Part shown: piece by piece, positions 1 to 64,000 of the stretch
Numbering within the stretch: the stretch's first letter is position 1
Layout: each line of letters starts with the position of its first letter
DNA from: Zeus faber
Lineage: Eukaryota > Chordata > Actinopteri > Zeiformes > Zeidae
DNA: 64,000 nucleotides
Direction of reading: 5' to 3'
Assembly (NCBI GenBank): GCA_960531495.1
Contig: OY482864.1
Span: forward strand, 8,477,644-8,541,643
Notes under the pieces: model-generated
The model's database searches: none
What the model saw: only the letters and a program-made list of their open reading frames with translations
Told to the model about the DNA's origin: nothing
Position numbers and translations under genes: made by a program

Positions 1-1135
1 TATATATGTTTAATAATATTTGTTACCGTAGACAATGCCTCACCACAGGCGGTGTTAGTAGTTCTTTACATGTGATTCATGCGCTACACTTTCTAGCTTA
101 TGGCTGTAGCGCAGCCAACCTGACTCCACCTCGATGCTGCAGTAAACCGGTGAAGTGGGAGAGGTTTGGCCTCCGGCAGGTAGACCCGGGTTGGATTCGC
201 TGTGTGTCAGCTACTTAGACTTGTGCATTGACTTGTTTTTTTTCAATATGTCTAAAATGTGATAAAATCTTGGGTGTGAGAGTTGTTGGAGAAATTCTCC
301 TGCGTGGTCGGTAAGTTTAATCTGCCCGCTACAAGAAAACAAAACCGAGAGCATTGAAGATATTTAAACTGCACAATTTAAGAGAAAGATTCAGCGCTGC
401 TCCAAAGCAGAGTTCTGATCAGTCTGCTCCTACTACTGACAAAGAGGGCTTTATACTGATGACAGATTGTGTATCATTGATTAGCTTGTCATTTACAGGA
501 TGCCAACTCAATCATCAATAATCAAATCAAATCAATCGGGCTCATCCAATGGTTTACGGTCAAACTCAGGTCACAGGTACAGTCCGACTGTGCCATAAAA
601 CACACACACAAGGCTCTTGTCAAGTTACCCTTATCACCACACAAGGTTGAGTGTGGATGGAACGGTATCTGTTTTTTTCCAATAGGACAATAGGCATTGT
701 TTAGAAACAAACAAAACAGTTTCTGACGCACAGGTTGTCCGGCGCATAAAACAATCCCCTCAAACTATCCAATTCTTAAACACGATAGTTTGTTACAATG
801 TGCATGTGTATATTTTCATTCCGTAGTTTAATTGTACACAGAATATCTCCATAATGACCTACTCCAACAATTTAAAAGTTGTTGTTTTTCAATCGTCAAA
901 CCAAAAACGTCTCAGAGACGCCAGCTCTCGCTGAAATTTCTGGATAATGACAATTATGAGAATATAATTAATTATAATTAATGCGCTAATAAAAAAATTA
1001 CATGAAAAAAACATATCTCAAGCCCAGTGATTGTTAGACACATGTGCTTTTGGACAAAGGATGAACTCGTTTGTCTTCGGTTCATAATTCACTCTGATGT
1101 TTGAAGAAATGTTGTCGCCTGGGTGGAGCTGGAGA

Positions 1136-1153
1136 AACCTGGAGTGAGAAGGA
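1136..1153 (+). promoter_or_regulatory. PSE-like element of U3 copy 1
   Basis: The sequence around ACCTGGAGTGAGAAGG sits about 60 to 43 bases before the U3 start, the usual place of the proximal sequence element bound by SNAPc in vertebrate Pol II snRNA genes. The diverged copies keep the same block as ACCCTGAGTGAGAAGG, closer to the ACCNTRA core. The same element is at 8538-8553 before copy 3. I did not find a convincing octamer or ZNF143 site upstream. Confidence 0.5.
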
Positions 1154-1195
1154 CTTGTTGCAACATGGCTTCCCGCACTCTGCCTGTAAGAATTT

Positions 1196-1411
1196 AAGAT
1201 CATACTTTCAGGGATCATTTCTATAGTCTTTGACTTGAGAAATATCGTGTGAAAGTGATCACCTACGCTACCCACGATGAAGAGTCGTGATGTTCCTTTC
1301 TGAGCGCGAAGCGGACAACGAGTAATGATTCAATTCATACGCTCGTTGTCATTGATGACCGTTCCTCGTTCCCTAGTGGAGCTTGGAGGAAGGGAGCATG
1401 ATCAGAGTGGT
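1196..1411 (+). ncRNA. SNORD3: U3 snoRNA, copy 1
   Basis: U3 is a box C/D small nucleolar RNA that guides early cleavages of pre-rRNA in the nucleolus. At 216 nt this copy matches the vertebrate length of about 217 nt. The box A region reads ACTTTCAGGGATCATTTC followed by TATAGT (1204-1227), as in other vertebrates. Box C' is GATGAAGAG (1276-1284), box B is GAGCGCGAAG (1302-1311) and box C is TGATGA within ATTGATGACCGTTC (1353-1358). The RNA ends GAGTGGT. The box D position reads CAGA (1403-1406) rather than CTGA, a change shared by the other well-conserved copies. A PSE-like promoter lies 43-60 bases upstream. Copy 3 differs by a single base that I can see. An open frame on the opposite strand (1018-1275) is a shadow of this gene. 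Confidence 0.93.
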
Positions 1412-2963
1412 CGGGTATATATGTTTAATAATGTTACTGTTACCGTAGACAACGCCTCACCACAGGCGGTGTTGCTGGTTCTTTTCATGTGATTTATGCA
1501 GAACACTTTCTAGTTAATGGCTGCAGCGCAGCCAACCTGACTCCACCTTGACGCCGTAGTAAACCGGTGAAGTGGGAGAGGTTTGGCCTCCGGCAAGTAG
1601 ACCCGGGTTGGATTCGCTGTGTGTCAGCTACTTAGGCTTGTGCATTGACTTGTGTTTTTCAATATGTCTGAAACGTGATAATAAAATTCTGAGTGTGAGA
1701 GTTGTTGGAGAAATTCTCCTGCGTGGTCGGTAAGCTTAATCTGCCCACTACAAGAAAACAAAACAGAGTATTGAAGATATTTATACTGCACAATTTAAGA
1801 GAAAGATTCAGAGCTGCTCCAAAGCAGAGGTCTGATCAGTCTGCCCCTACTACTGACAAAGAGGGCTTTATACTGATGACAGATTGTGTATCATTGATTA
1901 GCTTGTCATTTACAGGATGCCAACTCAATCATCAATAATCAAATCAAATCAATCGGGCTCATCCAATGGTTTACTTGTCTGAAACGTCATAATAAAATCT
2001 TGAGTGTGAGAATTAAACTTATTTTGACGTGATTTTTTTGGTTTTTTATTTTTTCTGAAAGCGCTGATGTACAGACTGTCATTCAGTGATTCGGGGAAGT
2101 GTTGTGAAATATATGATGCTATTATAGCCCCATAAGCCCGCCACAGTTTGAAAAGCTCTCAACACGGTACGCAGCAAATCAAAGCGGTCATGTGATTCAC
2201 AGAGGGAACAAAGCAGTAGTTGCTTCAAATGTCATCTTTCAGCTGATCATTTCCGTTATAAAGCAACCGCGTTCATACGCGCATCGGGGGTTTGGTCGCA
2301 GACGTAACATCTCTAAATACAAATGTGTCGATGAATTGCGCCATATATCATTGTGTGTGAACAACTGTTCCGTACTTCCATTTTCCACTGCTTTTATCGC
2401 CTGTGATCTGCACTCCGATGTGCCGCGCCGTTTCCTTATGGAACGAAACAAAACACTGTGCGTAATGTAAACACTCCCTCATTCGCTCTCTTACCTAACC
2501 TTCCCAGCAGCGCACGTGCTACACCCTATTCATTATATATAATGTATAATATATAAAGAGATATAACAAACCTTCCAACCATCAGTTGCAGCAGTGAGTA
2601 TCATGTATGGAGCAGCGGAAACAATGCGAGCGGCTAAGAAGACCCTTTGAATGCAGAAATTATCGTATCCATCGCTGATTTTTGGCATTTACACACAACT
2701 GACATATTGCGCCATAGCCTCGGGTTATCACACATATGTTTGAGAGTCCTTCAAGAAAGTTTGTGTTGGAAAGTGTGCTGTAGGTTTTTTCACTATTTGG
2801 GTTTGAATATAACTTTGCCGAGGACGGCTAGGTTTTTGAAAGGACCCCACTTTACAGAAGTCGCAATGAAAACCACGCGCAGGGGACCAAACGGGGCAAG
2901 AGAACCCCTGAGTGAGAAGGGCCTGTTGCGACATGGCTTCCCACACTCTGCCAGAGGGAAGTT
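1412..2963 (+). other. U3 array spacer, no protein gene
   Basis: Spacer downstream of U3 copy 1. It runs through the first spacer half (to about 1975) and then joins a more diverged unit. That unit carries the block around TGAAATATATGATGCTATTA, found again near 13630, 14940 and 20285. A PSE-like block before copy 2 lies near 2905-2925. Short open frames here (1702, 2192, 2647) recur only as pieces of the repeat and look non-coding. Confidence 0.7.
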
Positions 2964-3173
2964 GAGATCATGCTTTCAGGGATCATTTCTGTAGTTTTTG
3001 ATTTCAGAAGTGTCCGTGGAAGCAATCACTTACGCTTCCCATCCTGAAGAATTGTGATGTTACTCTCTGAGCGTGAAGGGCAACGAGTGGTGGGTGGTAT
3101 GAGGTATACGTTTGTTGTCATTGATTATTGTTCCATAGTGGAGCTTGGAGGAAGGAAGCATGATCCGAGTGGT
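2964..3173 (+). pseudogene. U3 snoRNA pseudogene, copy 2
   Basis: About 210 nt recognisable as U3 by the box A region CTTTCAGGGATCATTTCT, box B GAGCGTGAAG and the end GAGTGGT. Box C has decayed to TTGATTA, the box D position reads CCGA, and the central region has many changes. Loss of box C should prevent snoRNP assembly, so it is called a pseudogene. It belongs to the diverged class of units. Confidence 0.85.
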
Positions 3174-3557
3174 ATGTGTTAATAAAAATACAACTGTCGA
3201 TGGCAGAATGACCCTTTCTGAAACTGGAATATTCTGTATTGTAAATCAGCTGTTGACGGCCGCGTGACTTTTTCCTAAACTAAGACATTTTGTGTTGTAA
3301 ATCGGTTTTCCACATGGAGCTTCATTCACATTGGTCGCGGGGGATATCTGCTGGTTAAATGACGGTATCGCAACAAACCTGACTCAAACCCAATGCAGCA
3401 GTAAACCCGTGGTCATGTATAGCGTAGTGAGTGAGGTTTGGCCTTCTACAAGTAGACCCGGGTTAGGTTCCCTGTGTGTCAACTACTTAGACTTGTTCAT
3501 TGACTTGTGTTTTTCAATGTCTAAAACGTGATAATAAAATCTTGAGTGTGAGAGTGT

Positions 3558-4312
3558 GTCTTACCGTCTAAAGCACATTTAAAAAGGAAGAGGCTTCCTG
3601 TCAAAAGCAGACTCTGAAAAATGAATCCATGCATTCATAACGAGTAGAGTGGACAACTGTAATGGCCTATTCACCAGCCTCCCGAAATCAGCTGTGCAGC
3701 GGCTACAGTTAATCCAAAATGCAGCTGCACGCGTTCTCACTGGGAGTAAAAAAAAAAAAAAAGAACGTTTGAACACATCACACCTGTTCTTATATCTCTA
3801 CATTGGCTCCCTGTTGAAACTAGGGTTGATTTCAAGATTCTGCTACTTGTATATAAAGCTATAAATGGCCTTGCACCTCAGTATATAAAATAAATGCTAA
3901 TTATACATGAACCAGCAAGAACTCTCAGGTCCACAGGCAGTGGTCTTTTAACTATCCCTCGTACCAACTCTAAAGCAGGGAGACTGCCTTCTTCTGTATC
4001 TATGCCACAAGTAAATGGAACACCCTGCCTGAGGACAGGAGAGAGGACCCCACACTCAACTTTTAAAAGCAGGTTAAAAAACCTTGCTGTTCGCTACAGT
4101 CTATGACTGACTGCTGTGTGTGTGTGTGTTCTCTATGTTGTGAGATTTGTGTGTGTGTTCTGTATGCTGTGCGATCTGTTTATTCTGCACTGACTGTTCT
4201 TATGATTCCACAGACATTTTATATATTTTCTTTGATTGTATTTCTTTGTAAAGCGCATTGTGTTGCCCTGGTATGAAATGCGCTTCATAAATAAAGTGTG
4301 CCTTGACTTGAC
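3558..4312 (+). mobile_element. L2-clade LINE, 3'-end fragment
   Basis: A 5'-truncated non-LTR retrotransposon. It encodes the broken C-terminal tail of an L2 reverse transcriptase protein, with recognisable pieces such as RLQLIQNAAARVLTG and TLRSTGSGLLTIPRTNSKAG. The 3' UTR ends TTTGTAAAGCGCATTGTGTT then AATAAAGTGTGCCTTGACTTGAC. An A-run near 3750 shifts the frame. The same C-terminal and 3'-end sequences occur in the longer L2 at 36395-50538, so the two are one family. It inserted into a U3 spacer. Confidence 0.85.
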
Positions 4313-4849
4313 ACATAGTTGTTTCACATACCACATTTGCATCTTTATTTTGTCATAACTACTAGTATCTCATAAGTTTGTGTCTTTAATTAATTTCTTT
4401 ATCTTACATGTTTACTTGTTGCTCCAGAGCCATCTTGCACGCACTGATCGAGGCCTGTAATCTTCTGATCCAAAGTCATACATGCCCTGCTGGCTCTCCA
4501 CCTAATTATGTGTCTTACTGACTGAGAGGGTTGGCGTAAGTACATACGAGCTCTTCCAGTAACTTGATCCAAGCGCTATTTAACGGTGGACACCAATAGT
4601 ACATGCAGGGCCATTTAGTGGCTGTGGTTTTGAGAATTGTGGTGTTTTGTGGGTTAAGTGTTGTATGATTCATAGTTTTGTTTGTGTGAAAACAGAATCT
4701 GTGAGAGTATGAAGGTTTGTTGTATGGCCTAAACTGTGGACTGTTGCCTGACCCATTATTTGGCCACTCAACAGGGCCCATAGAAATGAGGGTGAGCAGA
4801 GCCATTTAAAAAAATCAGTATTAGTGTTGACTGTCTGGGATGTGGCCAG
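4313..4849. other. No recognised feature
   Basis: Unique-looking sequence between the L2 fragment and the SINE. A 96-codon open frame on the - strand (4515-4805) shows no motif I recognise and has no support as a gene. Confidence 0.5.
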
Positions 4850-5019
4850 ACATTTACCAGATGCTTTTATCCAAAGTGACTTACAATTATTCAGACACAG
4901 CCATCAGGAGTTAAGTGCTCTAGGACACTGCAGCATGCTAGCATGAGAAGCCTGGAATCAAACCAGCAACCTCTGGATTACTAGACAACCAGCTCTACCT
5001 CCTGAGCTACCATTCCCCA
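4850..5019 (-). mobile_element. tRNA-derived SINE with conserved fish tail
   Basis: Read on the - strand, this begins with a tRNA-like head carrying GGTAGCTCAGGAGGTAGAGC-like sequence and a B-box-like TGCTGGTTTGATTCC. It continues through the block AGTGTCCTAGAGCACTTAAC and ends with a tail related to TTTGGATAAAAGCATCTG. The same family occurs at 26571-26757 and 42890-43102, with a fragment at 18455-18535. The tail type is widespread in teleost SINEs, where it is shared with a partner LINE. I do not assign a named family. Confidence 0.8.
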
Positions 5020-5499
5020 AGCGTTAGGTAGTTTCAGCATTATTGCTGAAATTAATGTTGTTTGAGTGCCGTTGGGATAAAGACGACGGAAATATTATTG
5101 TATTGTGAGGGACAGAGAACGACACAGAAAAGTGGATGAGAAAAGCACTGTTAAAAGTCACGGATGGAGATAGTTTGAAGTGAGCGGCCAGAGGGTTGGA
5201 GCGTACTGAGAGAGGTTTCTGGGAGAGATGTCAACTGCATGCGCGCTGCTGATGTCGTGTGAATGTCTGTGTGTGACTAGCCCCGTCCAATATCCACAGC
5301 TTAGCCACCACACAGGAACATCATTATTAAAACACTGAGTTCGGTGGACAAAGTTCTAAAATTAAATATAGCTGCACACAGCAATACACAGGGTCCAGGG
5401 TAGTCGGGTAAAGTTCAATGGACGAGTATGCTTTGGCTCTCTGTTCCAGTGTGTTTTGTAACAGCAGAAGTTGATTTGTTCCGGTCTGTTTACAGTGTC
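5020..5499. other. No recognised feature
   Basis: About 480 bases with no gene, repeat or RNA motif that I recognise. It lies between the SINE and the 3' end of the Rex1-like LINE. Confidence 0.5.
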
Positions 5500-5574
5500 A
5501 TCCAAGATTCAAGATGTTTATTTGTCACATACTTATACATACGAGTATACATATATGTCGTGAAATGACATTGC

Positions 5575-5742
5575 ATACATATCCTGTACCACTCTTACGT
5601 ACTTCTCTGCCACCCCTGACTTCCTCATGCAATACCACACTTCCTCTCTCAGCACCTATCATATGCTTTCTTTAAATCCACAAAGACGCAGTGCAACTCC
5701 CTCTGGCATTCCCTGTACTTTCCCATCAGCATTCTTAAAGCA
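5575..5742 (-). mobile_element. RTE-clade (Rex3/BovB-like) RT fragment
   Basis: On the - strand this short stretch encodes KYRECQRELHCVFVDLKKAY, the motif A region of RTE-type reverse transcriptases. A degraded continuation resembles the usual sequence in which a conserved tryptophan-tyrosine pair follows. Both ends are flanked by the 3' UTR of the Rex1-like LINE, so it looks like a nested insertion or a template-switch product. Confidence 0.7.
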
Positions 5743-5964
5743 ATATTATGTATGTGCACATGTGTGCAGTAAAGTGACATGTGAGTAAAGTGAGGTAGTG
5801 TGTGTGGCGATATACGGTTCAGTATACAACGGTACGACACAACAAAACAATAACAGAACAGCAATACAGCACACACAGTATGCTATAACCCAGTCCAGTG
5901 ATACAGCATGCTGTACAGTATGCAACATACAGTACAGTAAGGCAGTAGGTCCTATGTGTGTGTC

Positions 5965-6950
5965 TCAGTGGGGGCCCCTGGTGAGTTCAGCGTTTACAGT
6001 CCTTATGGCTTGTGGGAAGAAACTCTGTATTAGTCTCTCTGTTCTCGCTGTGTGACTGCGGAGGCACTTGCCCGACCGCAGCAGCCGGAACAGTCCATTG
6101 TTGGGGTGTTGAGGATCCTTCATGATCCTGAGGTCTCTGCGACTCCACCTCCTGGTGTATAAGCCCTGCAGGGAGGGGAGGGTAGTTCCAGTAGTACGTT
6201 CGACTGAACGCACCACCGTCTGCAGTGCCCGCCTGTCCTGAGCAGTACTGTTCCCAAACCAGGCAGTGACGTTGCCTGTCAGGATGCTCTCTACTGCTCC
6301 GGAGTAGAAGGACTTGAGAATTCCCAGCGAGACTCTGAATTTCTTCAGCTGCCTGAGGTGGTAAAGACGCTGCCTCGCCTTCCCCACCAGAGTGTCTGTA
6401 TGTAAAGTCCGTGTTAAGTCCTCCGTGATGTGGACTCCCAGGTACTTGGAGCTGCTCACCCTGTTGACAGAAGTCCTATTAATCTCAACAGTGCATGTCT
6501 CCTTGGTTGTAATCCTCTCCTAAAGCCCACAATCAGCTCCTTAGTTTTGCTGACGTTCAGGAGGAGGCTGTTAACCTGGCACCAGAGTGACAGGTCAGCC
6601 ATCTCGTCACGGTAGGCCTTCTCGTCATCATCAGTGATCAGTTCCACCATGACTGTGTCGTCAGCAAACTTGATGATAGTGTGAGAGCTGGACCTGGCCA
6701 CACAGTCGTGTGTACTGGGAGTACAGTAGGTGGCTAAGGACACAGCCCTGGGGTGATTCTGTGTTCAGGGTGAGGGTGCTGGACGTGTGCCTCCCCACCC
6801 TATAACCACCTGGGGCCTGGTTGTGAGGAAGTCCAGGATCCAGCCACACAGTGGAGTGCTCAGTCCTACTCTCGCAGCTTGACAGCCAGTCTGGTGGGGA
6901 CAGTGGTGTTGAAAGCTGAACTGTAGTCAATAAACAGCAATCTCACATAG
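5965..6950 (-). pseudogene. Rex1-like reverse transcriptase, C-terminal part
   Basis: Reads from high to low coordinates. RT motif A is FIDYSSAFNT-like near 6930. The QGCVLS motif lies near 6755 and the catalytic FADDT motif near 6665. The TKELIVGFRR region is near 6540, and the C-terminal domain follows in an open frame of 164 codons ending at 5965. Frame changes near 6460 and 6750 split the protein into three pieces, and the endonuclease and N-terminal RT are missing. It is therefore a dead copy. Its job in the parent element was target-primed reverse transcription. Confidence 0.8.
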
Positions 6951-6975
6951 CCCCCCTTCCGGGGCAGTATCCTAT

Positions 6976-7558
6976 GACCGGGTGGTATTTGCGGCCGTGG
7001 GTGGGTTTCCTACGCCGCAACAAACGCCGGTTATCATTCTACGTCGGGGCTGCATGATTATGGCTAAAATGATAATCACAATTTTTTTATTCAGTATTGT
7101 GATCACGATTATTTATCACGATTATTCATCCATTTTGGGAAACAGAATAATTTTTTTGCACTTTGTAAATCAACAGGAAACTGCCTCACAGTAATAATAG
7201 AATTTATAAACCTATAATGAAATAAACTCAAATGTACAAATCTTTGAATCAAAATAACACTTTCTTTACATGAATTCAGTCTTCTTAAGGCTATATATAA
7301 ATGACATCCAAACAAGAAGGTAAATTATGTAACCCCCCTCCCCTCACACACACGACACAGCACCCCCAAGAATTTCCTTACAATTTGACATTTTCATGAA
7401 ACACTTTAAAACCAAAAAACTACAATGCGCCAATTATTTCGGTTTTATGTTTATTTAAGACTGAAAATTAATAAAACGGGTAAGTGTAGAGCAGTGGGGT
7501 AAATGCGGAAATGGAGACTCCAATACGCATTTCTGCTTAAAGTTAGGCATATACATTA
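6976..7558. other. AT-rich unclassified repeat-like sequence
   Basis: Contains GGCTGCATGATTATGGCTAA and repeated ATCACGATTATT motifs typical of noncoding interspersed repeats in fish, possibly a non-autonomous DNA transposon. No terminal inverted repeat pair could be defined by eye. Open frames are short and low-complexity. Confidence 0.35.
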
Positions 7559-8596
7559 AAAGATGACCTAGAACACCCGTACGTTTTGCTTTGTACCCTG
7601 TTAGTGCAACTTCCGGCTTATAGGCAACGTGAAGCTGACTTCACATTGCCGGAGCAAACCGCCATACTTTTGGGATCACTCACGTAGTCTGTGAGTTTGG
7701 GTGAGTATTTTGGAGTTAAAACATGGCTCGAAGGTCTTGTTAGGTGAAAAACTGCCACAGAAAATCTTGCAACCATCTTGTGTAAAACCTCAACCCTTTC
7801 TTTTACTCCATTCCTTTCTCCATTTTTGTACATATTGTTTTAGCTTTTTCTCAAGGCAATTGAATGGAAGTGATCCACCAAAAATGCTTACCAGAGTCCA
7901 TAGCAACCCATAGAAACCGTCCAACTTCACATTCCCTATTGATGTGGAGATGTTTTTTTTAATCACATTTCATTTTGTGTCTCATTTGGGACTATTCTGT
8001 GAATTCTGCTGCAGTGACAAATAAATCTTATTTTGAGTGTCACAACAGCGCCATCATGCTGTCATGCTTGTGAACAATTCTAACAGAAACATCGAGCAGG
8101 GCCACCATTTCTTACGGACTCTGTTTCCGACGCACCGGTTGTCCGGCGCATAGAACAATCCCCTCTAACTATCCAATTCTTAAACACGGTAGAGTTTGTT
8201 ACAATGTGCATGTGTTCATTCCGCAGTGTAATTGTACAGAGAATATCTCCATAATGACCTAATCCAGCAATTTAAAAGTTGTTGTTTTTTAATCGTCAAA
8301 CCAAAAACGTCTCAGAGACGCCAGCTCTCGCTGAAATTTCTGGATAATGACAATTATGAGAATATAATTAATTATAATTAATGTGTAAATAAAAAAAAAA
8401 TACATGAAAAAAAATACATCTCAAGCCCAGTGATTGTTAGACACGTGCTTTTGGACAAAGGATGAACTCGTTTGTCTTGGGTTCCTAATTCACTCCGATG
8501 TTTGAAGAATTGTTGTCGCCTGGATGGAGCTGGAGAAACCTGGAGTGAGAAGGACTTGTTGCAACATGGCTACCCGCACTCTGCCAGTGAGAAGTT
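7559..8596 (+). repeat. Duplicated spacer block upstream of U3 copy 3
   Basis: This block, starting AAAGATGACCTAGAACACC, is matched by 16901-17853, which likewise leads into a U3 gene (copy 9). Correspondence is continuous through the promoter apart from small indels. Both copies share an open frame of about 70 codons (7701 and 17040) that has no recognisable domain. I treat it as noncoding because it starts in repeat DNA and is interrupted in the frame that begins ATGGCTCGAAGG. Confidence 0.8.
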
Positions 8597-8812
8597 AAGA
8601 TCATACTTTCAGGGATCATTTCTATAGTCTTTGACTTGAGAAATATCGTGTGAAAGTGATCACCTACGCTACCCACGATGAAGAGTCGTGATGTTCCTTT
8701 CTGAGCGCGAAGCGGACAACGAGTAATGATTCAATTCATACGCTCATTGTCATTGATGACCGTTCCTCGTTCCCTAGTGGAGCTTGGAGGAAGGGAGCAT
8801 GATCAGAGTGGT
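8597..8812 (+). ncRNA. SNORD3: U3 snoRNA, copy 3
   Basis: At 216 nt it is nearly identical to copy 1. I see one difference, CGCTCATTGTC for CGCTCGTTGTC in the 3' hairpin. Boxes A, C', B (GAGCGCGAAG) and C (TTGATGACCGTTC) are intact, and the box D position reads CAGA. The PSE-like block ACCTGGAGTGAGAAGG lies at 8538-8553. It guides pre-rRNA processing if expressed. Confidence 0.93.
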
Positions 8813-9509
8813 CGGGTATATATGTCTAATAATGTTACTGTTACCGTAGACAACGCATCACCACAGGCGGTGTTGTTGGTTCTTTACATGAGATATGTGC
8901 ACTACACTTTCTAGCTAATGGCTGTAGCGCAGCCAACCTGACTCCACCTCGACGCTGCAGTAAACCGGTGAAGAGGGAGAAGTTTGGCCTCCGGCAAGTA
9001 GACCCGGGTTGGATTCGCTGTGTGTCAGCTACTTAGACTTGTGCATTGACTTGTTTTTTTCAATATGTCTAAAATGTGATAATAAAATCTTGAGTGTGAG
9101 AGGTGTTGGACAAATTCTCCTGCGTGGTCGGTAAGTTTAATCTGCCCGCTACAAGATAACAAAACCGAGAGCATTGAAGATATTTATACTGCACAATTTA
9201 AGAGAAAGATTCAGAGCTGCTCCAAAGCAGAGTTCTGATCAGTCTGCCCCTACTACTGACAAAGAGGGCTTTATACTGATGACAGATTGTGTATCATTGA
9301 TTAGCTTTTCATTGACAGGATGCCAACTCAATCATCAATAATCAAATGAAATAAATCAGGAACTTATCCAATGGTTTACGGTCAATCTCAGGTCACAGGT
9401 ACAGTCTGACTGTGCGTTACCGTAGACAACGCATCACCACATGCGGTGTTGTTGGTTGGAGTGTGGATGGAACGGTATCTGTTTTTTTCCCCCAATAGGA
9501 CAATAGGCA

Positions 9510-9540
9510 TTGTTTAGAAAACAGTCTGTTTTCTAAACAA
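9510..9540. repeat. Palindrome in U3 spacer
   Basis: Perfect 14-bp inverted repeat, TTGTTTAGAAAACA and its complement, separated by GTC. The same palindrome is in the next unit (about 11058-11088) and, with one change, near 12496-12526. In the unit near 700 it is collapsed to half. It could form a hairpin or cruciform. Confidence 0.8.
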
Positions 9541-9798
9541 ACAAAACTGTTTCTGACGCACAGGTTGTCCGGCGCATAAAACAATCCCCTCAAACTATCC
9601 AATTCTTAAACACGATAGAGTTTGTTACAATGTGCATGTGTATATTTTCATTCCGTAGTTTAATTGTACACAGAATATCTCCATAATGACCTACTCCAAC
9701 AATTTAAAAGTTTTTGTTTTTCAATCGTCAAACCCTAAAACGTCTCAGAGACGCCAGCTCTCGCTGAGATTTCTGGATAAGGACAAATATGAGAATAT

Positions 9799-9918
9799 AA
9801 TGTTAGTTTACTTATTTTAACCACTCTGAACTGGTTGATTCTGTTTTTATTTTCGGAAATTCAGAAATGTTCACTTTTTTCCAAGTCGTTATACACATGC
9901 CTTATATTGTATTCGATT
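9799..9918 (+). repeat. Optional spacer block, long-type U3 unit
   Basis: About 120 bases that replace the short AT-rich stretch found in the other units. Present here and at 12781-12902, absent before copies 1, 3, 5 and 9. It explains the alternation of 1.54-kb and 1.45-kb units. Confidence 0.8.
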
Positions 9919-10133
9919 AAATGCGCTAATAAAAAAAATTACATGAAAAAAATATATCTCAGGCCCAGTGATTGTTAGACACGTGCTTTGGACAAAGGAT
10001 GAACTCGTTTGTCTTCGGTTCATAATTCACTCTGATGTTTGAAGAAATGTTGTCGCCTGGGTCGAGCTGGAGAAACCTGGAGTGAGAAGGACTTGTGGCA
10101 ACATGGCTTCCCGCACTCTGCCCGTAAGAAATT

Positions 10134-10349
10134 AAGATCATACTTTCAGGGATCATTTCTATAGTCTTTGACTTGAGAAATATCGTGTGAAAGTGATCAC
10201 CTACGCTACCCACGATGAAGAGTCGTGATGTTCCTTTCTGAGCGCGAAGCGGACAACGAGTAATGATTCATTTCATACGCTCGTTGTCATTGATGACCGT
10301 TCCTCGATCCCTAGTGGAGCTTGGAGGAAGGGAGCATGATCAGAGAGGT
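10134..10349 (+). ncRNA. SNORD3: U3 snoRNA, copy 4
   Basis: 216 nt with intact boxes A, C', B and C. Differences from copy 1 include TCGATCCC for TCGTTCCC in the 3' hairpin and an altered 3' end, GAGAGGT instead of GAGTGGT, next to a CAGA box D. The changed 3' end makes function less certain than for copies 1 and 3. Confidence 0.88.
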
Positions 10350-11579
10350 CGGGTATATATGTCTAATAATGTTACTGTTACCGTAGAAAACGCATCACCA
10401 CAGGCGGTGTTGTTGGTTCTTTACATGAGATATGTGCACTACACTTTCTAGCTAATGGCTGTAGCGCAGCCAACCTGACTCCACCTCGACGCCGCAGTAA
10501 ACCGGTGAAGAGGGAGAAGTTTGGCCTCCGGCAAGTAGACCCGGGTTGGATTCGCTGTGTGTCAGCTACTTAGACTTGTGCATTGACTTGTTTTTTTCAA
10601 TATGTCTAAAATGTGATAATAAAATCTTGAGTGTGAGAGGTGTTGGAGAAATTCTCCTGCGTGGTCGGTAAGTTTAATCTGCCCGCTACAAGAAAACAAA
10701 ACCGAGAGCATTGAAGATATTTATACTGCACAATTTAAGAAAGATTCAGAGCTGCTCCAAAGCAGAGTTCTGATCAGTCTGCCCCTACTACTGACAAAGA
10801 GGGCTTTATACTGATGACAGATTGTGTATCATTGATTAGCTTTTCATTTACAGGATGCCAACTCAATCATCAATAATCAAATGAAATCAATCAGGAGCTT
10901 ATCCAATGGTTTACGGTCAATCTCAGGTCACAGGTAGAGTCTGACTGTGCCATAAAACACACACACAAGGCTCTTGTCAAGTTACCCTTATCACCACACA
11001 AGGTTGAGTGTGGATGGAACGGTATCTGTTTTTTTCCCCCAATAGGACAATAGGCATTGTTTAGAAAACAGTCTGTTTTCTAAACAAACAAAACTGTTTC
11101 TGACGCACAGGTTGTCCGCCGCATAAAACAATCCCCTCAAACTATCCAATTCTTAAACACGATAGAGTTTGTTACAATGTGCATGTGTATATTTTCATTC
11201 CGTAGTTTAATTGTACACAGAATATCTCCACAATGACCTACTCCAGCAATTTAAAAGTTGTTGTTTTTCAATCGTCAAACCAAAAACGTCTCAGAGACGC
11301 CAGCTCTTGCTGAGATTTCTGGGTAATGACAAATATGAGAATATAATTAATTATAATTAATGCGTTAATTAAAAAAAAAAATACATGAAAAAATATATAT
11401 CTCAAGCCCAGTGATTGTTAGACACACGTGCTTTTGGACAAAGGATGAACTCGTTTGTCTTCGGTTCATAATTCACTCTGGTGTTTGAAGAATTGTTGTA
11501 GCCTGGGTGGCGCTGGAGAAACCCGGAGTGAGAAGGACTTGTTGCAACATGGCTTCCCTCACTCTGCCAATGAGAAGGC

Positions 11580-11795
11580 AAGATCATACTTTCAGGGATT
11601 ATTTCTATAGTCTTTGACTTGAGAAATGTCGTGTGAAAGTGATCACCTACGCTACCCACGATGAAGAGTCGTGATGTTCCTTTCTGAGCGCGAAGCGGAC
11701 AACGAGTAATGATTCAATTCATACGCTCGTTGTCATTGATGACCGTTCCTCGTTCCCTAGTGGAGCTTGGAGGAAGGGAGCATGATCAGAGTGGT
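11580..11795 (+). ncRNA. SNORD3: U3 snoRNA, copy 5
   Basis: 216 nt with boxes C', B and C intact and the CAGA box D seen in its neighbours. Box A carries one change, GGGATTATTTC instead of GGGATCATTTC, in a segment that pairs with pre-18S rRNA in other vertebrates. The promoter-proximal block is also slightly altered (ACCCGGAGTGAGAAGG). It may be functional or newly decaying. Confidence 0.88.
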
Positions 11796-12780
11796 CGGGT
11801 ATATATGTTTAATAATATTACTGTTACTGTAGACAGCACCTCACCACAGGCGGTGTTGTTGGTTCTTTTCATGTGATTTGTGCAGAGCACTTTCTAGCTA
11901 ATGGCTGTAGCGCAGCCAACCCGCCTCGACGCTGTTGTAAACCGGTGAAGTGGGAGAGGTTTGGCCCCCGGGAAGTAGACCCGGGTTGGATTCGCTGTGT
12001 GTCAGCTACTTAGACTTGTGCATTGACTTGTGTTTTTCAATATGTCTGAAACGTGATAATAAAATTTTGAGTGTGAGAGTTGTTGGAGAAATTCTCCTGC
12101 GTGGTCGGTAAACTTAATCTGCCCTCTACAAGAAAACAAAACCGAGAGTATTGAAGATACTTATACTGCACAATTTAAGAGAAAGATTCAGCGCTGCTCC
12201 AAAGCAGAGTTCTGATCAGTCTGCTCCTACTACTGACAAAGAGGGCTTTATACTGATGACAGATTGTGTATCATTGATTAGCTTGTCATTTACAGGATGC
12301 CAACTCAATCATCAATAATCAAATCGAATAGATCGGGCTCATCCAATGGTTTACGGTCAAACTCAGGTCACAGGTACAGTTTGACTGTGCCATAAAACAC
12401 ACACACAAGGCTCTGTCAAGTTACTTTTATCACCACACAAGGTTGAGTGTGGATGGAACGGTATCTGTTTTTTTCCAATCGGACAATAGGCATTGTTTAG
12501 AAAACAGTTTGTTTTCGAAACAAACAAAACTGTTTCTGACATACAGGTTGTCCGGCGCATAAAACAATCCCCTCAAACTATCCAATTCTTAAACACGATA
12601 GAGTTTGTTACAATGTGCATGTGTATATTTTCATTCCGTAGTTTAATTGTAAACAGAATATCTCCATAATGACCTACTCCAACAATTTAAAAGTTTTTGT
12701 TTTTCAATCGTCAAACCAAAAACGTCTCAGAGACGCCAGCTCCCACTGAGATTTCTGGATCAGGACAAATATGAGAATAT

Positions 12781-12902
12781 AATGTTAGTTTACTTATTTT
12801 AACCACTCTGAACTGGTTGATTCTGTTTTTATTTTTCGGAAATTCAGAAATGTTCACTTTTTTCCGAGTCGTTAGACACATGCCTTATATTGTATTCGAT
12901 TA
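12781..12902 (+). repeat. Optional spacer block, second copy
   Basis: Counterpart of 9799-9918, upstream of U3 copy 6. It gives this unit the long period of 1538 bases. Confidence 0.8.
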
Positions 12903-13117
12903 ATGCGCTAATAAAAAAAATACATGAAAAAAATATATCTCAAGCCCAGTGATTGTTAGACACATGTGCTTTTGGACAAAGGATGAACTCGTTTGTCTTG
13001 GGTTCATAATTCACTCTGATGTTTGAAGAATTGTTGTCGCCTGGATGGAGCTGGAGAAACCTGGAGTGAGAAGGACTTGTTGCAACATGGCTTCCCGCAC
13101 TCTGCCTGTAAGAAGTT

Positions 13118-13278
13118 AAGATCATACTTTCAGGGATCATTCCTATAGTCTTTGACTTGAGAAATATCGTGTGAAAGTGATCACCTACGCTACCCACGAT
13201 GAAGAGTCGTGATGTTCCTTTCTGAGCGTGAAGCTGACAACGAGTAATGATTTAATTCATACGCTCGTTGTCATTGAA
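13118..13278 (+). pseudogene. U3 snoRNA, 3'-truncated copy 6
   Basis: The 5' three quarters are well conserved (box A, C', and box B in the form GAGCGTGAAG). After ATTGA of box C the sequence jumps to AGAGGTGTCATTGTCACAG, which is spacer that normally lies about 150 bases further on. The deletion removes box D and the 3' hairpin, so the RNA should not be stable. Confidence 0.88.
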
Positions 13279-14329
13279 GAGGTGTCATTGTCACAGAAGG
13301 TGTTGTAGAACGCTTTTTCATATGCTTTGTGGAGAACACTTGCTAGCTAAATGGCTGTAGCACAACCAACCTGACTCAACCTCAACACTGCCGTAAACCT
13401 GTGAGGCTTGGCCCCAACAAGGAGAACTGGTTTGGATTCTCTGTGTGTCAACTACTTAGACTTGTCCATAGATTTGTTTTTCAATATGTCTAAAACGTGA
13501 TAATAAAATGTTGAGTGTGAGAGTGAGATTTTTTTTGACGTGATTTTTTTTGTTTTTTATTTTATTATTATTTTTTTTCTGAAAGTGCTGATGGACAGAC
13601 TGTCAATCATTGATTCGGGGAAGTGTTGTGAAATATATGATGCTATTATAGCCCCATAAGCCCGCCACAGTTTGAAAAGCTCTCGAAACGATGCGCAGCA
13701 AATCAAAGCGGTCATGTGATTCACAGAGGGATCGAAGCAGTAGTTGCTTCAAACATCATCATTCAGCTGATCATTTCCGTAAAAAAACAAACGCGTTAAT
13801 ACGCGCATCGGGGGTTTGGTCACCGACGTAACAGCTCTAAATACAAATGTGTCCTTGAATTGCGCCATGTATCATTGTGTGTGAACAACTGTACCGTACT
13901 TATATATAATGTATAATATATAAAGATATATAACATATGTTCCAACCACCAGTTGCAACAGAGAGTATCATGTATGGAGCAGCGGAAACAATGCGAGCGG
14001 CTAAAAAGACCCTTTGAATGCAGAAATTATTGTATCCATCGCTGATTTCTGGCATTTACACACAACTGACATATTGAGTCATTGGCTCAGGTTATCACAC
14101 ATATGTTTGAGAGTCCTTCAAGATAGTTTGTGTTATAAAGTGCGCTGTACTTTTTTCACCATTTCGGGTTGAATAAAACTTTGTCAAGGATGGCTGTGTT
14201 TTTGAAAGGACCCCACTTCACAGAAGTCCCAATGAAAACAACGAGCAGGGTACCAAACGGGGCTAGAGAAACCCTGAGTGAGAAGGATTTGTGGCAACAT
14301 AACTTCCCACACTCGGCCAGAGGGACGCT

Positions 14330-14539
14330 AAGATCATGCTTTGAGTGATCATTTCTGTAGTCTTTGACTTGAGAAATGTTGTGTGAAAGTGATCACCTCT
14401 GCTAGCCATGATGAAGAGTTACAATCTTCCTTTGTGAGTGTAAAGTGGACAGCGGTCAAAGATTCAGTTAATACGCTTGTTGTCAATGACGACAACAAGC
14501 CTACTGGAGCTCGGTGAAAGGAAGCATGATCGGAGTGGT
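14330..14539 (+). pseudogene. U3 snoRNA pseudogene, copy 7
   Basis: About 210 nt, recognisable from end to end. Box A is changed (CTTTGAGTGATCATTT), box B reads GAGTGTAAAG, box C reads TCAATGACGAC and box D reads CGGA. Despite this the terminal hairpin is preserved as GCTTGTTGTC with a matching complement. The unit belongs to the diverged class, with copies 2, 8 and 10. Confidence 0.85.
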
Positions 14540-15007
14540 TGCGTATATATCTTAACAGAAACACAACTGTCAATGATGGGACTACGCTCTCTGAAGCTAC
14601 AGCATTTTGTGCTGTAGATCGGATTTCAGTAGGAGCTTCATTGATGTGGCTTGCCGGGGACATCTGCTGGTTAAATGACTGTAGCGCAACAGACCTTAAA
14701 GGAGCAGTAAACCTGTGGTCATGTATTGTGTAGTGAGTGAGGTTTGGCCTCCTACAAGTAGACCCGGGTTGGATTCCCTGTGTGTCAGCTACTTAGACTT
14801 GTTCATTGACTTGTGTTTTTCAATATGTCTAAAACGTGATAATAAAATGTTGAGTGTGAGAGTGAGTATGTTTTTGACAGTAAGCACTGAAAGTGCTGAT
14901 GGACAGACTGTCGTTCAGTGATTCGAGGATGTGTTGTGAAATATATGATGCTATTATAGGCCCATAAGCCCACCACAGTTTCAGTTACAGTTTTAACAAA
15001 GCAAGCT

Positions 15008-15060
15008 CTGGAGCAGTAGTTCAGTTGGAAGTACTTGGCGAGTTCGATACCCGCATCAGA
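15008..15060 (+). repeat. tRNA-like remnant in U3 spacer
   Basis: TAGTTCAGTTGG fits the Pol III A box exactly, and GAGTTCGATAC is close to the B box, but they are only about 12 bases apart, too close for a tRNA. Related pieces are at 16854-16891, 20418-20490 and 32340-32400, with A-box-only pieces at 16576, 16651 and 32090. This is best read as a shrunken tRNA-derived SINE head that became part of the unit. Confidence 0.45.
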
Positions 15061-15168
15061 GGTTGGGTGTCAGAAGTAACATCTCTCAATTAAAATGTGT
15101 TGATGAATTGTGTCATGTATCATTGTGGTTAATGACCGATTATGGGAACAACTGTACCGTACTACCAC

Positions 15169-15260
15169 AAGTAAAAACCACCGTCTGTCTGCCTCTTACT
15201 TTAAAACCACCAACTGACAAACTGCAGATTAATGCAACCCTTTAATTTCTGTAACAATAT
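15169..15260 (+). other. Paralogous empty site of the retrovirus
   Basis: This stretch runs without a break across the sequence that flanks the retrovirus on both sides: upstream CAAGTAAAAA...CTTTAAAACCAC and downstream CAACTGACAAACTGCAGATT. It therefore shows the pre-insertion state of the U3 unit and supports the LTR boundaries. Confidence 0.75.
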
Positions 15261-16160
15261 TTGGCGTCACAAACCAGGATCGAGCTGCGTCCAGGGGGAC
15301 CATCGACGAAGGAGCCGGCATAAAGTAAAACCCGCGTTTGGAGGACCGTCCTTTGGTGGGTCTCCGGGGGGCCGCCTTGATCTACGTTCCTGATAGCGGG
15401 GTAAGACAGATGTTGCGTGAAGTGTTTGAAATAAATCTTCTAATTCCGCAGATTAAAGTGACCCTTTCATTTCTGTAACAATATCTTTCTAATTAATTCG
15501 AAATGAAAATATTAGAAAATATTCACAATTTATTTTATGATCCAAATACTGACAGATTTTTCTGAAGTGAAGACATTGGTTGTTTTATTCTCAAATGTCG
15601 ATGTGCCGCGCCTTTTCCTTATGGAATGAAACAAAACACTGTGCGTAATGCAAACACTAACCTATTCACTCTCTTACTTTTTACCCTTGCTAAGTGCTCA
15701 ATAGCACACGTGCTACCCCCTATACATTATATATAATGGATAATATAAAAATACATATAACAATATATCTTCCAACCACCAGTTGCAGCAGTGAGCATCT
15801 CGTTATGGAGCAGCGGAAACAATGCGAGCAGCTAAGCAAACACTCTGAATGTGGAAATTATCATAACTATCGCCGATTTCTCAAATTTACACACAACTGA
15901 CATATTGCGCCATCGCCTTTGGTTATCACACATATGTCTGAGAGTCCTTCAAGATAGTTTGTGTGGTAAAGTGTGCTGTACTCTCTATACTATTTAGGTT
16001 TGAATAGCATTTGGACAAGGACGGCTGCGTTTTTGAAAGGACCCCACTTTACAGAAGTCCCAATGAAAACAACGAGCAAGGTATCAAACGGGGCTAGAGA
16101 AACCCTGAGTGAGGAGGACTTGTTGCGAAATGGCTTCCCAAACTCTGCCGTAGAGAGGTG

Positions 16161-16372
16161 AAGCTCATGCTTTCAGGGATCATTTCAATAGTCTTTGACT
16201 TGAGAGAAGTTGTGTGAAAGTCACACCTATTCTGGTCATGATGAAGAGTTGTGATCTTCCTTTCTGAGCATGAAGTGGACAGCAAGTCATGAGTAAGCTT
16301 ATACACTTGTCATCAATGACTGTCCCTTGTTCCCTAGTGGAGCTCAGAGGAAGGAAGCATGGTTGGAGTGGT
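16161..16372 (+). pseudogene. U3 snoRNA pseudogene, copy 8
   Basis: About 212 nt. The start is AAGCTCATGCTTTCAGGG, box C' is GATGAAGAG, box B is GAGCATGAAG, box C has decayed to TCAATGACTG and box D reads TTGG. It lies in a strongly diverged unit. Confidence 0.83.
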
Positions 16373-16525
16373 CAAGTTTCTGTGTTAAAAGAGATACCGC
16401 TGTGGATGACAGAACGATGCTCTCTAAAACTACAACATTTGGAATTGTGAATCGGTTTTCCACGTGGAGTGTCATTCACATCACTCATGGGGGATATCTG
16501 CTTTTTAAGTGACTGTAGCACAACA

Positions 16526-16675
16526 AACCCGACCTCATGGTTCACATAATCATTTCCGTACCAAAGCAAGCTTTGAGCTGTAGTTCAGTTGGAAGTACTT
16601 AACCCGACCTCATGGTTCACATAATCATTTCCGTACCAAAGCAAGCTTTGAGCTGTAGTTCAGTTGGAAGTACTT
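16526..16675 (+). repeat. Two tandem 75-bp copies
   Basis: 16526-16600 and 16601-16675 are an exact direct duplication as far as I can read. Each ends with the A-box-like AGTTCAGTTGGAAGTACTT. No divergence between the copies is visible, so the duplication is recent. Confidence 0.9.
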
Positions 16676-16900
16676 AATTATTGTGTATGAGAACAACTGT
16701 TCCGTACTTCGATTTTCCACTGCTTTTTTCGCCTGTGATCTGCACTCGGATGTACGGTGCCTTTTCCTTATGGAATGAAACAAACACTGTGCCTAATGGA
16801 AACATTATTATAATGTATAATATACCTGTATAATACTGCTCCCGAGCAGGAGTTCAGTTGGAAGTACTTGGCGTGTTCGATACGCGCATCGTACTTAATA

Positions 16901-17853
16901 AAAGATGACCTAGAACACCTGTACATTTTGCTTTGTACCCTATTAGTGCTACTTCCTGCTTATAGGGAACGTGAAGCTGACATCACATTGCTGTAGCAAG
17001 CCGCCATACTTTTGGCATCACTCACGTAGACTGTGAATTTTGGTCAGTATTTTGGAGTTAAAACATGGCTCGAAGGTCTTGTTAGGTGAAAAACTGCCAC
17101 AGAAAATCTTGCAACCATCTTGTGTAAAACCTCAACCCTTTCTTTTAGCCCCTTCCTTTCTCCATTTTTGTACATATTGTTTTAGCTATTTCCCATGGCA
17201 ATTGAATGGAAGTGATCCACCAAAAATGCTTACCAGAGTCCATAGCAACCCATAGAAACCGTCAAACTTCACATTCCCTATTGATGTGTCGATATTTTTT
17301 TAATCACATTTCATTTTGTGTCTCATTTGGGACTTACACTATTCTGTGAATTCTGCTGCAGTGACAAATAAATCTTATTTTGAGCGTCACAACAGCGCCA
17401 TCATGCTGTCATGCTTGTGAACATTTCTAACAGAAACATCGAGCAGGGGAACTGTTTCTTACGGACTGTTTCCGACGCACCGGTTGTCCGGCGCATGAAA
17501 CAATCCCCTCAAACTATCCAATTCTTAAACACGGTAGAGTTTGTTACAATGTGCATGTGTATATTTTCATTCCGCAGTATAATTGTACAGAGAATATCTC
17601 CATAATGACCTAATCCAACAATTTAAAAGTTGTTGTTTTTCAATCGTCAAACCAAAAACGTCTCAGACACCAGCTCTCGCTGAAATTTCTGGATAATGAC
17701 AAATATGAGAATATAATTAATTATAATTAATGCGTTAATAAAAAAAAATACATGAAAAAATATATATCTCAAGCCCAGTGATTGTTAGACAGAGGTGCTT
17801 TTGGACAAGGACTTGTTGCAACATGGCTTCCCGCACTCTGCCTGTAAGAAATT
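16901..17853 (+). repeat. Duplicated spacer block upstream of U3 copy 9
   Basis: Paralogue of 7559-8596, offset by about 9.3 kb. It carries the same small open frame and the same promoter region, although a stretch of about 80 bases before the PSE is deleted here (after 17805). Confidence 0.8.
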
Positions 17854-18062
17854 AAGAGCATACTTTCAGGGGTCATTTCTATAGTCTTTGACTTGAGAAA
17901 TATCGTGTGAAAGTGATCACCTACGCTACCCACGATGAAGAGTCGTGATGTTCTTTTCTGAGCGTGAAGCTGACAACGAGTAATGATTTTATTCATAAGC
18001 TTGTTGTCATTGATGACTGTTCCTTGTTCCATAGTGGAGGAAGGGAGCATGATCTGAGTGGT
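17854..18062 (+). ncRNA. SNORD3: U3 snoRNA, copy 9, canonical box D
   Basis: 209 nt. This is the only copy in the window with a consensus box D, CTGA, in GATCTGAGTGGT. Box B is GAGCGTGAAG, the form found in human U3, and box C is TTGATGACTGTTC. Against the main-array copies it starts AAGAGCATAC, has GGGGTCATTTC in box A, and lacks seven bases in the 3' hairpin arm. It combines ancestral boxes with private changes, so its activity is uncertain. Confidence 0.88.
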
Positions 18063-18454
18063 CAGGTATATATGTCAATGAAGTGATAGTTGTTTAAGAC
18101 TGCCATCTCTTTGAAACAGAAGATGTTTCAAAATGTGTATCTATTTTAACGTTCTTCATATGATTTGTGCACAACACATGCTGGCTAAATGGCTGTAGCG
18201 CAGCCAACCTGACTCCACCTCAACGCTGCAGCAAACGTGTGAAGTGAGTGAGGTTTGGCCTCCGACAAGTAGACACGGGTTGGATTCGCTGTGTCAACTA
18301 CTTAGACGTGTCCATTGACTTTTGTCTTTCAATATGTCTAAATCTTGATAATGAAATCACGAGTGTGAGAGTGAAATTTATTTTGAGATGTGATTTTTTT
18401 CGTTTTTTATTTTTTCTGAAAGTGCTGATGGACAGACTGTCATTCAGTGATTCT

Positions 18455-18535
18455 AGTAGTCTAAAGGTTGCTGGTTTGATCCCAGGCTCCTTCTGCTAGC
18501 ATGCCGTAGTGTCCTTGAGCAAGACACTTAACCCC
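18455..18535 (+). mobile_element. SINE fragment
   Basis: Contains the internal part of the fish SINE family: a B-box-like GCTGGTTTGATCCCAGGCTC followed by AGTGTCCTTGAGCAAGACAC. Both ends are missing. Confidence 0.75.
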
Positions 18536-19072
18536 TAATTGCGCCATGTATCACTGTGTGTGAACAACTGTACCGTACTTCCATTTTCCACTGCTCTCTT
18601 ACCTAACCTTCCCAGCAGCACATGTGCTACACCCTATTCATTATATTTAATGTATAATATATAAAGACATATAACATATCTTCCAACCACCAGTTGCAGC
18701 AGTGAATATGGAGTATGTATGAAGCAGCGGAAACAATGCAAGGGGCTAAGAAGACCCTTTGAATCCAGAAATTATCGTATCCATCGCTGATTTTTGGCAT
18801 TTACACACAACTGACATACTGCGCCATCGCCTCGGGTTATCACATATATGTTTGAGAGTCCTTCAAGATAGTTTGTATTATAAAGTGCACTGTACTTTTT
18901 TCACCATTTGGGGTTGAATATAACTTTGCCAAGGACGGCTGCGTTTTTGAAAGGACCCCACTTTACAGTCCCCAATGAAAACAGCGAGCAGGGTACCAAA
19001 CGGGGTTAGAGAAACCCTGAGTGAGAAGGATTGGTTGCAACATGGCTTCCCAGACTCGGGCAAAGGGAAGCT

Positions 19073-19275
19073 AAGATCATACTTTCAGGGATAATTTCTG
19101 TACTCTTTGACTTGAGAAATGTTGCGTTAAAGTGATCACCTACACAAGCCACGATGAAAAGTTACAATCTTTCTTTGTGAGTGTGGAGCGGGTAGGGATT
19201 CAGTTCATACGCTTGTTATCATTGATGATAACGAGCCTAGTGGAGCTCAGAGAAAGGAAGCATGTTCAGAGTGGT
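19073..19275 (+). pseudogene. U3 snoRNA pseudogene, copy 10
   Basis: About 203 nt. Box A is slightly changed (GGGATAATTTC) and box B is GAGTGTGGAG. Box C is intact (TTGATGATAACG), box D reads CAGA and part of the central hairpin is deleted. The terminal stem GCTTGTTATCAT pairs well with ATGATAACGAGC. Confidence 0.85.
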
Positions 19276-20732
19276 AAGGTATATCTCTTAACAGAAACAC
19301 AACTGTCAATGACGGGACTACGCTCTCTGAAGCTACAACGTTTTGTGCTGTAGATTGGTTTTCAGCAGGAGCCTCACTGACGTGGTTTGCGGGGGACACC
19401 TGCTGGATAAATGACTGTAGCAGAACAAACCTGACCCAACCTTGACGGAGCAGTAAACCTGTGGTCATGTATCGTGTAGTGAGTGAGGTTTGGCCTCCTA
19501 CAAGTAGACCCGGGTTGGATTCCCTGTGTGTCAGCTACTTAGACTTGTTCATTGACTTGTGTTTTTCAATATGTCTAAAATGTTGAGTGTGAGAGTTGTT
19601 GGGGAAATTCTCCTGCGTGGTCGGAAAGGTTAATCTGCCCGCTACAAGAAAACAAAACTGAGAGTATTGAAGATATTTATACTGCACAATTAAGAGAAAG
19701 ATTCAGAGCTGCTCCAAAGCAGAGTTCTGATCAGTCTGCTCCTACTACTGACAAAGAGGGCTTTATACTGATGACAGATTGTGTATCATTGATTAGCTTT
19801 TCATTTCCAGGATGCCAACTCAATCATCAATAATCAAATCAAGTGAATCAGGAGCTTATCCAATGGTTTACGGTCAAACTCAGGTCACAGGTACAGTCAG
19901 ACTGTGCCATAAAACACACACACAAGGCTCTGTCAAGTTACCCTTATCACCACACAAGGCTGAGTGTGGATGGAACGGTGTCTGTTTTTTTCCAATAAGA
20001 CAATAGGCATTGTTTAGAAAACAGTCCCTTCATATAAACTCAGAGAGACTCATTCAAAAAAAACCCAAGGCAATGTGTTTTAAAAGTTACGACACATACA
20101 AACAACTATTGTCCTATAGAAAAAATGTAAAACTTCATTCACAAGATTGATCACGTGCATTTTCTCTCTTAGAGTGAATATTTTTTTTGACGGTAAATGC
20201 AAGTAAAAAAGATTAAAACGAGTAAGGGTGTAAGCAGATACTGAAAGTTCTAATGGAGATTTTCAGTCATTCGGGGACGTGTTGTGAAATATATGATGCT
20301 ATTATAGCCCCCTAAGTATGCTAAAGTTTCAAAAGCTGTCAAAAAGATACACAGCGAATCAAATCGGTCATGTGATTCACTGAGGGAATGAAGCAGTCAT
20401 CGTTCATATGATCATTTCCGTAACAAAGAATGCTCCGGAGCAGTAGTTCAGTTGGAAGAACTTGGCGAGTTCGATATGCGCATGGGAGGTTCGGTGTCAA
20501 AAGTAACATCTCAAAATACAAATGTGTTGATGAATTGCGTCATGTATCATTGTGGTTAATGACCAATTATGGAAACAACTGTACCGTACTTCCACTTCCC
20601 ATCTCTTGTTTCGCCTGTGATCACACACATAATGAAGAACACAACCTCATATAGCCTCAGTCACATACCTTTATTTCAGCACACAGGGTTAATTCTTACA
20701 CAGACCTTTTTAGGTTGTGTTCGCCCTTGGAT

Positions 20733-20812
20733 TCCTGCCATAAAGTTTACCTTATCCTCCTGCCATAAAGTTTGCCTTATTTTCCTGCCATAAAGTTTAA
20801 CTTATCTTGAGC
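20733..20812 (+). repeat. Three 25-bp tandem copies
   Basis: TGCCATAAAGTTTACCTTAT and close variants start at 20736, 20761 and 20786. A small tandem repeat in a U3 spacer just before the retrovirus. Confidence 0.85.
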
Positions 20813-20951
20813 ACCTACACATCTGTGAGGTCGAACTGACCATATATTCTCTGACTCCCTGAAAATCAACTGTTCGACTCAGAGAGCTGCTCGAGAGCGC
20901 GTCTCTGACAAGTAAAAAGCAGCGTCTGTCTACCTCTTTATTTAAATCCAC

Positions 20952-21356
20952 TGAGGTGTCTGGAATATTTGGGGGGAAGAGGGCACTGGTTTCCCAAGAG
21001 AGAGCCCACTGTATAATATAATTACTAACAGATGTTGCCAGGGGCCCCTGTGAGGAAGGAAGTGCCAGGGGCTCTGGTGATAAGGGAAGTAGATTATGCT
21101 TAGATTTATGTCAGACAGGGGCTGAACTGTGACCTATGTAGTGGAACCAGATGTGTTACATTATATCTGTACAAGTATATAAGACAGTCTTCTTCCATTC
21201 AGCAGAGACTGGATTTGGCTTCTTTCTCTCCCAGACATCCATGGAAAGTTTGGTTCAATGCTGTTCTTCCTTGCAATAAACATATAATTATAATCAAGTC
21301 GGCGTCAGCGGAGATTCCTTCTTCATCAACACATCATCGACAACAAAAAAACTACA
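20952..21356 (+). repeat. Retroviral 5' LTR
   Basis: 405 bp starting TGAGGTGTCTGGAATATT and ending ACTACA. It holds a TATA box (21176-21183) and an AATAAA signal (21275-21280), so U3, R and U5 regions can be placed in the usual order. It carries a short internal duplication (GGGGCCCCTGTG...CAGGGGCTCTGGTG) absent from the 3' LTR. Confidence 0.93.
21176..21183 (+). promoter_or_regulatory. LTR TATA box
   Basis: TATATAAG in the 5' LTR, about 95 bases before the AATAAA signal. The same motif is kept in the 3' LTR near 31076. Confidence 0.75.
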
Positions 21357-21359
21357 AAT

Positions 21360-21376
21360 TGGCGTCACGAACAGGA
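21360..21376 (+). other. Retroviral primer-binding site
   Basis: TGGCGTCACGAACAGGA follows the 5' LTR by three bases and has the TGG start expected for a site complementary to a tRNA 3' CCA end. I could not identify the tRNA with confidence. Confidence 0.75.
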
Positions 21377-23969
21377 TGTGTTGGGCCTTACCTGCCATTG
21401 CCGTCAGCTTCAGCGGAGTTACCAATTTAAACACCTCAGGGTGAGTGTTCCCTCACAAATACGAGCTTCTGTGTGGTCTGTAAAGCGGTTGTGTTTTGTG
21501 TAGGTAGGCTGCACTGACAAGAGCAGATTGTGCTGAGATGAGAGATGATGTGTTGATGTGTGAAGTGAGTTTCCGTCTAAATTGGAGTTTATTAAGTTGT
21601 AAACGAAGAAAAAGAGAAATAGAGAATAGAGACAAGAGAAATAAGAAATAAGTTAAAAGACAATTAAGTTGAAGTAAAAAGTAATAGTAGAATGTCAGAA
21701 ATAGTAACATAAAGGAAGCTAAATAACCATGCAAGATTAATGAAGACAGGGCCCGTATCTTCTTAATGGTAAGACATGTGTACATTAGCTGCTGTGTGAA
21801 AGTTGGCCGTCAGAAAATATAGTATAGTCAAATCTGTGTAAGAAAAACAAAGAGGAAACAACCCTGGCCAGGGGAATTGGCTATATATGAAATAAGATGA
21901 AAAAGATGGAAGTGAAGTAAAAAAGAGTTAAATGTTAAAGGCTTAAAAGAGGAAATAAGATGAAAAATAAAGTTTGAGAAAAGTGGAAAACGGGGCTGAA
22001 CCAGCCTAGGAGAACTAGTGTACATTGAGCATGCATGATGAAAGAATCTGATTAAAAAGATAATTTGTTAAAAGTTTGGCCAAAGTCAAAATTTCGATGA
22101 AATTAGAGAATTATAAATGAGTCGACTTTAAAATATAAAGTTAAGTGCTGTTGGAGTTTTTGGAAGATCAGACGTACTGGACAGACATGTCTGTGTGTGT
22201 GTCTGTGTGTGTGTCTGTGAGTGTGTCTGTGTGTGTGTGTGTATGTGGGCTGCTGCTAAAGATTTGTGAAGAGATCTGTGTAATGTTCGTGTGTATGTGT
22301 AAATGATATATAGAATGTATGTGTTATTAAATAGGTATACATAGGTGGTGAGTGGTTTGAGTAATACATAAGAATAGACATTTTTGCCTCTTTAGCGATA
22401 AAAATATATGAGCCTTTTACAGGACGTTTATACATTTGATAAAACATATATGAGCCTTTTTAAGGAAGTTTGTGCATTTGACAAAAGACATAAGCCTTTT
22501 ACACAATGTTTTTACATTTGATAAAAATATGAGCCTTCTGAGAGAAGGAGTAGAGCAACCAACAACAGTTTGTTTACACATGCCTGTACACATTAAAAAA
22601 AAGAAAGAAAAATCTCCTTTTGTAAGTAGGATTTGTGGATTGTTTGATTAGTGTGTGGGTTCTTTCTCTTTGTCTTTTTCATGCTTGTTGTGTGTGTGTG
22701 TGAATGTGCTTGCTGTGGGTTTTGTCTGGTTAAAAGAACAGATAGTCTTGTTGAAATGGAAAGAGAAGCTGCTTTTGGCTGCCAGAAGATAGGTTTTGTG
22801 TTTCGGCTGCTGAGTGAGAGAAAACAGCTCTGACTGTTGTGAGTGCTCTTTGACTCTGTGCGCAACTGCATTTGGGTTGGGCTGATCCTAAAGGGAGCTA
22901 AGACAGGATGTTCACTCGCTGACAACTAGTCTATACTGGAAGCAAGGGGTGGTGCTTCATACAGAGTGGGAAATTAGTTAACTCCTCCTGACAAGAGGGG
23001 CTGTGAAGAAGACCCCCTCTCCTTTTCTTTCTCTCAGTATGATAGAAGAAAAAATTAAAATAAAATTAAATTTAATAGATAAATAGAATAAAAATAATTA
23101 ATTGAAGGTGATATCAGATTGACTAATACACTCTTTAGACTTTAAATGCATTGTATGAATAAAAGGAAGCATTGCTTTATTTCAAATGCACGAGAAATGA
23201 AAAAGCTGATAATGCATGTCTCACTGAATTGTATTACAGTGTGTATAAGAATTTAGAGTGAGCCTAAGACACTGAACTCTTGTGTCCTTTTTCTTTTTTC
23301 TTTCTTCCTCTCTTTTACTATGCTGTGTGAGAGCTGGGGGTAAGACAGAGAAGATAGAATCTGTCTGAATTGGATCATCCAAAGGGCAGATGACAAGACA
23401 TCTGGCAGTATTTCACAGACACTGGAAGCTGGCGGATGACAGCACATAGGAATCCTGAATCCAGTTTGAACAAGGCCAGTGTGGTTTTATCCACAATTCC
23501 ATACATTTAGTTACAACCTACATAATTGATACATGTTTAGCTTATTTTCACATATAGGCTTACAGAAGTTATTTTTCATATATTAAATTTGCAATTATTT
23601 AGTGGGAGACTTGGCAACGGACTGACTAATTAAGGCATTTGCCTAATTAATGGAGTATTATTGATTTGATTGATCACTTGTGGAAAAGCTGATTTGATTT
23701 AAATACTGTTGAGTGCTGTGAATATTGGTTTCATTATCTGAGTATGGTTTACCTTGATTGAGGCTCTTTTGAGATTGAACATTGATATAATTTTGACAAG
23801 TTAAGATAAATGTGTATGATCAGATGCATCAGATGTGAACAAGTGGATTTGCTTTCATAAGTGGGAAGCTATTGGTCTCCTTTGGGGTTGGTGAATTCAG
23901 TTGTTTTTTGTTGAGTGTGATTACACAGTGCTTTATAAATAATTTTTAAATAATTTGATTCGATTTACA
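21377..23969 (+). other. Long retroviral leader, no gene seen
   Basis: About 2.6 kb between the primer-binding site and the first gag-like codons, full of stops in all frames. A splice-donor-like CAGGGTGAGT lies near 21431. It contains TG-rich (22188-22247) and 41-bp tandem repeats. It may be a long natural leader or decayed foreign sequence. Confidence 0.6.
22397..22540 (+). repeat. 41-bp tandem repeat in leader
   Basis: About 3.5 imperfect copies of a unit containing ATATATGAGCCTTTT and TACATTTGATAAAA, starting near 22397, 22438, 22480 and 22520. Confidence 0.8.
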
Positions 23970-24474
23970 ATGAAAGAAAACAAGAGGGTCATTATGATGT
24001 CAAAAATGGATACTAAAATTACAAAAGCAATCACTCCTGTTGATGTAGTGCGAAATAATCCCCTTATTAAAGATATCAGGAAAATGGAGCAAGCCTTGGC
24101 CTGACATTGAACAATCGTGGCCAGTTGAAGGAACTCTTAACCCTGATGTGATTAAAACAATGCAGGTGCTTTTGTCCACATATAAAGTAAATCAAAAGAA
24201 AGGTAAGAAGGGAATGAGACGCACAGAGAAAAGACAAACAGAACTTGGCATTCTGCAGCTGTTCGAAAAGAAGGGACAGAAATTATTCGAAGCCGCAAAA
24301 GAAAAACGGGAACGGAGTATACAAGAAGTGAAGAAAAATTATAAGGAAACAGAAAAATTGATGGAAAAGATTAAGGCACCCTTCTCACATACAGCATCTG
24401 TAAAGAAGCCCCCGCCTTATGAGAAGGAGGTGAAGTGGACTTGTGGAGTCAGCCCAACTGGTGAGAGTTGAAAC
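23970..24474 (+). pseudogene. gag remnant (matrix-like N-terminus)
   Basis: Begins at ATG 23970, is open for about 44 codons, meets a stop near 24100, and continues in another frame to 24471. The second part is lysine- and glutamate-rich with a predicted coiled coil (EKKGQKLFEAAKEKRERS). It ends with a proline-rich PPPYEK that resembles a PPxY-type late-domain motif. Capsid, nucleocapsid zinc knuckles and protease are missing, and the sequence passes directly to RT. Matrix identity is inferred from position and composition only. Confidence 0.6.
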
Positions 24475-26155
24475 AGCGACCAGGAACCAAACCTCATTGG
24501 AAGAACCAGTACCCACTAAAGGAGGAGGCAATCAAAGGGATTGAACCACAAATTGAAGGACTGTTAAAAGCAGGTGTAATGGAAATATATTCAGATCCTT
24601 AGAGTAATACGCCTATATTGCCTCTAAAGAAGCCAGATGAGTCCTATCGCTTGGTACATGATTTAAGAGCGGTAAATGAAGTGGTGGCGGACTTTCCAGC
24701 TGATGTACCAGATCCACATACCTTGTTAGCCCAAATTCCTCCAGAGGCTACACACTTCACAGTGTTGGATTTGTGTGGAGCATTTTTCAGTGTACCACTG
24801 AGCGAAGAAAGTCAAGGGTTGTTTGGATTCACATACAAAGGACAACCCTTCAAGTACAAGAGGCTCACTCAAGGATTCAAACATAGCCCTCACATTTTCA
24901 ATAAAATGTTGCAAGATGACTTGTTTGGGATTGATCAGATTTTGAAAAGTACTGTCATTCAGTATGTGGATGACATCGTCTTCTGTTCACCAGATAAGGA
25001 AACTTGCCATGATGACTCAATCAAACTTCTGCAGCTATTGGCAGACAAAGGACACAAGGCCTCTCAGAAGATGCTGCAGTATTGTCAAGAAAAAGTAGTT
25101 TATTTGGGTCAAACAATAACCCATGGACACAGAAGCATCTCTGAGAGTCATTTGGAAGTCATTCGAACGGCACCAAAGCCCAGAACAGTCAGAGAGATGA
25201 TGACGTTTCTCGGTATTGCGGGATATTCTTCAGTCTGGGTAGAAGATTAGGCCTGCCTAACAGGGCCTTTGAGAGCCATGATAAAAGAGACTGGGAATGC
25301 TCAACTCCATTGTAACCTCACCTGGACGCAGGAAGGTCTTATGGTATTTGAGAAGATCAAACAGAGGTTACAAGAAGCTCCAGTGCTAGCGTTGCCAGTC
25401 TATTCTAAGAACAGTTCTTTGTCAGCCTGTTTCGTATTATTCTACTGCCTATTCAGAAGTCGAATTGGGGCTACCCCTGTGCTACAGAGCAATGGTGGGA
25501 GTTTATCTAATGTATGATAAAGCATCATCAGTAACTATGGGTTACCCAGTGACAATTCTTACCCATCATAGTCTCAGAAATCTTTTAAATTTTGGTAAAT
25601 GTACATTGACTATGTCTAGGCTAAGAGACTATCATAGGCTCTTAGAGCATGAAGATGTCACCTTAGTAAGGTGTGTCACGGTAAATCCAGCTGAGAATTT
25701 GCCAACACCAGAGGATGGCGAGCCACATGATTGTGTTCAGAAAGTAGAGAGATATGCAAAGCACAGATCAGACTTGCAAGCTTTCCCACTGCAGGTGTCA
25801 GATGTGGAGTATTGGACTGATGGGTCCTGCTATCGAATAGGAGATACATTGAGTGCTGGTTACGCAGTAGTCAAAGGCCAGGGAACTGAATTCGTTGTTG
25901 AGAAAGCAGAAGTAATACCACAACCTGCTTCAGCACAGCTTGCTGAGCTTGTGGGCCTGACTGAAGCTTGTCTATTGGCTGAAGGCAAGCGAGTGACAAT
26001 ATATACAGATTCTGCATATGCACATAATGTTTGTCTTTTATTTGGATCAGTGTGGAAAAATCAAGGATTAAAGAAAACCGATGGTTCTCCGATACAGCAT
26101 CATGCTCAGATAATGAAATTGTTGCATGCAATGATGAAGCAAAATAAATAGCTGT
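24475..26155 (+). pseudogene. Retroviral pol: reverse transcriptase and RNase H
   Basis: The RT start is recognisable (QRPGTKPHWKNQYPL). A stop lies at 24600, then an open frame of 210 codons carries the motif A region FTVLDLCGAFF, the region LTQGFKHSPHIF, and the catalytic YVDD at about 24965. A stop near 25248 and a frame change near 25465 break the connection and thumb domains. The RNase H part in the last frame shows the acidic residues in TDGSCY, AELVGLTEA and YTDSAYA, and it ends early at 26150. The likely role was copying of the viral RNA. It is non-functional as read. Confidence 0.9.
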
Positions 26156-26159
26156 AGCT

Positions 26160-27323
26160 AAGTGTGCAGCACACAAAATGGACATGTCAAGGGTTACACA
26201 AGGTAACAAAGCGGCTGATGAGGCTCCAAAAGCAGTTACAGGAGCAAACAAAGCAGGCAAGGTTCTTCTGGTCACCCATGAAGTGGACTTGGAAGATAAA
26301 ATCATGCTCAGAGATGTGGTCTCGATGCAAGAAGCTGCGTCAGCCATAGATAAACAATTATGGTTGGACCGAGGGGCCACTCAAGATTCTACGGGTCTGT
26401 GTAGAAATCATGAAGGACTGATGGTAGCAACCCCCGACCTACTAGGTCTGATGATTCAGGAAGCACATGGGTTAGCCCATGTTGCAAGGGGGGAAGTAAG
26501 GAGAAAAATCACGAAAGAGTATGGTTTTTGGCACCGTACTTGCTTGAGCAAATTGATTGTCATAGACGGGGTAGGTGGGGGTGGTAGCTCAGGAGGTAGA
26601 GCTAGTAATCTAAAGGTTGCTGGTTCAATCCCAGGCTAGCATGCTGTAGTGTCCTTGAGCAAGACACTTAACCCCTAATTGCTCCTGATGGCTGCATCCA
26701 TCAGTGTTTGAATAATTGTAAATCACTTTGGATAAAAGCATTTGCTAAATAACTTAATGTAAAAGATACATGTTAGTCATTGTGGATGGATGTCCAAACA
26801 AGCATAAAGATGCTCAGTCAGTTGCCAAGTTTTTGTGTCGTGAGGTCATAAGCAGATGGGAACTTCCAGATTGCATATCCTCAGATAATGGGAAAGAGTT
26901 TGTGGATAGAACAGTAAAATTAATTCTGAAAAAAAAGGGAATTAAATGTCTAGGAGCTGTTTATCATCCGCAAAGCCAAGGTGTTTGTGAAAAAATGAAT
27001 TGTGTGCCGAAAAATCGCATTGTTAAAATCTGTCAGCACACAGGTCTGAATTGGGTAGAGGCACTTCCATTGGCATTGATGGTGTGTCGTTCAAGTGAGC
27101 TCCATGATTTGCGCATTACACCCCATGAGTTGGCTACGGGTAGACGGATGCCAACACCTTGTTTGTGCACAAGTGGAAAGGGTTCAAGTTTAGCCCTTTT
27201 AGAAGAAGAAATGCGAGTGTACGTTAACTATATGGCTGCACTGCATAAGAGAATATACACATATGTCTCTGACAGGCAAAAACAAGAGGTGACTACAAGT
27301 GTTCTTATTATGATCCAAAATTA
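26160..27323 (+). pseudogene. Retroviral pol: RNase H end and integrase
   Basis: The end of RNase H (CAAHKMDMSRVTQGNKAADEA-like) is followed by a linker and the integrase zinc-binding region (HGLAHVARGEVRRKI). A SINE at 26571-26757 splits the gene. The catalytic core resumes at about 26765 with VIVDGCPNKHKD, the second aspartate in SSDNGKEFVD and the glutamate context YHPQSQGVCEKMN. The C-terminal domain is partly readable before a stop at 27322. The first core aspartate appears to be present in VDG. Broken by the insertion and frame changes. Confidence 0.88.
26571..26757 (+). mobile_element. SINE inside retroviral integrase
   Basis: Complete-looking tRNA-derived SINE. The A box is TAGCTCAGGAGG, the B box is TGGTTCAATCCC, and the body reads AGTGTCCTTGAGCAAGACAC. 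The tail reads CTTTGGATAAAAGCATTTGC. It must post-date the provirus. No clear target-site duplication was seen. Confidence 0.85.
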
Positions 27324-29850
27324 GTGAATGTGAGAGAGGATGGAGTGCCAACAAGGCCAGACTACGGATACAAAATTGTGACTCTTGTGGTACTAAATGA
27401 AAGTAAAATTGTAGAGCCCGCGGTTGGTAAAGAAGTAGGAAAATTGACAACTGAAGTATCAACTCTCCCACCAACTGAAAAAATAAAGCAGACCTCTTTA
27501 GTTCTGAAAGTCACTAATGTTGCAGAGGTATTGTGGTTAACTACTGCTGCGCCTCAGATGATTTCTACAACTCCAATTTCTGCAAACAGTGCGATTAGAA
27601 CTGAATAAGGAAATGCAGCTCACCTTCCATGTAAATGAAGTAAATGGAATACTGGTGGAAATAATCCCCCTAAATAGAAAAATGCGCGTGGTGAAGACAT
27701 AGCGCTAACAGAACATGATGTTAGCAGTGTGCCTCTCGATCAACGAAAGTATTTGTTGTATAATGACAGGAGATGGGTTAAAGTTAAAGATGACTGTTCA
27801 CTTGTCGTAGGTAATTTCCTATGGAAAGATCAAGGATAATATACATGCACATATTTGGATCCAGAGTTTAAATATATCCCAAGGCAAAATTATTGGGAAG
27901 CAGGATATAGAACTCATAAGATAATGCTTGTAGTAAAAGGTCTGGTAACTAAAGAAATAAGTACGATTGCTCAAGAAGTTCAAAAGCAACTAGATACACC
28001 AAGGGTGACTGTTGGACCGATGACATCTATTACCTTAGCTTGGGGAATAACTAGTAGTATTAACGTATCATCGTCAGTTACTACTCTAGCTACAACATTG
28101 GCAGAAAAGGATGTTACAACAATGATGATGACAACTTCTACGTCTGTAACTCCTGGTAATCATACAAGTGAGGTTGTGAGGATGAGATCCACTACAAATA
28201 AAACAATGACGACCTTTTCGGTGTCTACAAAGTCTGTAGATAAGACGCTGACACCTATCTCAACATTCCCATCATTTAAGAAGTTGGTAAATATAACTCA
28301 GAAGTCGATGGTGAAGTTGGAAATTAATTTGAACAATAGCAAGGAGAGCTCTGTAATTAGAAAGCCAATTGCTGAGGAGGTTGATAGGGATTCAGGTGAA
28401 ATAGTTCAGATGACTATGTTGGATGTGGTCAATGATTTTCCTGATCCTGAGTGGACATCAGAAGACATGACTGAACATCTTCATGCTTTACAGAAGCGAG
28501 AAACCCTGTGGAAAGCATATGGGTTTGACTCCTCGGTGCTGCAAATAGCAGACCTGTGGGCAAAGACAAATCTGTGGTTCCAATCGATAACTCACTCCGT
28601 TAGAATGACTACTAATTTGAATTGTCCATATGTGGTGAGAGTTCCAGCTTCAGGCACATGAACTTCAATTCTAGAGATGGTACTGGAACCTTTGCCGCCT
28701 GAATGTTAAAGTAATGCGTTATCACGGCTGCTATTCAAACAACAAGCAGCGAATGAAGTATGGATGACTGTGTCGGTCCATCTATTTAGACCTCAACGTA
28801 GTTGTTCCTGGTTGAAAGAATTATCCTATTTAAATCATCTTGGTAAGTATGAAGATATTAGAACAGCAATACCTGATGCTATGGAAGTGACACCAGTGAA
28901 AGGTAGAGCTTGTTTTTGTTCAAATGATACTCATGGTGGAGATGGTATGTTTATGGGGATATGAGAAGGTGAAATCTACATGAGGCTATTTGGACAAAGT
29001 GCACAAAGGACGGTTGATGACACATATACAGTGACCTTTCATGCACCACATCGTCGACAGAGTTAAAATTTAAGCGTAAAGAATCAAACTTTACCAGGTA
29101 ATGTGATTATAGGAACATTTAAAGATATTTGGTGGGTATGTGGTGATAAAGCACACTTATCCTATACCTATACTTCCTTATGATGTTTTTGTTATCCGGA
29201 AGGGACAAGAGCCAGATGAGGGTAACTCTACAAAGACTTCCGAAAGTAGGAAGAAAAGAGACTTGGCACAGTTTCACAATTTGGAGTCTTACCATTGGAG
29301 GATATCTTTAGGAGAAAAATGGGCCATAGTATTGTTTCCATGGTATGGGGTCACATTCTTAGCTGATCATATTGATAATATCACATATACCCGACAAGAT
29401 TTTGTAAATGAGACCATAACAGGGTTTGAATATTTGTCAAACACCCAGAGGAGTCATCGATTGACGTTGCTGAAACACGACATGGCTCTTTATTATAATT
29501 TGGCCAAACAAGGTGGCCTCTGCGTGGCTTTATATCTAACTGGAGATGCCTGTTATACGTTGATCCCTGATGTTGCAGATAACATGACTAATGTCATAGA
29601 TGCGTTGAAACTTATAAGTGATGCGTTTGGGCCATCAGAAGGAGCTGGGTGGTCAGCTAATGCTTGGTTGCAAGATAAATTAGGACCGCTAGGAGCTATA
29701 GTAGTTCAGGTTCTGGGGGCTGCTCTTCTATCACTGTGTGTGATGTTTTGTTTTTGTACGGTGTTGTTGACCTTTGCTAAAGCCATGATATTGAGAATGG
29801 GTAGGAGTTGTAATGCTGGGAGAAAATGTTCAGATGCCACTATTGGGTAA
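27324..29850 (+). pseudogene. Retroviral env (surface and transmembrane parts)
   Basis: Env is spread over several frames. Surface-subunit-like sequence lies at 27324-27608, 27855-28661 (268 codons, Thr/Ser-rich with several N-glycosylation sequons) and 28764-28964. The last frame (29140-29850) has a furin-type site RKKR (29248-29259) and a transmembrane subunit ending in a long hydrophobic segment (about 29690-29775) and a short basic tail. The segment before the membrane anchor has KQGGLCVALYLTGDAC, at the place of the gammaretroviral immunosuppressive region. Its cysteines are not in the usual CX6CC spacing. Stops between the pieces prevent a full protein. Confidence 0.85.
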
Positions 29851-30863
29851 TAATGACGTCAGTGAAGATGAGGAGGAAATAGTGATGAAGGTGGAGCTAA
29901 CACTATTAGAGAAATATCCATTCTGAATATCTGATTCCGTCATAGACTCAATATTATTTTTTGACTGGAAAAATGCATGGACAAAGGGGGGAAAAGGAAA
30001 ATGTTAATCATATATTGGAATAATGTTAAAGTATAATGCAAAAGTGAAATTATTATACTGTATTTGATGGTTGTGCAATATACTGGCTGGTGATTTTTTC
30101 TTTCAGGGCCAGTCAGTGTCCAGAGACCCTAACAGCCTAATGGACTTGAACACTCAAACATGGACATTCAAAAATGAAATGTGAAATATCATTGAAAGTT
30201 GATGGTGTTAAAAAGCAACAGTTCAATACATACATATGTGTCCTGCATGTTTTTTATAATATTGGAGTTTATTTATTACAATGTAACCTGTATTATTGAT
30301 TAATATTCTAAACTCTACACTAGATATTTTTTTAGCAAGACATATAACTTTGATTTAGTATTGTTTTCTTTGGAGTTTTCTGTAATAGGGTGAAGTAAAT
30401 ACATTGGGACCTCAGGTATTTTCTTTTTTTGCGGTCCTGAGGGACATTGGTGTTAGGCAGGGAAAGGTCCACTGGAAGGTCTGATGGGTCGACCAGCCTG
30501 ACTTTGGCAAATTTTTGATTTATTTCCGAGGTTATAAATGTATGCATATATATGTAACATCCTATACAGTTTTCGAAACCCTTCTTCTTTTTCTGTTAAT
30601 TGATTTGGAGTACAATAGGGGGTTGCCTGTGGCAGAGGGACCGTCAGAGAATATTCCTGTCTAGATTGTTTGATGGATGTATTAAGAAAGGAAGCTGCCT
30701 GATGGGTTTTTTCGCTCTCACACTCCACAAATTTATTGTATTGCTACGAGTAAGCATGGTCAGAAGGGTATATTATAATAATTTTGTTTGTTAGTATGTG
30801 ATTTCAGCCAATTAACATCAGAAGTTCATTACTCTTCTCTCTATCGAGACTTTGTGTAGTCTC
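29851..30863 (+). other. Retroviral 3' untranslated region
   Basis: About 1 kb between env and the purine tract with no supported gene. The - strand frames at 30332-30728 are not convincing. Confidence 0.6.
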
Positions 30864-30876
30864 GAAGGGGGGAAAT
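30864..30876 (+). other. Polypurine tract
   Basis: GAAGGGGGGAAAT directly before the 3' LTR, where retroviral plus-strand synthesis starts. Confidence 0.85.
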
Positions 30877-30877
30877 A

Positions 30878-31257
30878 TGAGGTGTCTGGAATATTTGGGG
30901 TGAAGAGGGCACTGATTTCCCAAGAGAGAGCCCATTGTATAATATAATTACCAACAGATGTTGCCAGGGGCCCCGGTGATAAGGGAAGTAGATTATGCTT
31001 AGATTTATGTCAGAAAAGGGCTGAACTGTGACCTATGTAGTGGAACCAGATGTGTTACGTTATATCTGTACAAGTATATAAGACAGAGTCTTCTTCCATT
31101 CGGCAGAGACTGGATTTGGCTTCTTTCTCTCCCAGACATCCATGGCAAGTCTGGTTTGATGCTGTTCTTCCTTGTAATAAACAAATTATTATAATCAAGT
31201 CGGCGTCAGCGGAGATTCCTTCTTGATCAACACATCATCGACAACAAAGAAACTACA
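30878..31257 (+). repeat. Retroviral 3' LTR
   Basis: 380 bp, collinear with the 5' LTR from TGAGGTGTCTGGAATATT to ACTACA. It lacks the 27-bp duplication. AATAAA lies at 31176-31181. Followed by CCAC, the presumed target duplication, and U3-unit sequence. Confidence 0.93.
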
Positions 31258-32580
31258 CCACTGACTGACAAACTGCAGATTAAAGCGACCCTTTAATCCC
31301 TGTAAAAATATCCTCCAACCACCAGTTGGAGCAGTGAGCATCTCATTATGGAGCAGCGTAAGCAAGGCGAGCGGCTAAGAAGACACTCTGAATGTGGAAA
31401 TTATTGGGTCCATCCCTGATTTTTGGCATTTACACAAAACTGATATATTGCGCCATCACCTCGGGTTATCACACATATGTCTGAGAGTCCTTCAAGATAG
31501 TTTGTGTGGTAAAGTGTGCTGTACTTTGTGCACTTTTACTATTTAGGTTTGAATAGCACTTGGCCAAGGATGGCTGCGTTTTGGAAAGGACCCCACTTTA
31601 CAGAAGTCCCAATGAAAACCACGAGCAGGGAACCAACCTGGGCTAGAGAAACCCTGAGTGAGGAGGACTTGTTGCGACAAAGCTTCCCACACTCTGCCCC
31701 AACGAAGTGAAGATCATACTTTTAGGGATAATTTCTATAGTCTTTGACTTGAGCGATGTCGTGTGAAAGTCTGAGGGTGAAGTGGACAGCGAGTCATGAT
31801 TCAGTTCATACACTCGTTGTCATTGATGACGGTTCCTTGTTCCCTAGTGGAAGTCGGAGGAAGGAAGCATGGTCAGAGTGGTTGGGTATCTGTGTTAAAA
31901 TAAATACTGCTGTTGATGACAGAACAATGCTCTCTAAAACTACAACATTTTGTGTTGTGAATCGATTTCCCATGTGGAGCATCATTCACATCACTCGTGG
32001 GGGATATGTGCTGGTTAAATGACTGTAGCGGAACAAACCTGACTTAATCGTTCACGTAATCATTCCCGTAACAAAGCAAGCTTCGAGCAGTAGTTCAGTT
32101 AGAAGTACTTCATTACTGTATATGAGAACAACTGTACCGTACTTCCATTTTCCACTGCTTTTTTTTCCAGTGCTTTTGATCTGCACTCCGATGTACCGCG
32201 CTGTTTACTTATGGAACGAAACAAAACACTGTTCCTAATGCAAACACTACCTCATTCACGCTCTTACTTTGTACCCTTGCGGAGTGCTCAGCGGCACACA
32301 TGCTACACCCTATACATTATATATAATGTATAATATATATTACTGCTCCGGAGCAGTAGTTCAGCTGGAAGTACTTGGTGAATTTGATACGCGCATCGGT
32401 TCGGTGAGATAACATATCTAAATACGAATGTGTTGATGAATTGCGCCATATACTTTTTTTTTCTTTTTGTTTTTTACCTGTGCTGTCAGCATGCTGGGGA
32501 TACAACGCAGAGTATTTGTATGTCATTACATTCAGGACAGAGTTAGTCGGCAAGTGGACTTGAAGTTCTCAACCTGCAAT
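31258..32580 (+). repeat. U3 array, segment beyond the retrovirus
   Basis: Continues the unit broken by the provirus, starting CCACTGACTGACAAACTGC. It contains U3 copy 11, its promoter region, A-box-like pieces at about 32090 and 32350, and the AT-rich end of a diverged unit. The array ends near 32450-32580. Confidence 0.82.
31710..31882 (+). pseudogene. U3 snoRNA pseudogene, copy 11
   Basis: The 5' domain and the 3' hairpin are readable (box C TTGATGACGGTTCC, end AGAGTGGT, box D CAGA). About 40 bases including box C' are deleted between GTGTGAAAGTC and TGAGGGTGAAG. Box B is GAGGGTGAAG. Confidence 0.85.
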
Positions 32581-33129
<549 letters not shown>

Positions 33130-33179
33130 TGTCCACCGGTGAGAGTACATGACTTATTCCCATTGGTACTGATGGAGAA

Positions 33180-34215
33180 GATCAGTTATATGTCGCTGCG
33201 CCTCCAAGCAGGAGGCTTAGCGGAACTCCACAGCCCCGTGGACACCCTATAGCCACAGGAAAGCCCCGGGTACCCTGCCCTGCGGCCACAGAAGACCCCC
33301 GGGCCCCCAGAGAAGCCAGAGGGCTGTGGAGCAACCCCCGGACCCAGCCCCGAGGAGCATGACCCAGTCTCAGGGAGCACGAGGAGACCCCGCACCCCAG
33401 GGGCGCAGACATACAACCAACCCCCGGGTGCAGGCACAAGACGCAGCCGCCGACATAGAACCCGGGCCATGGGCGCAAGAGGGGCCGTGGGCCCCGTGCT
33501 GCCCCACGGCGACAGACCGACAGCCCGCTCGAGCCGCCCGCACCCACAGGCGAGCTGGCAGGACCCCATGCCCACCCATGCCCCGCACAAGGGGGAGGCC
33601 CGCCCCACCGCAGCCGACCAGATGCTCCACCCGGTGTGAGGGCCAAGTGCCCATACACGTAGCAGCGTGTGCCCAGCATGGGGCACCTCGATGTTACAGC
33701 CCCCCCCGGCGACACCGCCAGGCCGCCAGGTATACAGGCCCTCCACCACCCCCAGCACCCGAGGCACCTGCAGTGGAGAAGCCGTGTTGCATAAGAAAAA
33801 GGCCAACAGCCGTCCACCACACCCCAACCCACACCCACAACGGCATGCAGTCCCCTCAGGGGCCCCGGAAGGCCCCGGAAGGCACCTGGAGGCGCTCTCC
33901 GCAGCCCCGCCAGGTCACAGCACATCCCAAGCCACCAGGCGCAAGCCGTCTGCACTCCAGCCAGGCCGGGGGGGCCCTAGGGCAAACCCAAATCACTCCC
34001 TCCTGTCCCGCAGACCCTGGTCCGATGGAGTGTTGTTAGGAGTAGGATTTGTGTGCCAGTGTATGTGTTCGAAGCTAATGTGAGTGGGATTCAAATTTTG
34101 GGACGGACGAGAAGCACGCTTGGACAAGAGCATGACAGGCAAGATGGCAGCTGCCCGCCGCATCCCCACCCACAGAGCCTGCACCCTGCCCATCCCATTA
34201 AAATGAAAGGAATTT
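33180..34215. repeat. GC-rich unclassified repeat-like block
   Basis: Very C- and A-rich on the + strand, with long open frames on both strands (237 codons +, 257 codons -). They overlap one another, are dominated by Pro, Arg, Ala and Gly, and show no domain. The open frames follow from base composition. The end (34030-34215) is less biased. Possibly the 5' part of an unrecognised element. Confidence 0.45.
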
Positions 34216-34480
34216 GACATTCTGTATTGATCACTCGTATTCCTGTGTCTGAATTACTGCGTGGAGGTGTGGGGTAACATGTACAAAAAAAGAGCCATAA
34301 GGGTAGTAAACAATGCAGGATATTGTGAACATACTTACTGTATACCCTGTATTTTAGGTCACATGCTTTGAAGTTCATGGATATGGTAAACTTCATTACT
34401 GCACAAATAAAGCAAGAAATAATTTACTTCTTGGTAACATGCAAAAATGTTCTTTGATAGAGGGGGGGGGGGGGGGGTCA
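34216..34480 (+). mobile_element. Fossil LINE RT C-terminus in U5 unit
   Basis: Encodes broken pieces of a non-LTR retrotransposon C-terminal domain (NYCVEVWGNMYKKRAIRVVN, then a SHALKFMDMVNF-like part), followed by a G16 run at 34462-34477. Shorter copies of the same fossil lie at about 51139-51262, 53026-53106 and 58957-59035, so it is part of the U5 repeat unit. Clade not assigned. Confidence 0.65.
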
Positions 34481-35009
34481 AATTAAATTAAAGCGCTGTG
34501 TTCATAACTCTTTGAAGAGTACTGTATGTGTATATGAAATTGCGAGGGGCATTTGTGGAATGGTTTGGATATAGAACCCCAGCAAAGTCCTAATATGAAT
34601 TAATTCAAGAAGATTTACAATAAAATAAGTTTGAAGAGGTTTAGGGACGAGGAAGGGTTGGGAGGATAAAAGTTGAGGTAATTGTTTGAGTTATATCTGA
34701 TTGACACTGGGTAGATATCTGGCTTGTATATAACAGCATTTGGGTAGTTGTTTGTAAGTTGTATGTGTGATGAATATTTAGTTATTTGTTTGAGTTCTGG
34801 AGAAGTGATTGGACCACGTAAGTGAATACTTATGCTGGTCTTGTTTATTATTCATTTTCATTGTTATTCTTGATTTGTTTTAACTTACTGTTTGAAAAAA
34901 GTTATTAATCAATTGAAAAAAAGCAATGACTCACAGTTTTATGCTATTACTGCGAGCGAGGCAGATATCTTAGTGTTTACCACTCCTTGATTTACTTGTA
35001 CAATGCTGT
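34481..35009. repeat. U5-unit spacer (downstream of U5)
   Basis: Spacer lying 3' of U5 copy a on the - strand. It is shared with 35884-36394 and 51826-52260, with landmarks GGTTTAGGGACGAGGAAGGG and GCAGATATCTTAGTGTT. A 3'-box-like GTAAATCA lies just after the U5 3' end. No protein gene. Confidence 0.75.
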
Positions 35010-35129
35010 TGGGCTTTGCCAGTTAGAAAAGCCTACCAAAAATAGGCGAAACTCTTATTTGTTCCTCTTCACGGAAGTCTTTAGTAAAAGGCGAAAGGCT
35101 TAATCGTACTGAAGAGAAACCAAAGTAAT
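35010..35129 (-). ncRNA. RNU5: U5 spliceosomal snRNA, copy a (complete)
   Basis: U5 aligns exon ends in the spliceosome through its loop I. On the - strand the RNA starts near TTTGGTTTCTCTTCAG, has the invariant loop region CGCCTTTTACTAAAGA (loop at 35084-35092), GAGGAACAA, and the Sm site CTATTTTTGG (35036-35045). It ends with a 3' stem-loop in which GGCTTT pairs with AAAGCC. Length is about 120 nt, as in other vertebrates. One C-A mismatch is visible in the stem under loop I. A PSE-like element lies 45-65 bases upstream and a tRNA-Asp-like gene about 295 bases upstream. It is the only uninterrupted U5 in the window. The exact 5' end is approximate. Confidence 0.93.
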
Positions 35130-35173
35130 TAATTACATTAATGCAAATGATGGAAAAGGGTGTTGGTGCCTTT

Positions 35174-35194
35174 GCCTATCAGCATGACGGTACT
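35174..35194 (-). promoter_or_regulatory. PSE of U5 copy a
   Basis: On the - strand TACCGTCATGCTGATAGG, matching the vertebrate PSE core ACCGTNA, at -45 to -65 from the U5 start. An octamer ATTTGCAT (35141-35148) is unusually close to the start, so its role is doubtful. Confidence 0.7.
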
Positions 35195-35423
35195 GCTTTT
35201 TGGCTAGCTGCAGAGCAACTGACAGATCTCACATTGACTAGCAGTCCACACCACCCTTTAACCATCTATACCAAATCAGAACATTGAACGGGTGTCACTG
35301 TACATAAAGACTGAGGGAAAGTTTTCTCTGGGATTAAAACAGCGACAGCCTGCTCTGCATTTCACCGAAAAGCCTCAGACGTGGGAGCATGAGTGAGGAA
35401 GAAACACTAACATACTGTTTCTC

Positions 35424-35495
35424 CTCCCTATCGGGGAATTGAACCCCAGTCTCCTGCGTAGCAAGCAGTGATACTGGCCACTATACTAACGAGGA
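35424..35495 (-). tRNA. tRNA-Asp-like gene T1, anticodon altered
   Basis: 72 nt on the - strand starting TCCTCGTTAGTATAGTGG, matching vertebrate tRNA-Asp. The T-arm GGGGTTCAATTCCCC is intact and the acceptor ends ATAGGGAG with one mismatch. The anticodon loop reads TTGCTAC, so the anticodon is GCT rather than the GTC seen in the other copies. No T-run terminator is close. Probably a decayed tRNA-Asp gene kept within the U5 unit. Confidence 0.8.
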
Positions 35496-35572
35496 TACAG
35501 AGGGTCATTATTCACGGAGCAGAGTTAAAGAGTTAAAAATATCTTCTGTCACAAGGAAAATGTATATCCTAG

Positions 35573-36394
35573 GCCAGGGATGGGCTAATATTTTGGTTCA
35601 TGGGCCGGATAGAGTTTTGAAGACCATGTGAGGGGCCACATTCAAGTTTATTCAAGTTTCCTCTCGGCTTTTCGGCTCATGAATTGAGGAAGAAGCTTCA
35701 AAAAGGGACTTGACATTTGGACATGTTTTGAGCAGAAATTGGCACACAGAATTAAAATTGCTTCAGAGATAGGACAACCGTACAAAATGTCGTTGGAACG
35801 ATTTGAACCGGCTTGGGGACAACCCGCTGGATTTTCAGACCATGGCTTTAACCATTCACTTTCAAATGAAAGGAAATTCCCACTCAAAACACTGTGTTCG
35901 TAACACTTTGAAGAGTACTGTATGTGTATATGAAATTGCGAGGGGCATTTGTGGAATGGTCTGGATATAGAACTCAAGCAAAGTCCATATATATATCAAT
36001 TCAAGAAGATTTACAATAAAATAAGTTTGAAGAGGTTTAGGGACGAGGAAGGGTTGGGAGGACAAAAGTTGAGGTTGTTTGAGTTATATCTGATTGACAC
36101 TGGGTAGATATCTGGCTTGTATATAACAATATTTGGTTAGTTGTTTGTAAGTTGTATGTGTGATAAATATTTAGTTACTTGCTTGAGTTATGGAGAAGTG
36201 ATTGGACCACGGAAGCGAATACTTATGCTGGTATATGTTTATTGTTATTCTTGATTTGTTTTAACTTACTGTTACATGTTTCAAATAAGTAGTTAATCAA
36301 ATGAAAACAAGCAATGACTCACAGTTTTACGCTTTTTCTGCAACGAGGCCGATATCTTAGTGTTAATCACTCCGTGATTTACGGTCCACGCCAC
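35573..36394. repeat. U5-unit spacer blocks
   Basis: The first part (to about 35883) contains CAGGGATGGGCTAATATTTT and GGGGCCACATTCAAGTTTA, which resemble non-autonomous hAT ends. It recurs at 50829, 52718 and 58638. The second part repeats 34490-35009. It is cut at about 36394 by the L2 insertion. Confidence 0.7.
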
Positions 36395-36603
36395 TTCCGT
36401 TTCCGGTAACGGCTGTCGCGTTTGTGCTACTTCTTTGACTCGCTTCCCAAACTACCTGATGTTGGATTACGGGTCTCGGATTATTTACACTGCGATACCC
36501 CTATTCTTTCCCGGCTTTGACCCTCGCCTGAACTGTCTTTTCGGATTTTGGAACGTGGACTCTGGCATGGCTAGCGCTTGTTAGCCTAGCATATTGCTAA
36601 ATA

Positions 36604-37850
36604 TGCCGGCATCGATGCCTACCTCTGTGGGATTGTGGGAACTGTTTGCCCCTGGTCGACAGAGACAGCGCACCAGAGAAGTCGGTCTTCAAAGACATTC
36701 CCAGCCTGCGTGAGGACGTGAAAACGAAGGATGAACTGTTTGTGCGTCTGACCTCCATCGCTCGCGCTCGGGCTCAGCACATCTCCTGCTCCATGCCCTC
36801 CGCTGTGATCGGACCGGACTTAGACTCCACTCTCCCGTGGCCCGGATCCATTCTCACTGCGGGTGAGGGTCGGATCGATCTGACGCTCCGCCGGCTGTGC
36901 CAGAGGAGCCATGGCCCAAGTCCCGGACCTGTTCCACTCCAGAGCCTTGGACCCTGGGGCCGTGCCGTGGCCGGCGTTGCGTGCGCTCCTTGCGCCGCTC
37001 TATGCCGGAGACTCTCCGGCTGGAGAAGAGATTCCAAACCCTGGAGCCCACAGTCGATGCCAGAGATATGCGGGAATTCCCTCCTTTGGGGGGGCTCACA
37101 GTCCACCGTGGCATCGAGGACACCAAGACGGTCTCTACCGCCGCTGGCCTCGTTCCCACTGCCGCCAGACTATCCATCGCCTGCTCGGGCCTCCGCTCCC
37201 GAATCAGTTGGTGGCTGCTCCGCCGCCGCGGGCCCCGCTGTTTTCAACCCCGCAGAGCGCCGCCTCGGCCCGTCGGGGCCGCCCCGCGGCGACTGACTTG
37301 GACCGCCCGCCCGCGCTGCCTCCGGGAGGACGGTGGTCTCTTGGTTCGGCTGCTGCTGTCCCTCGGAACTCCTCTGCTGCCGGACCTCCATCCATGCTAA
37401 TTGTCGGCTCCTCCATGGTTTGACACATCACCCTGCCTGCGGCTAAAACCATCTGCTACCCGGGTACTCTTATCCGGGATATAGACTCCAGAATCCCACA
37501 ACTGCTGGATCAAAACCCGTTTTCCTCCACTGTTCTTATCCACGTCGGAACCAACGATCTCAGGAACAAACAATCGGAGACACTTAAAGAAGAATTTACG
37601 AAGCTTATTGACAGTCTTCTACAGTCAGACCGCCGGTTAATCGTCTCCGGCCCGCTGCCATGTCCTTCAGTTACACACATGGCTCAAGGGATACTGCTGC
37701 TCCCTCAACATACCGTTTGTGGACAACTTCGGTACCTTCTTGAACCGTCCAAACGTCTTCAGACATGATGGAGTTCATCCAGACTTTCACGGATCACGCC
37801 TCCTCGCCTTAGATGTGGAACTTACGCTGAAATCTTCTGTTCGCTGCTAA
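36604..37850 (+). pseudogene. L2 ORF1 with SGNH-hydrolase-like domain
   Basis: Starts near ATG 36604, then the frame changes several times. The N-terminal half has a coiled-coil-like region (LREDVKTKDELFVRL) and a low-complexity Pro/Arg-rich part. The C-terminal half shows the SGNH blocks: LIVGSSMV near 37400 (block I), HVGTNDLR near 37545 (block III) and HDGVHP near 37765 (block V). Such esterase domains are known in ORF1 proteins of CR1 and L2 elements and help the RNP. Broken by frameshifts near 36660, 37420 and 37690. Confidence 0.75.
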
Positions 37851-40545
37851 TGTCTGGTGAGTCCGATCCACTTTGACATTAATGACTGTCACTCTGCTCT
37901 ACAAATTCCTGTACTTATAAACCATAGACCGAAATTACGTAACTTCCCTGTAACATACAGGAATCTAAAAAAATTGCTACGGGTTCGGACTCAAACTCTC
38001 AGTACCCCGCAAAGCCATGCACCCAGAACAACAAAAATGTCTCTATTAAACGTAAGGTCATTAACTAACAAGTCATTTTTAGTTAATGAGCTTATAAGTA
38101 CTCATAACCTAGATTTCACTCTATTAACTGAGACCTGGCTGGATAGAAATGGCTCACTCGCACTCACTGAGACAGCACCTGCTAATTTCAAGTTCATCCA
38201 AACCACTTGAGCTGACCAGAGAGGTGGTGGAATAGCTGCTGTCTTCTCTGAGAATTCACGTCTTTTGAACACCTTGCTATATCTATAAACTACAGTGCCC
38301 CGATTTTAATCATCACTGTCTATCGGCCACCAAAATCTAAATGTGGCTTTCTTGATTAATTCTCAGAGCTACTGTCCAAGGTCTCCACTGATTATGATTG
38401 TGTTATTATCTCAGGTGATTTTAATATTCATGTTGACAATCAAACAGACCCAGATGTTCAACACTTCATTAGCCTATTAGAGGCATTCGACCTCACTCAG
38501 CACGTTTCTGGACCCACCCACAATAAGGGGCATACTCTGGACTTAGTCTTATCAAAAGGATTAAATATCACTGTACCCTATGTCATGGATGTTGCTATTT
38601 CAGATCACTGTTCCATTTTCTTTGACGGGTCTGCTCTTTCTGTACAACAGAGGGGTACCCGAACAATTAAAAAAGCGTATCATTAACAATAATAATAACC
38701 ATTGAAACTTTCAAGAGAATTGTAAATGAGTTACCGCTGTTCAAGGCATCATCAACTGAGGATCCTGTGAACAACTTCAACTCCAAAATACAAAATATCA
38801 TTGATAAGATTGCACCTGTTAAAACTAAAAACATAGAAAAACAAAAAGCCCCCTGGAGAAATGGAGCAGTTATTAGGCAGCTTAAGAGAGAGTGTCGCCA
38901 GGCAGAATGAAAATGGAGAAAGACAAATCTTCAGGTTCATCATGAAATTTACAAGGATAGACTCAATCGATACAATATAGAAATTAAACAGGCCAGACAG
39001 TCTTTCTTCTCTAAAATCATTAATGAAAGCTCAACAATAGTGAAGTGCTCTTCTTCACTGTTGATCGACTTATTAATCAGCCATCTACAACCCTGTCAGA
39101 GATGCTCTCCACTGAAAAATGTGAGGAGTTTGCTACATTCTTCAGTTACAAAATTATAGCTATCAGACAATATTAGTGCCTCAACATCCAGAAATGAACC
39201 TACCTTTCAGTTCCCCAGTAATATGACTGCTGCCATGTCCCATTTCATCCCCTTAGACATAAAACGACTGGACGATATTGTTGGTCAGCTCAGGTCCTCC
39301 ACCTGCTGCCTGGACCCCCTCCCTACCACATTTTTAAAACAGTTTTTAACTGCCTAGCACATGAGGTATTAGAGATTTTAAATGGCTCTCTTCAATCAGG
39401 TATATTCCCTGCAGCATTTAAAACAGCTGTCATTAAACCACTCCTGAAGAAGAGCAATCTCAATGCAACAGTTATTGCCAACTACAGGCCCATTTCCAAC
39501 CTGCTGTTCTTCAGCAAAATACTTGAAAGAACAGTTTACCTTCAGCTTAACAACTATCTAACCTCAAACAGCCTTTTAGACACCTATCAATCTGGCTTTT
39601 GACCTCACCATAGCACAGAAACAGCACTTATTAAAGTTCTGAACGATCTACACATGAACGCTGATGCAAAAACTATCTGTTCTTCTGCTCCTAGATCTCA
39701 GTGCTGCCTTCGATACTGTTGACCATCAGATTTTATTAGCAAGATTACAAAAATGGGTTGGCCTATCTGGCCTGGTTCTAAATTGGTTCAAAACCTAACT
39801 ACAGGACAGGCAGTTCTTTGTGTCCATTGGAGATTTTGTGTCAACAAAGTGGATATTGTATGTGGAGTGCCCCAAGGTTCGATTCTGGGACCATTATTGT
39901 TTAACCTCTATATGCTTCCACTGGCACATATTGTAAAGAAACACAAAATAAATTACCATAATTATGTAGATGATTCACAACTGTACATATCACTATCTCC
40001 TGATGACCTACTCCCAATACACTCCCTCACTCAGTGTATAACTGATATTAATGCATGGATGTCAAATAACTTTTTACAACTGAACAAAGACAAAACAGAA
40101 ATACTCATCTTTGGTGCAAAGGCTCAAAGACAGAAAATTGCAGCTCATCCTAGTTCTCTGTCCCTGGAGAGCAAGAATGAAGCTGAATGAAGATGGAAAA
40201 AGTTTGAACATATCACACCTGTTCTTAGATCACTACATTGGCTCCCCGTCAGAACTAGAATTGATTTTAAGATTCTGCAACTTGTATATAACGCTATAAA
40301 TGGCCTTGGACCTCAGTATATAAAATAAATGCAAATTATACACGGACCAGCAAGAACTCTCAGGTCCACAGGCAGTGGTCTTTTAACTATCCCTCGTACC
40401 AACTCTAAAGCAGGAGAAGCTGCTTTCTGTATCTATGCCCCAAGTAAATGGAACACCCTACCGAGGGACCTGAGAGAGGCCCCCACACTGAATACTTTTA
40501 AAAGCAGGTTAAAAACCTTGCTGTTCGCTACAGTCTATGACTGAC
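37851..40545 (+). pseudogene. L2 ORF2: endonuclease and reverse transcriptase
   Basis: The endonuclease begins with NVRSLTNKSFLVNELIS and LLTETWLD near 38055-38140, continues with SGDFNIHVDN near 38410, and ends with a SDHCSIFF region near 38605. The RT shows NYRPISNL near 39485, QSGF near 39590, CGVPQGSILGPLLFNLY near 39860, and the catalytic YVDD at about 39970. The C-terminal tail has TLRSTGSGLLTIPRTNSKAG at 40345. Stops and frame changes are frequent, and a deletion near 40190 removes part of the segment after RT. Non-functional. Confidence 0.85.
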
Positions 40546-40561
40546 TGACTGACTGACTGAC

Positions 40562-40595
<34 letters not shown>

Positions 40596-40596
40596 A
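40539..40596 (+). repeat. (ACTG)n then (TCTG)n microsatellite
   Basis: Tetranucleotide repeats directly after the end of L2 ORF2. One motif switches to another at GACGTCTG. Confidence 0.9.
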
Positions 40597-40668
40597 ACCA
40601 TCTCTAACCTTATACCCTAATTTAAATATCTCTAACTTTGTACCTCAACTCAACATCTCTAACATCTC

Positions 40669-40748
40669 CGGAAGTGGTAGCTCTCACCGGAACTGGACAA
40701 GTCACTCAGGTGAGTGACTTGTCCAGTTCCGGTGAGAGCTACCACTTC
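40669..40748. repeat. Perfect 39-bp palindrome in L2 3' UTR
   Basis: Arms 40669-40707 and 40710-40748 are exact reverse complements with a GG spacer. Each arm contains GTGAGAGCTACCACTTCC or its complement. Single-arm relatives of this segment occur at about 49800, 49910 and 50185 in the rest of the L2 3' UTR. A fold-back duplication is the likely origin. Confidence 0.95.
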
Positions 40749-40964
40749 CCGTTCCGGTGAAGCCTTTGCATGTGCGTTGCTGTTGTTGCTCCTGCTTGGT
40801 TTTGCTGTTGTTGCTGCTGGTGTTAATGTTGCTGCTATTTCTGTTGCTGTGGTTGTTTCTGCTGTGGTATTACACTTCATCATAAGAAGGGTGTGTTTTC
40901 GGAGAGAGAGAGTCAACAGGATCTCCCTCCCGAGGTCTGTTTGGAAATTTGACGCGTAACTTAG

Positions 40965-41143
40965 TCAACCCAAGTTATTTTCTGTAGTTCTTAAGTTACA
41001 GTATAATTTTTTTGAGATAATCGCTAAGCACTGTAATTTACGGGCCCCCAAAACGCATCGCAAGCGCATGCAGGGCAGACGATAGAGCACAGAGCGTAGA
41101 CGAACTAGGAGACACGCATGCAACTGCGATGGTGGTTTGAAAA

Positions 41144-41183
<40 letters not shown>

Positions 41184-42321
41184 ACATACACACCCACACA
41201 CATAATATACCTAATGTGGAAAACACTGCATTGGACACTGGTGGTGGTTTAGGAGAACTTCTGGGGAGAGTTCCCGGACGGGTGCTTTCCGAGTAAATAG
41301 ATGGATTATCCTGGTGAGTTAACTGCTCTGGTTAGCTAATTAGCACTTGGTTAGCCGCTTGACATGAACTTGTTGCTAGAGTAAGTAATTGTGTGTTGGA
41401 TTGCCTAAGATATGTGTGAAACTTAAAAAACTGTCAGGATATTGTGTGTATGTGACGTGAACTGAATACGGCCGATTGTGTTAACAGTTTAGCCATTTAG
41501 CATCGAAATGAATGTGTGTATTGCTGTCTTGAAGCTAGGTTAATTTGCACGTGCAGCTGCGGTTTGTGCCTTGTTAATGGCCATGGCAGTGTGTTAACTA
41601 CAGTACAGTATGTTAGAACATGGTTAAACTATTTTACATGTTCGGAGAAATAAGTTAAATGATTATTTAATTTAATGCAATGGACAGTGGAACAAAAGCA
41701 TTCAGACTGTTTAATAACTGCGCTGCACACTTTTGTGCAGGCTGGGTTTTTTTGTGGGTCGGACTGTCAACTGGATCCAACTGAATTTGACTGCTTCCGC
41801 TATCGTCGTAGTTCCTGGATGCCATCACCTCTCGTCGGACGTCCATCATATGGACATTGTGCTCAGGTCCAGGTGGTGGTAGGAGCGAAATTGGGGAACT
41901 AAACTGAGGAATATTTTGTTTTGATGTTTTTTTTTATTCTGAGTACTCAGTTTTTTACTTTGGGTTTTTCTTCAAGTTTTCTTTTGGTTCTTGGGCCCAA
42001 GACAATCAAACTGTTTCATTTAACTTTTTTTGTGATGTGATTCTGGGTCAATGTTTATCTTGTTTGCCGCAGTGTTGAGAGAACATATACATTTCTTTAT
42101 TTATTTCTTAAAGGTATCTTTGTAAATACATTACTTTTATTCTCTAAAGTCGTGGTCACGTGTTGTTATGTGGGTTTGAGGTCTCATAAATCTTAATAAG
42201 CTACAATCAGTCCCCTTACCAATCAGATGTGAACCTGGAATTTTAAGTAGCCTTATACAACCTTAGACATAGACTTTTAGCATAGGTACCCCCATCATGT
42301 AGGGGTCACCAGAAGGTTACA
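40965..42321 (+). repeat. Gypsy 5' LTR
   Basis: About 1.36 kb, collinear with the 3' LTR from CCCAAGTTATTTTCTGTAG to AAGGTTACA. It contains an (AT)n run at 41145-41182 that is shorter in the 3' LTR. The small open frame at 41675 is shared with the 3' LTR and is not a gene. The first bases (TCAACCC) differ from the 3' LTR (TGTGACCC). Confidence 0.92.
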
Positions 42322-42424
42322 TAAAGTCGCGAGCCAGCCAGGAGATTGGTTTTAAGTAGCAACCTGACATTCCATCCCACGCTACACACGTTGTACACTA
42401 ATAATTCGTTCCACCGAGTTAGCT

Positions 42425-44312
42425 ATGGATATTTGTGACCAGTTTGACGTTCATGGTCAGAGCTCCCTCTTGGTAACGAACATTGAGGGAGATTACTCAG
42501 ATGTAGAGATAGCTTGTGTTTTTGAAGCTAATGGGGAAGTCTCAAAAATTGTCCGGATCCCTGATGAGCTAGAACATCCAAAGGGTTGAGCTCTGATTGA
42601 GTATGCGTCTGACCGGTCCATCTCTAGAATAGACCCCATTACCTTAGGCACCTTACAAAGTCCTAAAGATCCTTCCCTAAAATGGTCTGTGAGAACCATT
42701 AGAGATGTCTGTCAAGAAGAGATGGGCAGGGAGAATAGCCCGCAGATACCTGAGTGAACTAAAGCTAGTCGCGGGTAGTAGCAAAACAGGCTTCGTAAGT
42801 GTACTCACAAACAAGTTACTAGGGAACCAAGATACAAGTGAAAATGACAACACACCTGACAATGATAACCAAAGTGAACCTGCAGAATCCATACATTACA
42901 TTACATTACATTTAGCAGACGCTTTTATCCAAAGAGACTTACAATTGTTCAATCACCGACAGACGCAGCCATCAGGAGCAATTAGGGGTTAAGTGTCTTG
43001 CTCAAGGACACTACAGTATGCTAGCAGGAGGAGCCTGGGATCGAACCAGCAACCCTTAGATCACTAGACCACCAGCTCCACCGCCTGAGCTACCATCGCC
43101 TGGTACATGTTCCTAATGTATCTGCTAGTGTGCCAGTGAGCCCAGTTCACATTGATGAGAATGTCATTAACCCACCTCAGATCCAAAGAGTGATCGTAGA
43201 GCATGTCATCCGAAGTGACTCAAGAACTTCATCATCCATGCCTGCACGTCTGCGCATCTTCTCTGGTCGCATGCCAAAGCCTAACAGTGAGGTTGACTAA
43301 TGACACATGGCGCACCCAGGTTGACCTCCTTCTTGACGATCCTTCCTTTAGTGATACGCACAAGGTAAGGAAAATCCTTGAAAACCTGCTGAATCCAGCT
43401 ACTGATGTCGTGAAACCCCTTGGAATCTCCTCACCTCCTAGCGCTTATGTCACTGAGCTTGAATCTGCTTTCAATGTTGTGGAGGACGGAGAGGAGCTCT
43501 TTGCAGCGTTTCTCAGTTCAAACCAGAACAATGGGGAGAAACCCTCAGCATATCTGAACCGGCTCCAAACCCTCCTCACAAAAACAATTTCTGGAGGGGG
43601 AGCCTCAGTTGGAAATTCAAACGAATACTTACTCAGACAGTTCTGCCGGGACTGTTGGGATCAGAGCATCATCATAGGTCTACAGCTTGGGCCCAAAAAG
43701 AGCAACCCCCCCCCCATCATTCTGTGAATTTCTCCTCATGTTGAGGGCCGTTCAACAAAGCTAGACAGAATGAAAAAACATCTAGGTGCTTCAAAAGCTA
43801 TTGCACAAGCCCATCACATCTTTGACATTCCCTCCTATGATAGTGGTCCTGCCCCATTACCCACCCCAAAAGAAACCGAAGCATCAAAGCTTGAAAAGAA
43901 AGTGAATGAGCTAACTGAACAGGTAGAGAAGTTGAGCAAAGACTCACACAACATCATTCATGATAACAGGCCAGCGCCAAAACCAAAACAAGGTGAAACC
44001 ATTAAGCTTGAATGTAAACTAGCTGAACTAACAAAACAAGTTGAGATGCTATCTCAGAGTCAAAGAGAGAGTGAGAGCACTAAGAGAAAGGAGTGCCTTG
44101 CAATTAGCGAAAATAACAGGAGACCCATTAGAGTTCCTGGAATGCCAAGAGCTTGGTTCTGTTTCAAGTGTGGACAAGACAACCACATTGCTGCTCATTG
44201 TTCAAATGAACCGAACCAGACATTAGTCCGCATCAAAAATGCAGAGCTAAGAGAGGCACGTGACAAGTTCTCCGCTCAGCAGACTGCTTCGCCCTTTGGT
44301 TTAAACTTGTAG
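42425..44312 (+). pseudogene. Gypsy gag, PNMA-like
   Basis: From ATG 42425 the first part (SSLLVTNIEGDYSDVEIACV...VRIPDE) resembles the RRM-like N-terminal domain of vertebrate PNMA proteins, which derive from Gypsy gag. A stop at about 42586 and a frameshift near 42700 follow, then the SINE at 42890-43102. The capsid-like region is in an open frame ending at 43727 (LLLDDPSFSDTHKVRKILEN). The last part (43770-44312) has two coiled-coil stretches and a zinc knuckle CFKCGQDNHIAAHC (CX2CX4HX4C). PNMA similarity is by recollection of the family pattern. Confidence 0.75.
42890..43102 (-). mobile_element. SINE inside Gypsy gag
   Basis: Nearly complete copy of the fish tRNA-derived SINE in reverse orientation. 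It starts with TACATTACATTACATTTAGC (the tail repeat) and ends with the tRNA-like head. It interrupts gag and so is younger than the Gypsy insertion or was picked up by a parent copy. Confidence 0.87.
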
Positions 44313-44457
44313 CAGATTCTGGCATGGGACATCCAGGAGCTGCCACAGCACATAACCCCTTGTCCCAAGAGCTTGATTCATCGTGCTAAAACAGAAAGAA
44401 AAGTAATGACACAGACAATGGAGGCTGACAGTACAGAGCATCTCATACCTTCAGGAT

Positions 44458-47368
44458 TTGTGGGGCCCCCGTTGGGAAGCTTCAGCCTCTCTTGAGGGAG
44501 TAACTTGTGAGTCAATCATGGACTCTGGTTCGCAAGTAACCACAGTTTCTGAGTGTTTCTATAGAAACAATCTGTCTCACCTACCCATCCATCCTATTAA
44601 TGCTCTTCTTGAAATTGAAGGAGCTGGTGGACCGAATGTCCCCTCTCTCGACTACATAGAAGCTCGCATCAGTTTTCCCCAACCCATCACTGGCCGTGAA
44701 GAGGAGCTCGAGGTGTTAGCACTTATAGTCCCAGAATGTTCATTTCACAGTAGAACCCCACTTTTGATTGGGACTAACTTGTTATTCAGACTTTATGATC
44801 ATCTACTTGAACAAGATGGCTTAGGGTTCATCCAGAAACTTTGCTCCAAAGACCTTGCAATGATCTTCCAGCACATTGCCCGCACACATGAGACAGACAA
44901 CCATGCATATCCCGTCAAGCTGCATGGAAACGATCCCATCACCATTCCTCCAAAACAAAAGTGCTGTGTCATGGGTGATGTCAGGCTGAGAAAACACTGT
45001 CAGAATACAGCATTTTTGTTTGAACCACATGAACAACATGGGCTACCAGGTGGCGTGTTCCTTGAAGCTTCTCTGATTGACATTCCTTTTAATTCCAGAA
45101 ACAAGGTCACTGTTGTGCTGTGTAACCTAAGCGACCACAATGTCATACTGCAGCCAAAATCCATTGTTGCTCAATTATGTGCAGCCCAGCTCATCACCCC
45201 ACTTGGACCTAAACAAAATGCACCTTGTCAGGACAAGCCCATCACTGACAACCTCAAACTCAACCTTGATGACTCACCGCTATCTGAACAATGGAAAGAG
45301 CGCATCACTACTAAGCTTAACTCCATTTCAGAAGTTTTCGCAGTAGATGACCTGTCATACGGTCACACCACTGCTGTAAAGCATGACATCAGGCTGTCTG
45401 ATGAGACTCCTTTTAAGGAGAGGCCGAGACCCATTCATCCCAGTGACAGAGAGGCAGTAAAGCAGCACCTCAAAGAACTGCTTGATGCAGGAATCATTCA
45501 AGAGTCAGAGAGCCCCTTTGCATCACCAATAGTCTTAGTGCGTAAGAAGAATGGTTCGATCAGACTATGCATAGATTAGAGAAAGTTAAATGCACAAACC
45601 ATCAGAGATGCATATGCCCTTCTGAACATTGAAGAAATATTTGCAGCCCTCAGTGCGGCTAAATGGTTTTCCGTCATGGATCTCAAATTCGGGTAATTAT
45701 CAGGTGGGCATGGCAGAGGAAGATAAGCCTAAAACCACTTTTGTGTGTCCTCTGGGCTTTTTTGAATTCAATCGCATGCCACAGGGTGTCACAAATGCTC
45801 CAAGCACCTTCCAACGCCTTATGGAGAAGTGTGTCGGTGACCTCCACCTTAATGAGGTGCTCGTGTTTCGAGATGATTTGATAGTGTTCTCAGACACATT
45901 GGAAGAACATGAAGCACGGCTCATGAAGGTACTGAATCGCCTCAAAGATTACGGCTTAAAACTGTCTCCAGAAAAGTGTCACTTCTTTAAGACTTCTGTG
46001 AAGTACCTGGGTCATGTAGTCGATGCTCAGGGAGTCCATACTGACCCTGACAAGGTATCCGCCTTAAGAGATTGGCCCCGCCCTTCAACAAGGAAGGAGT
46101 TGAAATGTTTTCTAGGTTTTGCTGGATACTATCGACCTTTTGTCAAGGGTTACTCCAAAATAGCCAAGCCCCCCAACAGCATGACAGCAGGCTACTGTGC
46201 ACCAACGAAAAGAGGCAAAGTGTACAAGAGAGACTACTCCAAACCTCATGTGAGTCCAAATCTACCCCTCGGAGAGGAGTGGACTCCCGAGTGTGAAAAT
46301 GCATTCAGAACTTTAATGAACAAATTGACCTCTGCACCCATCCTTGCTTTTGCAGACCCACAACTACCGTATGTCTTCAATACCGATGCTTGTCGAGAAG
46401 GTCTAGGGGCAGCCCTCTACCAAGAGCAGGAGGGGAAGCTCAGAGCTGTGGCTTATGCAAGTCGAGGTCTTTCCAAGAGCAAACAAAACTACCCCACTCA
46501 CAAACTTGAGTTCTTAGCTCTTAAGTGGGCTGTTTGTGAGAAGTTTAATGACTACCTTTATGGGACAAATTTTACCGTACTTACCGACAACAATCCCCTC
46601 ACGTACGTGTTAACCTCTGCCAAGCTAGATGCAGCTGGACATCGCTGGTTAGCAGCTCTCTCTACTTACCAGTTCTCCATCAAATATAGAGCAGGACATG
46701 CCAAAGGCGATGCAGATGTGTTGTCCCGTCAGCCTCAAAGCCCACCTCGTAAGGATGAGGATTTGGTCAAGGAAAGAGAAAGGATTGAGGATATGAAAAG
46801 ACATCTCATGGACCCAAGAGGAAACATGGGTCAGGAAGTGTTCTCTGCCTTATGTCAACGTCACCTGGTGACATTGATAGGTGAACACCAACAACAGCCT
46901 GAGCAATCTGTTGTTGTTGAGTCTCTAGCCGTCAACACCTCATTGATATCTGACATCTTCGGTGAAGACACCTTGCCTTCTATGACAAACACTAACTGGC
47001 ACAACCTTCAAAAAGCAGATCCATGTATCTCTCGTGTCATCAACTTTGTGGAGAGAGCGTTAAAGCCCAGCATCAGAGAGACAAATCTTGAGCATTCAGA
47101 TGTAAAACTCCTCCTCAGGGAATGGAAAAGGCTTGAACTCAGAGATGTACTACACAGGAAGTGGATGGACCGGGACAACCCTGTCTATCAATTGGTCTTA
47201 CCTGAACAATTCCGAGAAAGAGCACTTCATGGTGTACACAATGATGTTGGTCACCTTGCTTTAGAGCGTGCACTACACCTTGCCCGTGCCAGATTCTACT
47301 GGCCAGGAATGGCCAGAGCCATTGAGGGAAAAATGCAAAAAAGTATGAATGATGTTTTGGGGAGCTGA
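44458..47368 (+). pseudogene. Gypsy pol: protease, RT, RNase H, integrase start
   Basis: The protease active site is MDSGSQVTTV (about 44518). RT begins near 45415. IVLVRKKNGSIRLCID is followed by a stop at 45578, then motif A (FSVMDLKFG) with a frameshift near 45690. The segment FEFNRMPQGVTNAPSTFQRL is followed by the catalytic region VFRDDLIVFSDT, where YLDD is expected. RNase H has NTDACREGLGAAL, LEFLALKWAV and LTDNNPLTYV. The integrase zinc-binding histidines (HGVHNDVGH) are present, but the paired cysteines are lost at a small deletion near 47340. It encodes the replication enzymes of the element and is inactive as read. Confidence 0.9.
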
Positions 47369-48235
47369 GCCCCAAAAAGCTGCACCTTTGCAAAACATCT
47401 GTTACTTACCCCCTTGAACTCATCTCTATAGATTATCTATCTCTTGAGCCAGACAACAGAGATACGAGAAACATACTAGTTATGACAGATCATTTCACAA
47501 AGTTTGCTGTTGCAGTGCTAATGAAAGATCAAAAAGCAAGAACCATTGCGAAAGCCCTGTGGGAAAATGTAATTGTCCATTATGGATTTCCCAGTCGCCT
47601 GCTCAGTGACCAGGGCAGAGATTTCGAATCAAAAACCATCAACTCTGCACACTAATTGGAGCACACAAAGTTTGCAGTACCCCATATCACACTTGTGGAA
47701 ATCCAGTGGAGGGATTTAACAGGACACTCCTGGGTATGCTAGGGACTCTTGAAGAGAAGGACAAGGACCATTGAGGGACTTTGGAAAGCCCTTGGTCCAT
47801 GCGATTAACTGCACGCGAAACAACACAACAGGCTTCTCGCCTTATGAGTTAATGTTTGGGAGGCAGCCCAGACTGCCAATTGATCTAGTCCTTGGAATCC
47901 ACCCTGATATGGGAAACCACAAGACCCACTCAGAGTTTGTTAAAGGCCTTCGTCAACACCTGCAAGAAAGCTACTTGCTAACTACAAAAAACTCCCAGAA
48001 AATGGGTGAGAAGAACAATGCTTGGTTTGACAGGAAAGTAAGAGCAGCAGAGCTCTTTGAGGGGGATAGAGTCTTGGTGAAGAATGTGAACATAAGAGGG
48101 AAACAAACTCGCAGACAGGTGGGAACAGAAAATCCATGTCGTCGTCAAACGGATTGGAGAGAGACCTGTCTATGTGGTTAAACCTGAAACAGGAGAAGGA
48201 CCACAGCGCACATTGCAGTGTCCGCTGGGTTGAGA
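47369..48235 (+). pseudogene. Gypsy integrase core and C-terminus
   Basis: Integrase core with SIDYLSLEPDNRDTRNILVM and the second aspartate in LLSDQGRDFESK. A stop follows at about 47654, and a frame-shifted region replaces the sequence around the catalytic glutamate. The C-terminal part (47771-48181) has NNTTGFSPYELMFGRQPRLP and a GDRVLVKN-type segment. It joins the purine tract shortly after 48235. Confidence 0.85.
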
Positions 48236-48389
48236 CACTCTGGTAGAGAGAAGCGCCAACCTTGTAAGTTCACTTATGATGAGTTGGGAGAACCTTTGAT
48301 TTTGGGCCATAAGTTACTTTTTTCAGATTTTGGGAACGGTATTTTCCATACTTGACGATTATAATGTTCATGCAGAGATGCATATATTC

Positions 48390-48402
48390 TAGAGGGGGAG
48401 TG
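48390..48402 (+). other. Gypsy polypurine tract
   Basis: AGAGGGGGAGTGTG-type purine run immediately before the 3' LTR. Confidence 0.8.
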
Positions 48403-49734
48403 TGTGACCCAAGTTATTTTCTGTAGTTCTTAAGTTACAGTATAATTCTTTTGAGATAATTGCTAAGCACTGTAATTTACGAGGCCCCCAAAACGCATCT
48501 CGAGCACATGCACGGCAGACATTAGAGCATAGACAAACTAGGAGACACGCACGCAACTGCGATGGTGGTTTGAAAGTGAGATATATATATATATATATTC
48601 ACACACACACACATACACACACACACACCTAATGTGGAAAACACTGCATTGGAGACAGGAAAACTGGTGGTGGTTTAGGAGAACTTCTGGGGAGAGTTCC
48701 CGGACGGGTGCTTTCCGAGTAAATAGACGGATTATCCTGGTGAGTTAACTGCTCTGGTTAGCTAATTAGCACTTGGTTAGCCGCTTGACATGACCTTGTT
48801 GTTGCTAGAGTAAGTAATTGTGTGTTGGATTGCCTGAGATATGTGTGTGAAACTTAAAAAACAGTCAGGATATTGTGTGTATGTGACGTGAACTGAATAC
48901 GGCCGATTGTGTTAACAGTTTAGCCATTTAGCATCGAAATGAATGTGTGTATTGCTGCCTTGAAGCTAGGTTAATTTGCACGTGCAGCGGCGGTGTGTTA
49001 ACTACAGGCAATATGTACAGTATTTTAGAACATGGGTAAACGAATTTACATGTTTGTAGAAATAAGTACGATTAAAAGATTATTTAATTTAATGCAATGG
49101 ACAGTGGAACAAAAGCATTCAGACTGTTTAATAACTGCGCTGCACACTTTTGTGCAGGCTGGGTTTTTTTTGAGGGTCGGACTTACCACTGGATCCAACT
49201 GGATTTGACTGCTTCCGCCATCGTCGTAGTTCCTGGATGCCATCACCTCTCGTCGGAAGTCCGTCACATGGACATTTTGCTCGGGTCCAGGGGTGGTAGG
49301 AGCAAAATTGGGGAACTAAACTGAGGAATATTTTGTTTTGATGTTTCTTTCATTCTGAGTACTCAGTTTTTTTCTTTGGGTTTTTCTTCGAGTTTTCTTT
49401 TGGTTCTTGGGCCCAAGACAATCAAACTGTTTCGTTTAACTTTTTTTGTGATGTGATTCTGGGTTAATGTTTATCTTCTTTGCCGCAGTGTTGAGAGAAC
49501 ATGTACATTTCTTTATTTATTTCTTGAAGGTATCTTTGTAAATACATAACTTTTATTCTCTCAAGTCGTGGTCACGTGTTGTTGTGTGGGTTTGAGGTCT
49601 CATAAATCTTAAGCTACAATCAATCCCCTTACCAAACAGATGTGAACCTGGAATCTTAAGTAGCCTGATACAACCTTAGACATAGACTTTAAGCATAGGC
49701 ACCCCCATCACGTATGGGTGACGTGAAGGTTACA
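48403..49734 (+). repeat. Gypsy 3' LTR
   Basis: 1.33 kb, starting TGTGACCCAAGTTATTTTC and ending GAAGGTTACA. It differs from the 5' LTR by scattered substitutions and small indels, showing some age. Followed by TTAG, the target duplication. Confidence 0.92.
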
Positions 49735-49738
49735 TTAG

Positions 49739-50538
49739 GGACGCTAATTAAAGGACTGTGACTGGATTAAGATGAGATGGTGCACACAGTTTAAATTTCT
49801 GATTCCGGTGAGGGCTACCGGTTCCGATGACGTCTTTGCTGTGCTTTACTTCGTTGAGATGAGATGGTACACACTATTGACTAAATACAAATGATGAGAT
49901 TTCTGGTTCTGGTGAGAGCTACCACTTCCGGTCCCGGCGACGTCTTCACTTGTGCGCTGTTGCTGTTTTTGTTGCTGCTGTTGTCTGCTGCTGGTATTGA
50001 CACTGCTGGTGTTGTCGTTGCGGCTGCTGCTGGTGCTATTGTTGGTGCCTCTAACCTTATACATTAACTGGTGTTGTCGTTGCTGCTGCTAACCTTATAC
50101 CTAAACTTAACTCTCGCATACCTTATACCTCAACTAAACGTAACCTTATACCTCGACTTAACCATCTCTAACCTGAGTGACCTTTCCAGTTCCTGTGAGC
50201 GCTACCACTTCCGGTTCCGGTGACGTCTTTGCGTGTACGTTGCTGCTGTTGTTGTTGCTGCTGCTGGTGTCGATGTTGCTGCTGCCTTGTTGCCGCTTTT
50301 GTGGCTGTTGTTGCTGCTGCTGTTGTTTTCTGTTGCTGCCACTGGTTGGAGTCGCTTTTATTGCTGTTTTTGTTGTCTTTGTTGTTGCTTTTGTTGTTGC
50401 TGTTGCTTCAGGGGCATTCTTTTGTAATGACTGGCTGACAACTACGTTCTCTCTTTCTTTTTTATATTTCTTTGTAAAGCGCATTGTGTTGCCCTGGTAT
50501 GAAATGCGCTCTATAAATAAAGTGTGACTTGACTTGAC
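49739..50538 (+). repeat. L2 3' UTR, part beyond the Gypsy element
   Basis: Three diverged repeats of the segment GAGCTACCACTTCCGGTTCC, each followed by CTG/TTG-rich low-complexity sequence, then the L2 3' terminus with its AATAAA-containing end. Open frames rich in Cys/Leu or Gln/Ser here are low-complexity artefacts. Confidence 0.8.
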
Positions 50539-50716
50539 CCATCTATACCAAATCAGAACATTGAACGGGTGTCACTCATTATGTACATAAAGACTGAGGG
50601 AAAGTTTTCTCTGGGATTAAAACAGCAACACTACTGTGACAGCCTGCTCTGCATTTCCCTGAAAAGCCTCAGAGGTGGGAGCATGTGCGAGGAAGGAACA
50701 TCAACATACTGTTCCG

Positions 50717-50766
50717 CCCCTGCGTCGGGGAATTGAACCCTGTTCTCCTGCATGACAAGCAGGGAT
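50717..50766 (-). pseudogene. tRNA-Asp fragment T2
   Basis: The 3' two thirds of the tRNA-Asp-like gene, with anticodon loop TTGTCAT (anticodon GTC). The 5' part is deleted after AGGGAT on the + strand. Confidence 0.75.
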
Positions 50767-50828
50767 GCCTGCAGACAGATGGTTACGATAAGCCTAATTT
50801 GGCTGGACAGACAAAGTGGGCCGATGTA

Positions 50829-51262
50829 TGTCCTAGGCCAGGGATGGGCTAATATTTTGGTTCAAGGGCCGGATAGAGTTTTGAAGACCATGTGAGGGGC
50901 CACATTCAAGTTTATTCAAGTTTCCTCTCGGCTTTTTGGTTCATCAAATGAGGAAGAAGCTTCAAACAGGACTTGACTGTTGGACATGATTTGAGCAGAA
51001 ACTGGCACACAGAATTAAAATCGCTTTAGAGATACGACAACCGTACAAAGTGTAGTTGGAACGATTTGAACCGGCTTGGGGACAACCTGCTGGATTTTCA
51101 GACCATGGCTTTAACCATTCACTTTAAAATTAAAGGAAATTCACACTCTGTATTGTTCACTTGTATTCCTGTATCTGAATTACTGCGTGGAGGTGTGGGG
51201 TAACATGTACAAAAAAAGAGCCATAAGGGTAGTTAACGATGCAGTATATTGTGAACATACTT
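50829..51262. repeat. U5-unit spacer with LINE fossil
   Basis: Copy of the hAT-like spacer block and of the NYCVEVWGN fossil. It is cut at 51262 by the pogo-like transposon. Confidence 0.7.
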
Positions 51263-51840
51263 ACCGTATTTTCCGCACTATAGGGCGCACTGGATTATAA
51301 GGCGCACTGTCAATAAGTGGTCTATTTTCGATCTTTTTTCATATATAAAGCGCACCGGACTATAAGGCGCATTAAGTGAAATAAAACAGTCAGATAAGTC
51401 AGTCAGTCAAACGTTATTAAATGTATTCACAATAACTCTCAACATTGTTCAAACGTTAATGAGCGTATTCCCAATAACTCCCAACCTTGTTCAGTTGTAG
51501 TTCATTCCTCGTCCACAAATCCCTCAAATTCTTCATCTTCAGTGTCCGAGTTTAACAGTTGGGGGATTACGGCATCCAGCATGCCCGGATCCCTCTCGTC
51601 ATTATCCGAGTCAGTGTCGTTGCTGTTACCTGGCAGTTCAGTGATGATTCCGGCCTTCGTCAAAGCTCGGACCACAGTTGAGACTGATACCTTAGCCCAG
51701 GCATCCACGATCCATTGGCAGATAGTAGCGTAAGTCGCCCGGCGCTGTCTCCCTGTCTTGGTGAATGTGTGTTCGTCTTCTGTCATCCACTGCTCCCACG
51801 CAGCTCGCAGGAAAGTTAAATGAAGTCAAAACACTGTGTT
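51263..51840 (-). mobile_element. Pogo-like DNA transposon, 3' remnant
   Basis: The + strand left end TACCGTATTTTCCGCACTAT with repeated ATAAGGCGCAC is a terminal inverted repeat type known from fish Tc1/mariner-pogo elements. On the - strand an open frame (51502-51786) encodes the C-terminal end of a transposase: HTFTKTGRQRRATYATICQW and AWAKVSVSTVVRALTKAGII, then an acidic tail ending EEFEGFVDEE. The DDE core and the other end are missing. Non-autonomous remnant. Confidence 0.75.
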
Positions 51841-52260
51841 TGTACCAAGTCCTAAACCTCGTCCCTAAACCTCTAACCGAAGAGGTTTAGGGACGAGGAA
51901 GGGTTGGGAGGATAAAAGTTGAGGTAATTGTTTGAGTTATATCTGATTGACACTGGGTAGATATCGGGCTTGTATATAACAGCATTTTGGTAGTTGTTTG
52001 TAAGTTGTATGTGTGATAAATATTTAGTTACTTGTTTGAGTTCTGGAGAAGTGATTGGACCACGTAAGTGAATACTTATGCTGGTATATGTTTATTGTTC
52101 ATTTTTATTGTTAATCTTGATTTGTTTTAACTTACTGTTACATGTTTGAAATGAGTAATCAATTGAAAAAGTGCAATGACTCACAGTTTTACGCTTTTAC
52201 TGTGAGCGAGGCAGATATCTTAGTGTTTACCACTCTGTGATTTACTTGTACAATGTTGTT
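51826..52260. repeat. U5-unit spacer
   Basis: Copy of 34490-35009. Its first part is folded back into an inverted repeat (51857-51898). Confidence 0.75.
51857..51898. repeat. 18-bp perfect inverted repeat
   Basis: CCTCGTCCCTAAACCTCT (51857-51874) and its exact complement (51881-51898) with spacer AACCGA. Only the right arm is present in the other unit copies (34636, 36026), so the left arm is an extra fold-back copy. Confidence 0.9.
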
Positions 52261-52311
52261 GGGCTTCGCCAGTTGGAAAAGCCTACCAAAGATAGGCGAA
52301 ACTCTTAGTTC
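52261..52311 (-). pseudogene. U5 snRNA 3' fragment, copy b
   Basis: Keeps the 3' stem-loop (GGCTTTTCCAACTGGCGAAGCC) and a changed Sm region (CTATCTTTGG). Loop I and the 5' half are replaced by spacer after CTTAGTT. Not functional. Confidence 0.85.
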
Positions 52312-52521
52312 GCTTTAGCAGTCCACGCCACCCTTTAACCATGTATACCAAATCAGAACAATGAACGGGTGTCACTTATGTACATACAGACTCAGACTGA
52401 GGGAAAGTTTTCTCTGGGATTAAAACAGTAAAGACTTCTGTGACAGCCTGCTCTGCATTTCCCTGAAAAGCCTCAGACGTGGGAGCATGAGCGAGGAAGG
52501 AACATCAACATACCGCCTCGC

Positions 52522-52593
52522 CTCCCCGTCGGGGAACTGAACACCGGTCTCCTGCATGACAAGCAGGGATACTGGCCACTATACTAACAAGGA
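52522..52593 (-). tRNA. tRNA-Asp-like gene T3 (GTC)
   Basis: 72 nt on the - strand, TCCTTGTTAGTATAGTGG... with anticodon stem CCTGC/GCAGG, loop TTGTCAT and anticodon GTC. The acceptor ends GACGGGGAG. The T-arm has a mismatch (GGTGTTCAGTTCCCC), and TTCAGTT departs from the T-loop consensus. Function doubtful. Confidence 0.78.
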
Positions 52594-53209
52594 TCTGCCA
52601 GGCGATCATTCACAGACCAAAGTTAAAAATATCTTTTGTCACAAGGAAAACGTATCTGCAGATAGATGGTTATGGTATGCCTTATTTAGCTGGACAAATG
52701 AAATGGGCCGATGTATTTCCTAGGCCAGGGATGGGCTAATATTTTGGTTCAAGGGCCGGTTAGAGTTTTGAAAACAATGTGAGAGGCCACATTCAAGTTT
52801 ATTCAAGTTTCCTTTCTTTTTGGCTCATCAAATGAGGAAGAAGCTTCAAAAAGGGACTTGACTGTTGGACATGTTTTGAGTAGAAACAGGCACACGGAAT
52901 TAAAATCGCTTCAGAGATACGACAACCGTACAAAATGTAGTTGGAATGATTTGAACCGGCTTGGGGACAACCCGCTGGATTTTCAGACCATGGCTTCAAT
53001 CATTCACTTCATAATGAAAGGAAATTCACACTCTGTATTGTTCACTCGTATTCCTGCATCTGAATTACTGCGGTGAGGTGTGGGGTAATATGTACAAAAA
53101 AAGAGCCATGCAGGATTGACTCACAGTTTTACGCTTTTACTGCGAGCAAGGCAGATATCTTCGTGTTAACCACTCTGTGATTTACTTATACAATGTTGTT
53201 GGGCTTCGC
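52594..53209. repeat. U5-unit spacer
   Basis: hAT-like block (from 52718), LINE fossil (53026-53106) and a shortened downstream spacer, leading to U5 copy c. The distance from U5 b to U5 c is 950 bases, which gives the unit length. Confidence 0.75.
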
Positions 53210-53283
53210 CAGTTGGAAAAGCCTACCAAAAATAGGCGAAACTCCTAGTTGTCCCTCTCCACTGAAGTCTTTAGTAAAAGGCG
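53210..53283 (-). pseudogene. U5 snRNA copy c, 3' part (split by LINE)
   Basis: 3' half of a U5 gene: 3' stem-loop, Sm site CTATTTTTGG, and the stem up to loop I. It ends at CGCCTTTTACTAAAGA (53268-53283), which is repeated beyond the LINE. The 5' half is at 58244-58290. Apart from the insertion the gene looks well conserved. Confidence 0.92.
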
Positions 53284-53379
53284 GTTTATGTGGTTTTTAT
53301 TCAACACATAACCAAAACATTCAATCCCCACACCACTGTGGGACAAGACATGAAAGGAACAAACAGAGAAGAACAACAG

Positions 53380-56300
53380 TCAAACATGTGATAATAACAT
53401 AATACATACACCGAACCATGAAAGATAATCGCCATTCCCCCTCCCCCCAAAAAACCTACACCAAGCCAAAACGAGCCCTTTCCACCTCTCTAGGGCCGCC
53501 TGCTGTCCCCATCTCCCCACGTCTGCCCTGATCCTCCCTCTCACTTCCCCTTCCTCCCTCCTTATGACCCAGTCCACAGTCCCTCCCGAGCCTGATGAGG
53601 TCCTGCCTGGCCACCCACAAGCCCTTCTTGTAGAGGCTTATGAGCAGCCAGAGCAGGAAGCCTTCCTTCCTGTTTCCCCCTCTACCCACAACCCTCTCCA
53701 CGCTGGTCCAGGTCAGGGTGAACCCTCTCCTCACCCTGCTTAGCAGCCTTCCCGCCCTCGCCCACACCACCCCCGCGGAAGGGCAGTCTCACATGACATG
53801 ATTGATGGTCTCCTCCTCCGAGCATGCGGCTCGGGGGCACCCAGGGGATGTTGCCAAGCTCCGCCGGTACAAGGTGGTACGTACCGGCAGTGCTTTCTGG
53901 AGGCAGGACCAGTTTAGGTCCTTGAGCCCATTGTCCAGTGTGGTCACCCCCCGCCTCATCTCGGTGTAGCGCCTCCTCTGGTCCAGCCCCAAACCCCCCC
54001 CCCCATGCCTCGGGGTGAGCCCGAAGCCACTTCGCCGTATGGCCATAGTGCCATGGCACCTGCTCTAACTGGTCCCCAAGTTGCCCAAAGTCCCCATCAC
54101 CCTCCTCACCTGGTAAGAGAAGTATAGCTGGAGGAAGTGTCCTGATGGGTGGACCACCAGAGAGGACAGCTCCCTCAACAAAAAAGAAACAAAATAGCCA
54201 TCCAGCTTTAGTGGGAGGTGAGGCACGCCCCTTCCGCCCTCCCCGATCGGCGCATACATCCCGGCCCTCGCCGCATACTCGCACCGGCCCCACCACACGA
54301 ATTTGAACACGAGACACGTGAGGGGCGCCCGCATGCATGCCGGCATCGGGAAGACGTACAACTAGTACTGTCGGGACGGCAGCACGTCTGTGTTCAAAAC
54401 CAGCACCTTGCCTGTGAGGGTCAGTGTCCTGGGTTTCCAGAGGGCGACTTTCCTCTGGACAGCTTCAATTCGCCTGATCCAATTTAGTGACAGCCCCCCT
54501 GGTACGTCTGTCCTTCCCTTCCACCGCCCAAAGAACTTGACCGAGGTCTTCGCCACATTTCGCTCGGCGCCAGACACTCGGCCAAGCTCCTGGAAGATCT
54601 CCAAGGAGCGGAGCAGGCAGGCATCACTGTCCAGAAGCAGGGTGGTGTCATACGCATACTGGGACAGCTTGACCCTAAGGCCGCCACTGCCTGGTACCAG
54701 CAGTCCCCTCACACCCGGGTCAGCCCGAATGGCCGCCGCCAGGGGCTCCATGTAAAGGATGTAGAGCAGGGGTGAAAGCGGACACCCCTGCCTGCCACCC
54801 AAAAGGTTCCCCTAGGTGCCCGTTAACAAACCGTGCTCCCCACGGCCACCCAACAAACAGCTTCCCTAAACCTACTCTCTTTAAGACTCTAAACATAAAG
54901 CCCCAGTTAACCCTATCGAAAGGTTTGGCCTGATCGAGGCCTACCACCATTAGGGGTAGCCCTCTATCTTCCACCCAAGTGATAGCGTCTCTGATGAGCT
55001 GGAGGTTCCACCTCACAGAGCGCCCAGCCGCTCCACACGTCTGGTCCACGTGGACCGCATCCGGGAGGACTGTGCGCAGACGGTCAGCGAGGACCTTAGC
55101 TTGAAGCTTGTAGTCCACACAGCATGGTCAATGGCCGCCAGTTATTAAGGTCAGAGGTGTCTCCCTTCTTGAAAAGAAGGGAAATCAACCCCTTGGCCAT
55201 CGACCCTCCAAAAGCCCCCGCGCGGAGGACCTCGGTCAGCACCTCTAGCACCACCGGACCGAGCACACCCCAAAACTTGAGATAGAACTCGGCCGGCAGG
55301 CTGTCGATGCCCGGGAACTTTCGCTTTCCCATCCTTCGAAGGGCACCCTCAAGCTCCTCCAGAGTGAGGGGGGTCTCCAAATCTTCTGCCAGGTCAGGCG
55401 GCACCCGCCGGGCAACCCTCTCTAAGAAGGCTTCTTCCCGGGTCTCATCCACCACCCTTTCACAGAAAATGGAGCAATAGTGGTCAGTGGCGACCCTCAC
55501 CATCGCATCCGCTTCTGTCACCACCTGTCCCTGACTGTCCCTGACCCCCGTGAAAACTCGCCGCGCCTTCTCGGTCTGAACTGAGCCGAAAAAAGCCGCA
55601 GAGCACGTCTAATTGCTCTCTACGAACTCCCGACGCGACCGCAGCAGGTACGCGCGGGCCCTACTCTCATAGACCTCCCTAAGCTGCGCTTTAAGGGAGT
55701 CACAAGCTCGCTTGTCTGCAGTGCCACCGAGGTTCCCCACGGTGTACTCGAGCTCAAGGGGGCGTTGCAGGCGGAGCACCTCCCTCTTCGCCTGCTTCGC
55801 CTTCCTTTTTCTGTACCTAATGGCGTAAGCTTTAATCCTCTCCTTTGCCACTTCCCACCACTCTACCACTCCGGCACAGAGAGGCCTGAGCCCCTCGAGA
55901 CCCTGGAAAACCCCGGCAAAGCTGCCATCGAACACGTCCTCCTCGAGGATGCTCTGATTTAACTTCCAGTACCCCAGACCGAAGACCGGGGCACAGGACC
56001 GGACCCGGAGGAGGAACCCATCGTGGTCCGAGAAAAAGACGGGGAGCACCCGCCCAGACAGCACGCCCAAGGACCTTGAAAGAAAAACATAGTCCAGCCT
56101 CCTCGCACTCCCCTGGGTGTTTGGCCATGTGAGACCATCCAGTCGCGGGGTGACCACCCTCCCCCCGTCCACCAGCCCGTGCCCCGCCATGAAACCCTTG
56201 ACACAAACCCGCTCGTGTCCCTCCCTATATCTAAGTTAAAATCCCCCCCAATGATCACCTGTCTGTTGGTGGCCAGGTGTGGTCCCAGACCGGCCACCGT

Positions 56301-56666
56301 CTCCCTCCTCTCCCTCGTTCCCTGAGGCCCATAAAAAACAAAGACCCTCAAACAAAGACCCCTATACGCAATGTCCGCTCCCAGCACCCTCCCCTGCTCC
56401 ACAACATAAACCCCCTCTACCCTCACCCCCCTGTCCCCGAAAAGGATACCCACCCCTGAACTGTGAACGCCCCCCACACTCCAGACTGACGCCCCCTTGT
56501 CCCACTCCCTCGAAAAAATTCCCACGTCCCTCTCATCTCTCAAATGAACCTCTTGCAAGAAACAAATTGTGCATCCCAAACCCCCAACAAAATCAAAGAC
56601 TGCCCTCCTCTTAATTGAGTTCCTCATTCCCCGTGCATTGATTGTGACAACCCCCAAACAATTCAT
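53380..56666 (-). pseudogene. Tx1-like ORF2: endonuclease and RT
   Basis: Starts MNCLGVVTINARGMRN (ATG at 56666). The endonuclease has LQEVHLRDERDVG, GGDFNLDIGRD and, near its end, FFSDHDG. RT follows with LFKKGDTSDLNNWRPLTMLC, VVGLDQAKPFDRVNWGF (motif A), a damaged RQGCPLSPLLYILYMEPL region, and SQYAYDTTLLLDSD. In that last motif the expected YADD reads YAYD. The C-terminus ends near 53380. Frame changes occur near 55960, 55110, 54800, 54360 and 53800, and about 65 bp present in the second copy are absent near 54480. The protein would nick the target and copy the RNA there. Inactive. Confidence 0.88.
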
Positions 56667-56768
56667 TTAACACAGGTGATGAAAACCAAAATCGTGCCCT
56701 GAAAACCCTCCAACCCAAAAAACACCAAAAAACAATACCCCCATCTGAACACAGCAACAAACCCAACG

Positions 56769-58101
56769 TCAGCCATACAACCCCAACACCATGTCCTCCG
56801 GGCTCTCGTCCATGAGTTGACCCCAGGAATAGGGCATGTTGTTGGGGGAGGCGGGTGAACCCCATGGCCCCCCCTGCCCGTCACTCTCCAAAGGGGAGGG
56901 GCTTTCCTCCAGAGGGGGGGTCTCGCCCCTGACATCTGCCACCACTCTCTCCCTTAGGCCCGCCCTCCCCACAACACCCCCTGCTACTTCCCTCATCTTT
57001 TTGGGGTCCTACTTGCCCAACTGGAGGTGGTCCCTCTTCCTCTGGGTCGCCGCCTGGGTGCCTGACCCGGCTGAATCTGCCGGTGGTGATGTCTCAAGAG
57101 GAACCGTCGCAGGTGTAGGGAACGCCGCAGGAGACGCTTCTGCAGATGGAGCTGCCATCGGCTGGGACACTACAGGGAGAACCTCCCCAGGTTCTGCCAC
57201 AGAAAGAGCAGCTGCCGTGGGGGGAGCCGGGACACACCGGGACAGGGGGCACCGGCACCGAAAAAGCAGGCGGGTCAACCGCGGTTGGAGCCGCGGAAGG
57301 AGGATGCGCTGGCTCCGCAGTCGGTCGATCCGGCTCCCTCTTGGGGCCGCCTATGCCCCTCAAAGCGGCCGCGTAGGCCCTGCTGCACTCCTTGGCGAGC
57401 TGCTCGGACGATTCGCAGATGTGGCAGGCCCTGGGCATCGGACACTCCCTTGCCCCATGCCCAAGGGCCTAACAAAACCTGCACCTTGTTTGGCCACATT
57501 CTCCCTCCGCGTGGCCGCTAGCCCTGCACCTACGGAAGACAGCTGGCTGCCTCGATAAAAACAAGTAGCCCCGATCTGCCCCGATGTTGAAAAACACCGG
57601 GGGGTGGGCCAAACCCCCCACCCCCGCCGCGTCCTGCCCCGGGAGGGTCTGATACTGGCGCTTACCTGTCCAGATGCCGTTGCTGTCCCTCAGACGCCTC
57701 GGGGCAGTCAGCACCTCCGCGTACCTCCCCAGGAACGCCGCCACAGCCTGATCCGACACATAGGGGTTGTACATGTGGACCGTCACCACCCGAAAGTTCG
57801 GCCTGTCCAGGCTTTGCAGATTGAAAAGGGAGACTGGCCTTGCTCCCGCTTGCCGCCTGCTCTCCTCCAGGGCCCTGTCGCACACTTCCTGTCCCAGAAA
57901 GGTGACGTCGAAACTCCTCTCCGCGTTGTTCGTCTGCAGGCAGAGTATATTCTCCGCCTTCAGTTTCAGGGCCCCAAGCAGGACAGCCCTCCCAAAGAGC
58001 TCCCTGGTCATCATGGGCTCCTTCTCTTCATTCCACCTATAGCGTAGCGTAGCCCTTAGCCCAGCTCTCGGGTCCGACTGTGAAGTTCCAGCCTGCGCCA
58101 T
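56769..58101 (-). pseudogene. Tx1-like ORF1 with CCHC zinc knuckles
   Basis: ATG at 58101 (MAQAGTSQSDPRAG). The N-terminal part lacks known domains. It is followed by a zinc-knuckle region in which the first knuckle starts RCRASGHAEGEC, the second contains CRFC, and a third starts ECPMPRACHICE, in the CX2CX4HX4C pattern. A Pro/Ala-rich tail with KRDHLQLGK leads to the end near 56770. Frame changes near 57470 and 57280 break it. ORF1 proteins of this type bind the element RNA. Confidence 0.82.
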
Positions 58102-58243
58102 GTTGCAGCTGTGCTTTCTTGTTTCTCCAACAGCGAAAAAAACCTCTCCACCGGACACTAGAGTCCCCAAGCAGGTTTCACATATGATACCGGATGTTGC
58201 AAAACACCCTCAGGATCATGGTGTCCCCCCTACCCGTCGAGAA

Positions 58244-58290
58244 TCTTTAGTAAAAGGCGAAAGGCTTATTCTGAAGAGAAACCAGTGTAA
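58244..58290 (-). pseudogene. U5 snRNA copy c, 5' part
   Basis: On the - strand: start near TACACTGGTTTCTCTTCAG, then AATAAGCCTTT and CGCCTTTTACTAAAGA (the duplicated 16 bases) before the LINE. It completes the 53210-53283 half. Confidence 0.92.
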
Positions 58291-58337
58291 TTAATTAGAT
58301 TGATGCAAAATGATGGAAATGGGTGTTGGTGCCATCG

Positions 58338-58356
58338 CCTATCAGAATGACGGTCC
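58338..58356 (-). promoter_or_regulatory. PSE of U5 copy c
   Basis: GGACCGTCATTCTGATAGG on the - strand, at -48 to -66. It is conserved with the element before copy a, so the promoter of the interrupted gene is still present and reads into the LINE. Confidence 0.7.
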
Positions 58357-58442
58357 TGCTGTGACAGCCTGCTCTGCATTTCCCTGAAAAGCCCCAGACG
58401 TGGGAGCATGACGGTCGAAGGAACATCAACATACTGTTCCGC

Positions 58443-58514
58443 CTCCCCGTCGGGGAATTGAACGCCGGTCTCCAGCGTGACAAGCAGGGATACTGGCCAC
58501 TATACTAACGAGGA
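58443..58514 (-). tRNA. tRNA-Asp-like gene T4 (GTC)
   Basis: 72 nt, the best-preserved copy: TCCTCGTTAGTATAGTGG, anticodon loop TTGTCAC (GTC), T-arm GGCGTTCAATTCCCC, acceptor end GACGGGGAG. Against the vertebrate tRNA-Asp I recall, only a few bases differ, including a mismatch in the anticodon stem. It lies about 150 bases before U5 copy c. It may be functional. Confidence 0.83.
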
Positions 58515-59120
58515 TCCGCCGGGTGATCATTCACAGAGCAAAGTTAAAAATATCTTTTGTCACAAGGAAAACGTATCTGCAGACAGATGGTTACGGTAAG
58601 CCTAATTTAGCTGGACAAATGAAATGGGCCGATGTATGTCCTCGGCAAGGGATGGGCTAATATTTTGGTTCAAGGGCCGGTTAGAGTTTTGAATACCATG
58701 TGAGAGGCCACATTCAAGTTTATTCAATTTCCTTTCGGCTTTTTGGCTCATCAAATGAGGAAGAAGCTTCAAAAAGGGACTTGACTTTTGAGCATGTTTT
58801 GAGCAGAAACTGGCACACAGAATTAAAATCGCTTTAGAGATACGACAACCGTACAAAATGTAGGTGGAACGATTTAACCGGCTTGGGGACAACCCGCTGG
58901 GTTTTCAGACCATGGCTTTAATCATTCACTTTAAAATGAAAGGAAATTCACACTCTGTATTGTTCACTCGTATTCCTGTATCTGAATTACTGCGTGGAGG
59001 TGTGGGGTAACATGTACCAAAAAAGAGCCATGCAGGATTGACTCAGTTTTACGCTTTTACTGCGAGTGAGGCAGATATCTTAGTGTTAACCACTCTGTGA
59101 TTTACTTATACAATGTTGTT
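58515..59120. repeat. U5-unit spacer
   Basis: hAT-like block (58638-58955), LINE fossil (58957-59035) and short downstream spacer, equivalent to 52594-53209. No gene. Confidence 0.75.
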
Positions 59121-59203
59121 GGGCTTCGCCAGTTGGAAAACTCTACCAAAAATAGGCGAAACTCTTAGTTGTCCCTCTCCACGGAAGTCTTTAGTAAAAG
59201 GCG
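59121..59203 (-). pseudogene. U5 snRNA copy d, 3' part (split by LINE)
   Basis: 3' half of a further U5 gene, with Sm site CTATTTTTGG, ending at the same base as copy c (CGCCTTTTACTAAAGA at 59188-59203). The second Tx1-like LINE begins immediately after. The 5' half is outside the window or lost. One arm of the 3' stem is changed (AGAGTTTTCC). Confidence 0.9.
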
Positions 59204-59342
59204 GTTTATGTGGTTTTCATTCAAAACATCACCAAAACATACAATCCCCACACCACTGTGGGACAAGGCGTTTCCGGAACAAACAGAGAATGATAACCGC
59301 CCAACAATTCTTTACACGTGACAATTTGCATAATCCCAAACC

Positions 59343-62221
59343 CTACACTAAGCCCAAACCCCCTTTCCACCTCTCTCGGGCCGCGTGCTGTCCCCATCTC
59401 CCCACGTCTGCCCTGATCCTCCCTCTCACCACCTCCTCCACCCTCCTTATGACCCCCTCAACCCCACATCTCCCGAGCCTGATGAGGTCCTGCCTGGCCA
59501 CCCACAATCCCTTCTTGAAGAGGCTTTTGAGAAGCCAGAGCAGGAAACCTTCCCTCCTGTTCCCCCCTCTGCCCACCCCCCTCTCCACGCTGGTCCAGGT
59601 CAGGGTGAACCCTCTCCTCACCCTGCTTAGTAGCTCCCCTGCCCTTGCCCACACCACCCCCGCGAAGGGGCAGTCCCACATGACATGAGCGATGGTCTCC
59701 TCCTCCGAGCACGCGGCTGGTGGCACCCGGGGGATGTCGCCAAACCCCGCTGGTATGTGGTGGTACGTACAGGCAGTGCTTTCTGGAGGCAGGACCAGTT
59801 CAGGTCCTCGAGCCCACTATCCAGGCCGGGAGGCCGGACCTCCAGCTAGACTGCCGCCGGAATCCCTACGGCAGCCGGTGCGGTCACCCCTCGTCTCGGC
59901 GTAGAGCCTCCTCTGGTCCAGCCCCAAACCCCCCTCCCAAGCCTGGGGGTGAGCCCGAAGCCACTTCGCCGCATGGCCATAGTGCCATGGCATCTGCTCT
60001 GACCGGGGCCCCAATTTGCCCAAAGGCCCCATCACCCTCCTCGCCTGGTAGGAGAAATACAGCCGGAGGAAGTGTCCCGATGGGTGGACCACCGGAGAGG
60101 ACAGCTCCCTCAACAAAAAGGATACAAAATAACCGTCCAGTTTTAGTGGGAGGTGAGGCACGCCCCTTCCGCCCTCCCCGATCGGCGCGTACATCCGGGC
60201 CCTCGCCGCATACTCGCACCGGCCTCCCCACACGAATCCGAACATGAGCCGCGTGAGGGGCGCCCGCATGCTTGCCGGCATCGGGAAGACGTATGACAAG
60301 TACAGTAGGGACGGCAACACGTCTGCCTTCAAAACCAGCACCTTGCCCGTAAGGGTCAGTGTCCTGGATTTCCACAGGGCGACTTTCCTCTGGACAGCTT
60401 CTATTCGCCCGGTCCAATTTACCGTGGCGCTGTGGGCTGCCTCAAAATCCACCCCGAGTATTCTCAGGAGTCCTACGCAGAGCGGCAGCCCCCCTGGTGC
60501 GTCCATCCTTCCCTTCCACCGCCCAAAGAACTTGACCGAGGTCTTCGCCAGATTTAGCTCGGCGCCAGACACTCGGCCAAACTCCTGGAAGATCTCCAAA
60601 AAGCGGAGCAGGCAGGCATCACTGTCCAGCAGCAGGGTGGTGTCATCCGCATACTGGGACAGCTTTACCCTAAGGCCGCCGCTGCCTGGCACCAGCAGTC
60701 CCCTCACACCGGGTCAGCCCGAATGGCCGCCGCCAGGGGCTCCATGTAAAGGATGTAGAGCAGGGGTGAAAGCGGACACCCCTGTCTTACCCCTGCGTGC
60801 AACCCAAAAGGTTCCCCTAGGTGCCCATTAACACAAACCGTGCTCCCCACGGCCGCGTACAACGTACGCAGCCACCCAACGAACAGCTTCCCTAAACCTA
60901 CTCTCTCTAAGACTCTAAACATAAAGCCCCAGTGAACCCTATCGAAAGCTTTGGCCTGATCGAGGCCTACCACCATTAGGGGTAGCCCTCTATCTTCCAC
61001 CCAAGCGATAGCGTCTCTGATGAGCTGGAGGTTCCATCTCACAGAGCGCCCAGCCACTCCAGACTTCTGGTCCACGTGGACCGCATCCGGGAGCACTGTG
61101 CGCAGACGGTCAGCGAGGACCTTAGCTAGAAGCTTGTAGTCCATACACAGCATGGTCAATGGCCGCCAGTTATTAAGGTCAGAGGCGTCTCCCTTCTTGA
61201 AAAGAAGGGAAATCACCTCCTTAGCCATCGACCCTCCAAGAGCCCCCGCGCGGAGGACCTTGGTCAGCACCTCTAGCACCACCGGACTGAGCACACCCCA
61301 AAATTAGAGATAAAACTCGGCCGGCAGGCTGTCGATGCCCGGGACCTTTCGCTTTCCCATCCTTCGGAGGGCACCCTCAAGCTCCTCCAGAGTGAGGGGG
61401 GTCTCCAAAGCTTCTGCCAGGTCAGGCGGCACGCCGCGGGCAACCCTCTCTAAGAAAAAAAAAAACTCTGGCGAAGCTGCCACTGATCCGTCCTCCTCGA
61501 GGATACTGGGATTTAACTTCCAGTATCCCAGGCCGAAGACTGGAGCACAGGACCGGACCCGGAGGAGGACCCCATCGTGGTCCGAGAAAAAGACGGGGAG
61601 CACCCGCCCAGACAGCAGGCCCAAGGATCTTGAAAGAAAAACATAGTCCAGCCTCCTCGCACTCCCCTGGGTGTTTCGCCATGTGTGACCATCCAGTCGC
61701 GGGGTGACCACCCTCCCCCCGTCCACCAGCCCGTGCCCCGCCATGAAACCCTTGACACAAACCCCGCTCGTGTCCCTCCCTATATCTAAGTTGAAATCCC
61801 CCCCAATGATCACCTGTCTGTTGGTGGCCAGGTGTGGTCCGAGACCGGCCACCATCTCCCTTCTCTCCCTCGTTCCCTGAGGCCCATAAAAAACAAAGAC
61901 CCTCAAACAAAGACCCCTATACGCAATGTCCGCTTCCAGCACCCTTCCCTGCTCCACAACATAAACCCCCTCTACCCTCACCCCCCTGTCCCCGAAAAGG
62001 ATACCCACCCCTGAACTGTGAACGCCCCCCACACTCCAGACTGACGCCCCCTTGTCCCACTCCCTTGAAAAAATTCCCACGTCCCTCTCATCTCTCAAAT
62101 GAACCTCTTGCAAGAAACAAATTGTGCATCCCAAACCCCCAACAAAATCAAAGACTGCCCTCCTCTTAACTGAGTTCCTCATTCCCCGTGCATTGATTGT
62201 GACAACCCCCATACAATTCAT
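59343..62221 (-). pseudogene. ORF2 of the second Tx1-like LINE
   Basis: ATG at 62221 (MNCMGVVTINARGMRN). The endonuclease is open down to about 61450 (GGDFNLDIGRD, FFSDHDGVL), then joined in frame across the deletion to LERVARGVPPDLAEALETPL. RT motifs are LDQAKAFDRVHWGF, AGVRQGCPLSPLLYILYMEP and an intact SQYADDTTLLL. Breaks are a stop near 61300, a one-base deletion near 60705 (the first copy has the extra C), and an interruption near 59770. The RT core is better preserved than in the first copy. Confidence 0.88.
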
Positions 62222-62509
62222 TTCAACACAGGTGATGAAAACCAAAATCGTGCCCCGAAAACCCTCCAACCCAAAAAACACCAAAAAACAATACCCCCAT
62301 CTGAACACAGCAACAAACCCTACGTCAGTCATACAACCCCAACACCATGTCATCTGGGCTCTCGTCCATGAGTTGACCCCATGAATAGGGCATGTTGTTG
62401 GGGGAGGCGGGTGAACCCCATGGCCCCCCCTTCCCATCATTCTCCAAAGGGGAGGGGCTTTCCTCCAGACAGGGGGGTCTCCCCCTGACATCTGCCGCCA
62501 CTCCCTCCC

Positions 62510-63859
62510 TTAGGCCGTCCTCCCCTTGACACCCCCTGCCACTTCCCTCATCTTTTTGGGGGCCACCTTGCCCAACTGGAGGTGGTCCCTCCTCTTCCTG
62601 TGGGTCGCCGCCTGGGTGCCTGACGCAGCGGAATCTGCCGGTGGTGATGCCTCAAGAGGGACCGTCGCAGGTGGAGGGAACGCCGCAGGAGACCCTTCCG
62701 CAGATGGAGCCGCCATCGTCAGGGCCACCGCAGGGAGAACCTCCCCAGGTTCTGCCACAGAAAGAGCAGCAGCCGCAGGGGGGGCCGCCGCAGGAGGAGT
62801 TTCGGGGGGGGGCGGGCACTTGGGGGCCGCCTGCCCAGGGACCCCCACACGGCGGTGCTGCCCCGGGGGCCGTGGCTGCAGCCGGAGCCGTGCAGGGGAA
62901 ATGCTGCGGGAGAAGCCTTTCCGGGGACCACCGCAGGAGGAGCCAATGTCTTTTTGGCTATCACCGGAGGTCCCGCCGCATTGGGCGCCGAGACCGCCGC
63001 TCCTGGCAAATCCAGCGCCAAATCTGGATCCCCCTGATGCCGGCACACCGGGACGCCGCGGGAGGAGGATACGCTGGCTCCGCAGTCGGTCGATCCGGCT
63101 CCCTCTTGAGTCTGCCTATGCCCCTCAAAGCGGCCACGTAGGCCCTACTGCGCCCCTAGGCGAGGTGCTCGGACGATTCGCAGATGTGGTAGGCCCTGGG
63201 CATCGGACACTCCCTTGCCCCATGCCCAAGTTCCTGACAAAACCTGCACCTTTGCTGTCCACATTCTCCCGCTGCGTGGCCGCTAGCCCTGCACCTACGG
63301 CAGAAAGCCGGCTGCCTCGAATAAAACAGGTAGCCCCGATCTGCCCCGATGTCTAAAAACGCCGGGGGGTGGGCCAAACCCCCCACCCCCGCCGCGTCCT
63401 GCCCCAGGAGGACCTGATACTGGCGCTTACCTGTCCAGATGCCGTTGCTGTCCCTCAGGTGCCTCAGGGCAGTCAGCACCTCCGTGTACCTCCCCAGGAA
63501 CGCCGCCACAGTCTGATCGACACATAGGGGTTGTACATGTGGACCGTCACCACCTGAAAGTTCGGCCTGTCCAGGCTTTGCAGATTGAAAAGAGAGACTG
63601 GCCTTGCTCCCGCTTTCCACCGGTCTCCTCCAGGGCCCTGTCGCACACCTCCTGTCCCAGGAAGGTGACGTCGAAACTCCTGTCGGCGTTGTTCGTCTGC
63701 AGGCAGAGTAGATCCTCCGCCTTCAGTTTCAGGGCCCCAAACAGGACAGCCCTCCCAAATAGCTCCCTGGTCATCATGGGCTCCTTCTCCTCCTTCTGCT
63801 GATAGCGTAGCCCTCAGCCCAGCCCTCGGGACCGACTGTGAAGTTCCAGCCTGCGCCAT
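62510..63859 (-). pseudogene. ORF1 of the second Tx1-like LINE
   Basis: ATG at 63859 (MAQAGTSQSVPRAG). Three zinc knuckles are visible: CRRCRASGHAAGEC, CRFCQELGHGAREC and a third starting CHIC. A long Pro/Ala/Gly-rich tail contains a stretch of about 190 bp not present in the first copy, and the end reads KVAPKKMREVAGGVKG. Frameshifts lie near 63500 and 63150. Confidence 0.82.
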
Positions 63860-63940
63860 GTTGCAGCTGTGCTTTCTTTCTCCAACAGCGATAAAAACCT
63901 CTCCACCGGACACTAGAGTCCCCAAGCAGGTTTCACATAT

Positions 63941-64000
63941 ATTGCAATTCGCATAATCCCAAACCCTACACCAAGCCCAAACCCACTTTCCACCTCTCTA
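63941..64000 (-). mobile_element. Third Tx1-like LINE, 3' end (runs off window)
   Basis: 60 bases matching the LINE 3' region (compare 59322-59378, starting GCATAATCCCAAACCCTACAC). It is placed head-to-tail directly behind the 5' end of the second LINE. The last 115 or so bases of the 3' UTR are missing at the junction. Confidence 0.8.

Follow-up and report, generated by a model that had tools for sequence, protein, structure and literature searches.

One way to place a LINE that interrupts a U5 snRNA gene is to set it beside elements already known to occupy repeated genes. Mutsu, Dewa and Tx1L belong to the Tx1 group. Like the U5 LINE they have repeated sequences as targets, but these are 5S rRNA genes, a tRNA-Leu spacer or another element, not U5 (PMC3706591 for Mutsu and Dewa). 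Keno likewise combines an AP-type endonuclease and a reverse transcriptase with an snRNA gene target; however, it inserts in U2 snRNA, whereas the U5 LINE sits in U5, in loop I, with a duplication of 15-16 bases. Utopia also targets an snRNA gene (U2; PMC4640811) but carries a restriction-like endonuclease, where that of the U5 LINE is AP-type. R2 uses one fixed site in a tandem RNA gene array, the 28S rRNA genes, but has a restriction-like endonuclease and belongs to another clade (PMC5035012, PMC13188248). The Dada elements resemble the U5 LINE in using multicopy small RNA genes (U1, U6, tRNA); they differ in being DNA transposons, with duplications of 6-7 bases, and U5 snRNA goes unmentioned in the main text of that report (PMC8869645).

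The first-pass annotation of this locus knew of no described U5-specific lineage, and we found none in the literature searched. The snRNA targets of transposons listed in a 2015 paper (PMC4640811) are confined to U2 (for Keno and Utopia) and to U1 and U6 (for Dada), and passages of PMC5718144, PMC13188248, PMC10294476 and PMC5035012 contain nothing on a U5 target. The features that define the Tx1 clade are present: an AP-type endonuclease, a separate ORF1 with CCHC fingers, and ORF2. A relative named TX1, from Danio, is 39% identical over 48% of the query, below the length cut of the tree. We regard the element as a new target-specific lineage, probably of the Tx1 clade.

The interrupted U5 gene and the U1 leader

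The window, the whole stretch of 64,000 nucleotides that was analysed, contains an interrupted U5 gene, a second copy of the LINE and an uninterrupted U5 gene (Table 1). On the minus strand the order is U5 5' part, CGCCTTTTACTAAAGA, the insert (58243 down to 53284), CGCCTTTTACTAAAGA, U5 3' part. The proposal that a LINE lies in U5 loop I with a target duplication is thus confirmed at base resolution, with CGCCTTTTACTAAAGA on either side and an empty U5 gene in the window, in which the 16-mer occurs once (35078-35093). The duplication, first given as 16 bp, is present at both ends; its length is better stated as 15 or 16 bp, since the target's last A doubles as the element's first base. Domain matches within the insert are to ZCCHC3 RNA-binding domains, Exo_endo_phos and RVT_1; the reverse transcriptase motif is YAYD, and the frames of ORF1 and ORF2 are both broken. 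Copy 2, absent from the first-pass annotation, adjoins copy 1 and has the identical 3' junction; it is joined to a 3'UTR piece from a third copy that reaches the window edge, and the sequence beyond also contains LINE 3' part.

Table 1. Features of the window
Feature	Position	Strand	Support
Uninterrupted U5 gene, empty target site	35012..35128	-	Rfam RF00020, 84.5 bits (gathering score 40)
Further tRNA-like genes	35424-35495 and 52522-52593		
U5 3' fragment without 5' part, neighbouring unit	52262..52310	-	
U5 snRNA 3' part, downstream of copy 1	53202..53267	-	blastn 91.5%, 82 bases including duplication
3' target duplication, CGCCTTTTACTAAAGA	53268..53283	-	
U5-inserted LINE copy 1 (4960 bp), with both ends but disrupted ORFs	53284..58243	-	
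Reverse transcriptase pieces (PF00078), two frames	54362..55127	-	
Start of ORF2 with part of an AP-type endonuclease (PF03372), broken frame	55959..56666	-	
Initial part of ORF1, with two ZCCHC3-type RNA-binding domains, before the frame breaks	57469..58101	-	
U1 snRNA-like 5' leader of copy 1, decayed	58199..58244	-	36/48 aligned bases equal U1
5' target duplication, CGCCTTTTACTAAAGA, U5 loop I region	58244..58259	-	
U5 snRNA 5' part, upstream of copy 1	58260..58290	-	blastn against intact window U5: 86%, 51 bases including duplication
tRNA-like gene upstream of U5 in array unit	58443..58514	-	Rfam RF00005
U5 3' part abutting copy 2 on its downstream side, 16-mer (59188-59203) included	59122..59203	-	
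LINE copy 2, without first 58 bases and ~480 internal bases	59204..63940	-	four blastn pieces, 82-94% identical
3'UTR piece of third copy, fused to copy 2	63941..64000	-	

The 5' end of the U5 LINE consists of about 46 bases of U1 snRNA, starting at U1 base 1 and running in the sense direction; in one copy all 46 of 46 are identical to host U1, and the score of the copy 1 leader against U1 was reached by none of 2000 shuffles. Such a leader is absent from the 5' ends read of a related LINE in U2 genes (see below). Most likely it would have been acquired once, via the copying or joining of U1 RNA, and inherited since; for L1, either template switching or RNA ligation is known to yield snRNA-LINE chimeras (PMC13174262). 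A 5' transduction from an earlier stay in U1 genes, in place of template switching or RNA joining, is unlikely but deserves weight: the start at U1 base 1 and the sense direction are those of a transcript from an interrupted U1 gene, and PMC3464664 describes linked U1, U2 and U5 genes in one fish family, but five U1 or U1-like genes read, of 217 U1 matches, show no interruption near base 46. Whatever its route, the leader suggests a way in which such elements gain new 5' ends.

A shared insertion base across the genome

The junction was surveyed in one genome, the window's own (803 Mb), in which the LINE 3' terminus, with at most 2 mismatches, occurs in 58 places. The terminus is joined directly to U5 loop sequence in 53 of the 58 (44 exact, 2 with 1 mismatch, 6 with 2 and 1 with 3; a reversed-pattern control of this graded search gave 9 matches at up to 3 mismatches). 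The junction is in each of these at CGCC of U5 loop I: one shared insertion base. Two further termini have U5 on the 5' side. Chance is ruled out, because the 16-mer CGCCTTTTACTAAAGA occurs 288 times in the 803 Mb and its reversed control not at all, and because so large a share of the 3' ends abut the U5 loop. Duplications were read at the 5' junctions of several copies and measure 15-16 bases wherever readable; a 13-base duplication considered for array copies was dropped, since a duplication of 15-16 bases with a single A-to-C change agrees with the other copies. Viral contigs yielded no copies, and from a genome-contig collection came 12 distant loci, which lie in records of bacteria and archaea.

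The same bases beside most other copies were what the first-pass annotation had looked to as proof of specificity; they are there in this genome, and U5-specific retrotransposition is supported both by these junctions and by a copy with unrelated flanks (see below). A shared insertion base and the reverse transcriptase and endonuclease domains, which are among the marks of a site-specific non-LTR retrotransposon, are both found.

A second perspective supposes a looser endonuclease preference, for example for T-rich snRNA or for array chromatin, with the bias to U5 arising from loss of copies elsewhere. It draws on the few non-U5 3' flanks. Three of the 58 termini, at C20:9.100 Mb, are a local tandem of LINE tails, in which CGCC is followed by GACCGCAGCAG and then by more LINE tail, and no U5 was found in the 1.6 kb read there; on C11, the 3' flank of a diverged copy is likewise not U5, and a decayed U5 close to the 5' end of that copy continues past the loop. 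(A 3' flank common to the C11 and C22 copies was considered and rejected: only 10 bases are alike.) This perspective is nevertheless very improbable, as survival alone would not fix the junction base, which is identical in 53 places, and the duplication keeps its length wherever readable.

Taken together, we put at about 0.93 the probability that this is a non-LTR retrotransposon family, probably of the Tx1 clade, that inserts at a single U5 snRNA site by target-primed reverse transcription. That is, the AP-type endonuclease would nick the antisense strand between ...CTTT and CGCC in the loop I region; the 3' end of the LINE RNA would be copied from this first nick; a second nick, 15-16 bases downstream, would then produce the target duplication. 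Recognition of the U5 site by the endonuclease and the order of these steps are what we infer; the fixed 3' junction, the duplication of 15-16 bases, the occupation of U5 genes of different kinds, purifying selection and some open ORFs are observed. Conserved endonuclease columns gave no signal of U5-specific change (3 U5-only against 4 U2-only), and a hairpin joining the LINE 5' end to the U5 5' part was rejected as not conserved: z was -2.84 in an array copy, as against +1.26 in the window copy and +1.22 in the C22 copy.

Insertion and array growth

On contig C20, a single large U5 array contains the majority of copies. Many of these are duplicates from growth of the array, and array copies are not independent. 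Because the two window copies have flanks that are 94% identical, flanks cannot attest their independence, for which dN/dS is the sole basis. Elsewhere the picture differs: at C20:15.70 Mb a copy within the canonical U5 cluster shares 96.5% identity with a copy from the array, but nothing outside the U5 gene is homologous between their flanks. A further copy, at C15:27.04 Mb, has a decayed canonical U5 as its neighbour (67 of 79 bases identical, a match equalled by 0 of 1000 shuffles). Several insertions are therefore independent, because copies occupy U5 genes with unrelated flanks. The copy tree joins the canonical-U5 copy and one array copy as sisters (100/100) and leaves the C15 copy outside; label shuffles on this tree found no clustering by kind of U5 gene, one group there being two rows and the comparison without power.

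Between copies dN/dS ranges from 0.28 to 0.71, with 12 of 15 pairs at or below 0.48; these values show that purifying selection acted between copies. One array copy of 5237 bp has an open ORF1 of 505 codons and an open ORF2 of 1120 codons, and the 1120-codon frame is found in 17 array copies among those listed; ORF1 of an open array copy contains three CCHC motifs. A single chance insertion in a U5 gene, multiplied by array growth and implying no target specificity, would suit the many near-identical copies in one tandem array and the alike flanks in the window, but it is the least probable account and in our view refuted, because the canonical-U5 copy is so close to an array copy without sharing its flanks, and because the C15 copy, the tree and the selected divergence all stand against it.

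A sister LINE in U2 genes and the change of target

The same genome contains a sister LINE in U2 genes, with an ORF2 84% identical to that of the U5 LINE (100/100 support). It lies within U2 in all five loci read, with TCTGTTCTTATCAG as its 3' flank; compared with the U2 sequence, the junction appears to have no duplication and a short loss of U2 bases. The position is apparently the Keno site. Since a U2-inserted LINE is the sister of the U5 lineage, there has been a change of target in at least one of them.

A tentative scenario, which we hold somewhat short of even odds, has a U2-specific LINE of Keno type giving rise to the U5-specific LINE inside the host lineage, with a founding chimera in which the first ~46 bases of U1 RNA became the new 5' end. 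If this is true, the element bears traces of three spliceosomal RNAs (U2 in its descent, U1 in its leader, U5 as its home); target change would happen through the proximity of snRNA genes, or of their transcripts, to one another; and the U1 leader would have a role, for example in expression or in 5' joining.

Few eukaryotic RNA sequences are as conserved as U5 loop I, so an element that recognizes it has a target in almost all eukaryotic genomes. Copies with open frames are present in both LINEs, and with so much of ORF2 shared the determinants of target choice are therefore testable by exchange of parts. The pair could show how such elements switch target. Site-specific LINEs also attract interest as a means of placing DNA at a selected position.

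Insertion at the U5 loop

The first-pass annotation had described a LINE splitting loop I of a U5 snRNA gene, and this is what the window holds: CGCCTTTTACTAAAGA flanks a 4960-base insert on both sides, with the two U5 halves outside. The insert has pieces matching ZCCHC3 RNA-binding domains (ORF1), Exo_endo_phos and RVT_1; the copy is dead, because its reading frames are broken. The second copy in the window is joined at its 5′ end to the 3′UTR of a third. The window's U5 is part of a tandem unit that also holds a tRNA-like gene, matched by Rfam; a tRNA-Asp-like sequence lies near the snRNA gene both in U5 units (window 58443-58514) and in U2 units of the same genome (loci L095, L096 and L097). 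A cluster of U3 snoRNA matches (eleven, window 1196-31877, plus strand) adjoins the U5 array.

Positions and junctions of the U5 LINE and its target
Feature	Position	Strand	Remarks
U5 5′ part, CGCCTTTTACTAAAGA, 4960-base insert, CGCCTTTTACTAAAGA, U5 3′ part	window	minus	order along strand
Empty target site: uninterrupted U5	window 35012-35128		Rfam, gathering score; sole U5 in window at that score
Second U5 LINE copy	window, begins 59204		3′ junction identical to that of first copy
5′ junction, window copy	window		CGCCTTTTACTAAAGA|TTCTCG
5′ junction, array	C20 (8 loci)		CGCCTTTTACTAACGA|TACTTACC
5′ junction, C22	C22		CACATTTTACTGAAGA|TACTTACC
5′ junction, further C20 copy	C20:9.127 Mb		CTCCTTTTCCAAAGG|ATACTTACC
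Tandem of three LINE tails	L113, C20:9099600-9101200		two ~340 bases, one rearranged; CGCC + GACCGCAGCAG after each in place of U5

Searches covered the window's own genome (803 Mb, 153 contigs). The 16-mer, the duplicated target bases, occurs there 288 times (reversed control, 0), and among the matches listed all places lie on C20 at 8.40-8.68 Mb. The last 23 bases of the LINE, searched with downstream sequence ignored and up to three mismatches allowed, gave 86 places (reversed control, 17); 28 places with three mismatches were left out because they are mostly chance, and 58 LINE 3′ ends were kept. When U5 was added to the 3′-end query, 53 places matched (44 without mismatch, two with one, six with two and one with three; reversed control, 9), all within the 58 by coordinate comparison. 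The expectation that most copies would be joined to the U5 target is thus borne out in this genome, at 53 of 58 ends. As for the other five, C22:5014621 has the U5 5′ part on its 5′ side, and C20:9120463 is a truncated copy with U5 on the 5′ side and LINE sequence on the 3′ side. The three at C20:9.100 Mb lie in a run of successive LINE tails of ~340 bases, ending CGCC + GACCGCAGCAG, and U5 was not found around them in the 1.6 kb read; they are either rearranged or evidence against reading U5 as the target. A DNA search with a stretch of the reverse transcriptase (RT) scored 40 copies among 186 candidates; the C20 array accounts for 33 of the 40, contigs C56, C75, C93, C118 and C151 for six and C22 for one.

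Independence of the insertions

Many of these insertions are not independent, because the array copies are near-identical and have changes in common. Canonical U5 is another kind of gene: a 30-mer from it has nine exact occurrences in the genome, eight in a cluster at C20:15.67-15.71 Mb, apart from the array, and one in a solitary, uninterrupted gene. Seven genes of the cluster are intact by Rfam and one is interrupted by the U5 LINE, here 96.5% identical to an array copy, with flank similarity between the two confined to the U5 gene. This LINE is without its 5′ end, and the broken end adjoins a UnaL2-type LINE tail (L073 1578-1649). At C20:9.12-9.13 Mb, two canonical-type U5 5′ parts also carry the LINE; at C15:27.04 Mb, a diverged copy adjoins a decayed canonical U5 (67/79 bases; 0/1000 shuffles). 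Close to the 5′ end of a diverged copy on C11 lies a decayed canonical U5 (56 bases, 79%) that extends beyond the loop, and non-U5 sequence flanks the copy on its 3′ side. That flank (L114, L101; C11:5.82 Mb) has ATTCCTCCTG in common with the C22 copy.

A tree of seven U5 LINE copies and the related LINE of U2 genes groups the canonical-U5 copy with an array copy (100/100) and places the C15 copy outside the other six (100/100). Among six U5 LINE copies dN/dS is 0.28-0.71 (15 pairs; ≤0.48 in 12); therefore, much of the divergence arose while the lineage was functional. One array copy has both frames open (ORF1 505 codons, ORF2 1120 codons).

Junctions and the U1 leader

The 3′ junction, ...CACATAAAC|CGCC followed by U5, is found at 29 of the 30 loci read. 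On the 5′ side, some ends are truncated or rearranged (e.g. C118 and the canonical-cluster copy); all four types in the table fit a decayed duplication of 15-16 bases. The duplication annotated as 16 bp stands as a repeat at both ends; its length is 15-16 bases, the terminal A being common to target and element. LINEs insert by target-primed reverse transcription, and such a reaction with two fixed nicks, which we infer, would leave a duplication of this length.

The 5′ end of the U5 LINE aligns to U1 snRNA from U1 base 1. Against a reference U1 sequence, identity is 39/43 aligned bases in the array, 41/48 in C22 and 36/48 in the window copy; 0/2000 shuffles scored as well in each. The leader of the copy at C20:9.127 Mb is identical to two host U1 genes on C12 over U1 bases 1-46, and that of the truncated C20:9.120 Mb copy over bases 1-42; in C22, cmscan places U1 at the leader position with 21.0 bits, far under the 69.5 threshold (E 0.069). 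None of the U2 LINE 5′ ends read carries such a leader. LINE-1 5′ ends fused to snRNA sequences via template switching or RNA ligation have been described (PMC13174262); here the U1 piece has become a component of the U5 LINE lineage. U1 5′ ends number 217 genome-wide at ≤1 mismatch, and a U1 variant (GGTAGGGG) forms a tandem array of ~3 kb units on C7, ~29.0-29.3 Mb.

A sister lineage in U2 genes

Searching the genome with the RT protein gave 151 matches, and among those listed a second group appears at ~90-91% identity, concentrated at C1:1.74-2.25 Mb and with a few members on C10. All five of its loci read lie in U2 snRNA genes. Their 3′ junction is ...AAAATC(A)n|TCTGTTCTTATCAGTTTAAT, with a base change at one of the C10 loci; where a 5′ junction was visible (four loci), the 5′ flank is GGCTAAGATCA or GGCTGAGATCA. 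An inverted repeat spans the 5′ junction at L105 443-471, where GGCTAAGATC nearly mirrors GATCTTAACC. The 3′ terminus has 72 exact occurrences, 70 on C1 and two on C10, a count of the terminus alone, joining to U2 having been read in five loci.

The U5 and U2 LINEs are sisters (100/100, tree of 22 proteins). ORF2 is 84% identical and ORF1 57%; per 40 residues of ORF2, identity is 90-98% in the RT, 70-90% in the endonuclease and 68-90% in the C-terminal part. dN/dS between them comes to 0.06 for the RT, 0.18 for the endonuclease and 0.54 for the latter half of ORF1; therefore, selection persisted on both lines. The best RT relatives with an animal name are mostly from ray-finned fish. Another related LINE, with RT ~43% identical and in most cases a frame of 1321 codons, is dispersed over many contigs (e.g. 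C10:23014535 and C10:23020563); among the matches listed are three pairs ~6 kb apart. At C13:26.4-27.6 Mb, a related LINE has fifteen near-identical partial copies resembling satellite units. A contig filed as a bacterial MAG (L001, JAHXIV010000038.1) encodes a Tx1-like RT and also has U2 snRNA; it probably stems from a contaminating eukaryote that carries a Keno-like element.

No U5-targeting retrotransposon was recognised in mainly open-access papers, Repbase aside, dealing with site-specific LINEs, snRNA genes as targets, and U5; a 2015 compilation of snRNA-targeting transposons gives U2, U1 and U6 only (PMC4640811). Polarised changes between the two LINEs gave no information on the older target. 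U2 is the likelier ancestral one, because Keno, a LINE of U2 with an AP endonuclease, has been recorded in fish, frogs, lancelet and hydra (PMC4640811). Linkage of snRNA genes in fish, reported as U2-U5 in several families and U1-U2-U5 in one (PMC3464664), gives a physical setting for the U2/U5 pair.
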